From: Medicago truncatula
Taxonomy: Eukaryota; Streptophyta; Magnoliopsida; Fabales; Fabaceae
Direction of reading: 5' to 3'
Assembly: GCF_003473485.1 (NCBI RefSeq)
Contig: NC_053045.1
Coordinates: 3,560,501 to 3,624,500 of the forward strand
DNA: 64,000 nt
Positions within the stretch are counted from its first letter, which is position 1, and each line of letters begins with the position of its first letter. A program made the translations under genes and the position numbers. Positions 1-64,000 of this stretch are shown here, in pieces. The notes under the pieces were generated by a model. That model was not told where the DNA came from. It searched no databases and saw only the letters and a program-made list of their open reading frames with translations.

Positions 1-125
1 CAAAAGATTAAATTCTTGTTAGGCTCATTTAGATGAAGGTATTGAAGTGTCAAGGAATGCATTTAATTCTTTTGACACTTGAATACCATCATTTAAACCA
101 AGTCTAACAAGAATTTAATCTTTTG
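1..125. other. Long imperfect foldback, MIRNA- or MITE-like
   Basis: The first 22 bases are the exact reverse complement of the last 22 (104-125), and pairing continues to about base 53 with a few scattered mismatches, leaving a loop near 55-70. Stem length and evenly spaced mismatches resemble a plant microRNA precursor, but I recognise no mature sequence, and a small MITE looks similar. It may be cut by the window edge. Its apical part resembles that of the foldback at 293-446. Confidence 0.5.
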
Positions 126-292
126 AATGAAATAATAAAACTTCCAGATGAACGCTTGAGAGCTGCTGTTTAGCAAGTCCGAATTTCCATTTCAAAGGTA
201 AGACAATTGTTGTAGTTTGAAGGTGCAACCCGAATGTAATGTAATTTAATACTAAATTTTTCTACCCAAAAGTTTTGTTGTTCATTTCAAAA

Positions 293-446
293 CAACATGT
301 ATTATGCCGAATCAACTATGTAAGTTATGATATCGAATTCCTTCATATAAGATGAGTGTCACGGAATGCACCTCATTCTTTATGTGATGACTCGTCTTTT
401 ATGAAGGAATTTGATGTGATAACATATATAGTTGATATACATGTTG
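293..446. other. Second foldback related to 1-125
   Basis: The arms CAACATGTAT (293-302) and its complement (437-446) enclose a stem of about 60 bp containing ATTCCTTCAT and ATGAAGGAAT, with small internal loops. The apical region carries GTGTCACGGAATGCA, close to GTGTCAAGGAATGCA at 47-61 of the first foldback, so the two are probably duplicates of one hairpin unit. No coding potential is seen. It could be a MIRNA pair or two MITE copies. Confidence 0.5.
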
Positions 447-465
447 TTTATGTAATGTAATGTAA

Positions 466-660
466 CTTTTATTCGAATTTATTCAATACGCAGCTTTATT
501 CGAATTCACGCTGAGTTTAATTAGGTTTTTTTTCGATTTTTTTTAATACGCAACTTTATTCGAATTTATTCAATACACAATTTTTATTCGAATTCACGCT
601 GAATTTATTTCAATTTAATTGTTTACTTTATTCGAATTTATTAATTCAATACGCAATCAT
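466..660. repeat. Degenerate AT-rich tandem repeat
   Basis: Two and a half diverged copies of a unit of about 85-105 bp built around TTATTCGAATTTATTCAATA and ATTCGAATTCACGCTGA (about 470-520, 555-606, 630-656). It has no open frame and no recognised family. Confidence 0.6.
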
Positions 661-749
661 AAAATAAATGCAATAATTAACAAAAATAAAGAAACAAAAA
701 TAATAGATATAAAATATCATTTTATTAATATAATTCTTATTACATTTAC

Positions 750-914
750 AATGAGGTAAAACTAAATATGCGGAAGAAAAAAAACCACCAGAAAACCTAC
801 CTTTCGATGGTAAAACTAAAAGAAAACCAGCATTCCCGTGGTAAAACTAAAAGAAATCCACAAAAAAACCAGCCTTCCTGGGGTAAAACTAAATCTGCAC
901 ATTTAGTTTTACCC
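750..914. repeat. GGTAAAACTAAA repeats ending in a hairpin
   Basis: The motif GGTAAAACTAAA occurs four times between about 752 and 893, spaced 40-56 bp, with CCAGCATTCCCGT-like spacers. The last copy (881-894) is followed by its exact complement (901-914), giving a 14-bp stem with a 6-nt loop. The short open frame here is only a translation of the repeat. From 915 to 1245 I see nothing assignable. Confidence 0.6.
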
Positions 915-1245
915 AATCAGCTTCTTTTTTTCCCAAGAAAGCTGCTAACTAATCATCTTTTTATCCCCAAAATTGATCTCTTTCTCTTTTTACACCAAAA
1001 TAAAGAAGGGAAAAAAGGAGATTCATAAGGGGGAGAGAGTGAGGAGGAGAGAGGGAATGTGAGATGGTGTGAGAAAACAAGGAAGTATTGAGGGGTATTT
1101 ATAGGTGGTTTAAGGTAACATAGCATTTAATGAGGTCAAAAAACGTGAAAAAACTAAAAAAAAAAACGTGTATAAACCATTGATCACCGTCCAAAAAACA
1201 TGTGTTTTTGAGCTCAAACCACCGACCTGAAGGTGACAAAAACAC

Positions 1246-1272
1246 GGGGGGGGGGGGGGGGGGGGGGGGGGG
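1246..1272 (+). repeat. Homopolymer tract of 27 G
   Basis: An uninterrupted run of 27 guanines, very rare in AT-rich plant DNA. Runs like this form G-quadruplexes and are error-prone in cloning and sequencing, so the exact length is uncertain. It lies at the apparent distal edge of the copia-type LTR on the minus strand. Confidence 0.9.
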
Positions 1273-2443
1273 TCTTCGTTTTCTCCTAAGCTAAAAACAC
1301 TAATCAGAAGCAAATAGAATTATGCTTCTGAAGTAATTTTCAGAACTAGATTGCAGCGGATAAAAATAGAGAGAGAGAAGGAAGAAAGACACAAAACAAT
1401 TATACAGGTTCCTTCCACAAACCGAAAGTAGTCATGTCCCTCTTGCACTTCCAAGGAGAGTTTACTAAAATGTAATATCTGATTACAATTGCTCACTGCT
1501 AAACTTAGCAAGAGACTTCAAATGCTCAAGCATAACTGCAAGAGACTTCTAAATTCAAATAGAATTAAAAAGAAAATGTTTGAGGTTGAACACTTGATAT
1601 ACAATCAGTGGTGTTCACAATACAAATCAGATACAGACTCTTAAGACTCTAGAATTTCTAAGATAAGAAAGTTGTTAAGAAATTCTAAGTGAACTTTTGA
1701 TTGCAGAACAATTTTAGCAGAGTTTTGGCACTTGTAAATTGTTGTCGAGTCTTGTCATTCTCTAAGTCTTCACTCCTTTATATAGAGGTGTGAAAGAGAC
1801 GTTGTGAATTGCCAGCACATCAAAATAAGAGTCGTTTGAAGCTTTGATCAATCACCAATGATCCTTAGCCTGATATGATTATTGTCCTATGAAGGATCAA
1901 TTTCAAATCCATTCCATGTATGTAGGAACATTGTTGCAGGCAGAGCTGTTATCCTTGTCTTGTAGCAGAGACACAAACTGAGTAGTGGAGATAGTGGTTG
2001 TACACTTCGTACAATTGTACTATGTCAACGCTCTTCAAAGAACTAGCATCCAATGCTTTCAAATCCTTTCAAAATAGTCGTTGCTTCACTTTTTCAGTTT
2101 TCTGCAATGCTTAGACGATATTTAATCCATTGAACAACTTTTGAAGATTTAAGTCTTGCATCTCCTGATGAACTATAGCTTCTAGTGATCTTCAACTTCT
2201 GATAAACTTGCTTCTGATGAACTTCAGCTTTTGATAAACTTGCTTCTGATGACGTCATCACTTTAGGAGCACTTTATCTTCATGAGCACTTTGACTTCAG
2301 GAGCAGTTCTCTTCAGACGCTTTAAGCTTCCTTTTTGTTGATTCCTTTGCTCTCTTTTGTTCTTCCAGAACCTAATAATGATCTCAACTTTTTGTCTATG
2401 GTCCTGTACACTTGAACAAATATTAACATATCCAATTGACAAT

Positions 2444-4671
2444 TGTCGCACCATTTTTCGGAGGTCAAGGCCATTTGACTAGCGTTTGACTCACTTTTTA
2501 TATCACGACCGAACAAATTTTTTTTTTAAGGGGAAAACGTTCCAAACAACCCATTTTGAAAAGATTCAAGGTTCGGGGGTTGGTTATATTTAGGGAAGGT
2601 ATTAGCAACCTAAATATGCGTAGTACTCTACGAGAACCTCTTGATTTTATTTAACTTTTTGTGCTTAAACTTGCTTGCTTTTAAAGAGATGAAAATGGAA
2701 TTGAATGATGAGTTGAAAAAGAAAAGAAAATTGATTTTTATTGAAGAGGAAAAAAGAAAAATGTTTTTTTTAGTTGATTTGGAAGGACAAGATCCTCTGC
2801 CTACGTACCCGTGAGGGATCAAAACATCGTAGTTCGGGGTAGAAATTGACGTTTGATTTGTTTTTGTATTTTTTTAATTAGTTTTGAAAAAGGTTTTGAA
2901 ATAAAAAGCCAAGTGGCAAATGAGAATTGATTTGTGTTTTTTAGATTGAAAGAAATTGACTTGAAGTTGAATTAGAATTGATTTGAAATTTGATTAAGAA
3001 AACTAAAATAAAAAGACGGTCACTTGATTTAAGATCAAGGTTTATTGTGAAAAGTTCTTTTTATGAATTTTTGATATTTGAATGTTTTTGTTGTTTTTGA
3101 ATAATAACTGAAAATTAAACTAATAGAGCAATAAAAAATAAAAGTGTGTGGGTGTGAAGAAAAGATTGTTAGTTCAACAATATAAATAGTATTTAATATA
3201 TGTAGGACCAGAATATTCTGGAGAATGATTAAATTAAACAAAAATATAATATTAACAGTTAATTTAGGACCAGAGCACTCTGGATTAATTTAATTAACAA
3301 TGACCAGAGCACTCTGTATTAATTTAATTAACAAGGACCAGATTGTTCTGGAGAATAATTAAATTAAACAAAAATATAATATTAACAGTTAATATAGGAC
3401 CATAACACTCTGGATTAATTTAATTAACAAGGACCAGATTATTCTGAAGAATAATTAAATTAAACAAAAATATAATATTAAAAGTTAATTTAGGACCAGA
3501 GCACTCTGGATTAACAGATAGAGAGAGAATTAAAATGCATGAAAAAGAAATAATAAAAAAAAGAAATGAGATGCTGGGGGGTAAGCAAGAAATAAAGGGG
3601 GTGCAGGAATTAGAAGAAAGACAGATTGGGCTTAGGGAACAAATCTCGGCCGTTAATTTGATCAACGGCCTTGATTGGATCTGTTGAAGAAGAGGGGTAT
3701 AAATACCCATTTCTCTCTTTTTCCTTCATTTCTTTTATTCTTCTCTCTCTTCACTCTCTCTTTCTTTCACGTATTCTCTCTTTTCTCTCTTCTTATCTTC
3801 TCCTTCTTTCTTTTTTTCTGATGAAGTTTCCGGTGAGTGTTGAAGAACACCACCGTGAAACTCAGTTTCCGGCGCGGTGGCCGGCGAGTTGTCGCGGCGG
3901 CGCCACCGTGCCGGTAAAAAAAACTCCCCTTTTTAAAAAAAAAACGTTTTTAAAGACCTCTTCTTCTTCTCTTTTTGATTCTAGGTTCAAAACTTCTAAA
4001 ACAACCACTGTTTATCCTAGATCTAGAAAGAAAAAGAAAAATCTTTATACCTCTTTTACTTTGGATCTTGGTTCGATGGTTGTGGTGGTTTGGTGTTGGA
4101 TTTTGGTTGCTGGTTCTTGGTTAAAACATTGTGCGGAAATGATGATGAAAAATTGTGTTGTATTGATTCAGAAAACGATTGTGGTGCTATGTGATTTGCA
4201 GGTTTTGCAATTGAAATTCTGTGTTTTTTGTTGTGCTTGTAATGTCATATTTATAGAGCTTGGGATTAAGACAATTTTGTTGCTTGGAGAGGAACATGAC
4301 AGGCTGTTTTGTGCCTTGGAGAGGAAGCATGAGGCTTTGTGCCGTTTATTTGCATATTATCGGACGACATTTTAGTTTTATGGATATTAAAATAAACAAT
4401 AATAAAAGTAATAAATTAAAAATAGAAGGGCCAAAATAAAACAAAATGAGGTAAAAAGATAAAAACTTAAAACATATTTAAAATTAATAAAAGATGGAAA
4501 TTAATATTAAATGAAAAAAATGAAAATTGAGTGAAGAGGGCCCTACTCGGAATCAAATATGAGGTATTTTAAAATATATTTCTGTCGAATGTTTTGCTCG
4601 AAAGGTTGAGATCGGTCAGAGTTAAATGACACGTGTTGGTGCTGTCTTAGGTCAAAAATTGGGGTATGACA
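2444..4671 (-). mobile_element. Gypsy solo LTR (Ogre/Tat-like) with 5-bp TSD
   Basis: A TG...CA-bounded segment of 2228 bp, flanked on both sides by ACAAT (2439-2443 and 4672-4676). Minus-strand ends are TGTCATACCCC and GGTGCGACA. A second LTR of the same family lies at 46009-48029 in the other orientation, and a piece at 30713-31083. It has the block GGTTCGGGGGTTGG (2570-2583) and a GC-rich patch (3865-3915), both matched in the second copy. No gag-pol adjoins it, so it is a solo LTR from recombination. The clean duplication suggests moderate age. Confidence 0.85.
3207..3512. repeat. Tandem repeat within the gypsy LTR
   Basis: The unit, about 125-130 bp, contains GGACCAGAGCACTCTGG or a variant plus an AT-rich stretch (AATTAAATTAAAC, ATAATATTAACAGTTAAT) and is present about 2.5 times. 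CCAGA...TCTGG makes each unit partly palindromic. Such U3 tandem repeats are common in plant LTRs. Confidence 0.7.
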
Positions 4672-4744
4672 ACAATTTTTAATACCTTGTTATGATCAAA
4701 ATTCTTAAAGGGTAATGTTAAACACATTTTGTTCCAACATGACA

Positions 4745-5096
4745 ACCTGCGTGAGTTAACCTACGCGCCGGCTAATGGTGCGTGACTTAAGTGCAGAGTT
4801 ATAAGGTCCATGAGTTAAGTGACACTGCGTGACTTAATTCACGCAAATGTATAATTAAAAATTCAGTTTGGCGCAAGCAAAATGTGTTTGGAGAAGAGCA
4901 GAATTCGAAAAGTTAAAGGAAAAAATAAAAGAAAGATCCGAGCCCATTGGACTAACCAAAGCCTAAAAGCCCACAATGTCTAAACTGTCTTGTTCATAAA
5001 GAAAAGAGTAAACAAAAGGAGAGCTTGAGTAGTCTCGCCGATCACAAAATCTCGCCGATCACAAAATCAAAGTCAAAATCAAAATCAAAATCGGAG
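4745..5096 (+). promoter_or_regulatory. Upstream region and 5' leader of the PAF-like gene
   Basis: Short repeats of GCGTGAGTTAA / GCGTGACTTAA occur at 4749-4850. GCCCA-type site II elements lie at about 4940-4945 and 4970-4975; these are frequent in promoters of proteasome and translation genes. TCTCGCCGATCACAAAA is duplicated directly at 5033-5066, followed by a (CAAAAT)n-like stretch and the leader end ATCGGAG before ATG 5097. Confidence 0.45.
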
Positions 5097-5148
5097 ATGT
5101 ATAGAAATCAATACGCGGGAGACGCCATGGAAGCAGTTAAGCAAGTTT

Positions 5149-6300
5149 AGCAGCAACAGATCTCCGATCCAAAACTCACGTGGTTCCCGCGTGTGTTAAC
5201 AAAGCCAATTCCGAATTATCTTCTCGTCAGAAGAAGATCTCGGAGATGTTTAGAAATCAATACCATACCGACGTAGCAACATGGTCACCGGCGGGAGGAC
5301 ACTTCCAGGTGGAATACGCCATGGAAGCGGAATACGCCATGGAAGCGGAATACGCCATGGAAGCAGTTAAGCAAGGTCCAGCAGCAACAGATCTCCGATC
5401 CAAAACTCACGTGGTTCCCGCGTGTGTTAACAAAGCCAATTCCGAATTATCTTCTCGTCAGAAGAAGATCTCGGAGATGTTTAGAAATCAATACCATACC
5501 GACATAGCAACATGGTCACCGGCGGGAGGACACTTCCAGGTGGAATACGCCATGGAAGCGGAATACGCCATGGAAGCGGAATACGCCATGGAAGCAGTTA
5601 AGCAAGGTCCAGCAGCAACAGATCTCCGATCCAAAACTCACGTGGTTCCCGCGTGTGTTAACAAAGCCAATTCCGAATTATCTTCTCGTCAGAAGAAGAT
5701 CTCGGAGATGTTTAGAAATCAATACCATACCGACATAGCAACATGGTCACCGGCGGGAGGACACTTCCAGGTGGAATACGCCATGGAAGCGGAATACGCC
5801 ATGGAAGCGGAATACGCCATGGAAGCAGTTAAGCAAGGTCCAGCAGCAACAGATCTCCGATCCAAAACTCACGTGGTTCCCGCGTGTGTTAACAAAGCCA
5901 ATTCCGAATTATCTTCTCGTCAGAAGAAGATCTCGGAGATGTTTAGAAATCAATACCATACCGACATAGCAACATGGTCACCGGCGGGAGGACACTTCCA
6001 GGTGGAATACGCCATGGAAGCGGAATACGCCATGGAAGCAGTTAAGCAAGGTCCAGCAGCAACAGATCTCCGATCCAAAACTCACGTGGTTCCCGCGTGT
6101 GTTAACAAAGCCAATTCCGAATTATCTTCTCGTCAGAAGAAGATATCGGAGATGTTTAGAAATCAATACCATACCGACGTAGCACCATGGAAGTGGAATA
6201 CGCCATGGAAGCGGAATACGCCATGGAAGCAGTTAAGCAAGGTCCAGCAGCAACAGATCTCCGATCAAAAACTCACTCAGCAGCAATAGGTCTCCGATCC
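5149..6300 (+). repeat. Higher-order exon repeat: 231-bp units with nested 18-bp units
   Basis: Start codons in identical context fall at 5246, 5477, 5708, 5939 and 6152, giving periods of 231, 231, 231 and 213 bp. Each unit fuses the last bases of the leader (CGGAG before ATG) to the end of codon ~60 (KKI), so junctions read ...[12 protein letters not shown]... and 77 codons stay in frame. Within a unit the 18-mer GAATACGCCATGGAAGCG (EYAMEA) occurs three times in units 1-3 and twice in units 4 and 5; loss of one 18-mer explains the 213-bp period. Units 2-4 look identical, while units 1 and 5 differ at a few bases and unit 5 has an internal deletion. All five array units read VVPACV where the body has VVLACV, so they descend from one variant copy. 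Confidence 0.95.
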
Positions 6301-7497
6301 AAAACTCACGTGGTTCTCGCGTGTGTTAACAAAGCCAATTCCGAATTATATTATCATCAGACGAAGATCTTCAAGATTGATGATCACATTGGGGTCGCCA
6401 TCGCTGGACATGGCCGTGTTCTTTCGCGGTACATGAGATCTGAATGCGTTAACTATAATTACACTTATGAATCTCCGCTTCCCGTTGGTCGTCTCGTTGT
6501 TCAGCTCGCCAATAAGGCTCAGGTTAGGTTACTCTCCGTTTTCCGTTTTTACCTCTGTTCGAATTATTAGAACTAGAACACTGCCGCACGGGTCTTTTAG
6601 AGTTGAATGTTATAATATTTTGACACGACTCGCATTGATGGTCAAATTTGGATTAGCATATGAGAGCTTCTCAATTAAAATACGTTTATTATTGTTCACC
6701 TGTGAAATAATCTTTGCACTTCCATCGTGTTTTTCAAGAAGATAAACAAGAGAATTTTCTAAAAAATTGAGATGCAGAAGACCCAGAAGTATATAAATGT
6801 GTGTGGAGAAGTTTGTTCAAACATAAAGACATCACTTTTGAGCTGTTATTTGTCATTACCTATTTTGTATACTTAATATGGAAGTAGAGAGACTGATGTG
6901 CAATATCTTTTCTTTCTTCACATAGTTTCATGCTTTCTATTTTCTAAACTTTGCTCAAGTGTAAATGTTGTGTTGATAGTGGAACTGTTTGTTGATTAAG
7001 ATATTTTATAATTCATGTGATAGAGACGGAGTTAGACTATGGTGTAGTTATTCAAATTGGGACTAATTTATGCACCCTAATTAATGTCAACGGAACTGCG
7101 TACTGATTTGTTACGATCCATTATGGATGTTCTAGGGGTGGACCTCATATTAATGGGAAAGTGAACTTTGATATCTTTACTTGCATTCTCTGTGGAGGCT
7201 TTGTAGGGGTGGACCTCATTGTAGTGGTCTATTGACTCTATAGGTATTCAATAAATTGCTGTGGCCTTTGTCGTGAGAGGCTGTTGGTTCAATTTCTTAT
7301 TGAAACTTCAACAGCTCATAACACAATTGATGCATGCTTAGAGAAATCCTGAAGGGTGCTAATATTTTTGTTCAAAACTTCATGTTATGCATCTCATTGT
7401 TGTTTTAGTTATTATCTCGTGTAAATCTACGCTGATGTGGCTGTCTTATGGTGTGAAGTGGAACACAAATTATTGTTCTTTTGATTCAATATAACTT

Positions 7498-7619
7498 GCT
7501 TGTAGAATAACTGGCTGAATAGGGTTCAGTTAATCTTGTGATTTGAAGTAATCAAATAGCTTGTAGAATAACTGTCTGAATAGGGTTCAGTTAATCTTGT
7601 GATTTGAAGTAATCAAATA
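7498..7619 (+). repeat. 61-bp tandem duplication in the PAF intron
   Basis: GCTTGTAGAATAACT at 7498 recurs at 7559, and the 61-bp copies differ at one visible base (GGCTG versus GTCTG). The rest of the 1496-bp intron is AT-rich and featureless. Confidence 0.9.
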
Positions 7620-8513
7620 AACAAGAAATCTGATTTGACTTTACTCTTATTGGGTTTAATGATATTTCAGTTGATAGAGTTGCAACATAAAGTGTTAACA
7701 ACACTTTTGGAAGGACCCCTCCCCTATTTTTGCTGTTTTTATATATAGTTAGTTACCATATGTGAACCTGATCTATTTAATTCATTCAATAAACTAAAAC
7801 ATTTGGTTAGTTAATCAAATGGTCTGCATTAATTTTATGATATATGTTTAAAATTGTGTTTTATTAATAGAAAGTTGGATAGGGTTATGGGGGGAAAAGT
7901 TTGTGTTTCTATTTTATCTTGCATATTACATGGAAAAGAATAAGGATTATCTGCAAAATTTATTAGAACTGAAATCTCTCTTGCTCACCAGTATTTATGA
8001 TGTAATTTTGAGTGGCAGGTTTGCACTCAGCGGTCATGGAAGCGTCCTTATGGCGTTGGTCTTCTTGTAGCTGGATTAGATGAATCAGAGGCTCACCTCT
8101 ATTACAACTGCCCAAGCGGAAACTATTTTGAATATCAGGCAGTTGCAATTGATTCACGCTCACAAGCTGCAAAGACATATTTGGAACGCAAATTTAACAA
8201 CTTCACAGCCTCCTCCCGGGAAGATCTGATCAAGGATGCACTCATTGCAACTAGGGAGTCCTTGCAAGGTGAAGAGCTCAGGAGCTCCGTATGCACCATT
8301 GCTGTGGTTGGAGTTGATGAGCCATTCCACATTTTGGATCAAGAAACTGTTCAACAATTGATTGATACTTTTGAGATTGTGAGGGAGGAAGAAGCTGCAC
8401 CTGCTGAACCTGAGGCTGCAGCTGAGCAGGATGCTGCCACGGATCAGGCTTCTGGTCCAGATCAAGGTGGTGCCCGAAACCAAGACCAAGGTGGTTCTCC
8501 AATGGGCATTTGA

Positions 8514-8930
8514 TAATTTAAGATCCAGTACTTGAGGTGTTAAAAACTGTTATCTGAAAATGAATAGGTTTAATGTTGAGTGTGTCATGGGAGAAGATAT
8601 CTCTATGATGTATTTTCTTTGCTTAATCTTGTTTGTTTCTGAAATTCATCCATGGCTGATCATTGTGAACGTTTTAGTTGATAGACCTGAACCTACTATT
8701 TACAATTTTCTCTATGATACTATTTACTGAAATTCTGGATAAAAATGTTGAGTGATGGGGTTGAGTCTAGTGTGCTACAAATATTTCTTATTTCTTAATA
8801 TAAACATCGGGTATCCTTAGGTACATTGTTTCGATGTTTTCATATATTGTTATATTGGCACTGTTTATTTGAATTGATTTGAGGTAGGATGCACTAGCTA
8901 TTTGAGGTGAGTCTTTATAAAGGGGATTAT
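8514..8930 (+). other. 3' flank of the PAF-like gene
   Basis: AT-rich sequence after the TGA, probably 3' UTR and downstream DNA. No other gene or repeat seen before the hAT element. Confidence 0.5.
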
Positions 8931-10080
8931 CTGTGAAGCTCGGATACGAGATACGATACGGATACGATATTGTACCGATACGTCGATATGGAAAAATTTT
9001 AAAAATCAAGATACGATATGGCTGAGATACGTTAATAAAAAAAATATATATAATTAAATGTACTATATAATTATAACCATTTTTTTTATTATGCAAGTAT
9101 ATTAACAAACACAAGAAACCATGCTCGCAGCACATTAATATAAATATAATATTGATGATTAAGAGAGTGGTCATTAGTCAATTACATACGCAATATATAC
9201 CAAAAAGAGCACAATAAGTGTTATACATCAATGCTACACTATATCCAAAAGGAACTTGTTAGTGATATACTATATCGATCCAAAAAAGAATCACTATATC
9301 CAAAAAAAGAACACATCAGTACTAAGAGTTAACACTAGCAAGTAACTGACGTTTACATCTCCTCTCCTCCATTCCCATCATCAAGATACAAATCAACTTC
9401 CAAATCCGGTTCATCCAAGGACAACTTTGCTAACTCAATTCCAACACCATCAAGCGGTTCATGCGCATCTCCACTAATGTCCCACATTCTTGATTGTCCT
9501 TTCTTATATCCACCTTCTTTCCTTGACTATAGTCGAAGATTAATATGCACATAAACCAAATCTTCTACCCTTTTTGGATCCATTTTGTTTCTTTTCAAAG
9601 AATGGATAAAAGAGAAAGTACTCAAATTTCTCTCACAACAGGAGGAAAAACAAGGTTGCACAGGAAGCTTTAAAGCAAGCTTTTGGATAGTTCGACGGTG
9701 GCCAAAGTGGACGGCAACCACTTTGGAAGAAAAAGTTGAAACCCTAATTTCTTAGAAAGGGAAAGATGCAATTGTTTGTGTGGTGTGGTGTGGGTCGTAC
9801 TGACACCAAAGAAAGATAAAGGAAATGTATATATATTATAGTAATATAATGTTTTTACTCTTATTTTTTACACAACAAAAAAAAAACATAAATCAAAATA
9901 ATATAAAAAAACACAAGTATCCGTGCATATCGGATGTATCGGAAAGTATCGGATAATTATTTTTTTTTAAAATAAAATTTAATATTTGGATACTCTCCGG
10001 ATACGTATCGGGAAGATATCAGTGCAGGATACACAGGGGATACGGTACGTCATCCATTTTGAAGTATTGGGGCTTCACTG
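8931..10080 (-). mobile_element. Short hAT transposon, 8-bp TSD
   Basis: Flanked by GGGATTAT at 8923-8930 and 10081-10088. Ends are CTGTGAAGC and GCTTCACTG, inverted with one mismatch, a CAGTG-type hAT terminus. Both subterminal zones carry many GATACG/CGATAC words. At 1150 bp, with only a transposase remnant on the minus strand, it is a non-autonomous deletion derivative. Confidence 0.85.
9527..9721 (-). pseudogene. hAT transposase C-terminal dimerisation remnant
   Basis: The minus-strand frame reads LALKLPVQPCFSSCCERN, STFSFIHSLKRNKM and KRVEDLVYVHINLRL, the conserved hATC core (CERN, S.IHS..RN, DLVYVH.NLR). The DDE catalytic region and BED finger are absent, and no usable start codon precedes it. 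It is a vestige marking the family and orientation of the 1150-bp element. Confidence 0.8.
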
Positions 10081-10749
10081 GGGATTATAGAACAAAACTA
10101 TGGGTGTTTGAGTTGTGAATATTCAATGCATGTCTGTTAGTTTTTCCGTGCATGGTCTGTAAGAGGAGAATTGCTGTTCCCACTTGTTGTTTGGCTGAGA
10201 AATACAAGTAAATTACGCAAATACCCTTCGGCAGTTAACTGCCGAGGAATTTGAAATCCGGCTGCAGTTAACTGCCGAGGAAAATGTTTCATCCCCCTAC
10301 ACACTATTTTCTTCATCACCTTCATTTCCACCTCCATTCAATCCCAAAATCCATTTTTTTTTGATCAATTTTTGATCCAAAATCATTCAAGCATCAAGCA
10401 TAGGAGGTATCAACACACTATTGACGTAAAAAAACAGGTATTGTGCATTTTATTTGATTGATTTTTTGGGTGTTTTAGGGGTATCTACGTCAGTTACGTA
10501 GAACCCTGTCATGGGAATCCTCGGCAGTTAACTGCCGAGGAAAACTTCGGTCGTTTAGTGCCGAGGAAAACCTCAGTAGTTAGGTACCGAGGAACTCTCG
10601 GTGAAAAATTTCACCACGAAAAAATGGCAGCTACTGCCAGATTTTCAAAAAAAAATTCTTTTGTTTTTTTTGTTTTAATTCATTATGGCATTGATGTTTA
10701 TACATTACTTAGTTGTTAATTCATATTTATGTGTTGTTTAATTATAGTA

Positions 10750-12549
10750 ATGGTAGAGAATGCAAAAGATGTTCCGGGAGAGACAAAACAAAATTTTGTC
10801 GAAAATTCCGGAGATGTCAAACCGCCTAATGTTGAAGCGAAAACAAACATAGATGGAGCTTCCATCCATGTTGAAGCTTCAAAGTATGTTGGCGGCTCCG
10901 GTGTACTCCCACTGCAACCCCACGAGGTCGACACGGCTAAGTCGAAAAATAGAGATGAATTGCTTGAGTGGGTGCATCGACAAGCAAATAAGGCGGGATT
11001 TACAATTGTCACACAAAGATCAAGTTTGATCAATCCAATGTTCCAGCTAGTGTGTGAAAGGAGTGGAACTCACATAGTTCCGAAAAAAAAACCAAAGCAT
11101 GCGAGAACGGGCTCAAGAAAATGCGATTGCTTATTCATGATTAGTGGATATCAAAGTAAGCAAACAAAGGAATGGGGATTGAACATTCTTAATGGAGTTC
11201 ACAACCATCCCATGGAGTTGGCTTTAGAAGGACACATTCTTGCCAGTAGATTAAAGGAGGACGACAAGAAGATTGTACGTGACTTGACAAAGAGCAAGAT
11301 GCTTCCAAGAAATATTTTGATACATTTGAAGAACCAAAGACCACATTGCATGATAAATGTGAAGCAAGTGTACAATGAACGTCAACAAATATGGAAGGCA
11401 AATAGGGGTGACAAGAAGCCGTTGCAATTTCTAATCTCGAAGTTGGAGGAGCACAACTATACTTATTACTCAAGAACACAACTTGAAAGTAATACTATTG
11501 AAGATATTTTTTGGGCTCATCCAACATCCATTAAGTTGTTTAACAATTTTCAAACGGTTTTGGTTATGGACTCCACGTACAAAACCAACATGTATAGGAT
11601 GCCAATGTTTGAGGTAGTTGGGGTGACTTCAACCGATTTGACATATTCGGTTGGGTTTGGATTTATGGCACATGAGAAAGAAGAAAACTTTGTTTGGGTT
11701 TTAAAAATTTTGCGTAAACTTCTTTCGTCAAAGATGAATATGCCTAAGGTGATTGTTACCGATAGGGATATGTCTTTGATGAAAGCGGTTGCACATGTTT
11801 TTCCGGAAAGTTATGCAATGAATTGTTATTTTCATGTGCAAGCTAATGTTAAACAAAGGTGTGTCTTGGATTGTAAATATCCTTTGGGCTTTAAAAAGGA
11901 TGGGAAAGAGGTGAGCAATCGCGATGTGGTGAAGAAGATAATGAAGGCATGGAAAGCTATGGTTGAATCGCCCACTCGACAGTTATATCCAAATGCATTA
12001 GTGGAGTTCAAAGATTCATGTAGTGATTTCCCAATTTTTGTAGATTATGTCATGACTACCTTGAATGAAGTGAAGGACAAAATTGTGAGGGCATGGACAG
12101 ACCATGTGTTGCATCTTGGTTGCAGGACCACAAATAGGGTCGAATCGGCCCATGCTTTGTTGAAGAAATACTTGGACAATAGTGTGGGTGATTTGGGTAC
12201 TTGTTGGGAGAAAATACATGACATGTTGTTGCTTCAGTTCACTTCTATACAAACATCCTTTGGTCAAAGCGTTTGCGTGTTGGAACATAGATTCAAAGAT
12301 GTCACTTTGTACTCGGGGTTAGGTGGTCATGTGTCTAGAAATGCTTTGGACAACATTGCTTTGGAAGAGACACGTTGTAGGGAAACATTGTGCATGGACA
12401 ATGACATTTGTGGTTGTGTTCAAAGGACATCTTATGGGCTACCATGTGCATGCGAAATTGCTACTAAACTCCTTCAAGAGAAGCCAATTTTATTGGATGA
12501 GATATACCACCATTTGGTTAGGTTATCTATGGGTGAAGAAAGTAATTAA
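10750..12549 (+). CDS. MULE transposase (FAR1-like), N-terminal part of a transposase-OTU protein
   Basis: Begins at ATG 10750 (MVENAKDV), just after a probable splice acceptor. Numbering from the open-frame start at 10729: a FAR1/WRKY-GCM1-type zinc-finger region near 105-160 (LVCERSG, RKCDCLF, HNH), then the MULE DDE core with D281 (VLVMDSTYKTN), D345 (VIVTDRDMS) and E472 (NRVESAHALLKKYL), and a SWIM-type cysteine cluster near the end (CGCVQRTSYGLPCAC). All three catalytic acidic residues are present. A single TAA at 12547-12549 closes the frame, yet the same frame stays open for 379 more codons into the OTU domain. In relatives I recall, transposase and OTU form one protein, so this stop probably splits a fusion gene. 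It would act in the nucleus on the terminal repeats. Confidence 0.9.
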   Translation: MVENAKDVPGETKQNFVENSGDVKPPNVEAKTNIDGASIHVEASKYVGGSGVLPLQPHEVDTAKSKNRDELLEWVHRQANKAGFTIVTQRSSLINPMFQLVCERSGTHIVPKKKPKHARTGSRKCDCLFMISGYQSKQTKEWGLNILNGVHNHPMELALEGHILASRLKEDDKKIVRDLTKSKMLPRNILIHLKNQRPHCMINVKQVYNERQQIWKANRGDKKPLQFLISKLEEHNYTYYSRTQLESNTIEDIFWAHPTSIKLFNNFQTVLVMDSTYKTNMYRMPMFEVVGVTSTDLTYSVGFGFMAHEKEENFVWVLKILRKLLSSKMNMPKVIVTDRDMSLMKAVAHVFPESYAMNCYFHVQANVKQRCVLDCKYPLGFKKDGKEVSNRDVVKKIMKAWKAMVESPTRQLYPNALVEFKDSCSDFPIFVDYVMTTLNEVKDKIVRAWTDHVLHLGCRTTNRVESAHALLKKYLDNSVGDLGTCWEKIHDMLLLQFTSIQTSFGQSVCVLEHRFKDVTLYSGLGGHVSRNALDNIALEETRCRETLCMDNDICGCVQRTSYGLPCACEIATKLLQEKPILLDEIYHHLVRLSMGEESN

Positions 12550-13689
12550 GTTGCTTTTTGTGTCGAGGTTGAGTTGAAGGCTATTGTAGAATGTCTAAAG
12601 AAACTCCCTTTCCAAATGAAGCTTGAGGTCAAAGAGGGTTTGCGGCAGTTGGCATTTCCTGAAACCACCTTGATGTCTCCACCACCACGAAAAGTACCAA
12701 CCAAGGGAGCAAAGAAAAAAGTCGACATTGCAAGGTCTAAAGGAAAAATTACATCGACTAGTCGGATCCCTTCTTCTTGGGAGGTTGTTGATTCCCAAAA
12801 TCCGGATAGCCAACCGTCACCATCACCAACAACATCATCATATAAAAGGAAAAAAGGTGCTCGTCTTGGTAAAACTTCACTTTCCCCACTTCCTCCACCT
12901 ACTCGGTATCCAAAGCCTAAGGCTATCCCGGTTATGCGTCCTATTGATTATATGCCACGCTTCATGCTTCCATTTATTGAAAAAGTGGTGGATGTTATCG
13001 ACGATGGACATTGCGGATTCCGGGCTATAGCCGAGTTCATGGGCTTGATCGGAAAAAATAATCTCATGATCCGTACACATCTTATTCAAGAGTTGATGGA
13101 TCATAGAGATGATTATGTTGAAGTATTTGCAGGTGAGGATCGTTATAACATTTTAAACGGATTACATCCTCCCACAAATACAAAAACTTGTGCACATCTT
13201 GTTGATAAGTGGTTGACTTTTCCGGACATGGGACACATTGTTGCTAATTATTACAAAATGTGTGTGGTGGTGTTGACAAATCTTGAAGTTGGAAACTCGG
13301 AATCGTTTTTCCCACTAAGAGGGTCACCACCGCCGGGTAATCAAAAAACTCTCATCTTGTGCCTTGGGGCAATTCCAAATCATTTTGTGCTTATTTCCTT
13401 GAAGAATGGTTGTCCACTACCTCCATCATCTACGGAGTGGCACAATCACAAGAAAGAAGATGCGGTGACTTGGGAAGATGAGTATTTGGATCAACATGAG
13501 TTGTTCCGAAAGCTCATGCTATTGAAAGTGGAAACAAACCGTCCAAACCACAAAAGGAGTCAAACAAAGCGGCGCCTATTTTGTTGGACACTCCCGAAAA
13601 ACCAAAGCAACAATTTGAACTTATTGCGGAAGATGAGAAAGATTCTATGTCACTTGATCTTCTCCAATCACTTGGTCTTTAATGAGTGA
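12550..13689 (+). CDS. OTU-like cysteine protease domain carried by the MULE
   Basis: In frame with the transposase; no ATG starts it (first is 12616). A basic, proline-rich linker (PPPRKVPTKGAKKK, SRIPSSWEVVDSQ) leads into an OTU fold: VIDDGHCGFRAIAEFMG supplies the Asp and nucleophile Cys (C147 counting from 12574), and AIPNHFVLISL the His (H270). OTU proteins cleave ubiquitin or ubiquitin-like conjugates; a role in protecting or regulating transposase is inference. After HELFRKLMLL (about 13525) this frame becomes basic, while the overlapping frame reads an acidic tail (LLDTPEKPK, DEKDSMSLDLLQSLGL) ending at 13682, suggesting a frameshift near 13,525. Confidence 0.85.
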   Translation, partial: VAFCVEVELKAIVECLKKLPFQMKLEVKEGLRQLAFPETTLMSPPPRKVPTKGAKKKVDIARSKGKITSTSRIPSSWEVVDSQNPDSQPSPSPTTSSYKRKKGARLGKTSLSPLPPPTRYPKPKAIPVMRPIDYMPRFMLPFIEKVVDVIDDGHCGFRAIAEFMGLIGKNNLMIRTHLIQELMDHRDDYVEVFAGEDRYNILNGLHPPTNTKTCAHLVDKWLTFPDMGHIVANYYKMCVVVLTNLEVGNSESFFPLRGSPPPGNQKTLILCLGAIPNHFVLISLKNGCPLPPSSTEWHNHKKEDAVTWEDEYLDQHELFRKLMLLKVETNRPNHKRSQTKRRLFCWTLPKNQSNNLNLLRKMRKILCHLIFSNHLVFNE

Positions 13690-13802
13690 TTTTTTTGTCG
13701 GTGTTATTTCTTTTTTTTTGGTAGAAATTACACTGACGTATTTTTTGGGGTCGAAATTGTAACGCCAATTTTTTGTGGCCAATATATAACTAACATTATG
13801 TA

Positions 13803-13806
<4 letters not shown>

Positions 13807-13842
<36 letters not shown>
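13807..13842. repeat. (TA)n microsatellite
   Basis: About 18 uninterrupted TA dinucleotides between the OTU segment and the third ORF of the MULE. Confidence 0.95.
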
Positions 13843-13845
<3 letters not shown>

Positions 13846-13988
13846 AATATGACTTTTATTTGGTGAAAATAATGCAATACTTATTTATAGTTTTTTAATG
13901 TTTACGCATTTCATTTATTCGTTATTACATTCCATTTAATTTTGTTCTAATATATGATTCTTTTGTTAAAAAAAAATTCAAGTAAGAC

Positions 13989-14333
13989 ATGTCTGAGTTT
14001 GCACAAATTGAAGAGCGAGTTAGGTACTCCGCGTTTAAAAAGACGGTTAAGGTTATGATAACGCCGACGGACTCTCTTGACAATTTGAAGACACAACTTA
14101 ACACTTATTTTGAGCATCTTGGTGAAAATCAATATACACGTCACTTGTTTGGTCAAATGCCATGCATAGACCTAGGAGAAGATAGAGATGAATACACATG
14201 GAAAACGGCAAGCTATATGCCTTTGCTTATTCGCGACGACGGCGACGTCGGATTTATGTTTCGGAATATGGTGGAAGATAATATATTATATATGTATGTT
14301 CGTTCCATATGCAATTGCGTTGAATGTAAGTAG
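13989..14333 (+). CDS. Unknown 114-residue protein encoded within the MULE
   Basis: Starts ATG 13989 (MSEFAQIEERVRYSAF) and ends TAG 14333. No transmembrane segment or zinc-finger pattern. Visible: VKVMITPTDSLDNLKTQL (a strand-then-helix arrangement loosely like a ubiquitin or PB1 start), a middle block NQYTRHLFGQMPCIDL, then YTWKTASYMPLLIRDDGDVG, which reads like a folded domain, and a Cys pair at the C-terminus (CNCVEC). It lies 300 bp after the OTU segment on the same strand inside the right terminal repeat, the position of accessory genes such as mudrB in MuDR, but it does not resemble mudrB. I do not recognise it. Intact frame and sensible composition favour a real gene. Confidence 0.55.
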   Translation: MSEFAQIEERVRYSAFKKTVKVMITPTDSLDNLKTQLNTYFEHLGENQYTRHLFGQMPCIDLGEDRDEYTWKTASYMPLLIRDDGDVGFMFRNMVEDNILYMYVRSICNCVECK

Positions 14334-14770
14334 GGATTTAATTTAATGATGTGTAATGAGTAGTTTAATTATGGACACTTTGTAATGTTTTGATGAATTT
14401 CAAACGTTTGTTTAATTTTAACCAAAATGTCGGTTTAATTTAATTATGAACAATTGTAAAAGATATTGTATTTATCTTGATTATGACCGAGTTTCAATCT
14501 TGTATGAATTATTTTGCCTTTGGAAATGCTCTGGTTTAATTACAAGTAAAAACTGGCCGAAAAAATGGCTTGGAAATGTTTAGAATTATGCAGAACCCAC
14601 TGTCTACATAATCAGTTTTCCTCGGCAAGTTACTACCGAGGTTTTCCTCGGCAGTTAACTGCCGCCGGTTGCACAAAAATTTCGGCAGTTTACTGTCGAA
14701 GGGCATTTGAGTAATTTACTCGTGTGGTACAACCAAACCAAATGTGGGAACAACAATTCTCCTGTAAGAG

Positions 14771-15710
14771 CCACTAAGATTAAGTTTATGGTTAGGAGTT
14801 TCAGCAGTCTGTATTAGGACATGAGAAATGAAACGTCAATTAGCAAATTCCCATGTAATTCGTATCCTTAAGTAAATCGAGTTAGCTCATGAAAAATTAA
14901 AACTCATGAGATGATTATATTAACAATGTTAAATTAAAACTGAACTTGTATTGTATGATAAACTAAAGAAAATTGAAGCAACTTGGCGGTGCTTTACTTT
15001 TAGTAGTAATTGCAAATCCTACTGTGATCAAACTCAAATATATTGTGTACTTGTAAGTTTCCATGAAAATGTCTAAACTTCCAAGATTGGATTGGAACAA
15101 CAACCGGCATTTGATTTAGGTAAAGAGACGACTTGAAAAGGAAGAATGCAAAGGAGGAACAAATTTCTATAAAGTAGACTTATTAATTTGTACATCCACC
15201 GTCAATTATCTAATGTCACTTCACCAAGAGAACGAATAACAGACCCATCACTGCATGCCCCCACATTGCAGCATTCTTCAAGTGATAAACCTTTGACAAC
15301 TACATACAAAAATAGGCTCGTTGCTTGTATCTCGGCCGTTCGATGAAGATCAAACAACTTATATTTTATCATCACCATATTAGTTTCGTAACCAAAAAAA
15401 TCACAAGATTAGTTTTGATGAGTTTTCGTCCACTTATTATACAACAATCGAGATTTGTGGTTGTGGATGTAGAGAATCCAATAAACACGGATCATCGATT
15501 CATGGTAGGGCTCGTATTTGAGAAAGTTCACTAGTTTGATCAAAATCTACTCATATTAGGAGTCAATATCTTCAAAACAAGTCCTATGCTTACTTGTAAA
15601 AAAAAAAAGTTTCTATGAACTTAAATCAAACCTATAATAAAGTTTCTATGAACTTAAATCTCTATGAACTTAAATCAAACCTATAATTTGGTCTAGTTAA
15701 TCGTGGTTTC
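14771..15710. other. Unassigned DNA between MULE and copia LTR
   Basis: AT-rich, no convincing gene. A short direct repetition of TCTATGAACTTAAATCAAAC and its shortened copies lies at about 15611-15690. The rest shows nothing I can assign. Confidence 0.4.
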
Positions 15711-15832
15711 TGTTGGTGATTTCCAAAATAATGGAATCACTTTAGAACTAAAAGTTGTTACTCTTGACCAAGATTTGTAACTCTTCATGAGAACCATTCA
15801 TATACATTGGAACATTATTATTTATTGATAGA

Positions 15833-15985
15833 TAATGAACCATGACATTGATTCAAATGTGTATAGTTATAACCTTTGGCAAAAGGGTACTTAATGAACC
15901 ATAACATTGATTCAAGTGTATATGATCATAACCTTTGGCAAAGGGGTGCTTAATGAATCATAGCATTGATTCAAGTCAAAGGAGT
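15833..15985 (+). repeat. 59-bp tandem repeat in the copia LTR
   Basis: Units start TAATGAACCATRACATTG at 15833, 15892 and 15951 (last partial), each with ATAACCTTTGGCAAA. The same array is in the LTR at 30.6 kb, so it belongs to the family. Confidence 0.85.
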
Positions 15986-18404
15986 GTTTTCTCTCATGTG
16001 AAGGGTCATATAATGCACTATAAATATTTGACATTTGGGCATTAATTTAGACACACAGAACAACAACATGAACAAAAATTTTGATACTTTAACAACATAA
16101 GATCTCCCTCATTCTCTTACTCTAAATCATCCATATATTAATTCTCTAATGCATGAGTGAATTACTAGAACTAGAGCTGTCAAAACGGGCGGCCCGGTCC
16201 GGCCCGGCTGGGTCAAGGGCTTTTAAGGGCCGGGCTAAAAAGCCTGGTTTGAATATGGGCTGCAAAAATAGAGCCCGAGCCCGGCCCTATACGGGCTAAC
16301 GGGCCAGCCCTGGCCCGTATTTTTTTCTTCCATTTTCCATTCTTTTAAGTACTGAACATACATAAATATGTCGGGCTAACGGGCTAGCCCAGGCCCGTAT
16401 CTGTATTTTTTTTCCTTCCCATTCTTTAAGGATTGAACATAATAACTTAAATATACACAAATAGTGAACAAAAGATAAATTAAGATTGATCCAATAGAAT
16501 AATAATTATCCATAGTAACATTAACACAAGTCACCAATTATCCAGAATGAAGATTCTAAATTCAAAATACTAATTATCCAGAATAAGTAATAACATAACA
16601 AAAGTTTTAATCCAAAAAGTCACTCCCAACAAAGTCACTTAATCTTCTTCAAGGTTCACAACATCCACAGTACTATTTGATGCTTGTCCACTTCCATGAG
16701 TTTCATCTTCTTGAACATCATTGTTCTCATCATATAATTCTACAAATTACAAAATTTGATTGTTAAATATAGAGATTAAAAAATCACTTCAGTATTGATA
16801 ACTAAAAATAAATCAATTACTGTGAGAATAAGTGATAACCATTGAACAAAAATCAATCATGAAATTCCAAGAATATGGCATACTAACTATCTAATCTAGC
16901 ATTCAAGATTTAAAGCAACAACAAAATGAGCAGATGCTTCCTTTCATCTAGGCTCAAATGGCTCATCTAGCACTATGCATGTGGATCAAATGAATTATCG
17001 GTCCTTGTGTATGACTTAATGAATTCACACATTCCTTGTTCTTTGAAATGTTTTGATTCATAAACTAAATTGTCATATAAGTTTTGATTCACAAATATCA
17101 GTTTATGCAATAGGTTCAGTTACTTTTCATTCATGAGTTTAACATCAAACTCATTTCAATCAGTTCTATTGACAATAATATAAACTATAAAACAATTGTA
17201 AAAATGATAGAACTATAAAAACCATACCTTCAAAACCATGTAACCAGCTACGTGCGCACAAGAGAGCCTGAACATAATCATCTTTCATTTAACTTCTATA
17301 CCTATTCACAACTCGGGCGCCAATACTAAACACAGATTCTGATGCCACCGTTGTTATTGGAATACTCAATATATCGCAAGCCATCCTTGCAAGATTTGGA
17401 CTTCTACGACTTCTTTCCTTCCAAAAAGCTAAGACATCAAATTCTTGAGATAGAGGCATCCACAACTCATCTAAATAAGTATCAAGTTCTGATTTTCCGG
17501 TGTTGTTACTTGATTGGCTTTCATATTCTTCAAATTCCTACAAATCATCCAACCTAACCAAGTTACAAAATATTCATACAAACAAAAACAAATAATTAAT
17601 AAAAGAATAAAATAAAGAAAGAATGTATGAACTTACATCATATGAAGATGATGTAATTCGAGTTCCTCCACCATAGCTAGGCTGGACTTGTGAAGAGCTT
17701 AGATTAGAAGGAATTCCATTCTTGATGTACTCGGAAAAAAGCTTCCCCAAAGTCATAACTTTTTTCAACTTCTCCTCACTAGTGAGTGGGTCAAGTTTTT
17801 CATAAGCAAATTTCAAAAAGTTAAACTTTTTGGTTGGATCAAGAACAGCCCCAACTGCCAAAACAACATTATAGTCACTCCAATACTTATCAAATTTCAC
17901 CTTCATACTTTCAGCCATTTTTTGAATTAAAAGATCTTCACTTGTCAAATAAGATCTTATGAGGCACTCAATCTTCCATATTTCACCAAAGTACAGATTT
18001 GATGTAGGATATGAAGAGCCAGATATCAAGTTTGTAATAGTGAAAAATGGCTTCAAAATCTCACACATTATTTCAGCCCTTCTCCACTCTTCACTTGTAG
18101 GACAACGCTTAAAATTTGAATCCCGTAAACTTAAGCTATAAAATGCACGACGATAAACAAGCGCACTCTGTAGCATTATAAAAGTGGAATTCCATCGAGT
18201 AACACAATCTAATCTCAATCCTATGGTTGTATCAATATCACCAACAGTTCTAACACATTCGGAAAAAAGTAGTGTTCTACTTTTTGTACATGACGCATTA
18301 AATGACTAGTTCCGCTTCCTGATTCACAAGTCAATAATTTGTGACACGCCTTGCATCTACATTTCTCTACTCCATCTACAATACCAACTTTCACAAGATA
18401 TAGC

Positions 18405-20462
18405 TGTAACACCTCGTTTTCCCAATATGAAAATTTCTAAACATTTATCAGAGTAAACAACATAAACAAACGGGACATCACATTTAACATAATCCAAATC
18501 AGTTAAATAACAATTTAACTTTCAACAAATTACTTATCAATGCAGCGGAAAATTGTTTCATAAACCATAAATCGTTTTGGCATGTAGGCCCCATCAAAGT
18601 ATTTCAAAAGTTAATCAACATTATCCAAATAACATAAATATTTCACGTAATAGAATGAAGCAAGCATATCAAACACCCCATCCCGTTACGTATCAGAGCG
18701 ACCTAGACGACACAGTGAGGCAAGGCCACTCACAAACAGCAACTGCACACTAAGCACGATCACCTGCAAGTTACTCATACGAAGAGCAACATTTTCAAGC
18801 AGAAGGGGTGATATTTCATAATACAATAATATCAATCATTATAATTCAAAAATCATAACTAACATCATAATCAGTCTTAATCAACATTGCATCTTTGATA
18901 AACAATTATCACTTAATCACAACTTCAATCATCATCAATGACATAAACCTCTTTAAAACTCGACAATGCGACAATGCAACTTAGACACTTATATGCATGT
19001 GCTACCAAACGTCATCATAAGTATTAATATACTTTAATCGTGCGGAGGACAAAGCTCCTAAAACATGTGGAGGACAAAGCTCCTATCATGGTGAGGACAA
19101 AGCTCAATGAATGCTAATGCATGGACTCTAACAACAAAACACCTTAATCAACTTATCACTTATACTTCCAATAATTTGGAGTTCATCATCAACTTATTCA
19201 TACTCATGCAACTTAGTTTAATAACAATAGCAGCATAATCAAATCACATCAGGTTAAATAACAAATCATTCTCAATAATTTCTTGATCATTCAACAATAA
19301 TTCAATAAATATAATTCAATCCATAATTCACTTCATAATCACTTAACAATTCATAAAGCTTCACAGTTCTCATCAATATCTTTAATAGGTCTCATTAGTA
19401 CCTAAGGTTCCTCTCCTAACCAATCCAAATCACTCAGGTCTCACAATCCTCAAAAGCATTCAGTTCTGGAAGTGCTCGCGAGGCGAGAGCATCAGCTCGC
19501 CATGGCGAGTACAAGCCAGAATTCCAACTAAGGTTGTTCTAAGTTCAATCTTGTTCTAAAACGTTCTCTAATCAACAGTAGGCACCTAAAGGTACTCAAA
19601 AGCATCTAAGGTTCAACTCAAAAGTCAAAAACTCAGAAAACAACTTGCTCTCTGGTCAAGCTCGCTATGGCAAGTAAGGTTGCTCGTCGTGGCGAGTCAC
19701 GACTTGTAACTCGCGAGGCGAAGGGAAAGGGCTCGCGTGGCGAGCGATGAACATCATCACTCGCGAGGCGAGGATCATAGCTCGCTATGGAGAGCGATGA
19801 ATTTTGGCTCGGACAGAATGCTCTTTCTACACGAAAATCATCATCTAACATGGTTTTAAGCCTAATTTCAATCCCAGAATTCATCCTAAACATATTCTAA
19901 GGTTATAGGACGGTTTCTACATCAATCTAACTCAGTTGTACCATTGATCATCAATTTGTAGGGTTTTGACCTAATTCCAAAAATTTTCTAAATCAATCCT
20001 AACTTTGTCAATTAATCATCAGAACTAGAACAATTAACATTACTGAATTATTAGTCTCACCCTTACCTTGTATGAAGAAATCGCAGCCCTTCTCTTGGTT
20101 CTCTCTTCTCTTGGCTTTTTCTCCCTTTTCTCCAAAAACATACGTACAACAATGTTTTTCTAAAACTAGGTCTATCTCTTATATACTTCTTCCTAATATC
20201 TTATCTTATCTCACTTTCTCCCCCAAAACTATCTAAAATCTCAAAACAGCCCTCAACTAAATATTTTTATTTTCTTATCAAATCTTATTTTATTTAACAA
20301 TAAAATAAGTCTCATAATCTTATCAAATCATCAAAACACATCAAATCATCCAAATCAACTTAAATCATCCTAATTCAACAAAAATCACACATATATTATA
20401 AAAATATAATATAATCGCTTAAACTCGATTAAATAAATAATTAAACGAAAGTGGGCGTTATA
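18405..20462 (-). mobile_element. Solo LTR (TGTAACACC family), TSD ATAGC
   Basis: Bounded by TGTAACACC (18405) and GGGCGTTATA (20462), flanked by ATAGC at 18400-18404 and 20463-20467. Length 2058 bp. A TATA box on the minus strand (about 20180-20190) sets the orientation. No internal region adjoins it. It interrupts the hAT transposase between its N-terminal block and BED finger, so it is younger than the hAT insertion. Probably Ty3/gypsy by LTR size; lineage not settled. Confidence 0.85.
19475..19796. repeat. Cluster of CTCGC...GCGAG palindromes
   Basis: Short interrupted palindromes such as CTCGCGAGGCGAG, CTCGCCATGGCGAG and CTCGCTATGGAGAG occur about eight times in 320 bp, far more GC-rich than their surroundings. 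They lie downstream of the TATA box on the LTR strand, so they would be in its transcript. Confidence 0.8.
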
Positions 20463-22066
20463 ATAGCCACACGTCAGATGTTATAATTACCCTTGCTCTT
20501 GACCTTGCCCGTAGCCTTGTCCTTAGCCTTAGCCTTGCCCTTACGCTTCTTATCCTTTGGATCAGAAGACACTTCTTGTGTATTTTGATCAATTGGTGGT
20601 GGTACTGGTGGAATTTCCCTAGCTTGGCTCTCAATTTCCCCATCAACGCACATATTTTGATGACTTCCACTACCATCAGTATCACTATCCCTCATATTTG
20701 AAGCACAAACAGATTGTAATTCCTACATAATTATATGCCAAATTATAAATTCATTAAAGATTACATAAATAGTAAATTCATTTAGAAGTTCTAGCTAGGG
20801 AAATTCATTGAGAATAGAAGAGACTATGTGTGCAAAACAAAATAGAACAATTCATTTAGAACAGACTACCATCACATCAGTACCGGCCCAAATTCATTAA
20901 AACATAGTTCCTCAATACACCAACACTTTAGAGGGTAATGTATATATGCATAATCGATTAAAAAATCTGGAAAAGGAAGAACTGAAATTTCACATTTTCA
21001 CATTTTCAGACTATCATCATCATTTTCAGCACAGGCCCAAATTCATTAAAAAAATCCCAAAGTTCACACTTTAACAGATAAACGAAGAAGAATAATAGAA
21101 CAATTCATTAAAAAATCCCAAATTTAACCTATTCAAACCCTAATTTCACATTTTAACAGATAAAGGAAGAACTGAAGAAGAAGAAACGAACCTGGAAAAG
21201 ATGAAGAAGAAGAAGAAGAAATAGAGGTGTTGAGCCAGAATTAGAAACAGAGTTGATGAGCTAGTGAGCCTGAATTAGAAACCAAGAAAACGATGAGGAA
21301 TGAAGAAAGGAGGAAACGAAGAAAACGAAGAAAGGATGAAGACGCACCTGTGTGATTTCAGCTGCCAGAATCGGAATCGCGTGAGCTTGCTTGATTTGAT
21401 GATACGAATCGTGCGGAATGTGAATCGCTGGAGAAGAAAAGAGTGTGACCGATTGATGTCATACGTGAACGTGAGTGTGTTAGTGTTAGGGTTATTTCAA
21501 TTTGGGCCGGACCCGGATCCCTAATATTGGGTTGTCCAGTCCAGGCCCAGCAGACACCACACCAAAAATGACCCACTCTTAATTTTTTGCGGGCTGCCCG
21601 TGGCCCGAACGGGCTCCGGGCTAAAAAGCCCTGGAAAAATTCGGGCTCCAATTATTAGGCCCAAGCCCTACGTTTTATTCGGGCTTTCGGGCCGGCCCAT
21701 TTTGACAGCTCTAACTGGAACCATAAATCTGTAAAATACTATTAGGAGATACGGTTGGTGTGGTTGTGCAATACACATCAATGAACTCATAGTATCCTGA
21801 AGGAGATTCGTTGGTCATTCCTATTACATCCAATATACAGTTATTGGTGGGGGCGAATTGAACCTAAAGGTTAGTGTGGCAATCCCATGCGCTTTGAGTT
21901 TTACATGCATGATAATTAAACTTTTCAGGTTTCAAGTGCAACAACATCTTCCCAACAATCAAGATATACAACAATCTTTGGAATTTATGTGCACACTTCA
22001 TCATGTTCATCTTCATCATCTTCTTGGTCAAGTTATTGCAGCAGACCCCCAACACAAGTTCCAACA

Positions 22067-22995
22067 ATCTTTAGGTTCGATTTATATTTCGTTTGTGTTT
22101 AATTAATGGCTGCAATTTTGATGGAGCGATGAATGCACTTGTTTATTCATTTATGACTTTCATGGAAGGTACACAATAATTTTATATGGCGTTATAATTT
22201 TATGCAAGCATGGTATAAGTTGGAATGTTTATTACATGTGAGTATTATTCATGTTGATATGTTATTTTGCACTTAAATTATTTTGATGCGTGAATCTTTA
22301 TATGTGCAATTGAATATATGATTAAGTATTGTTGTGCCATTCGTTTGTGTTGAAATATTAATACTTTAGAAAAGTGATTAAATTTGTTTATGAAAAGTTG
22401 TGAACACATACAATTGGAAAGGATTCAAAATATTTTGAAACTGATGAACCATTGTGTTGGTTCATGAAGGGTTGCAATGAACTCATTTTAAAACAGTTTC
22501 TATTTTGAGAAGCTTTTAAGTTTTCTTTCTGCCTTTCCATGACATGGCTTAGATTTTATGCATCTTATTGTATTTAACTTTATCAAATGCATTTTGGAGT
22601 GTTAATTCTGCATGTCTGTATGTTTTTATAGTAACCTAAAAAATGGTAGATAAATTTTCATAAACATCAAGTGCATGCTTAAATGACATCGTTTATTTAC
22701 GTAAAAAAAATTATTATATTGAGAATGATGTTCTCATATAGATGTATGATAATATGAAAAATAATTGTAAATTTCTTGTTTATCATGATATTAAAATAAT
22801 TTGGATATGTTTTGAATTATTGTAAGTTCACATATGTTTATGGAGGAAACTTATAGAGAATATTAATGATTTTGGCTCATTGTTTATTTTTCTATGTGAG
22901 TGTTTATTGAAATTTAGCATTGAACATATTTAAACATGAAACTTGAATTTAACACAATGAATTTATGATATATGTATTAGTTATATGATAACTAA
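22067..22995. other. AT-rich DNA, nothing assigned
   Basis: No reading frame, structural repeat or gene homology recognised between the copia LTR and the CACTA terminus. Confidence 0.4.
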
Positions 22996-23400
22996 CACTA
23001 CAAGAAAACTGTGTTTTAGAGTCGGCCAAAACCCCACTCTAACACCGACCAAATTAGCGTCGGATTAGCGTCTGGACAGGCAGGCTAAAAACTCGACGTT
23101 AGCTACCTTTGCGTCGGTTATGCCGAGTTTAAATCAGACTCTACCGTGAGCCGAGGGCCGACGCTATTATTTCCGACATCTTAAAAGTCAACCAAATCAT
23201 TTAGAGTGAGCCAAACCGACGCTAACTGATTCATTTAGAGTCGAACAAGCAAATTCTAAAGTCAACATTTAAGTAGTCAAATAAATTTTAGAGTCGGTCA
23301 CACCAATGCTAAAGTCAATATTCAAAAGTCAACAAAAATTTGTGGAGTCGGAATGACCGACGCTAAATGATTTAAAAATTAAAAAAAAACCGTTTATTGT
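22996..23400 (+). mobile_element. CACTA (En/Spm) terminus
   Basis: Begins CACTACAAGAAAA, the hallmark CACTA end, after TAA. Subterminal repeats follow: ACCGACGCTAA and GAGTCGG words in both orientations about ten times to 23370. The partner end (TTTTCTTGTAGTG) was not found in the window, so the element is truncated or runs into rearranged DNA. CACTA elements often capture host gene pieces, relevant to the exon fragments at 24.7-27.4 kb. Confidence 0.75.
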
Positions 23401-24714
23401 ATAGCCTATTTTCCCCCATTGTGCTCTGTGCCCAAACATTGTACCTGTTTTACACCTAATGTTGAAAAATCTAAAAAAAACACATCAAGAAGACTTAATG
23501 ACTACAAGATAAAGAATTGTTATCCAATGACCCGTTGTCCCAACCATTGTCATAATGAGAATGTGAAGGAAGAAGGTTTTCGCACACCTACATATCATCA
23601 TCAACAACAAAAAATTACCAAGCAACATCAACAAATTTATAGTCCACAAAACACAACAAAATTTACCGTTCCAAAAACATAATTTGTCTTCACAAATAGT
23701 GTGTTTTCATCAGCTAAAAACAAGCTATTTACTACCTACAAGGTTGTCATATTCTATCAATTTACTTCAAACAAACTAATTTCTCTTCCATCTTCTCAAA
23801 TACTTACCCCAAATTTTTCAAACCTACAAGGCATATTCTATCAATTTCCTAAAAAATAATTTCTCTACATCATAGATACACATAAGAGAAGAGGTAAACA
23901 AAAACAACAAAATTATAGTACGTCGTGCCAGAACTTGTATACATCAAAGTACCTATAGGCTGAAGAAATTATTGTACACGTCATCTAAACTTGATACTTT
24001 CTCATGTTGCTCTCCTACAATTCCTATGCCCTGTGTACAATAGACACAAAAATGAAAGAAAAAATTGTTAAAAGCTAATTGTAAAAGCTGCATGCAGCAG
24101 ACTCAAATACTACAGCAATATTATATTTGTGTAGGCTAAGTAGGTGTTTGTTGAACATAAAACTCAGTTTCGTACAATTCTTTGGAAGTTATGTGTTCAA
24201 GAGTTGATCCACATCACAACATGATCACTGCCCTCATAACGCGGTACCAAAACTGCGTTGAGACAAATTTGGTCCAGGGACTACTATTTTGCTGCTAAAG
24301 CAAAGCACGTATGCAACATAGTTGACGTTCAAAGTTCATCTCCAAACAATCAAGACTGTATTAGTTGCGCACGCTCTGACTTCTTATTCTAATTGCCCTG
24401 AACCTTACCTGCAACTTCTATAATTAAGGTTGGTGTAGTTAATAATTCATTTTATTTATAATTGGTTCGGTCTTGACTAAAACAAAGCTCATTGTGCAAC
24501 TGCTATCAAAGGTAGTAACTATTGGTTTATCTAGTAATATGTTGGCATATGGTTGCTAAAGCTTTAATTCTATCGACATTAAGAGCAATATTTAAAGCTT
24601 TATGCTCATATCAAGCATAGAAGATAACTAAGTTACTCCCCACAAATCAATAGAAACACATTTTTTTTTCTGAAATCTCAAGTAAAAGAGTATATAATTA
24701 TTACCTGCTAACAT
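23401..24714. other. Possible CACTA interior, unassigned
   Basis: AT-rich with a short open frame (23419-23682) of low-complexity Gln/His/Thr residues, not gene-like. The minus strand at 24185-24350 reads partly gene-like (TKFVSTQFWYRVMRAV) but I recognise no family. Confidence 0.3.
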
Positions 24715-24835
24715 TAAAACCGTTTTTGTCCACAACCCGATAAAATGGTCTTGTTTTCTTCGCTTTGGCAGCTCTTTGAAGTTCATTCCAAGCTTTATCA
24801 CGATCTTTGCGTGTAACTTTACCGGTACTTACAAC
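24715..24835 (-). pseudogene. Single exon of an unidentified plant gene
   Basis: On the minus strand a clean acceptor (GATTGCAG at 24836) and donor (AGCAG/GTAATA at 24714) bound 121 bp, all open, reading STGKVTRKDRDKAWNELQ, AAKAKKTRPFYR and VVDKNGFNV. It has ordinary coding composition, but no matching exon lies nearby. Probably a captured or left-behind exon. Function unknown. Confidence 0.5.
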
Positions 24836-25008
24836 CTGCAATCAAGAGGCCATTAAAACACCCATAATTTGACAGAGCAAATATTAGAGTAATCCGTGCA
24901 AGATTATTTGCTCGGTCCACTGCAACAAGTCCAAACCTGGGACCATATCCATCAGCCCATAGCTAAAAATGCTAAAAATTATATAATTAGTGTTTATATA
25001 ATTAGTGT

Positions 25009-26253
25009 GCAACAAGCACAGGCACACCCTGTAGAACAATTACATGAAGGTATTGATGAGTCATTTATTATATATTTTTATATGTTATTTAGTTTAGTTT
25101 TAATTAGATTTAAGTTTATTTTATATTAGTATTATTTCCTTTTCGAGCTATTTTACTACAATTGCATATTGTTATATTTCAGAAACGAATATTTGATGGA
25201 TTGAGTCTTGGAGCAAAAGAAAGGGGTTTTGGAGCTGATTCGGTACGAAAATATAAAGATTCGGAGACAAAAATATATCTCCCTAAAGTCAGAAGCTTGG
25301 CACGGCCGTGCCACCTCCCAAAACAACTTTTGCTGTTTTTGCTTAGATTTTAAGCTACTCTGTTTTAGTTTACTTGTGGAACATTCTAGTGATTGCTTAG
25401 ATTTTAAGTCGAATGTAAACTATAAATAGAGTAGCTAGCCATCACAAATATTCATTTACTTGGAATTCAATATGTGACAATTGTCTTTCTAATAAAAGTT
25501 CTTTTTACTTTCTTGTTATTTACTTTTATGCTTTCTCTATTCTTCTCCATGTCTACGATGAACATTAGTGAGTAGACTTCTCTTGTCTTGGGATTGTTGG
25601 ATAAGTCTAATGACATAATCCTAATCAAACCAAGCTTTAAACCTTAATCTTATGTAACCCTAATTTCTTATCTAAATTCACCGCTTTAACATAGATCAAC
25701 CATTATCAAACTGTGGAAACGAAAGTGGAGGGTTTGATAATTGTTTATCCATCATCCCAAATATCAATTCATAAAACGAAAGTGGAATTTTGATATTCGA
25801 ACAAGTGAATTTAGACAAAGATTGTAAAGGCAACGAAATAGTCTTTACAGTCTTTGAAACATATAGTTTCGAACTTCAAGGATTCTAAATTGTGATCAAG
25901 TCAGCGAAATAGGCTTGGTTGCAACTTAGGACCAAAATCTAATAGTAATCAAGTCAGCGAAATAGGCTTGGTTGCTAGATGAACAAAAGAGAAACTTTCT
26001 TTAGAAGTTAGGTCTAACATAAGGTTATAAGTTTAATAGTTTGGTTTGTGAAGCACTTGTCGTTAAGATGAACCAATAATTCCAAGGCTTTTATATTATT
26101 TATTTTCTTGTAATTAAAAATCCAAACTTTTATCTAAAACTCTTTCATCTAATCATCATTAAAAGTTAATTAAAATCATAACTCCCTGTCGGAACGATAC
26201 TCTATTTTTACTACTTCGATAGAACCGTGCGCTTGCGGTTTTATCCCATCAGG
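25009..26253 (+). mobile_element. Athila-like LTR
   Basis: Has a TATA box (CTATAAATAG, about 25423-25432) preceded by the 14-bp palindrome GGCACGGCCGTGCC (25299-25312), the ATGAACATTAGTGAGTAG block (25558-25575), and the terminal block CTCCCTGTCGGAACGATACT...CCGTGCGCTTGCGG (26182-26239) typical of Athila-group LTRs. The left end is approximate and no target duplication is seen. No gag-pol adjoins it, so it is a fossil LTR. Confidence 0.5.
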
Positions 26254-26409
26254 TATAAACTACAATTAGTGTTTATCAAAGAGTAATTCAATGTTGAAAA
26301 CTGAAAATTTCAGAGTCAAAACATCGACCATAGCTACAAATGCTAAAAATTATATAATCAACTATAATATCTATAACCCCTAATTGATCAACATTTCTCA
26401 AAACATATG

Positions 26410-26597
26410 TAACTCTTGTATCTACGGTGTATCTATGGTGTATTATATGGGAGTCAGACACCGATCGTAGGAGTGTCGAAGTAAAGAAAAAAACAATTAT
26501 TTAGGACACCGATTCGACACGTGTCGTACGATTGTCATAAGAGTGTCAGACACCGCAACACGCCTAGTCTTAGAGGTGTCCGTGCTTCATAGTTAGG
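26410..26597. mobile_element. hAT-like non-autonomous fragment
   Basis: Dense GTGTC/GACAC and CACCGA words and the end GTGTCCGTGCTTCATAG resemble the hAT end at 8931-10080 in style, though not closely in sequence. The left end is unclear. Remnant only. Confidence 0.35.
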
Positions 26598-27112
26598 AAG
26601 ACACATGCATACAATATCTGAATATCATGAATATGCTTTTAAATTTGATCTTTCTTTGAAACAAATGAAAGACTATTAGGAACTTTTTTTTTTAACAATA
26701 AATTATATTTGTTGAACAAACTACAATTCAAGGAGATCATGAGTTTGAGGTAACATCAGTTTCATCAACAAAATAAAAGCGAGAAAAGAAAGTCTAACAA
26801 CAAATAGAAAAGTAGCGTAGGGCCTAACAAACTGGCAGAATATAAAATTGGTTTAAAATAAATCTGTCCAGTTATGGATTTGAATCCATGCTCGGTATCT
26901 ACTATATCTAAGCAAGCCAAATTATACCATGGAATTAAAGGAAATAATGAAATAACAGATGAAAATCAAAAGAAAAAAAAAACATAACATGATTACTCAT
27001 TTTCTTGAGCTAACCAAGAACATAACAATATCATGGAAAAAGTAAAACAAAATGCTGAATTATAAGTTACACAAGAATTAATAACTATGATGACTATATT
27101 TAGGATTCAAAC

Positions 27113-27200
27113 CTTAGCTAATTGGATGAAAGCTTTCACCCAAGCAATTGCCTTCCCGTTCTCATCTCCAAATTTTGTGAGTGCATTATTGACGTCAAGT
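27113..27200 (-). pseudogene. Exon-like fragment, gene unknown
   Basis: The minus strand reads ALTKFGDENGKAIAWVKAF then IQLAK and a donor (AAG/GTTTGA). It looks like exon sequence of a plant gene other than glutaminyl cyclase. The acceptor is unclear and no family is recognised. Confidence 0.35.
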
Positions 27201-27292
27201 TAAAAAGCTAGAAACAAAAGGGTTTGATAAAGGGGTTCTGCTTATAAAATGGTAAAATGAAAAGAAAAAAAAAATTAATTAGTGAGACTGAC

Positions 27293-27412
27293 CTTTAAAT
27301 GTTTGAGGATCAATTTTATACAATGTGGAACTGCCATCACTTCCAAACAAGACTTTCCCATCAGTTGCGAGACCCCAACCATCTTTCATGTCATGATTAA
27401 ATATGTCCCAAG
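27293..27412 (-). pseudogene. QCT: Glutaminyl-peptide cyclotransferase exon fragment
   Basis: Bounded by an acceptor (TTTTTGTAG) and donor (AAAG/GTCAGT), 120 bp, open, reading WDIFNHDMKDGWGLATDG and KVLFGSDGSSTLYKIDPQ. This matches the plant glutamine cyclotransferase family (beta-propeller enzymes forming N-terminal pyroglutamate) at the DMKDGWGLATDG block. The flanking family exons (KHIVKYKG..., NELEYING...) are not seen within 3 kb, so this is an isolated exon, not a gene. It lies with other orphan exons on the same strand behind a CACTA end. Confidence 0.75.
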
Positions 27413-28452
27413 CTACAAAAATTGTCAAAGTAAGTAGTTAAGATCTGGCTCGCGGTATTAAAAGGCATTATGAGGCAATCACCTCTATATAGAAGAGAAT
27501 CTCCAGAAAAACAATCAAACAAAAACAAGTTCGGTATCACAAAAGTCCCTGCATGTAAACTGCACCACATGTAACAACTTGAGTATATATTACACCTAGC
27601 CAGCTTGTATAAATGTTCAATTTGTTTTAATAAAATCAATATTACAAGATCTACATTTTCTGTCATGGAAGAGTTTGAATCAGATATAACAGTCATCTTA
27701 AATTGATTATACTACAGTTTACATGTCAATCAAACTTTCAACCGCTAGCTTGATGTTAAAAACTCTCAAATTGAAGCTGCCAAAGAAGCAAATTAGTTTA
27801 TGGTATTAATAAAAGTGAAAAACAAAATCAAAACATGCAAGATTACACAGTATAAAGTTGAAGAATGATTCAATCATGCAGAAAAGTAAGGTCAGATTGC
27901 ATATAATCAATAATTTCACAATGCTGTTACTTTTTTAGTAGTCTCATCGAATCAAAAAAATTTCAGGAGTTTCTCAATAATATCCCCAAATATACAAGTC
28001 ACAATAATCAAAACTCTTAACCACAAAAGACAATAATATCCCCAAATATACAAGTCACAAGAAACTCAAAAAAAGTGTTTAAAATTAATTTCAAAATAAA
28101 TAGATAAAATTGAGTTCAAGAGATTTAACAAGATTTAACAAAGGAACTGACAAAGTCAAAGGAAAATCAACAATTAAAGGCATAATAGACAAAAGGAATT
28201 TATGCTAGACAATTAAAAAACCCTAAATCCCAATACCTCTTTGACATAAACCATAAAATTATAACAATAGATAACCTAATTGAAGTATGGTAGCGGCACC
28301 TTGAGGATGTTGATGGAGAAGAATAGTTAACGCCAACTGGAGTGGTGGACGGTAATGCAGTCATCGTGGAGGTGGAAGAGTGAGGGAAAAGTGGAAACAC
28401 GATGTGGATCTGAGGACACTTGTGTTCAGAGATATGTTATTAATTATTTCTA

Positions 28453-28570
28453 CCTCCTATTTATAAGAGAAATTTAGGTCAACAAAATGAATGTATTTGA
28501 ACTGAATTTTTAACTAGATACATCAACTTTTGTTGACCCAAAATTCTCTTATAAATAGGACCGGAGGGAG
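28453..28570. mobile_element. Stowaway-like MITE, 118 bp
   Basis: The inverted repeat CCTATTTATAAGAG and its complement enclose the short core; the right end CCGGAGGGAG is followed by TA. TA lies on both sides (28451-28452, 28571-28572). The left terminal bases are slightly eroded. Confidence 0.75.
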
Positions 28571-28661
28571 TATTATTATTATCATTTCCATTAATTAAAA
28601 AATTGAAATAAAACTATTATATTGAGTTATATAAAATAATGTTTAAAACTAATCAACAGTG

Positions 28662-28750
28662 AAAGCCTGATGCAGTGGTAAAGCGCAAATTTGAAAGTTG
28701 TGACCATATGGATGTTGGTTCGATCCTTGCCAATACATTTTTATAAACAA
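28662..28750 (+). mobile_element. tRNA-derived SINE
   Basis: An A-box-like TGATGCAGTGGTAAAG (28669-28684) and a B box GGTTCGATCC (28717-28726) are correctly spaced for an internal pol III promoter, but no cloverleaf forms. A T-rich tail follows. No target duplication identified. Confidence 0.6.
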
Positions 28751-28808
28751 CCGAAAAAAGATACTGTTAATTAGAGTCGAATATTTGACATATATATAAT
28801 ATAAAAAA

Positions 28809-28984
28809 TAGGAGAAAACTTAGGTACAATTTCTTAGGTGCTTTTCGTATAGTTCTTAATTAAATTTAGTATGATTTTCTCAAATCCATAATTTTCTCAA
28901 AGTTTATTGTATCGTAAAAAGATATATTTTTAGTTAAAAACCATACGAAAAACACCTAAAGAATTGTACCTAAGTTTTGTCCTA
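28809..28984. mobile_element. MITE with long inverted repeats, 176 bp
   Basis: Ends TAGGAGAAAACTTAGGTACA and its near-complement pair over more than 45 bp, including ACTTAGGTACAATT and GGTGTTTTTCGTAT. AAAAAT lies on both sides, compatible with a 6-7 bp duplication. Family not named. From 28985 to 29430 I see only AT-rich DNA. Confidence 0.7.
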
Positions 28985-29429
28985 AAAAATATGATAATTT
29001 TTTAAGAATATATGTATACATCGTAATATACTTTAGTACTTTTTAAATTATAAAAATATACGAATGTTTTTGAAGAATGAAAAGCAACAATTATTTCTTA
29101 CATTACCATGTTATATTGATTGTTGAACTAAAATAAAATTGCAATTGTAAAAGTATTATGATTCAAAATATACAATTTAAATTTAATTATACTTATCATC
29201 AAATGATTTTTTTTTACAAAATTTATCATCAAATGATTGTGAGGGACAAAATTAAATAGGTGAGATGTTCTTTCATGGGTTGTGTTGGTAGTAAGCAAAC
29301 AAATTAAATTTTAACTACCTAAAATTACCTCAAAGCTACTAGTATGGATATATAATAGCCATGCATTTTAAAAGAATTGTGCAGGCAGGAGCCCCACACT
29401 CTTGTGAGTGGCTCCGCCACTGGTCGGAT

Positions 29430-31611
29430 ATGCTGAAGCTAAATAAATGAAAACTGGGTAATTTGATAATGGAGTATATGACTTGCATGTTTAATCTCAT
29501 CTTATGAAGTTTGATTATGACATTCTTTTATGATCAAATTTTATTTTGCTATGTATGTTTAAATGCATTCAATGTATGATATATCTTGGCCAGATATAAG
29601 AGAAAAGTTGAAGTTCAAATTGAAATGCATGTTAAATATTGTTATAGCAAAGGTGTAATGACATAAAAGTTTGTGTATTATTACAATATACTCAATTGAC
29701 AAAAGTGTCATGGTTTGATGATAGTTGGTGAATACTATCAAGACTATATAAGTTGATCCATAGACATAGCTATGAGAATTCAAAATCAATGTGAAGAATT
29801 GAATATTGAAAGTTTATAAAAGTTAAAAATAAATCTTGCAATTATTTGACGAAATGATTGACAAGGATATGATGTCTTTGGAAATGATGTTGAACACATT
29901 GAAGACATCATTAGGGATGTGGTACAAGCCCAAATCTATTTGATCATCAATGGTGGAAACTCAACCCACACTTGAGTAGCATCAAGTCTTGGGTTCAATG
30001 GTGAAAGTACACTATTAGAGTGATTGAAGTACTTGATGATCGATAACATCCCAAGGGGTAAAAATACTTTGACCATAAGAAGAAAAGGGGTAGGATGAGG
30101 TTTTTCCTCTTAATGGACATATAGCATATATTTGCTGGAATGCATACTTATGGGGCATTCCCCATATAGTCTACCTATGTGAGAATGATGTTTGGCCGCT
30201 TCATTGAGTTCAAGGGCTTGACTCTTAACTTCTCATGAAAAGGATACATGGACACAAGGCCTTAACAAACGTGTCAATTTTACAAGTCTCTTTTATCAAT
30301 GGTACCGAGATTTAATGTGTAAGTTATGCACACTTGTTCTAATGGATAGTTGGTTCAAAGCTTTCCTACCATACTATTTGGGAACGAGCGAAAACTTAAT
30401 TTACTAAGTAATGGTTCAAATCGCGAGATACCATTATCTGAAGGCATGGAATTTCCGGATTTATGAGATTTAGTATTTTAAAAATGGTGGAGGATTGTTT
30501 GTGATTTCCAAAATAATGGAATCACTTTAGAACCAAAAGTTGTAACTCTTCATGAGAACCATCATATACATTGGAACATTATTATTTATTGATAGATAAT
30601 GAACCATGACATTGATTCAAATGTGTATGGTTATAACCTTTGGCAAAAGGGTGCTTAATGAACCATAACATTGATTTAAGTCGATATGATCATAACCTTT
30701 GACAAAGGGGTGTGTCATACCCCAAATTTTGATCATTTTTCTCTAATTTTACCCCTTTTATTCTTACTTTAAAAGCCAAGAAAGTTCGTCGTTCCAGACG
30801 AAATTTCGGCAGAGGTTACTTTGAAGTACCTCATTTGGTTCCAAAAGGGACAATTTTAATTTTGTTTATTATTATTCATTACACCTTTAGTAATTATTGT
30901 TATTTCCTTTTTTCTTTTTATTAGTTAATTCATGTTTCCTTTTTATTACTTTTCTTATGATCTCTTTACTTCCCTTTTGTCACTCACGTGACATGTTTTC
31001 TTTTTCTTTAACATTTCAATTGTTTTAAATTTTAGTCCGTGAACACAGCTTGCCAAGCTTCCTCTCCAAGCCTCAAAATAAAGGGGTGTTTTCTCTCATG
31101 TGAAGGGTCATATAATGCACTATAAATATTTGATATTTGGGCATTAATTTAGACAAACAGAACAACAACATGAACAAAATTTTTGTTACTTTAACAACAT
31201 AAGATCTCCCTCATTCTCTTACTCTAAATCATCCATTAATTCTCTAATGCATGAGTGAGTTACTGGAAACATAAATCTGTAAAATACTGTTAGGAGATAC
31301 GGTTGGTGTGGTTGTGCAATACACATCAATGAACTCATAGTATCCTAAAGGAGATTCGCTGTTCATTCCTATTGCATCCAATATTCAGTTATTGGTGGGG
31401 GAGAATCGAACCTAAAGGTTAGTGTGACAATCCCATGCGCTTTGAGTTTTGCATGCATAATAATTAAACTTTTCAGGTTTCAAGTGCAACACAATCTTCC
31501 CAACAATCAAGATATACAACATTCTTTGGAATTTATGTGCACACTTTATCATGTTCATCTTCATCATCTTCTTGGTCAAGTTATTGCAGCAGATCCCCAA
31601 CACAGGTTCCA
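29430..31611 (+). mobile_element. Copia-type element 3' part: internal tail, purine tract, 3' LTR
   Basis: The LTR starts TGTTTGTGATTTCC at 30496, directly after the purine tract GGTGGAGGAT, and ends about 31611 (GGTTCCA). It matches the LTR at 15711-22066 including the 59-bp array. The 1 kb upstream is probably the internal 3' end, without a long frame. The LTR contains a 371-bp gypsy LTR piece and keeps the uninterrupted site (near 31260) that in the sister copy holds the hAT. Old fossil, many breaks. Confidence 0.65.
30713..31083 (+). mobile_element. Gypsy LTR piece inserted in the copia LTR
   Basis: Starts TGTCATACCCC like the solo LTR at 2444-4671 and keeps the family 5' blocks (GGTACTTC-like near 30820, CTCTCCAAG near 31064). 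GGGTG lies at both ends (30708-30712, 31084-31088). It is much shorter than the 2.0-2.2 kb relatives, so it is internally reduced. Confidence 0.65.
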
Positions 31612-31778
31612 GTAGTTTCCATCTTGAACAATGACACAAAGATTAGAAACTTCAAATGGTACCGCTTGGCTAATGAATAAGCCCGGTACACCAAACTAAT
31701 TAGAGATTTACCTTTCCCAACTAATTAGAGATTTACTTTTCGCGCGCCCTATTTTTTTTCTCGAAAATACCCTTTATT

Positions 31779-32045
31779 CGAATTATATAATCCGAACTAG
31801 TTCCGGAGTAATATTTTTGGATTTATTCGTGGTTTTTGGCACTTCATCCACCATGATGGATGATGATGCCAGTTATGAATAGATGGATCCGGATTATGTA
31901 ATCCGAAAGGTGTGGAAAACTTTTGGACTATAGAATCCAAAACGTGTAAATCACCCCGTTGAAAATTAACAAATGGGATGGAAAATGTTGTTTCTGGATT
32001 ACATAATCCGGAAAGTGTTAAAACTGTCCGGATTATATAATCCGA
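31779..32045. repeat. CGGATTATATAATCCG palindrome cluster
   Basis: The 16-bp palindrome CGGATTATATAATCCG or close variants occurs four times (near 31785, 31892, 31995, 32028), between the copia LTR and the plant-mobile-domain coding region. It resembles the subterminal palindromes of the MULE at 10.2 kb in arrangement, not in sequence, and may mark the end of a PMD-carrying element. Confidence 0.65.
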
Positions 32046-32601
32046 ACTGCATCAGCACAAATGCAGAAGCCATCTGTTTTGGTTGAACCTCTGTTTTGGC
32101 GCATTTAGCTTGCTTCTAAACATACATACTATGTCGGTGACAATATGTTCTAACAGTAAATTTAACTTATAACATAACAATTATCAACACAACATAATTT
32201 TAAAACATAACATTAATCAAATATAATTAAAAATTATCCAAGATTACATAAAATTAAAAATTATCCAAATGTTACATCACTAAAATTTATCTAAGATGTT
32301 CAAACATAACATAACACAATCAACTCCTAATAACTACACCCGTACCACTGCCACCCCTGCCGCCACCTCTGCCACCTGGCACCCTTGCCACCCTCAGTAG
32401 CTCCCCGACGACGGTAAACTTCCCCATCATGCACCTCTTTCAACGCATCCTCCAAATGTTGTCATTCCTCAGTCCCTTTCGACACTAGACCACCTCTCAT
32501 CAGAACATAGATGTGGTCTCTGATGCGGCTCATCCTTCCGCTAAGCAGTAAGTACCCAAGGTCTTAGCTCGCGCATCAAGGACCTCACGCTCCGGTGGCC
32601 T

Positions 32602-33538
32602 CTACACCAGTACTGGCAAGTAAGGAATAACCATGCGTGGATGGGAATGGCGATAAAACCAATCGATGTATCCATCCACTGCCTCCACACCATGAACTGC
32701 AACATCTCTCAACTGCTCAGGTGTCAGCACATAATCAAGGGCACTCTGAAAGCGATTTGAAATCTCTGACAAATTAACATCAGTAAGTGCACTCTCAACG
32801 AGATATCTCGGTATGGTCTGAACCCTCCCAAACCGACGAAGCACCCGCTCCGGTAGATATCTCACCATGCGGTCTCCGTATTTCAGCCATCCAGAGAAAA
32901 GGCTGACCTGCTCAAACCGACGTGTCGCACGGTTGTCTCCATATGGGCCCATGACAACCCTCGTCAAATCCAGCACATCCAGATGGTTTCTGTAGTTGTC
33001 CACTATGCCTAAACCAGACAGTGGTGAAAAAAGTATCGCGCGTGGATCCCGATTCTCTCCATATCCTGCCCATACATCCTTGCTTCCCATACATGCGAAG
33101 TGCCGAAACACCCAAGCCTACACCAAACACAACCACATGTAAATATACAAACCATAAACACTTACATTTAAAAACATAAAACATAATTTTTATTTTATAC
33201 CTGCAACAAAGTCAGTATCCTGCCACCTGACTGCAGTTCCAACATGCAGCATTGTGTACAGGTAGTACTGGACAAGCTCTTAGGGAATAATATCTTTCTT
33301 ATTTCTTCCTTTTTTCCCATGACGACTAGGAACGTGCAAATCAAAAATTGAGCTCCCTATACAAGTGAGCTAGTGCCGCAACTCCCCATGAATAACCAGC
33401 AACAAGATCAAGGTCTCTAAAGTACCTCAGGTAGACAACATCCACAACCCACTGGCTCTTGTCAGTGAAGATCGTGATCCCCACAAAGTATAACAAATAT
33501 ATGCGGACACACTGGTCCCGCAACCTGTAACAACCCAA
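32602..33538 (-). pseudogene. Plant mobile domain (PMD/MAIN-like) protein from a transposon
   Basis: Minus strand. Exon 1 (33538 to about 33190) reads LRDQCVRIYLLYFVG, TIFTDKSQWVVDVVYL, GYSWGVAALAHLYREL and, in another frame, ILTLLQ before a donor (GCAG/GTATAA). After a short intron the next exon (from about 33118, acceptor GTGTAG) reads AWVFRHFACMG, DPRAILFSPLSGLG, LTRVVMGPYGDNRATRRF, VSLFSGWLKYGDRMVRYLPE and DYVLTPEQLRD, the standard C-terminal half of PMD proteins, ending at 32602. The frame change in exon 1 and missing N-terminal half indicate decay. PMD proteins occur in MULE- and gypsy-type plant elements and in the host MAIN/MAIL family; the flanking palindromes favour transposon origin. 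A Gly-rich tail may have followed (32330-32400). Confidence 0.75.
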
Positions 33539-33540
33539 TA

Positions 33541-35275
33541 TTTTATATATGTTCTTTTTAATAATTCTATTTATTTTAATATTTTTATATATAATGCTTT
33601 AAATTATTTTAAGATGTTTCTTGTGCATTAGTTATTAAATGGTTTATTTAAGTGACCTTTTATGATAGGAGCGTGAAATATTTTATGCTTTTGCGCTATA
33701 TATCATTTTAACCTCCTTGATTTAGGAAGAGGAAAGAATAAGTAATGAGACATTTGGAAGGATATAATTTCAAATATACAAAACACAGAGCTATAATAAC
33801 ATATTTTGGAGTAATAGTGTTAGTGGTTACACTTATAAAATTAGTTGTAATAAAACAAAATTCCAAAACCTAAAAGCTAAAATCAATTTCAATTTCAATA
33901 TAGTAATCAAAATTGAGCCAAAATTGGGAGTTTATAGAAAAGAAGGAAAAAAAGAGATGACCTAACATAGAGATGTTGGTGTTGTGGTGATGTGCTGGTT
34001 CTGTTATGCAGTTGGTGGACGCCGTTGTCGTTGGTGGTGGGCTGGTGGTCGGTGGGTGGTGGTGCATAGTTTGTGGAATTGTGGCTTTGGGGTTTCAGTT
34101 TGTGTTGTGCGTGTGTGTAGTGAGATAGAAGATGGAAGAAAAATAGATGGAAAGGAAAGGAAAGCTTTGTAGTGGATTGTTATGTATCAAAACAAAAAAA
34201 AAATTAAAAAAGGTAATGTTAACCGTTGTCGGGTTAAGAAATCAAATGTAGTAAGTATTGTATTGAAACTTGTGTTGTCAACTCTTCAAAAACATAAAAA
34301 GTGTTATTTTCATTTTAAAATTAGGTTTGAGCTGGTGTGACGCTTGTCACACCAGACCTAACCCAAGTCTGTCTTTGCCCCGAAACAAACTTAACCTCAA
34401 AGTTACAATTCGAAACTAAAATACATCTAATATTGTTAACAATGACACTGAACTCTTACGCACCTTCATTGCTAGCACAAACACATCTATGAATACTTGT
34501 GAGTCATTTAGAAATGTCACACTTAGAAATTTGAAGTTCAATAGTTGTTATTGTTAACAAAATGAACGATTGAATGCAATACAACTAAGTGATAAGAAAA
34601 TGTACAACCTAATCACTTAGATCTGAAAAAGTTAAGAATATCAAAAAAAAAAAATCCAAATGAATACAACATTTTCAAATCTAATTTCCTCCCTCGCTTG
34701 AATGATGAAGATTTGAGCTAATTATGTGGGGGTTTCATGTTATTAGAGTTTATGGTTAGATTGATTAACAAAGAGAAAATAATGATTTTTCATGAAATTT
34801 TAGGTTTTCCATAAAGTTACAATTTTTTTTTATGAATTTCCTCATGTCAAATTTCACTATCAAATCGTTATAAATTTTACAAGACAAATTTGTTCTTTTA
34901 TATGTGGCAGATGGCATGGACGCACATATCAATATTTAGCGACGTACATGTATCTAATATTTAAACCAGATGGTATATGAATCATTTGATAAAAGAGAAC
35001 CAATTTGAGTGATGATCAACTAACTAACTATTTTGAAAAATTAAAGGATGAAATTGACCGATAATCACAAATTGAAGGACAAAATAGTCTATTTCACTCT
35101 CTTTTTTTTCTAAAAAAAAAGACTTAAAATATAGGTTGCTTATAGAAAACGGTGGTTGTAATTCGTCGTTTAGCTATATATATAGAATCGAATACCCTTG
35201 AAAATAATTTAGTGAGGGTAAGGTCTTTTTGTTCGCGTGCTACTTTTTTTCTTCGTCGTTTTCGTATTCAGACCC
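33541..35275. other. Unassigned region with one strong hairpin
   Basis: TGTAACAACCC at 33531 resembles an LTR start, but no partner end was found. A GT-rich block (33980-34110) lies antisense to a short Pro/Thr/His-rich frame. At 34321-34361 an inverted repeat TTAGGT...CTGGTGTGAC-GCTT-GTCACACCAG...ACCTAA forms a perfect 10-bp inner stem. The last 300 bp are presumably the TMA7 promoter. Confidence 0.4.
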
Positions 35276-35284
35276 AAACCCTAA
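35276..35284 (+). promoter_or_regulatory. Telo-box in the TMA7 5' leader
   Basis: AAACCCTAA lies 17 bp before the TMA7 start codon. Telo-boxes are enriched in leaders and promoters of plant ribosomal and translation genes, so it fits the gene's role. Confidence 0.6.
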
Positions 35285-35300
35285 CTCTTCAACCAAAACC

Positions 35301-36934
35301 ATGTCGACCAAGCAAGGTAACCTTCAATCTTCCATAACTCTTGATTCATGTGATTCTAATAATCATCAATTTCTTTAATTTTTTTTTTAGATTTTAATTA
35401 ATTTTCGATTTTTAAATTGAAGAACCCTAAAATATAGATCTGTTCATGATTGTTATAGATTTAATTTTGTTGATTTATTTGATTGATTTTTTTGGTTTGC
35501 TTTTTGTGATTTTAGGTGGAAAAGCTAAGCCTTTGAAGAAGCCAAAGTCTGATAAGAAGGATTACGATGAGGTATTGTAATTTTGTTAATTTTATTTTGG
35601 ATATTATGTTGGTTTTTTATTTCTTTGTACTGTATATTTGAATTGTGTTTGTGAGTCAATTGAAATTTTCAAATTTGGTGCAGTTTTGTTTGAGCTTGGT
35701 TGTTTTTGTTATAGAACTCTAATTCCTTTCAAATTAATAAATTTTTTATTTTGGGTTTTATTAAATTTAATATCCATGTTGTCATAGATTGGATTCAATG
35801 ATTTCATAATAATTAAAAACAAAAGAGGATGCAATTCAATGATAATTGTAACATCATTTCACTTTTTGCTGATTTGCTGATTTTTCATATGGGTTTTCTT
35901 TAAAGCTTCATTGTTCATTTGTTTCAATGTTTCTCTGTTGTATTCTGTTGAAACAAACAGAATTTGGCAACTACTTTGTAGGATTAGGATACTTTTTTAT
36001 ATTAGTGACCCCAAATTTAATAGGTCCGTCTGATTAGAAAGGATAAGGGGAGTATTTGGGGATATTAATGACAGACAATACCATATTCAGGTTTGCATAA
36101 CAGAATTAGGAAGGAAAGAATGAAATATACATAGGAGTTGAGTTCAGAGCTTATGTAGAGTTGATTATGATCTAGAGTAGATTCTAGAGGGAGGTGTAAT
36201 TTTTGAAAGTCATGACTCATGAGGGCATGCATTTAGTTTCTGTTTTGCAAACCATTCTTCTAGCTTTTGATTACTGAATTCAGTGTGAATATCGATGAAG
36301 TATGTTCTTCAATCCTTTAATGCTTCTTTTTCTTAAACCATACCTCGAATGGGAGTTGCTGCAGGGTATTGAGGTCTAGAGAGGATCTGGAAAATTGTGT
36401 TAAGAATGGTTTTTCAATATAAATATGTGCCCACCTATCAGATGGGCCTATTGGAGTGGGGAGAGGTAGACGGTCATTTATGGGTAGGAAGATTGAAGGG
36501 ACCATTGTAGAACCTATTCTATCATGTCTGTTCTCTTTGTTAGTAATAATTTATTGAGATTTCTGCCGTTAATTGTTGTGAAATTTCTTTTCTATTTTTA
36601 GTAGTATTTTATTTAGATTTCTGCTGTTAATTGTTGTGAAATTTCTGTTCTCTTAGTTGCATTTTACTTGAGGATCTTGTAATGACCTTGTGATATAATT
36701 GTATCTGTATTTTGTAGGTTGACATGGCTAACATCCAGAAGAAAAAGGATGAGGAGAAGGTGAGTTTTATAGCGCTTTTTATCTACTACATTCAATTTTT
36801 CTGTTACAAAAATGTTCCTATTTTTACCTAATTCTGTTTCGTCGATTGAACAGGCGCTAAAGGAGCTGAAGGCTAAGGCCTCACAGAAGGGATCTTTTGG
36901 AGGATCTGGACTCAAGAAAAGTGGAAAGAAATAG
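35301..36934 (+). CDS. TMA7: Translation machinery-associated protein 7 (TMA7)
   Basis: Four exons, 35301-35316, 35516-35571, 36718-36759 and 36854-36934, with consensus GT-AG borders give 64 residues, the usual family length. The pieces read MSTKQG, GKAKPLKKPKSDKKDYDE, VDMANIQKKKDEEK and ALKELKAKASQKGSFGGSG plus LKKSGKK. The protein is very basic with a predicted central helix; yeast Tma7 associates with ribosomes. The first exon has only 16 bases and splits a Gly codon. Intron 2 (35572-36717) is 1146 bp. A telo-box lies in the leader. Every residue expected of the family is present, so it should be functional. Confidence 0.95.
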
Positions 36935-39480
36935 AAGGGCTCTCTGTCATGATTTCATACTTTCATTATTGAGCTCTGTAATTACAATTATGACCATGAG
37001 AACATCTCTTATTGTGTGGCCTTTTAATTGCTGATGTTAGTACTGAACCAAAGCTTATCGTGATGATGTAAAAGCAATAAGTACTTGTTTGTAGCTTCTT
37101 TGTGTCTCCCTTTGGGCTTAATACATCTGTTTAGTGTTGTGGCTTTGGCATAGACTTCTCTTGGTAATAATGCCTTGCAATGCAAAATTTCAATTATCAA
37201 ATTCTATTATGTTCTCACCTTATGGTAACAGCTTACCCTGTGGAAGATGAGATTCTTGAGTTGAGTCATTGCCAATTTTTGGCATTAGCTTTTGAATTAG
37301 TGAATTTTGACAAAAATTACCGTGACACTGATTTTGTTGAAGCTCTTAAGTGTAGTTTTTACAAAATTTCAGTGGCTCGTTGTGATTATGTCAAACTCAC
37401 GGCGAATGTAGTTCTTACAGAATTTCAGTGGCTCGTTGTGATTATGTCAAACTCATGGCGAATACAAACAAATATTGAGTGTGCTTCCTTGGCCTACAAG
37501 AGTTGCTAAAATTTAGCTGTTTTTTTAATTACTCTCATGTTCTTCCTCTAACCATGACAAATATTTGCCAATTTTCAAGAGTTACTGCGGTTTCATTAAT
37601 AAATGGATACACTAAAATCTACACATACTCATGTTGCTTAAAATGGATACGCTTATGTGTATACCCATTTCTTGTATGTATATGCTAAAAATCTCCACAT
37701 TTCTTGGTCTTAAAAAGGTGTATGGTATTGGTTTTCTGCTATTATAAAATAATCGAGTACTCCTAACTTTTGTCTGAAATTGCATCATGCTCAATTCGAA
37801 TTTCTAAAGAAAAGAAAGAATTCGTTTAAGTATGATCATGGTTTATTCACTGAAATAAGAGAATTGAACTGAACCAAATTGGACACAATTTTTACTAAAC
37901 CTCTAACGAAGTGAAGTAAACTTTTATATTTTTGTTTGGTTAACCATTTTGAAACTACCATCGTAGCTAACTGTTCTCATAAGGTGAGACAGATACCATT
38001 AACAAACTGTGAAACTGGATCTCTCACTATCCATCATTAGTGTCAAAGTTTATTGTCCGTTGGTATTGAGGGAGGATCCGAAACATAGGGCATGGCCACA
38101 ACAAACTGGCAAGATGGATTGGAGGTGGATCCACAACAAGTCAACAACGACCATCGCTAGCAAAGGGGAAGTTATCGTGATGGCCAAGTTGGAATCCTCT
38201 CCATTTTTCGAAAGAAATGAAATGATTCATTTGGAGATATAATTTTTCGAAAGTAATGAAATGATTCATTTGGAGATATATAGACATAAAACGTGAAAAA
38301 TGGATGCCGCCATCTTTAATTAATTTTTTTTCAAATTCGTGTGTATTTCTCTTTAACCAAAGACATTTCCATTTATTTTAAAAAAATAGAGAAGATCCTT
38401 TCTCCTTTGATAGTCGGGTGAAGATCCTTTGATAGTCGTGAGATATATAGACACAAGTGCAAAAGTGTGACATTAAAATATGTCCAAATCTTTTTTATAC
38501 ACCTCAAAACATTTAAAAACTATAATAATGACATAAAGCGATGTTGACTCTCTCAAAATCAGCCCATAGACAAGAGAGGAGTCCTCATCTTGAAGATCCT
38601 CAGAAGGCAAGCATGTTGGTGAATCCTACGATAAATCAAAAATGTTCCCAGTGATCTGTGGTAGTGCCCTGTTGAGGATATTGTCCGAGGATCCTTGTGT
38701 GACTTAGATTTATGTTGTGACAGAAAGCTTGTCTCTAAGAGGACCTTGTGTAGATCATAACAACTTGGATTTGGTCCTCATTCTCCGATATAAAAGAAAG
38801 AGTGTAATGAAGCAGGTGTAAACATTGTTCTGCATGCTCTTTCTTATACCTATACACTGACTTAAGCATCAAAGATTGTAGCTTGTCCCTAAGAAGGACC
38901 TTGGGTAGATAATGAGGAGGCTTTTGGTCCCTTTATTCTATGATAAGATACGAATACGAAGACAGTGTAAGAAATCAGGTGTAACTATTGTTCTGTAAAC
39001 CTACACTTCTCATACCCATACTCAAAGTGCCTTTTTAAGTCCTCTCGCCACTGCAATCTACCCCATCCAACCAAAGGAGCTAAAGCACCAAGATGAAATT
39101 CAACGATTAACACCAATCTTTAGCCCAATTAGAAAACCTAGTCTTATCATGTTTCATTTCAAAGTTTTTTCATCTCCAAGCTATTTATTTCATCTCTTCT
39201 GAAGTCTTGAATGCAGGGTCAAGTAATTAACCAGGAACTAATTTAATCAATTAACCAACAGAGATTGATATAATTCCACACTGCCCTTTGTGGCAGAGGA
39301 TTAAATCTCCCTTCAAAGCTGAAGGTCCATCTCTCGGTAAATTCAGTATTAAAACCATAAATATAGGTCCAGCAAACGGATGGAATTATTGCGAAAAATC
39401 GACCAAGTGAGGAAAATATACTTTGGTATACTACCCCAACCAAAATATCAGTAATACATCAACAAATTGTCATTTTTCTG
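36935..39480. other. Intergenic DNA with small direct repeats
   Basis: TMA7 3' UTR at the start. Tandem pairs: about 56 bp at 37352-37462 (TTTCAGTGGCTCGTTGTGAT twice), about 39 bp at 38205-38283 (ATGAAATGATTCATTTGGAG twice), and two diverged 150-bp copies at 38725-38880 and 38880-39020 sharing GCTTGTCYCTAAGA, GGACCTTG, CAGGTGTAA and ATTGTTCTG, possibly an old LTR fragment. No gene seen. Confidence 0.5.
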
Positions 39481-39657
39481 GGGTAAATTAAACTCATGGT
39501 ATACAATGCAACTTGGTGTAGAAAAATTGAAGAAAGCTCAAACTTTACTTCTGATTCATACAATGCTCTTACATTACATTACAATAAGTTCAGGAAACAG
39601 ACTACCCTAGTGACATATCAAGATAACTGCAAAATTCAAGACAAGTCATTTACTAAA

Positions 39658-41117
39658 CTATTGCTCTGGTTTCTCTGGATCCTCCTTATCAGGATCTTCT
39701 TCCTCTCCCTCTCTTTTTTCTTCCTCTTCTTCATCCTCTTCTGGAGGATCTGCAGGCATTGGAGGTGGCAAAGGTGTCTTCATCGGACTAAATTGAGGGA
39801 ATATATCTGGTCTTCGTCCTGGCTTAGGCTTTTCCCACTCCTGTCATTATATATATTGAAAAATCTATCAGCTAGAGTATTTGAACCGCAACGAGTTGAA
39901 AAGATAAAGAATTCAAAGTCTCATAAAACAAAACATCACCCAAACCCTGTTTGATTAGTACAATGAGAGCCACTAGATTGTGGACAAAAGTCTAGAAAGG
40001 GTAGTGCTGCTAATTCTACAGACAGACTGTCGGGCCAAAATCAATCATCAAAAGGGTAGAGGAAGGGATTCATCTTTCTCTTTGAATTTGCACAAGGAAA
40101 TACTATAAACTACTATCAAAATAGCCTTAACTCACCAAAACACAAAATCTCAACTACACAAACCAGACACCCTCACGGGGCTTGGAGTAGCTGAAACCAA
40201 GGGTATGTTTGGGAGGGGAATAGATAGGCTTATGGCTGGTTTCTTTGTTGTGGTTTATAAAATGAGAAGAGTTTTTGGAAGTTTTAAAAAAACCCAAATT
40301 CTCTTTTACTTGTTTTTTGAAGTTATCCCAAATGGATGATGTCTTAACTTGCAAACAAGCTGAGCTGTCTAATCTATATTCTATCCTCTATTTCCCTTTC
40401 CCATCCTGCCTAAACCTAAAGCAGTAGTATTGCTAACTATCCTATCAAACACTAAATTCTCTTCTATACACATCAAACCAGAATCACTCGACATACTTTC
40501 TTGCTGTGAAAACATGTAATTTATCATACGCTTCAATCATGCATAAAGGAAACAAAATCACTCATCAAAGAAGAGATTTACTAAACTGACCAAAACACAA
40601 AAACTATTTATTTATTTTTAAATATAACTTTCACATATCTTAATTCCTAACTACAAACACAAAAACTCATCACAACATTTCTTCTAAAATATAACAAAGT
40701 TCATCATCATCATCATCATCTAAGGCGGCTTAAGTTTGATTCTAAATGTCAATTAAAAGGTTCACACATCAAATCAATTAAACAATAATTACAAATTAAC
40801 AATTCAAAACTTCACAAACCCCATCACATCCCTATTCACATAAAAATCACCAAACACTAGAATTGAATTGAAATTGAAATTGAAAAGCTTACGATTGGGA
40901 AATCGAGAGGAGAACGACGAGTCAACTTCTCTTCATCGGGAGCCATACGAACGACGTGCTTCGAAGAACGACGAAGTGGAGGAAAAGAGACAGTAAAGGG
41001 TAATCGACAGTTACAAGAAAAGGAATTGGAAGAAGAAGAAGAAGAAGAAGGAAGATTATTAGGTTTAAGAGAAGAAGAAAGAGGAGTGAGAGTTGGGTTT
41101 AAGGTGAAGAAAGCCAT
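39658..41117 (-). CDS. Plastid-targeted small protein with acidic tail, function unknown
   Basis: Two exons on the minus strand, 41117-40893 (75 codons) and 39840-39658 (60 codons plus stop), joined by a phase-0 GT-AG intron, give 135 residues. The first 55 are a typical chloroplast transit peptide: MAFFTLNPTLTPLSSSLK, a Ser run, then basic residues. Next comes a conserved-looking core spanning the splice, RMAPDEEKLTRRSPLDFP then IEWEKPKPGRRPDIFPQFS and PMKTPLPPPMPADPPEEDE, and the tail is Glu/Asp-rich. I recall homologues across flowering plants annotated only as uncharacterised chloroplast proteins. Splice sites are clean and the gene looks intact. Confidence 0.85.
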
Positions 41118-41217
41118 GGCGGTTTTGCTCTTTCTCCCAGCGGCGTAGGCACACCTAATCCTATCCCTACCTTTCGTTCCCTTTTCTTATGATGTACTTC
41201 GGAAGGAATCAAGGTAT

Positions 41218-42425
41218 TGAATTGAGATTTTAAAAGACTATTTTAATAGAAAAAATCTTGAAGATTTTAAAAGACTTTGTTGGATTGTATTGATTTTGTG
41301 GAATTTTAAAAGATTTTTTTTGAAAGACTTTTTACAATCAAGATTGTTTGCAAGATTTTAATGGATTCATGGTATAGATTTTAAAGGATTTTAATGAATT
41401 TTAAAAGGGTCGATAAATTTAAAGATACAGTACAGATCAAAAAATCTCAAAAACAAAAGCACAGTTATAAATCAACCGAAAAAAAACATTGAATCAATGA
41501 GTGTAATATTTCTTCAAAAAAAAAACTACTCCCTCCAGTCTCAAATGTAAGCAACTTTTCACTTTTGAGGTTCATTCAATAAATAATGTATGTGGTCTAT
41601 ATTATGGACCACATTCATAATTTATTGAATGAACCTAAAAAGTGAAAAGTTGCTTACATTTGAGACCGGAGGGAGTATTAGATAATATACTACTAGCAGG
41701 TTGATTGATCTTAAAAATCCTGAACATATGATATCAAAATAAATAGACCTAAAAATAAGTTATGTTAGTTTATTGATTATAATAATTTGATTGAAAAATG
41801 CATGTTACATGTAGAAAAATGCAAGTAGAAAAATTATTATAATAGCAATGAACGTAAAGTTGTGATTTTTATAATAATTTGATATATAGGTAGATGGTAA
41901 ATTAACCACAAGATTATACAGTACATTCTTTTTTTTAATGAACGTAAAAGTTATGTTAAGAAAAGTGTAAGTTAGAGGCATGATGATTTCGACAATAAGT
42001 TTGCCAAACAAAATATATAACCTGCCATTGTTACAGTAGAACAGAAGAGAATTTGGAAGAAAAAAAAAAAGAATTTGGAAGAGTATTACAAAATCTCAAG
42101 GCTATGAGATAGAAAAGTCTCAAGGCTAGGTGTGAGATTGTTAGTAGGTACATTTTACACTAAACAATCTCACAAAATCTATTACTCACAACAATCCATT
42201 AAAATCCGTAGAGTTTTGAATACCAGCACACAATTTTTAAGTTATGCAAAATCTCAATTGAATACCACTGAATTTCATTGGACTCATTAAAAAATCTTGA
42301 AAATCCTAATTGAATACCACAAGATTGTTTTACATTCCTTAAAATTCTTGATTGAATACCACTTTTATAAAACAAAAAAGTCTTTTAAAATCCTTTAAAA
42401 TCTCAATCCAATAAACCCCCCTAAA
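41218..42425. mobile_element. AT-rich inverted-repeat element, about 1.2 kb
   Basis: Left end ATTGAATTGAGATTTTAAAA and right end TTTAAAATCTCAATCCAATA are inverted over about 40 bp. The words GATTTTAAAAG and TTGAATACCAC recur in opposite orientations in the two halves. No coding sequence. A Stowaway MITE is nested at 41528. Target duplication not resolved. Confidence 0.4.
41528..41675. mobile_element. Stowaway MITE, 148 bp
   Basis: Ends CTCCCTCCAGTCTCAAATGT and its near-exact complement, TA on both sides (41526-41527, 41676-41677). The whole element folds into one hairpin with few mismatches, suggesting recent origin. Confidence 0.92.
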
Positions 42426-42439
42426 TGGAGTATTAGATA

Positions 42440-42707
42440 CTATCTCTTTTTTAATTATCACATTTTGACATTTTACACAAACCAAGACAATCAACAATTA
42501 ATACTACTTTTGATGCAATAAACTATACTTTTACTATAATAACCTTATTAATTTAATATTTCATTTCATATATTTCTCTCTCCGTAATAAATAACTAAGG
42601 ATAATATTGGTAAAACAACATTTAATGTTGCATTGAACTTTGAAAGTGACAGTTAAATAGGAACAAAATTTTTCTCCAAAAGTGACACTTAAAAAGGAAC
42701 GGAGGGA
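42440..42707. mobile_element. Eroded Stowaway-like MITE
   Basis: The right end reads GAACGGAGGGAG followed by TA; the left end (near 42440) only partly matches its complement. Low confidence in the left limit. Confidence 0.35.
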
Positions 42708-42845
42708 GTATTAAATTAAATTGTTAAAATATTTTTGACAATTTTTTTTTTGGACCTTTTTAGTTGAATTTAACGGCCCAATAACAAAATAAAACCATAA
42801 AATCGATCTAAAAAAAAACTAGATCTTAGTGAATTGCATTTGAAT

Positions 42846-43240
42846 GTGGTATATTGAATCATGATTCTAGACTTTTTTTTTTTAATCTTTTTTTAAAAAA
42901 AAAAAATTATGGTGAAAAAGTCTTGTGGTATTCAATCAAAACTCTTTTCAATTTAAAAAAAATATTGTGTTATTCAATCAAGATTTTTTGTCGTTTAAAA
43001 AAAATCTTGTGATATTCAATCAAGACTCTTAATCATTTAAAAAAAATCTAATGGTATTCAAAATCATTCAAATTTCGAAGGATTGTTTAATAAATCAGAT
43101 TTTGATGAATTTTGTGGGATTTTGTAGTGAAATTTTAACATGAAAAAGTTTTTCATGAAAACATAAGATTTCTTAGAATTGTTTTTTTCTTTTAAGATTT
43201 TACTATCTCTCCCTTCTCTCTTACTCTTTCTTTTCCTCTC

Positions 43241-43271
<31 letters not shown>

Positions 43272-43592
43272 CTTCCTTCTCTCTCTCTAGCTCTCCCGTA
43301 AAAAATAAAGTAAAATAAATAAAAGAGTCTTTATTGAGATTATGTGAAAGAGAGTGTGTTTTATGATATATTTTTTAATTATTTCTTAAAATTCATAAAA
43401 TATGTTGAAATCTCTTGAAATCCATAAAATTATTTCAAATCATTTAAAATCTTATGAATTAAATCCATTGAAATCCTTAATAGTCATTTAAAATCATCAA
43501 AGTCATCAAAATCCAGCAAAGTCTTTTAAAATCCTCAAGACTTTTTTAAACAAAAATTGTCTTTTAAAATCCTAATTCAATACACCATCCTA
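42846..43592. mobile_element. Second AT-rich inverted-repeat element
   Basis: Left GTGGTATATTGAATCATGAT and right ATCCTAATTCAATACACCAT are roughly inverted. GTATTCAATCAAGACTCTT-like words repeat three times at 42930-43070. A (CT)n tract of about 13 units lies at 43245-43271. Similar in style to 41218-42425. Ends uncertain. Confidence 0.35.
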
Positions 43593-43764
43593 AGTCGGAT
43601 TAGGAATTCCTCAAACAAAAAAAAAGTCGGATTAGAAATTAGTTTTTCAAAACTAAAATAGTAAATCAAACCAAATAACATAAGTAGATTTTAATAATTT
43701 TTTATTTTTTATTAGTATAATATATTGCAAGTACTTGGATGAGATAAAAAGACTCTCTTGAAGT

Positions 43765-43850
43765 CCTCGTGAGCTTAGCTCAGTTGGTTGTTGGGACAAT
43801 ACATAAAATATGTAAGGTTCGAGTTCAAACCCCGGCCACTACAAAAAAAA
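43765..43850 (+). mobile_element. tRNA-derived SINE with 14-bp TSD
   Basis: A box TAGCTCAGTTGG (about 43776-43787) and B box GGTTCGAGTTC (43816-43826), then a short A tail. GACTCTCTTGAAGT flanks it exactly at 43751-43764 and 43851-43864, the target duplication of L1-type retroposition. No full cloverleaf, so not a tRNA gene. Confidence 0.85.
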
Positions 43851-43934
43851 GACTCTCTTGAAGTTTAACTAAAGTTAGCTCTGATAATGCAACATGGTTA
43901 AATATTTTGGTAAAACCAGTGATGTTGTTCCTGA

Positions 43935-45286
43935 CAAAGTGTTGGGTGATGAAGAACCAACATGAACTTAAAGTGAGCGTAGAAGAGTTGCCATTCCCAC
44001 AAATCAGTTAAGAGCTTTCTCCCAAAAGATTACAACTTTGACCTCTCTCAGTTGTTCCAACTTTGATTTTCTCCATGACCGCTATCTAATTCTTATCTCT
44101 GATTGCTTCCCTTTACTTGAAGTACTTGACCTTAGTAAGAGTGACAACGACCGTTTCCAATCTACACAGAGTAAATGCTATGTCGCTTCGTAAGGTTAAT
44201 CTCTCCGGTCATTGCCATGCTATCGACTCATTGCTTATGCACTTGTGTAAGAATTGTGAATTTCTTGAGGAAGTTACGATAATGAATTGCTCATCCATAA
44301 CTTGCATTGGCATTGCTTCTGCAAATCGAGAGAGACCAACTTTGAAGTCTATATCCATTACATGGAGATCAATTAAACCCCGGTATAACAACATTAATTC
44401 ACACTTCATTGACTTGTTGGTGAGTCTGAAGGGATTAACTTGTCTTGATTTGTCGTCTTCATGTATCCCGGATGAATTACTTTCCTCTATTGCAATTGGA
44501 GGTCTTCCTTTGAGAAGGCTTGTCCTCCACAATTGCACCGGCTATAGTTATGCTGAAATCTTTTCTCTGTTATCCAAGTGTCAATGTATACAACATTTGG
44601 ATCTTCAAAAACTTACTTTCTAAATGATCGCCATGTTGTCAAGTTGTCCATGTTTCATGGTGATTTGGTGTCTATAAACCTTAGTGATTGTTCGATGCTC
44701 ACAAAATTAGCCTTATTTTCACTCATTAGTAATTGTCCTTCACTTAGTGAGATAAAAATGGAATGCACATCTATTGGGGATGAGAGATGAAAGCCTCTTG
44801 ATGTTTTCTTCTATTTTCCCCAATTTGCAGCTGCTTGATGTGAGAGAATGCGACTACATATCTGACGAAGGTGTTATTCAAGTTTTAAGGAGATGTTGTA
44901 AGATTAGACATTTGAACTTAGCTGGTTGTTTAGGAGTGAATTTGTGTGCAATGAACTTTGATGTTTCAAAATTGGAGGTATTGAGCTTGTCACATACAAG
45001 AGTTGATGATAAATACTCCATGTAATCTCAAAGAGTTGTTGTGGGCTTTTGCAACTGTTACTGGAATTTTGTAAAGGTGTCACAGTGAAGGGAGTGAAGT
45101 ATGTGATGAAAAACTGTACAACCGAGGGAGGTCAATTTAAGGGGTTGCGATCAAGTGTATGCTAATTTTGTTGACGAGATGGTATTTTCAAAGCCATCAT
45201 TGAGAAAGGTAACTGCTCCACCTCGTTATCATTTCAGTAGCAAAAAGAGGGAACTTTTCCTGCGTCGTGGATGCCTTCTCCATTAG
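43935..45286 (+). pseudogene. F-box/LRR-repeat protein, degraded
   Basis: Leucine-rich repeats of the plant F-box (FBXL) type run through three frames: LRAFSQKITTLTSLSCSNFD near 44010, then NLHRVNAMSLRKVNLSG, HLCKNCEFLEEVTIMNCSS, LTCLDLSSSCIPDELLSS and CQCIQHLDLQKLTF (to 44623), then LVSINLSDCSMLTKLALF, NLQLLDVRECDYISDEG and CKIRHLNLAGCLGVN (to 45025), and finally VNLRGCDQVYANFVDEM and PSLRKVTAPPRYHF ending at TAG 45284-45286. The N-terminal F-box is missing and at least three frameshifts or stops separate the pieces. Such proteins are E3 ligase substrate receptors; this copy cannot make one. Confidence 0.8.
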
Positions 45287-46008
45287 CATTTTGAAACTGC
45301 TCTTATGAAGTTTGATCATTTGGTTGACATATGAAGGAGCCATAATTATATCCTTGGTCGTGTTTTGATTACAACAGGTCATATTTAGATCAAAGCTTTG
45401 ATCCCCTTGGGTTTTTCAAGAGCTGTTATAGTGTGCATCAAAAGCTATTATTCTGCATTAGATAAATCTAGTTCAAGAATAGAGCTTATTAACCATATAT
45501 GTTTATCCATGCAAGCTTCACTTAAACTCATGTCAATACAAAATCTTCCACTTTCTAATGTCGAACACGGTATATACAGTGTTCTATGTTCTGTTTCAGC
45601 AGTCGTTAAGGTTTTTCAATGTGTTAGTCACTTGGAACATTCTATTTTAATAGACACGAGTTCCGATTTATTCACATATATCTCAAACTCAGACACGAAG
45701 AAGCTTGAATAAACATCGAAGCTTCTCACTAATAGTTGCAAGTTAGCAACTAGTTGGTTGAAGAGTTCCAAGTTCTTTAACAAGGAAGTTACTGGGGAGA
45801 GATTAAATGCTAATAACAAGCGAGACAAGTGTCAACCTGTATATGTTGAAACTCAAGCGACTAATGCTTTCTGAAGTTTGAAGACTTTGGATTTAGCTAC
45901 ATTGAGTTTTCAATAATTGAGATTGAGGATGCACATGGAATAGGAAATTTGATAGACAAATGGGGAAACCATTTGGGGTTAGTTGTTAAGACACTTATAT
46001 ACGTGGAG
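45287..46008. other. Unassigned DNA
   Basis: A 104-codon open frame (45398-45712, +) reads partly gene-like (SSSRIELINHICLSMQAS) but I recognise no family and it has no introns or partner exons. May be the end of another broken gene. Confidence 0.3.
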
Positions 46009-48029
46009 TACATATCCCAATTTTTGACCTAAGGTCCCACTGACGCATGTCATTTGACACTGATCAGTCCCTGACTTTTCAATAAAATCCGACAGTGAGG
46101 TATTTTAAAATACTTCATTTTGGTTCCGAATCATGTCCTCTCCATTTAGTCTTTAATCAATTATTTCCATCTTTTAATTCTTTTTGTTTTTGTTATAAAT
46201 TAATTATTTTAACTTAGTTTTAATTTAGACTTAATTTCTTTTTATTCCCGTTTTAAATAAATCCAAGTTCTCTTTTCTTTTCTTTTATTATTTTAGGAGA
46301 TAAAACCCAAAAAATATATATCCGTGTCTATCTTTTTTCATTAAGTGATAAGTCCAAAAGCGGTCTTGATCCAAAAATCCAGCCCAGCCTGGCACGCGCT
46401 TGATTTCCAATCCAGGAACACTACGCGTTCTGTTCTGTTTCTCCCGGATCCCAATCCAAGCACAATTTATGCATCATCTCAACAAACCTAGGTCCCCAGC
46501 AGCACTATAAATAGAGACCTGCACAACAGAACACAAGACACACAGGAAACACACGGAAAAAGCCAGAGCACGCAAAGAAGCAAAACCAGCAAGGAACAAC
46601 ATCAACTCGAAGCCGCACTTCCAGAACCGGACACACACACACAAGATCGCAAGCCAGCACCATAACAGAACCGGATCCGCGAAAGAAACAAAGAGGTAGT
46701 ACTTTCTTTACCTTTAGATCTAGGCCTCTGTGTGTACGTTTTCGAAAATCTAGGTTTAGAACTGAATAGAGGGGAGGAGTCGAGTGAAAACAGCAAAAAA
46801 AATAGAGTTTTTTAGCTCCGGTGCGGCGCCGCCGCCGCGATGGCTCGCCGACCCCCGCACCGGAGTCTGCTCCAACCACCCTTCTCGCCGGAGAAGAAGT
46901 TAGAGAGAGGAGAGAGCTTATGAGATAGAGAGAGAAAGACAAGAGGGAAATGAGAGAAAATAGGGTTACACCCTTTATATATTCCCTGAGCCGGTTCGGT
47001 CCTTTTGAACTCGACCCAAGTCTGAACCGATCTGAACCCGGTCTTCCCTTTAAGCCCAGCACGCCCGCTGCACCCAGTAGGCCCAATTCCCTTTCTGTTT
47101 GCTATTCTGCACACCCCTGAATACTGCTGCACCCCACCTTGTGATTGAACCCATTTTATTTTAAGTTCTGCATGCATTTTAGAATTAAATTCATTATGTC
47201 ATTTATTTATTTCACAGCAAGGATATTAGAATGTATATATAGGCTTAATGTAAATTATTTATTTTTCCGTCATTTATTTTTTGCAGACCATAGCATGTAT
47301 CTAGGTTTTAATGTAAATCATGTGTGCGTGTGTGGGTGTATGCTCTACTTTTCTGCTTAGGTTATTACGTTTTATTTTCTTGCTCCGTTAGTTTAGCAAT
47401 TATTCAAAAACAACAAAAACATGCAAACAACCAAAAAATCACAAAAATATTTTCATAAAGAAACCTTGATCCTAAATCAAGCGAACGTCTTTATTTTATT
47501 CTTTCATAAATCAAATTGCAATCAACATTAATCATATTTCAAGTCATTTTCTTTTAACACAAAAAATACAAACAAATTCCTATTTGCCACTTGGCTTTTC
47601 ATTTTAAAGTCTTTTTCAAAACTAATAAAAAACACTCAACAAATCAAACGTCAATTTTTACCCCGAACTACGAGGTTTTGATCCCTCACGGGTACGTAGG
47701 CAGAGGACCATGTCCTTCCAAATCAATAAAAAATGTAGATAATTAGGTCTTTATTTTTCCACTTTAATTCCTTCTTTTCAAAAATAAGCAAGCAAGTTAT
47801 AGCACATTAATTAAATAAAATCAAGAGGTTCCCGTAGAGTACTACGGACATAAGGGGTGTTAATACCTTCCCTTTATGTAACTAACCCCCGAACCCAAAA
47901 TCTTTTCAAAATGGGGTAGTTTGAACTTTTTTTCCCCTTTTTCTTAAAAAATTAAATGTTCAGTCGTGAAATAAATTAGTGAGTCAAAAGCTAATCAAAT
48001 AGCCTTGATCTCCGAAAAATGATGCGACA
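46009..48029 (+). mobile_element. Gypsy LTR (Ogre/Tat-like), opposite to 2444-4671
   Basis: Starts at CATATCCCAATTTTTGACC (46011) and ends ATGATGCGACA (48029), matching minus-strand 4671-2444 at both ends and in the interior (GAGTACTACG, TACCTTCCCTTTATGT, CTTTTCAAAATGG, and a GC-rich patch at 46820-46860). About 2.0 kb, no internal region, no clear target duplication. A solo LTR or recombined fragment, older-looking than the first copy. Confidence 0.75.
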
Positions 48030-48199
48030 ATTTGAATAAGGTTTTTGTTGGATAAATGAAGTATATGAAGGTATTTTTTTGACGCAAATATATAGTATAA
48101 AATTATTAAGAAGGTTGTGTAAACTGAATGATTTGTCAAAAACTCGGCTATAGATGCAATCTTTTCCTTGTTGCAAAATTTATATCAGGAACATGTTCA

Positions 48200-49212
48200 A
48201 CGTATAACAACCATATGTTGAATTATATGGAAGCATCAGAACCTTAAACTTTGGAAGAATGATAATGAATTATGTGCCAATGTTGTCAATAGAGCGCGCC
48301 AACTAATAGAAGATTGGCAGTCTATTAATACCGGTCAAAGTGCGAACATCCATCAACAAGTTCTTCTGACTTTGTCGCACATGAAGATTTCTTTGTCGTC
48401 GAGCTCCTCTTCAAATGCAGCTTCTAATGTGTGATAGCAACGCCCGCGACAAGGTAGACTTAAAAGCAACATTGATGCTTCTTTTTCACAATCTAGGAAT
48501 CATACAAGTATTGGTATGTGTGTGCGAGATGATGATGATGATGGAGCTTTTGTTCTTGCTAAAACTATGAGTTTTTTTTATCATTTATGTCATGCCTTTG
48601 TAGGTGAAGATATTGGTTTGTTTTATGCTCTAGAATGGTTAGAGGACATGCAAATGGATAATGTCGACTTTATGGTGGATTCCAAAACAACTAATAGTGT
48701 TTTTCTTTCTTAAAAAAAAAACTAATACTCCCTCCGTCCCTTAATAAATGACCTAGTTGACAATATGCATTATTGACTTGATATACTTTGACCATACTTT
48801 TCTACTAATTCACAAAGATAAATAATATCATGTAAGATGTTGTTGGATTCGTCTCGATGAGTATTTTTAAAATATTAAAATTTTATAATTTTTTTTAGTA
48901 GAGAATTGAAGATATCAAAGATAAAACATATGCATTGGTATGTGTGTCAGAGTCAACTATGTCATTTATTTAGGGACGGAGGGAGTAGTATTTTTCATTC
49001 TCACTGGGTCGATGTCTCATAATTTGGTCATATCATTTCAGAGTACAAACGACTCTTTCATTCCCAGTTTATAAATTCTCGGGTGGAGTTCAACCAACAA
49101 CAATCAAATGAGGTAGCTCATACTTTAATAGGAGAATCTACATTATGAACTAGTCACACCATTTATTTTAATATCTCTCATTGTATTAACGACATTATTA
49201 TTAATAAAATGA
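48200..49212 (+). pseudogene. LINE-derived RNase H domain, split by a MITE
   Basis: Reads WKHQNLKLWKNDNE, RARQLIEDWQSINTG, then KSNIDASFSQS, IGMCVRDDDDDGAFVLAKTM and WLEDMQMDNVDFMVDSKTTN, the RNase H-like (RVT_3) module at the C-terminus of plant non-LTR retrotransposon polyproteins; beyond the Stowaway MITE it resumes FGHIISEYKRLFHSQFINSR, QQSNEVAHTLIGESTL and a typical end TIYFNISHCI. The reverse transcriptase part is absent. In-frame stops precede KSNIDASF, so it is non-functional. The MITE at 48728 separates two halves of one former reading frame. Confidence 0.75.
48728..48985. mobile_element. Stowaway MITE, copy 1
   Basis: Ends CTCCCTCCGTCCCTTAATAA / ...TTTAGGGACGGAGGGAG with TA on each side (48726-48727, 48986-48987). 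258 bp. Sits in the LINE RNase H sequence. Confidence 0.92.
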
Positions 49213-49219
49213 TATATGT

Positions 49220-49350
49220 AGGGACAATGCATAGCTCAGTTGGTAGGACAATGCATTATTATATGTCGGGGCCGGGGTTCGAACCCCAGACACCCCACTT
49301 ATTCACCTTATAAGGTGAATTCTAACCAGTAGACTACCTGACAAAAAAAA
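49220..49350 (+). mobile_element. tRNA-derived SINE
   Basis: A box TAGCTCAGTTGG (about 49232-49243) and B box GGTTCGAACCC (49276-49286), then a non-tRNA body with ACCTTATAAGGT, an exact palindrome, and an A-run tail. Shares its A box with the SINE at 43765 but has a different body. Target duplication unclear. Confidence 0.7.
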
Positions 49351-49770
49351 TTATATAAACCCCTTTCTTTCAAATAAATAAATAAATTTTTAATTGAATG
49401 TGTTCAAACATATATAATTTTATTCTCAATTTCCTTCAAACTAAAATCAATAAGAAAAAAAATATCCTCTAGTAATTTTGGTGCACCTGTTGCAAGTTCA
49501 TTGAATCTTATATTCGGATCCAACAGTTATGCCCTCTTTGAATGGTATCCAAGTCCTCCTAATTGCACAAGTTTGCAGTTGTAGTTGGCATATATGGATG
49601 GAGATGATGTCACACTGTCCAACAAACCTGTAACTTTCAACCTTTTTCCTTAAAAAAGTAAAAAATCTACCAACATGACACAAACAAACAAAACTTTCTG
49701 CAAAACACTCATGCTCCTCCAAACTCCAATCCTCAAACTTTCTTTTTTCATTTTCTTTCAATAATTATTA

Positions 49771-50028
49771 CTCTCTCCCTCCCTTAATAAATGACCTAGT
49801 TGACAATATACATTATTGACTTGACATACTTTGACCATACTTTTCTACTAATTTACAAAGATAAGTAATATCATGTAAGATGTTGTTGGATTCGTCTCGA
49901 TGAATATTTTTAAAATATTAAATTTTTATAATTTTTTTTAGTAGAGAATTGAAGATATCAAAGATAAAACATATGCATTTGTACGTGTGTCAGAGTCAAT
50001 TAAATCACTTATTCAGAACCGGACGGAG
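49771..50028. mobile_element. Stowaway MITE, copy 2
   Basis: Over 90 percent identical by eye to 48728-48985 and in the same orientation, with TA at 49769-49770 and 50029-50030. Independent target sites imply two insertions about 1 kb apart. Confidence 0.9.
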
Positions 50029-51333
50029 TACTACATCACAAACCGCACTGAGTTCCCACACTCACTGTTACACGTCTCTTGTTTACGTGGGAAAATGAAA
50101 CGGTTAAACCAATTTTCATTGGATGCAACACAACAACAATTTCAAAACATTGGTGAACACTAGGCTGGAACCAAACTCCATTGGGACAACCATGATTGAG
50201 AGCCCATTCCACATGTTCACCATGTATTGGTAACGTGATTTAATTGATTGGTTGGTTATTCATTGTCCTTTTCTTTCGGAACATATTATCTGTATTACCT
50301 CTTTCGTCATGCTATTTTCAGTATTGACCGTCCAAATCTCAATCAAGTGTCCAAGATTAAAAAATGATTAATGATATTTCTAGAACTATTTGTGATAAGT
50401 TTTTTTATTGTTCACAAACAATATAGAAAGAGGGGGAGAGAGTAAAATCAAGCGAATCTTGTTTACAAGAGCATTTTAAACTTTGTCCTTAACAAAATTT
50501 GATTAATTTTTCTAAGTTTTGTGTTTTTTTTTTATTTGAAAATTTCCCACTTTAAATTATAAGAGTTTGATCTATTGATAAAAAAAAAAAAATTGAATCC
50601 GAAGACTCGGATTTCAAGTTTCGTTGATGTCATTGTTTAAAGATCAATATAAATACTTCTTCCGTCTCTCGTTATAAGACTACTTACAATAATATATTTA
50701 TCCCTAGATATAAGATTCACTACAAATTACTAGATGTATTCTTCTACCAAATATACTCCTTATTAATATCATCATTTATCTTATCTTAATATATATGAAA
50801 AGTATCATTGACTGCATTTATATGCAAAACATTGGTGAACATTGACTATATAAATCAATGATGGTTATTAACGACCAAGATTGTCTATTGCATGTAAATA
50901 CATTTTTCTCTTACAACATGCAATCTCATCCCTTTTCCTTGACACATAAAAAATAGCAAACAAAATAAGTGCCTCTTGTTTTTGCCTTTATATAACCAAA
51001 AGCTGAGATTGGGATTCAAACTCTTTTTTTCCTTTCCTTTTTCACTCCAAATCATTAGATACAAAAAAAAATCATAATTTGACATGAAAAATTCATGTAC
51101 ATAGAAACGTAAAGGAATTGTCTTCTGTTTTAGGCTTGTCAAATTAAGGAAATAGTTTCATTTTTTTCTATCTAAAGGAAAATCATTTTTTATATATTCT
51201 ATTTGGAAGATTTGTAAAGTGTCCATTATTGAAATCTCCATAAAGGTACAAATTTTGTAGATATTATTATTAGTGATAACATTGTTTAGAAATCACAAAA
51301 TAAAAAAGGTGATTTGTTTTGAGGAATGAGAGA
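50029..51333. other. Intergenic and BAC2 upstream region
   Basis: No gene seen. A partial MITE-like end (TACTTCTTCCGTCTCTCG) at about 50656 lacks its partner. The last few hundred bases presumably contain the BAC2 promoter and leader. Confidence 0.4.
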
Positions 51334-53541
51334 ATGGATTTCTGGCCAGAGTTTCTTGCAAGTAGTTCAGGTAGAGAATTTGTGGCTGGTGGATTTGGAG
51401 GCACAGCTGGTGTAATCTCTGGTTATCCTTTGGATACACTTAGAATCAGACAACAAAGTGGTGGCCAAAATGGTTCTGCTTTTAACATCCTTAGACAAAT
51501 GTTGTCTAAAGAAGGTTTTTGTTCTTTGTACCGTGGCATGGGTGCACCATTGGCATCAGTTACTTTTCAGGTAATTTTTTTTTCTCTTTTTTGTATGTTA
51601 GATGATGATATAAAACTATATGATAGCGCTTAAGCGATGCTATGATTTATCGTTTATGGACGTTGATAAGATCCTTCGATCTGGCACAGATCATCAATTG
51701 GGTTGGTTTATGTCATTTTAATCTTTCTTGTTGTCTTTTGAGTTTAGATACATCATCATCACAAATTTGCAGTAGGATTCACGTGAATCAGATAATATTA
51801 TTAATGTTTTAGATATGGTTTTTGTTATGATGTATGTTATCAACATGATGTTGCATGTGTGATTATGTCACAAAACATCCTTTGCCATCTCTTTCATGAA
51901 TCTGGTTTGTGAAGGATTCTTAATGTTCTTTGAATCTCTGATGGATGCAATTTGGAAGAGAAAAATGAGAAGAAAAAAAGTATGGCTGATATGATAGGAA
52001 TCGGTTGTGATTGTGGGGAATAAATTAAATTATTCTTAATTGGTACTTTTTTTTTATTTGGAATATACTCATTGATTAGAATGCTTAATTCCTTTTATTA
52101 ATTTTATATTTGTGTAAACTCATATTGGCTTTACTTTTGAATTGTTTAGATAAAAAGATTAGGATTAGATTAAGATTAGGATTAGTGACTTGTTGACACC
52201 TTTTTCCAACTCAAGCAATATTAAATATTTTCACATTAGCCAGGTGAGGTGGATCTGAATCCCCCCAAAAAAAAAAACTCTACAACTGTTCATGGGACTA
52301 TGCCATGTGATTTAATGTCTAAGTATGAGGTCATTCAAAAAATTCATAAATGTTGATCACTTGTGATTATGACATTAAAACTGTGTCTAGCCAGCGAAGA
52401 ATATCTATAGTTTCCCATGATGTCAAATCAATTTGATGCTTCAAAACATATTTTGTTCACCCACCTACCAATACAATGACATGAACAGTGCTTTTGTATA
52501 TTCTGGGTATGGTTGGGAACAAACATAACTGCATAATAAGTTACAAAATTGACATATCAACTTATCTACATATGAAGCTTGTGGGTGCCACTGGATCATG
52601 TATAGCCATATGTTTGAATCATTTGATGTCAATGTTCTGTCGTGTAAAAATAAAACCAAGAAAATTGTCGAAAATTTTGGATATTGCAACCACATAGATC
52701 AATTCTATTTCATTTTTTGATTCTATCATTGTTTTATTTTGTTCTTACTTACTCCATATTATTTCTTCATATGAGATGTTAAAGTGAGGTGGCATTTAGT
52801 TTGCAGTGAAACTAAAGTTTATTGTCTATCATTATGAATCGTTTTTTCGTTTTTCGGTGGCAGAATGCTGTGGTTTTTCAAACATATGCAGTTCTGTCAA
52901 GGGCATTTGACCCATCTGCTTCTGCTAAAGATCCTCCATCCTACAAGAGTGTTGCATTAGGCGGAATGGGCACAGGAGGTCTTCAAAGTTTATTGCTTTC
53001 ACCAGTGGAGTTGATCAAAATTCGACTTCAGCTGCAAAACACAAACCAGTCAAAAGAATCTGGAACAACTCCTGTAAAAGTAGCTAAAAACATATGGAGA
53101 AAAGAGGGTTTGCGCGGCATATATCGAGGGCTTGGTATCACTATAATGAGGGATATTCCTTCTCATGGTTTTTACTTCTGGACATATGAATACATGAGGG
53201 AAAAATTGCATCCAGGTTGTAGAAAAAGTGGTCAAGAAAGTTTGAATACTATGTTGGTGTCTGGAGGATTAGCGGGGGTAGCGAGCTGGGTCTGCAGTTA
53301 CCCTTTTGATGTTGTGAAGACGAGACTACAAGCTCAAACGCCTTCTGCTATAAAATACAAAGGCGTTTATGATTGCATCACGAAAAGCGTTAGAGAAGAA
53401 GGATACCCTGTGCTGTGGCGTGGTTTAGGAACTGCGGTTGCCAGAGCATTTGTTGTGAATGGTGCTGTATTTGCTGCTTATGAGTTTGCACTGCGTTTTC
53501 TGTTTAACAATGAAAACGTTCAAATGCAGGAAACAATTTAG
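51334..53541 (+). CDS. BAC2: Mitochondrial basic amino acid (arginine) carrier BAC2
   Basis: Two exons, 51334-51570 and 52864-53541, joined by a 1293-bp GT-AG intron, give 304 residues (Arabidopsis BAC2 is about 296). The start MDFWPEF matches the family. Three mitochondrial carrier repeats are visible with their signatures: GYPLDTLRIRQQ, SPVELIKIRLQLQ and YPFDVVKTRLQAQ, each followed by the conserved G-rich helix (SLYRGMGAPLASVTFQ, GIYRGLGITIMRD, VLWRGLGTAVARAF). Six membrane helices of the inner mitochondrial membrane are expected. BAC2 exchanges arginine, lysine, ornithine and histidine and is stress-induced in Arabidopsis. The intron falls after the first signature repeat, at TFQ/NAVVFQ. 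No damage seen. Confidence 0.95.
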
Positions 53542-53915
53542 AATGGCAGGTTCACTAAAAACAATCAAAATTCAGCTGTTATATTCATTATAAAACATTT
53601 TATATTCATACAAATACAATTGTCAAACATTTGTCCTCCATCTTCTATTAGTTTACTGTGAAACTTATGTATTTATTGGAAAGGGTCAATAGAACAACAA
53701 TTGTCAATCATCAAGTTCAATTTACAAAATTCACATAAAGGAACCTTTTTGTTCTTTATTTCACACATAAAAGGACCAACTCAGCAATTCAAAGCAACCA
53801 AATCCAAGACAAGGCCAATATTCAGAAAAGGCCGACTTAACAATCAAAACATTCAAATGCAGGAACAGTTTAGGACATAAAGTGCACTCAAAACAATCAA
53901 AATTCAGTTGTTATA
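53516..53915 (+). repeat. Partial duplication of the BAC2 3' end
   Basis: The stretch around the BAC2 stop (TTCAAATGCAGGAA, AAAACAATCAAAATTCAG, GTTATAT; 53516-53585) recurs at 53845-53915, about 330 bp downstream, with scattered differences. The second copy cannot be coding by itself. 53916-54830 shows only AT-rich DNA. Confidence 0.8.
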
Positions 53916-54830
53916 TCAAAGCATCAAGCTACCTGTTTCGGTTGAAATCAATTTTGAGGATAGCCTAAGTATTAGATTTTACATTTTAGACTCGTCAAAT
54001 TGATCTCAACCGAAGTGGATTGTGTGATGCTTTTGAATAATCCATGTTTTGTGGCTTAGAGACCTCTAAAATCACCTTTGTTACATGTTCGCCGACAATC
54101 TTATATTTGATATTCGTTAACAACGACAAATATCTGTCCTCTTCATATTCATTGAGTCTGAAGCCTTTATGTAAGAAAAAAGTCAAAAGAACAAGAAATT
54201 ATGATCCACAACTTAAACATAACAAAACTCACAACAAGCAACCATTTTATTTTAACCCGCCAACCAGAGCAACCTAGATGCACGAGAGGGACAACATGCG
54301 ATTGGTCTGAGTAGTAAGAGACTAGTCACCTTCAAAAATATAATTGCTCACAAATTCGATCTATAACTCTTGCCGAAGGAGAAAATAAACCGTGTGCGCT
54401 CATTGCTCAACAAATTTCTTAAAAGAGATTAGTCACAACTCGGCGGCAATGTTGGAGACTTTGTACTCATAAGTCATAATATGGTTGCTAAACTAAAGAG
54501 CTATCTAAATGTAAGACAATGACAATGAGCATCAACCCGTAAAAAGAATCATTACAAAGTTTTCGGTGATACAAATCAAGTAATGTTATTATTGTAGAAT
54601 AACATAAAAGGGTGACAGAAAGCAAAGTAACTAAGAAAGCTAGACAATTAAGATCAACATAGATGCAAGACAATATCAATATTTAGATTAGAAGGGAAAA
54701 AATCATAACATATATCATAATCATTTGCTTAATTACATACAAAACCCTCATTGATACAAAATCATATATTATTTTTATTCTATAATAACAAGAGTAACAA
54801 CAAAGCTTTACATTTACAACACCAAATGAC

Positions 54831-55718
54831 TCATTCATTCTCAACCCTATCATCATCACCATCACCATCACCATCACCAAGATTAAGACCCATCATAATC
54901 TCAACCAAAACATTAGGATCATTATAATTCCGAACAGCTTGAACAATACCCTTAACACGTTTAAAACAATCCTCATAACCAAAAACCTCTGCTCCCACAA
55001 ACACACCATGACAACCCAACTGCATCATCAACGCCGCGTCCGCGGGAGTCACAATCCCACCGGCAGCAAAATGCACAACAGGTAATCTACCCATCTGTTT
55101 CGTCTGCGCAACAATATCATAAGGCGCTTGAATTCTCTTCGAAAACGTGAAAACTTCATCGTCATCCATATTACTAAGCACTCTCAATTCTTTCATCAAA
55201 CACCTTACATGCATTACAGTTTTCGCAATGTTACCTGAATTTTTCACCTCTCCTTGAATCCTTATCATCGCTGCACCTTCTCTGATTCTACAGAGCGCTT
55301 CACCGAGATTACTTGCGGAGCTTATAAAAGGTGTTCGGAAATTGTGTTTGTTGATGTGATTCTGATCATCGGCGATGGTGAGAGATTCGTTTTCGTCGAT
55401 GTAATCAACGCCGGTGGCTTCGAGGATTTGAGCTTCGACGAAATGGCCGATTCTGACGGGGGAGATGACTGGGATTGAAACGGAGCGTTTGATGGATTTG
55501 ATGAGGGAAGGATCGGTCATGCGTTGTTGATCGGAGACGGTGACGGCGCAGGCGCCGGCTTGTTCAGCGATTTTGGCTTGGTGGAGGTTGGTGACCTGGA
55601 AAATTGCGCCGCCACGGAGGGTTTGTGTGAGGGATAGTTTGAATGAGTATGGGGTTTGGAGTGGGTCGGTGGTGATTGCGGTGGTGTTGTAGACTGTGAC
55701 GGTGGTGTCTTGTGCCAT
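54831..55718 (-). CDS. PDX1.2: Pyridoxal 5'-phosphate synthase-like subunit PDX1.2
   Basis: Single exon, 295 residues from ATG 55718 (MAQDTTVTVYNTT). The PdxS/SNZ barrel is evident: LTQTLRGGAIFQVTNLHQAK, GACAVTVSD, RIGHFVEAQILEATGVDYID, HNFRTPFISSASNLGEAL, REGAAMIRIQGE, NMDDDEVFTF, AAGGIVTPADAALMMQLGC and NDPNVLVEI. The two catalytic lysines of active PDX1 enzymes are replaced: P87 in ISPVRIGHF (active MAKARIGHF) and Q155 in IRIQGE (active IRTKGE). This defines the PDX1.2 pseudoenzyme, which joins PDX1.1/PDX1.3 in dodecamers and stimulates vitamin B6 synthesis under heat. VSDQQRMTDPSLI is several residues shorter than the usual VSDPQR...MPDPSLI loop, and the tail is a Gly-Asp run encoded by a CACCAT repeat. 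A small MULE lies 290 bp upstream. Confidence 0.93.
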   Translation of the reverse strand: MAQDTTVTVYNTTAITTDPLQTPYSFKLSLTQTLRGGAIFQVTNLHQAKIAEQAGACAVTVSDQQRMTDPSLIKSIKRSVSIPVISPVRIGHFVEAQILEATGVDYIDENESLTIADDQNHINKHNFRTPFISSASNLGEALCRIREGAAMIRIQGEVKNSGNIAKTVMHVRCLMKELRVLSNMDDDEVFTFSKRIQAPYDIVAQTKQMGRLPVVHFAAGGIVTPADAALMMQLGCHGVFVGAEVFGYEDCFKRVKGIVQAVRNYNDPNVLVEIMMGLNLGDGDGDGDDDRVENE

Positions 55719-56006
55719 TGGGAACAAGGTGTTTGTGAAAATGCGTAGCAGAAGAGTGTAGTGAAATTAATTGTTGAAATGCGTAGGTGAAAAGTGATGC
55801 ATGGAATTGCTTGGTGATGGGAAATAAGTATACTGAGAAGAGAAGAATCTAGAATGTTTGAGAATGGGTTCTGGAAAATTCGAATTTGAACAAAAAGAAG
55901 GTTTGAATGAGTTGGAATGGTTCATGATGTGTAAAGGTTTGATTCTGTTTTTCTGATGGAATATGGTGAAAATTTGAGACACACTTGTGGATTTTGAGAA
56001 AGTTAT

Positions 56007-56533
56007 GAAAATTGTTGTTAACACATGCTGAGATACATAAATAAAATACGTTTTTCCCCTCTGCAGTTAACCGATGAGAAATTCCAAAATCGACTGCAGT
56101 TAACTGCCAAGAAAACTGATTATGCAGACAGTAGCTATCATTTTTTCGATGTGAAAATTTTTTCACAAGTATTTCTCGGTGCCTTACTTCCGAGGTTTCC
56201 CATGACAAAGTTCTACGTAACTGACGTAGATACCCATAACAAAACCAAAAAATAAACCGATTAAAATTTTCAATACCTGTTTTTTTTACGTCAAAAATGT
56301 GTTGATACCTCTTATGCCTGATGCTTGAATGATTTTGGAGCAAAATTTGATGAAAAAAAATATTGGATTTGGGGATTGGATGGAAGTGGTATGAAAGTTG
56401 ATGATGAAAATAGTGTGTAGGGGGAGCAGGGGACTGTTTCATCTGATGAAACATATTTCTCGGCTGCCGATGGGGCAAAATGATATTTTACTTGTGTGCC
56501 TCAGCCTTATGAAATATGTCAACAGCAATTTTC
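56007..56533 (-). mobile_element. Non-autonomous MULE, 527 bp, 9-bp TSD
   Basis: Flanked by GAAAGTTAT at 55998-56006 and 56534-56542. Ends GAAAATTGTTGTT and AACAGCAATTTTC match the termini of the 10166-14761 MULE, as do the inner GGCTGAG...AAGTAAA block and subterminal CTGCAGTTAACTGCC words. Its interior matches the 5' UTR and intron area of the large element (TACGTCA, GTGTTGATACCTC, GCTTGAATGAT), so it is a deletion derivative keeping the ends and leader. It lies in the upstream region of PDX1.2. Confidence 0.92.
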
Positions 56534-56542
56534 GAAAGTTAT

Positions 56543-57599
56543 TACACTAGCTCCCTCTGTTTTTTTTACTGTATAGCAAATTTTGGTTTCTAAATTTGTG
56601 AGATGTTTTTTAATACTAATTTGATACATTCAATCACAATAGTTTTTTAAGACAAAATAGCACATCAAATTAATGTCGTGTATAATTGAACTTGAGACAT
56701 TAATAAAAGCACACTTCAAAGTTCTAAGCACATCATCCGATCAAACCCCGACTTCATTCAATTACAATAGTAATACAACTTCAATATATTTTTATAAATA
56801 AAAAGCTTAGTTGGATTGGATCTCATAAGTTCATTGGAATTAGAGAAAGATTTGAGTTTTAAGATCACAAATAAAAATCAATATTATGATTGACACAAAA
56901 GACTAGACGTTTTGTTTATAAATATTGCAATAGAGATTAGTGTGATATAATGTCATGTGATATTGACAATTCAAGCGTGATACGTAGCAATACAATTTTT
57001 TTGTAAATATAAAGAGATGTTAAAGAGAGAATAGTTGAATTGGTTTATATGTCACAATTGAATTGACCAACGTCAACGATATTATACACAAGTGGAGTCC
57101 ATTCTAACGGAAATTATGACATTATGACATAGTATATATGTTTTGACAAATGACATATAGAATGAATTAGCTAAAAAACTTCAAATTGAGTTGAACCAAC
57201 TTACTAGTACGAAGTTTTGCCTAAATTTGACCACATTACATTTTCAAGTCTTTATTATATAATGGAATTAGCCTTTTTTGTTCATTCAAAAAATTCCTTC
57301 CCACCATCATCTTGCCTTGCAACCAGTTGAAATTCATATTATGTGAAATTCAAATAGATTCACATAATATGAATTTCAACCTATAAAAGAGTGTGGGTGA
57401 AAAATTAAAATAGGGTTGTTGCTAAACAAAATCCATACTCCAATTAACTATGGTCAAAAGTTAAAACACTTTTAGCAAGTAACACCCTAAAAGGCTAAAA
57501 CAGTTCATGTGACAGTTATGTTAGTTTTCTTTCACTCCAAGAAACTCTTTTACCGTCATCTTCACTTGCAACTGCAACTGCAATTTTAGTCCAAAAAAA
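56543..57599. other. Intergenic, peroxidase upstream region with a perfect hairpin
   Basis: AT-rich. At 57326-57380 the 22-bp arm GTTGAAATTCATATTATGTG(AA) is followed after 11 bases by its exact complement. It lies about 220 bp before the peroxidase start, near the likely promoter. No gene or transposon family recognised. Confidence 0.6.
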
Positions 57600-60301
<2,702 letters not shown>

Positions 60302-60464
60302 TGAGAGTGATGCTATAAGAATTGTCTCACATTTTCGTATGCATTACATTCTGCTTAATAACTGTAAATTTGTATCAGCTGGAAACTTTAAAGCAGTCTC
60401 ATATTTTCTAAGACTCTTATCAAATCTGAGAAAGCATATAAAGATAGAAAAAATGATTAGGGTG

Positions 60465-60690
60465 TGTTAGGATTGACTCATTTGGACTCATCAACTAGCA
60501 TAAGCACTTGTGAGACCTTAGAATAACAACTTATAACATGTTCATAAGTTGTTTTCAGCTTAACTCCATAAGCTCTCCAAGGTAGCTTATTGTGAACAGC
60601 TTATATGAAAACAGTTTATTTTATCTTTAGTTATAGAAATAGTTTACATATGAGCACTTAAATAATAAGCGCTTATACTACAAGAGCTTA
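60465..60690. mobile_element. MITE-like repeat 3' of the peroxidase gene
   Basis: Shares AAGTTGTTTTCAGCTTA (complement of the block in the intron copy), GCATAAGCACTT and AAGCGCTTAT words with 58265-58515. Ends not exact. From 60691 to about 61000 nothing else is assigned. Confidence 0.45.
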
Positions 60691-60999
60691 TAAAATGGGA
60701 AAATGAGCAAAGAAGAAACTAAGAGATCAACGTATTGTATGAAAACATAAAGCTCTAAACAGTTATTAAAAAAAAAAAAAGGAAAGCTTTAAACAGTAGG
60801 AACTAAACCAAATAAAGTAAATAGTAACTGAATTGGTTTTTCCTATACACTAGAATTGTGATTAGATGATATTTCCTTTATGTAACTGAATTTGATAGAG
60901 TCTTTCCTTTGCTGCTCGACACATTTCTTTCAGCACTTTATTTTAAGTTTATGGTTTAATAACTTAGCTTTCTATTTGGTTTAACTAATAGTGCTTTGG

Positions 61000-63129
61000 A
61001 TGAAAATTTTGTCTATTCTTGTTTTTGTTTCTCAAAGAAGAAAATTGCTCATGAACATTAATGTTTGAAGTGCTCGGAAGAGCCAAAAGATTGAGCAAAC
61101 AAACAGGTGTGTGATAATGATTTAGTTGTGAAAAAAGCGCAAAGCCAAGGTATTGGTTTCCTGTTTTTCTAGGTCTTTACTAGAATTTGAACGAGTACTT
61201 TGCACAAAATTTATCTCATTTAGTTCTTCTCATAAACATGTTTACTCTTGAACCATGTAGTACTTAGCCTAAATGTGAGGTAGCTTCAAACTGTTATACT
61301 ATATGCTGGAGACTGACAATCAATGTTTAACTCGTTTTTGTTATGTTAAATCCGATAATTGTCTTGAATTGTATGAAAGCATGGAAAGGATCAAGACACT
61401 TTTTGAAATTGAGCAAAATATTTGACCACATAAAGCCTACCCGTGAGAAGAGTGAGTATCTGATACCCAAATCTGAGCCAAATGAATCAAGTCCTCAAAC
61501 ATGAACTATCAATATTCATGAGCACAATGCTCATTGAAATTGTCTAAAATTGTTAAAAATCCAGTTCATGTTTGATCCACTTTAGGACTTTGATATTTTC
61601 ACTTTGTTGAACCCGAAACCTTCTTGTACTTTGTCCCTTGCCTTAGAATAGGAGAACATTCGATTAGAGTTTTGTTGTGTTTAAGTTGGGGAGAAAGGGA
61701 GGTATTTTATGTCAAGTATCATGGTTAATTGTTAAAGTAACCTGACAACATTGAATTGTATAGATTTTAGAAGTTTCAAAGTTTGTAGATTTGAAAAAGA
61801 AAAGAAAAAGAAGAAAAAGAAAGAAAAATCAAAAATAGAATAAGTTGTAAAGGTTATTGGATAACTTGTTAATCACCAAGGGTTTGCAATGATTGGTAGG
61901 GAAGATTATGGATTTTAATTTTTAATACAAGGAATGTTCCACTATGATAGGTTTTTTTTATTTATTTCAATTTTCCCACATATGACATTTCTTTTGTAGC
62001 ACGCTTATGAAGAAAAGAGCTGCACGCTTAAGCGATCCTTGGCACGCTTAAGCGACCAATGTCCAGAGAGCATTAGATTTGCACGCTTTCTGCTCGCTTC
62101 TCACACGCTTAAGCGAAGTTCATCAGCTTCATATGGATAAGGCACACGTGGCAGCTCCCAATTGGGCTTAGAAAGATATTTTGGTGGGACGCTTAAGCGA
62201 CCAGAGCACGCGTAAGCGTGCAGACACGAATTATGCTCATATAAATAGTTTTTCCTTCTCTCTCTTGAGGATTATTACATTTTTATTCATATTTTCTGCA
62301 TTCTAGAGAGATGTTAGGGTATTTCTAGAGAGAGAAATACAAGGCAAGGTAGTTAGGAGTAGATTCAAGCCAAGATTTGTTGAGACATCATGGATCTTGT
62401 CATGGAATCTTCATCTTTTCTTCATCCTTTGCAAAGCTATCATAGACATATGTAGCTACATCCATTCTTGTGGTTTTGAGGTATTCAAACAAGCTATTAT
62501 GTAATATTTTGATCATTTAATATATGGTTCTAGCTATTTATTCAATATTGTTGTTATTCTTGCTTTTATTGTTTTCTTGAGATTCAAAATGATATGAACA
62601 CATACTTTTGAATCTAGAAATAGAATAACAATATATTTTAAGTTATCACTCTAGACATGGATGTTAATATTTGATAATCACTTTTAATCTAGGACTTAAT
62701 GCTTTTGGGTAAATTAATTGGTTGGAAAATCGTCGATTAAGTTATCCAATCGACTTTGTGATCTTTTAAATGTTTGGGAAATCGATGTTTAAACGATCCC
62801 TTAGAAATAACGATATCATTTGGACACGAATGATGTTGTCGAGTGATTGTGATAATATAGTTTAAAAAGCTAGAATCCGTTAATCGATCGAGAGATTGCA
62901 GCTGTTACGCTTGGTTGATGTCTTTGACTGCAAGCGAAATAGCCCTATCTCTTCTCGTTTTACTTTTATGTCGATTAGGAAAATAGTTTTGCATAAACAA
63001 ACAATTTATATCCAAACACTTAACGTGACAAATATTGTGAAAATGCTTATGAAATACGCAACTCCCGGTGGACACATCCTATTATACTCACGTGTAAATA
63101 GTTTTATGAGAGGTAAAAATCCTTCATCA
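61000..63129 (+). mobile_element. Athila-like element: internal 3' tail, purine tract and 3' LTR
   Basis: A non-coding internal tail leads to a purine tract (GTTGGGGAGAAAGGGAGG, about 61685-61702), then an LTR from about 61710 (TGTCAAGTATCATGG) to 63129 (CCTTCATCA). The LTR has a TATA box (CATATAAATAG, about 62236) and the closing block ACTCCCGGTGGACACATCC (63061-63079), corresponding to that of the LTR at 25.0-26.3 kb. The right edge is fixed by host coding sequence resuming at 63130. The 5' LTR and gag-pol are not in place. Fossil, left limit approximate. Confidence 0.6.
61990..62222. repeat. CACGCTTAAGCG palindrome cluster in LTR U3
   Basis: CGCTTAAGCG or close variants occurs at about 62023, 62044, 62104, 62189 and GCACGCGTAAGCGTGC at about 62206, all just upstream of the LTR TATA box. 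GC-rich palindromes at that place also occur in the 25.0-kb LTR (GGCACGGCCGTGCC). Confidence 0.75.
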
Positions 63130-63329
63130 CTGACAGAGGGCTGTGGAAGAGTGAAGTCTGAGTTTATGTCGATGAAAAACCTGTTCACAATATCTAGATA
63201 AACCGGACTTTTAAGGCGAGAATAGTAGTGAAGTGCTTCTTCGATGTCTAGTACGTGTTCAAGATCACCTGAATCCATCATATCTAATTCCTTCATCTTC
63301 TGTGCTAACACATGTGCTCCCTTATTCAT
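63006..63329 (-). CDS. Small conserved plant protein truncated by an LTR
   Basis: ATG 63329 starts MNKGAHVLAQKMKELDMMDS, then GDLEHVLDIEEALHYYSRLK and SPVYLDIVNRFFIDINSDF, TLPQPSVS. This resembles a small plant-specific family of unknown function with a conserved HYYSRL-SPVYLDIVDKFF core that normally ends shortly after PQPSASI with a basic tail (SKRRLGS...RL). Here homology stops at PQPSVS (about 63130), where the Athila-like LTR begins; the last 41 codons to 63006 are translated LTR. The native C-terminus is not seen on the far side of the element. Family membership is from memory; function unknown. Probably a disrupted copy, although the ORF itself is open. Confidence 0.65.
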   Translation of the reverse strand: MNKGAHVLAQKMKELDMMDSGDLEHVLDIEEALHYYSRLKSPVYLDIVNRFFIDINSDFTLPQPSVSDEGFLPLIKLFTREYNRMCPPGVAYFISIFTIFVTLSVWI

Positions 63330-63751
63330 GTTTTGTGAATTCTATTGCAAAAGGGGCTAAATATGAGAGGGGGGACTTTAGCTTTTTTTTTTAATAGGAG
63401 GTCAAAATCGCTACACTTTGAAAGTTAAAGGGTGAAAAGGGCGTTTAAGCCTTAAAATTAATTCAACTAATCATTTCCTTAAGCATCATGTGCAAACCAA
63501 AAACGACAATTAAAATGAAATGGTTGAAGTAGTTAACAAAGAAGAAAATGTCTTCAGCTAAAAATAAGTTTATATTAGTATTATTAAATTATTCTAAAAG
63601 AGGTGACAGCTATAGAGTAGTTAACAGATAAAAAAAAATGTCTTCAGCAACAATAGTTGGAGAATGGAGTATTTATTATATTAAACAAACTTTCAATATT
63701 GTTTTGGAACGTTTACTTCTAATCTGATACAAAATGAAACAACAATAGGTA
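63330..63751. other. Divergent intergenic region
   Basis: About 420 bp between the truncated small gene (-) and the P450 (+), so it would hold both promoters. AT-rich; no recognised motif. Confidence 0.4.
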
Positions 63752-64000
63752 ATGGAAGAGGTTAATTTGTGTATGAGAATGAGCATAGTTATTGAAGTTC
63801 TTGTGATGGCTCTAGGAGCAGTTTTGGTTTCATTGATCCATTTTTTGAATGTTTTGATTTTGAGACCAAGATCACTAAGAGCAAAGCTTCATAGGCAAGG
63901 TATTGATGGTCCTTCTCCTCATTTCTACTTTGGTAACATCAAAGAAATGAAGACCCTTTTACTCCAACAACAATCTCAAGTCAAACAAAAAAAACAAGAA
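63752..64000 (+). CDS. Cytochrome P450, CYP714-like, N-terminal part
   Basis: Open from ATG 63752 to the window edge (83 codons). MEEVNLCMRMSIVIEVLVMA and LGAVLVSLIHFLNVLIL form an N-terminal membrane anchor, followed by RPRSLRAKLHRQGIDGPSPH and FYFGNIKEM, the hinge of CYP72-clan enzymes (R..L..QGI.GP....GN). QGIDGPSPHFYFGN fits CYP714 best, the ER-bound gibberellin-modifying branch. The haem-binding part lies beyond the window, so subfamily and integrity cannot be judged. Confidence 0.8.
   Translation, partial: MEEVNLCMRMSIVIEVLVMALGAVLVSLIHFLNVLILRPRSLRAKLHRQGIDGPSPHFYFGNIKEMKTLLLQQQSQVKQKKQE

Follow-up and report, generated by a model that had tools for sequence, protein, structure and literature searches.

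A putatively degenerate 20S proteasome alpha-subunit gene with a tandemly repeated first exon in Medicago truncatula

Does a proteasome alpha-subunit gene in which part of the first exon has been repeated in tandem still encode a proteasome subunit? This question is raised by a locus lying in a 64,000-nucleotide stretch of Medicago truncatula DNA (NC_053045.1, positions 3,560,501 to 3,624,500 of the forward strand), which was analyzed as a whole and is referred to below as the window (34.3% GC, zero N). A first-pass annotation, made from the letters alone, had described the locus as an in-frame tandem amplification of exon 1 in a PAF-like proteasome gene. Judging from the sequence features presented below, the locus is probably a degenerate copy of a gene for the plant 20S proteasome alpha subunit PAF, in which exon 1 has turned into a minisatellite.

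Organization of the repeated exon and of the proteasome body

Tandem Repeats Finder identified an array at positions 5115–6190, with a period of 231, 4.7 copies and 96% matches, as well as 18-bp arrays (GGAATACGCCATGGAAGC, coding for EYAMEA) nested within the units and amounting to three, three, three and two copies, which confirms the two-level structure described in the first-pass annotation. The repeated stretch extends from just 5' of the ATG through the codons for KKI and corresponds to the start of a PAF-like exon 1. At positions 5246–6151, four copies are arranged head to tail, three of 231 bp and one of 213 bp, with a damaged unit at either edge (Table 1). The existence of the array was therefore borne out, whereas the five copies of exon 1 previously counted have to be replaced by four open units and two damaged edge units. 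The ATGs of the units coincide with the unit starts given in Table 1, and are spaced from U0 to U5 by 149, 231, 231, 231, and 213 bases.

The near-identity that had been claimed for the middle units holds: over 231 bp, U1 and U2 differ by one base, U2 and U3 by none, and U1 and U3 by one. U4 differs from the U1–U3 type in one substitution and in carrying one 18-bp EYAMEA copy fewer, and the longest exact repeat measures 535 bp. According to the alignment, U0 has lost 81 nt relative to a unit with three EYAMEA copies, plus another 1 nt. The units thus lie head to tail within an exon and are similar enough for recombination, as in an exonic minisatellite, and variation in their number among individuals is plausible. 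A 24-base unit tag gave six matches in the window as compared with none in 100 shuffles; since it matches only these six known places, neither a further copy nor an intact parent gene was found in the window.

Table 1. Coordinates of the repeat units and of the proteasome body (positions within the window)
Feature	Positions	Strand	Evidence or remarks
U0, damaged first unit, 149 bp	5097–5245	+	ATG at 5097, stop at 5148–5150 after 17 codons
U1, full unit, 231 bp, EYAMEA x3	5246–5476	+	PF10584, 33.2 bits; match with spinach 7qve_m
U2, full unit, 231 bp, EYAMEA x3	5477–5707	+	Tandem-repeat call, unit comparison
U3, full unit, 231 bp, EYAMEA x3, identical to U2	5708–5938	+	Tandem-repeat call, unit comparison
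U4, unit of 213 bp, EYAMEA x2	5939–6151	+	Tandem-repeat call, alignment
U5 and remainder of exon 1	6152–6522	+	40 nt lost after the U5 start; array stop at 6287–6289
33-bp partial repeat, meeting point of array-type and body-type sequence	6245–6309	+	Tandem Repeats Finder, period 33, 2.0 copies, 90%; alignment
Proteasome body frame, exon 1 part	6187–6522	+	PF00227, 61.7 bits; GLTADGR with H in place of LTAD at about 6409
Intron placed by homology	6523–8018	+	Donor CAG/GTTAGG, acceptor GGCAG/G
Exon 2, open through its stop	8019–8513	+	PF00227, 73.5 bits

Among proteins of solved structure, the body matches the spinach alpha subunit 7qve_m best (E 5.1e-111), and U1 also matches residues 1–63 of this chain (E 3e-21). 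Since body and unit both match this chain, the assignment of the exon to a PAF-like alpha subunit in the first-pass annotation is upheld. In the case of animal relatives, the PAF-type subunit is named alpha type-1 in the PDB. Taken alone, U1 scores 33.2 bits against PF10584, the alpha N-terminal signature, for which the Pfam cutoff is 27.7; the entire array scores 97.6 bits, and four stretches individually pass E 1. The array also matched 18 other Pfam families at E up to 1, five of which exceeded their cutoff (VP17_central_barrel, TADA2A-like_3rd, Hap4_Hap_bind, DUF1934, and HSF_DNA-bind). Since no stretch passes alone in any of these five cases, they were read as summed weak matches of the repeated units and rejected. 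Both the PF10584 signature and the PF00227 domain are present at the locus, with scores lower than those of the spinach and mouse proteins, and the GLTADGR motif common to the latter two is not intact, the body reading GHGR. The fact that the intron has been kept argues against a processed copy. A 61-bp tandem duplication (98% matches) is present in this intron at positions 7498–7619. None of the 44 pattern-matching stretches in prokaryote genome contigs and none of the four in viral contigs were confirmed as relatives of the 164-aa exon 2 protein.

Several other features were observed in the window. A compound tandem array at 3204–3514, with periods of 34, 96, and 130, is built on AGGACCAGA..CTCTGGATTAATT and lies on the 5' side of the proteasome gene, at a distance of about 1.6 kb, and a run of 27 G occupies positions 1246–1272. 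A MULE transposase frame (10729–12546, + strand; PF10551, 92.5 bits) is followed on its 3' side by a 371-residue frame (12574–13686, + strand) giving no Pfam match at E 0.001, and a fragment of a hAT-like transposase is located at 17577–18218 on the - strand (PF14372, 96.7 bits). Two short arrays about 15 kb apart, at 15833–15976 and 30597–30712, share a 59-bp tandem unit (TAATGAACCATAACATTGATTCAA...). Lastly, an intact PDX1-like frame occurs at 54834–55727 on the - strand (SOR_SNZ, 249 bits), in which, as judged by eye, the two catalytic PDX1 lysines are replaced, presumably as in the non-catalytic PDX1.2 type.

Reading frames and sequence divergence

The ATGs at 5097, 5246, and 6187 belong to three different frames. 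The first of these frames meets a stop at 5148 after 17 codons. The second runs over 347 codons to a stop at 6287, within exon 1, the length of 369 codons reported earlier being reached only when the count starts at a GTG at 5180 instead of at the first ATG of the frame. The third, that of the body, starts at 6187, continues into exon 2 and ends with a stop at 8511, giving 276 codons. The PF10584 units lie in the frame of 5246 and the PF00227 domain in that of 6187, and no single open reading frame holds both: translation of the exon, with the single intron positioned by homology, yields either the 17-codon peptide or a 347-codon array protein lacking the proteasome core. The frames of 5246 and 6187 rule out an in-frame fusion between the array and the body, and the claim that the amplification is in frame with the proteasome gene had to be abandoned, since the array is in frame only among its own units and the core lies in another frame.

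In the alignment, the break between the array frame and the body frame corresponds to the 40-nt loss in U5: the absence of these 40 nt from the last unit puts the core in the third frame. This loss can be modelled as a deletion between two CATGG copies, with U5 differing from the modelled outcome at two more bases. The locus thus shows the stops at 5148 and 6287 and the frame change ahead of the body that are to be expected of a pseudogene. The array stop is located 236 nt 5' of the exon junction. A stop this far upstream of an exon junction makes a transcript a candidate for nonsense-mediated decay, and a transcript of the locus would be such a candidate. The length of the open frame was not accepted as evidence of coding, since the period of 231 is divisible by three and the unit copied is open; starting with one open unit and a period that is a multiple of three, every added copy would automatically be open.

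The array and the body were compared over the 93 nt of exon 1 of which the body retains its own copy. Eight substitutions were found, all eight of which change the amino acid; the probability of this outcome is 0.06–0.11 without constraint, depending on which of three transition weights is used, versus 2e-6 to 9e-6 at an omega of 0.1. Relative to spinach, five changes occurred on the array side (S to P, I to T, G to D, L to P, and H to R) and two on the body side (S to Y twice), the remaining site being assignable to neither side (K or T, spinach R). At the signature residues, the array unit differs from spinach by D7H, R18G, and L19H, and PF10584 gives 54.9 bits in spinach versus 33.2 in U1. 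The first part of PF00227 scores 61.7 bits in the body, 87.0 in spinach, and 77.7 in mouse, and the second part 73.5, 90.4, and 85.7, respectively, although the mouse protein is a more distant subunit; the gap in the first part is due partly to four profile positions left uncovered because of the 33-bp repeat, the match starting at profile position 5. Spinach and mouse share the same residue in 100 columns, 14 of which show a change or a gap in the body, a figure for which these two proteins, and no close functional relative, served as references.

Some results run counter to simple decay. All 164 codons of exon 2 are open, and the core shows no indel relative to spinach. At a neutral divergence of 4%, the probability of its staying open is 0.11 if indels are included and 0.44 with substitutions only. 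The length changes are multiples of three in six out of eight cases (P 0.02) when the U0 losses are counted as two (27 and 18 nt), and in five out of seven (P about 0.045, calculated by hand) when the U0 loss is counted as one of 81 nt; when the U0 and 33-nt changes are removed from the test, P is 0.21. These multiples of three suggest that the locus was translated during part of its history. The observations bearing on neutrality are that all the substitutions in the 93 nt compared change an amino acid, and yet exon 2 is fully open. The open state of exon 2 and the fact that most length changes are multiples of three lend modest support to the idea that the frame was probably lost late.

Origin of the array and alternative explanations

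What the locus most likely represents is a young pseudogene, recently broken, which would carry an exonic minisatellite homogenized in its middle part. As far as can be judged by eye, the unit join linking the KKI codons to the bases just 5' of the ATG shows hardly any overlap, which suggests that the first duplication may have occurred by illegitimate joining. The array would then have grown and been homogenized by unequal crossing over or gene conversion. These processes leave a uniform middle and diverged edges; in the present array, the middle units are near-uniform and the two edge units carry damage. The locus is predicted no longer to make a normal alpha subunit, which should come from another PAF gene elsewhere, and it is most likely not a new kind of proteasome.

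Continued production of a proteasome subunit by the locus is very unlikely, be it by splicing within the array past the frame break or by translation of the body from the ATG at 6187 without the N-terminal gate peptide. Enumeration of single introns (GT..AG, 60 nt or longer) linking a unit ATG to the body gave 677 open paths, 374 of which combine the MFRNQY start with the AAIGL core, but open paths as numerous as these are expected in a repeat and hence do not constitute evidence; in addition, the best of the 677 agrees with the consensus at 5 of 11 positions, versus 8 of 11 in the case of the gene's own intron. The case for a rescue of the frame by splicing is therefore weak. Translation of the body would benefit from the A at -3 and the G at +4 of the ATG at 6187, which make a good start context, and from the open exon 2, but 22 ATGs lie ahead of this start and the Pfam scores of the body are lower than those of mouse and spinach. 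We regard as very unlikely the translation of the array as a new 347-residue repeat protein without a proteasome core. The frame is indeed open from 5246 to 6287, PF10584 is recognized in four stretches, and the 17-codon first frame is so short that reinitiation might occur; but an open frame is the automatic result of repeating one open unit at a period divisible by three, decay of the mRNA is to be expected from the position of the stop relative to the exon junction, the changes hit signature residues, and U1–U3, with 1, 0, and 1 differences, are too similar for a selection test.

Tandem repeats are a known cause of assembly errors (PMC6868369); U2 and U3 are identical, and the longest exact repeat, of 535 bp, exceeds short reads. 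However, U0, U1, U4, and U5 each have differences of their own, so that the array must exist and doubt is limited to the number of U2/U3-type copies; we give very little credence to the idea that assembly has produced an artefactual unit count. Only slightly more credit can be given to the possibility that the array grew while being translated, and that alleles without the 40-nt loss, or transcripts spliced past it, encode an alpha subunit whose N-terminus is extended by signature units, variable in number, at the entry-controlling face of the ring. If this were true, the locus would provide a natural test of the tolerance of the alpha ring to extra N-terminal sequences of variable length. If the locus is the ordinary decayed copy that we favor, it would constitute a clear record of the birth of a minisatellite in a coding exon, its center uniform and its edges decaying, and would caution against taking a long open frame created by a repeat as evidence for a protein.

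Comparison with known systems

The locus belongs by its sequence to the same family as the plant PAF subunit (spinach 7qve chain m), with which 164 of 206 aligned core residues are identical, but differs from it by the repeated exon 1, two frame breaks, the loss of LTAD, and the 33-bp partial repeat before the core. In Arabidopsis, this subunit is encoded by PAF1 (At5g42790) and PAF2 (At1g47250), and PAF2 is described as undetected in wild-type single-capped 20S proteasomes and as having a low abundance in rpn10-2 (PMC11546751). The existence of a little-used second PAF copy in Arabidopsis is no evidence about Medicago truncatula.

Tandem units of similar size are present in coding exons of human duplicated genes, where variable internal tandem repeats with units of 63–228 bp have been described (PMC2812944). 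Among the exon changes of this size, nine are in frame and four out of frame, seven frameshifting cases are all located in the last coding exon, and the expansion is attributed to slippage or unequal crossover (PMC2812944). As compared with the human minisatellites described there, the present array occurs in a plant, in a first exon preceding an intron, and has a 231-bp unit.

The literature titles and abstract openings searched, in which subscription papers are mostly not included, contained no description of a proteasome gene with a tandemly repeated exon 1. Duplicated (unprocessed) plant pseudogenes keep their intron and show frame breaks and early stops. The present locus likewise has a retained intron, frame breaks, and early stops, and differs from these pseudogenes by the homogenized tandem array inside its first exon.
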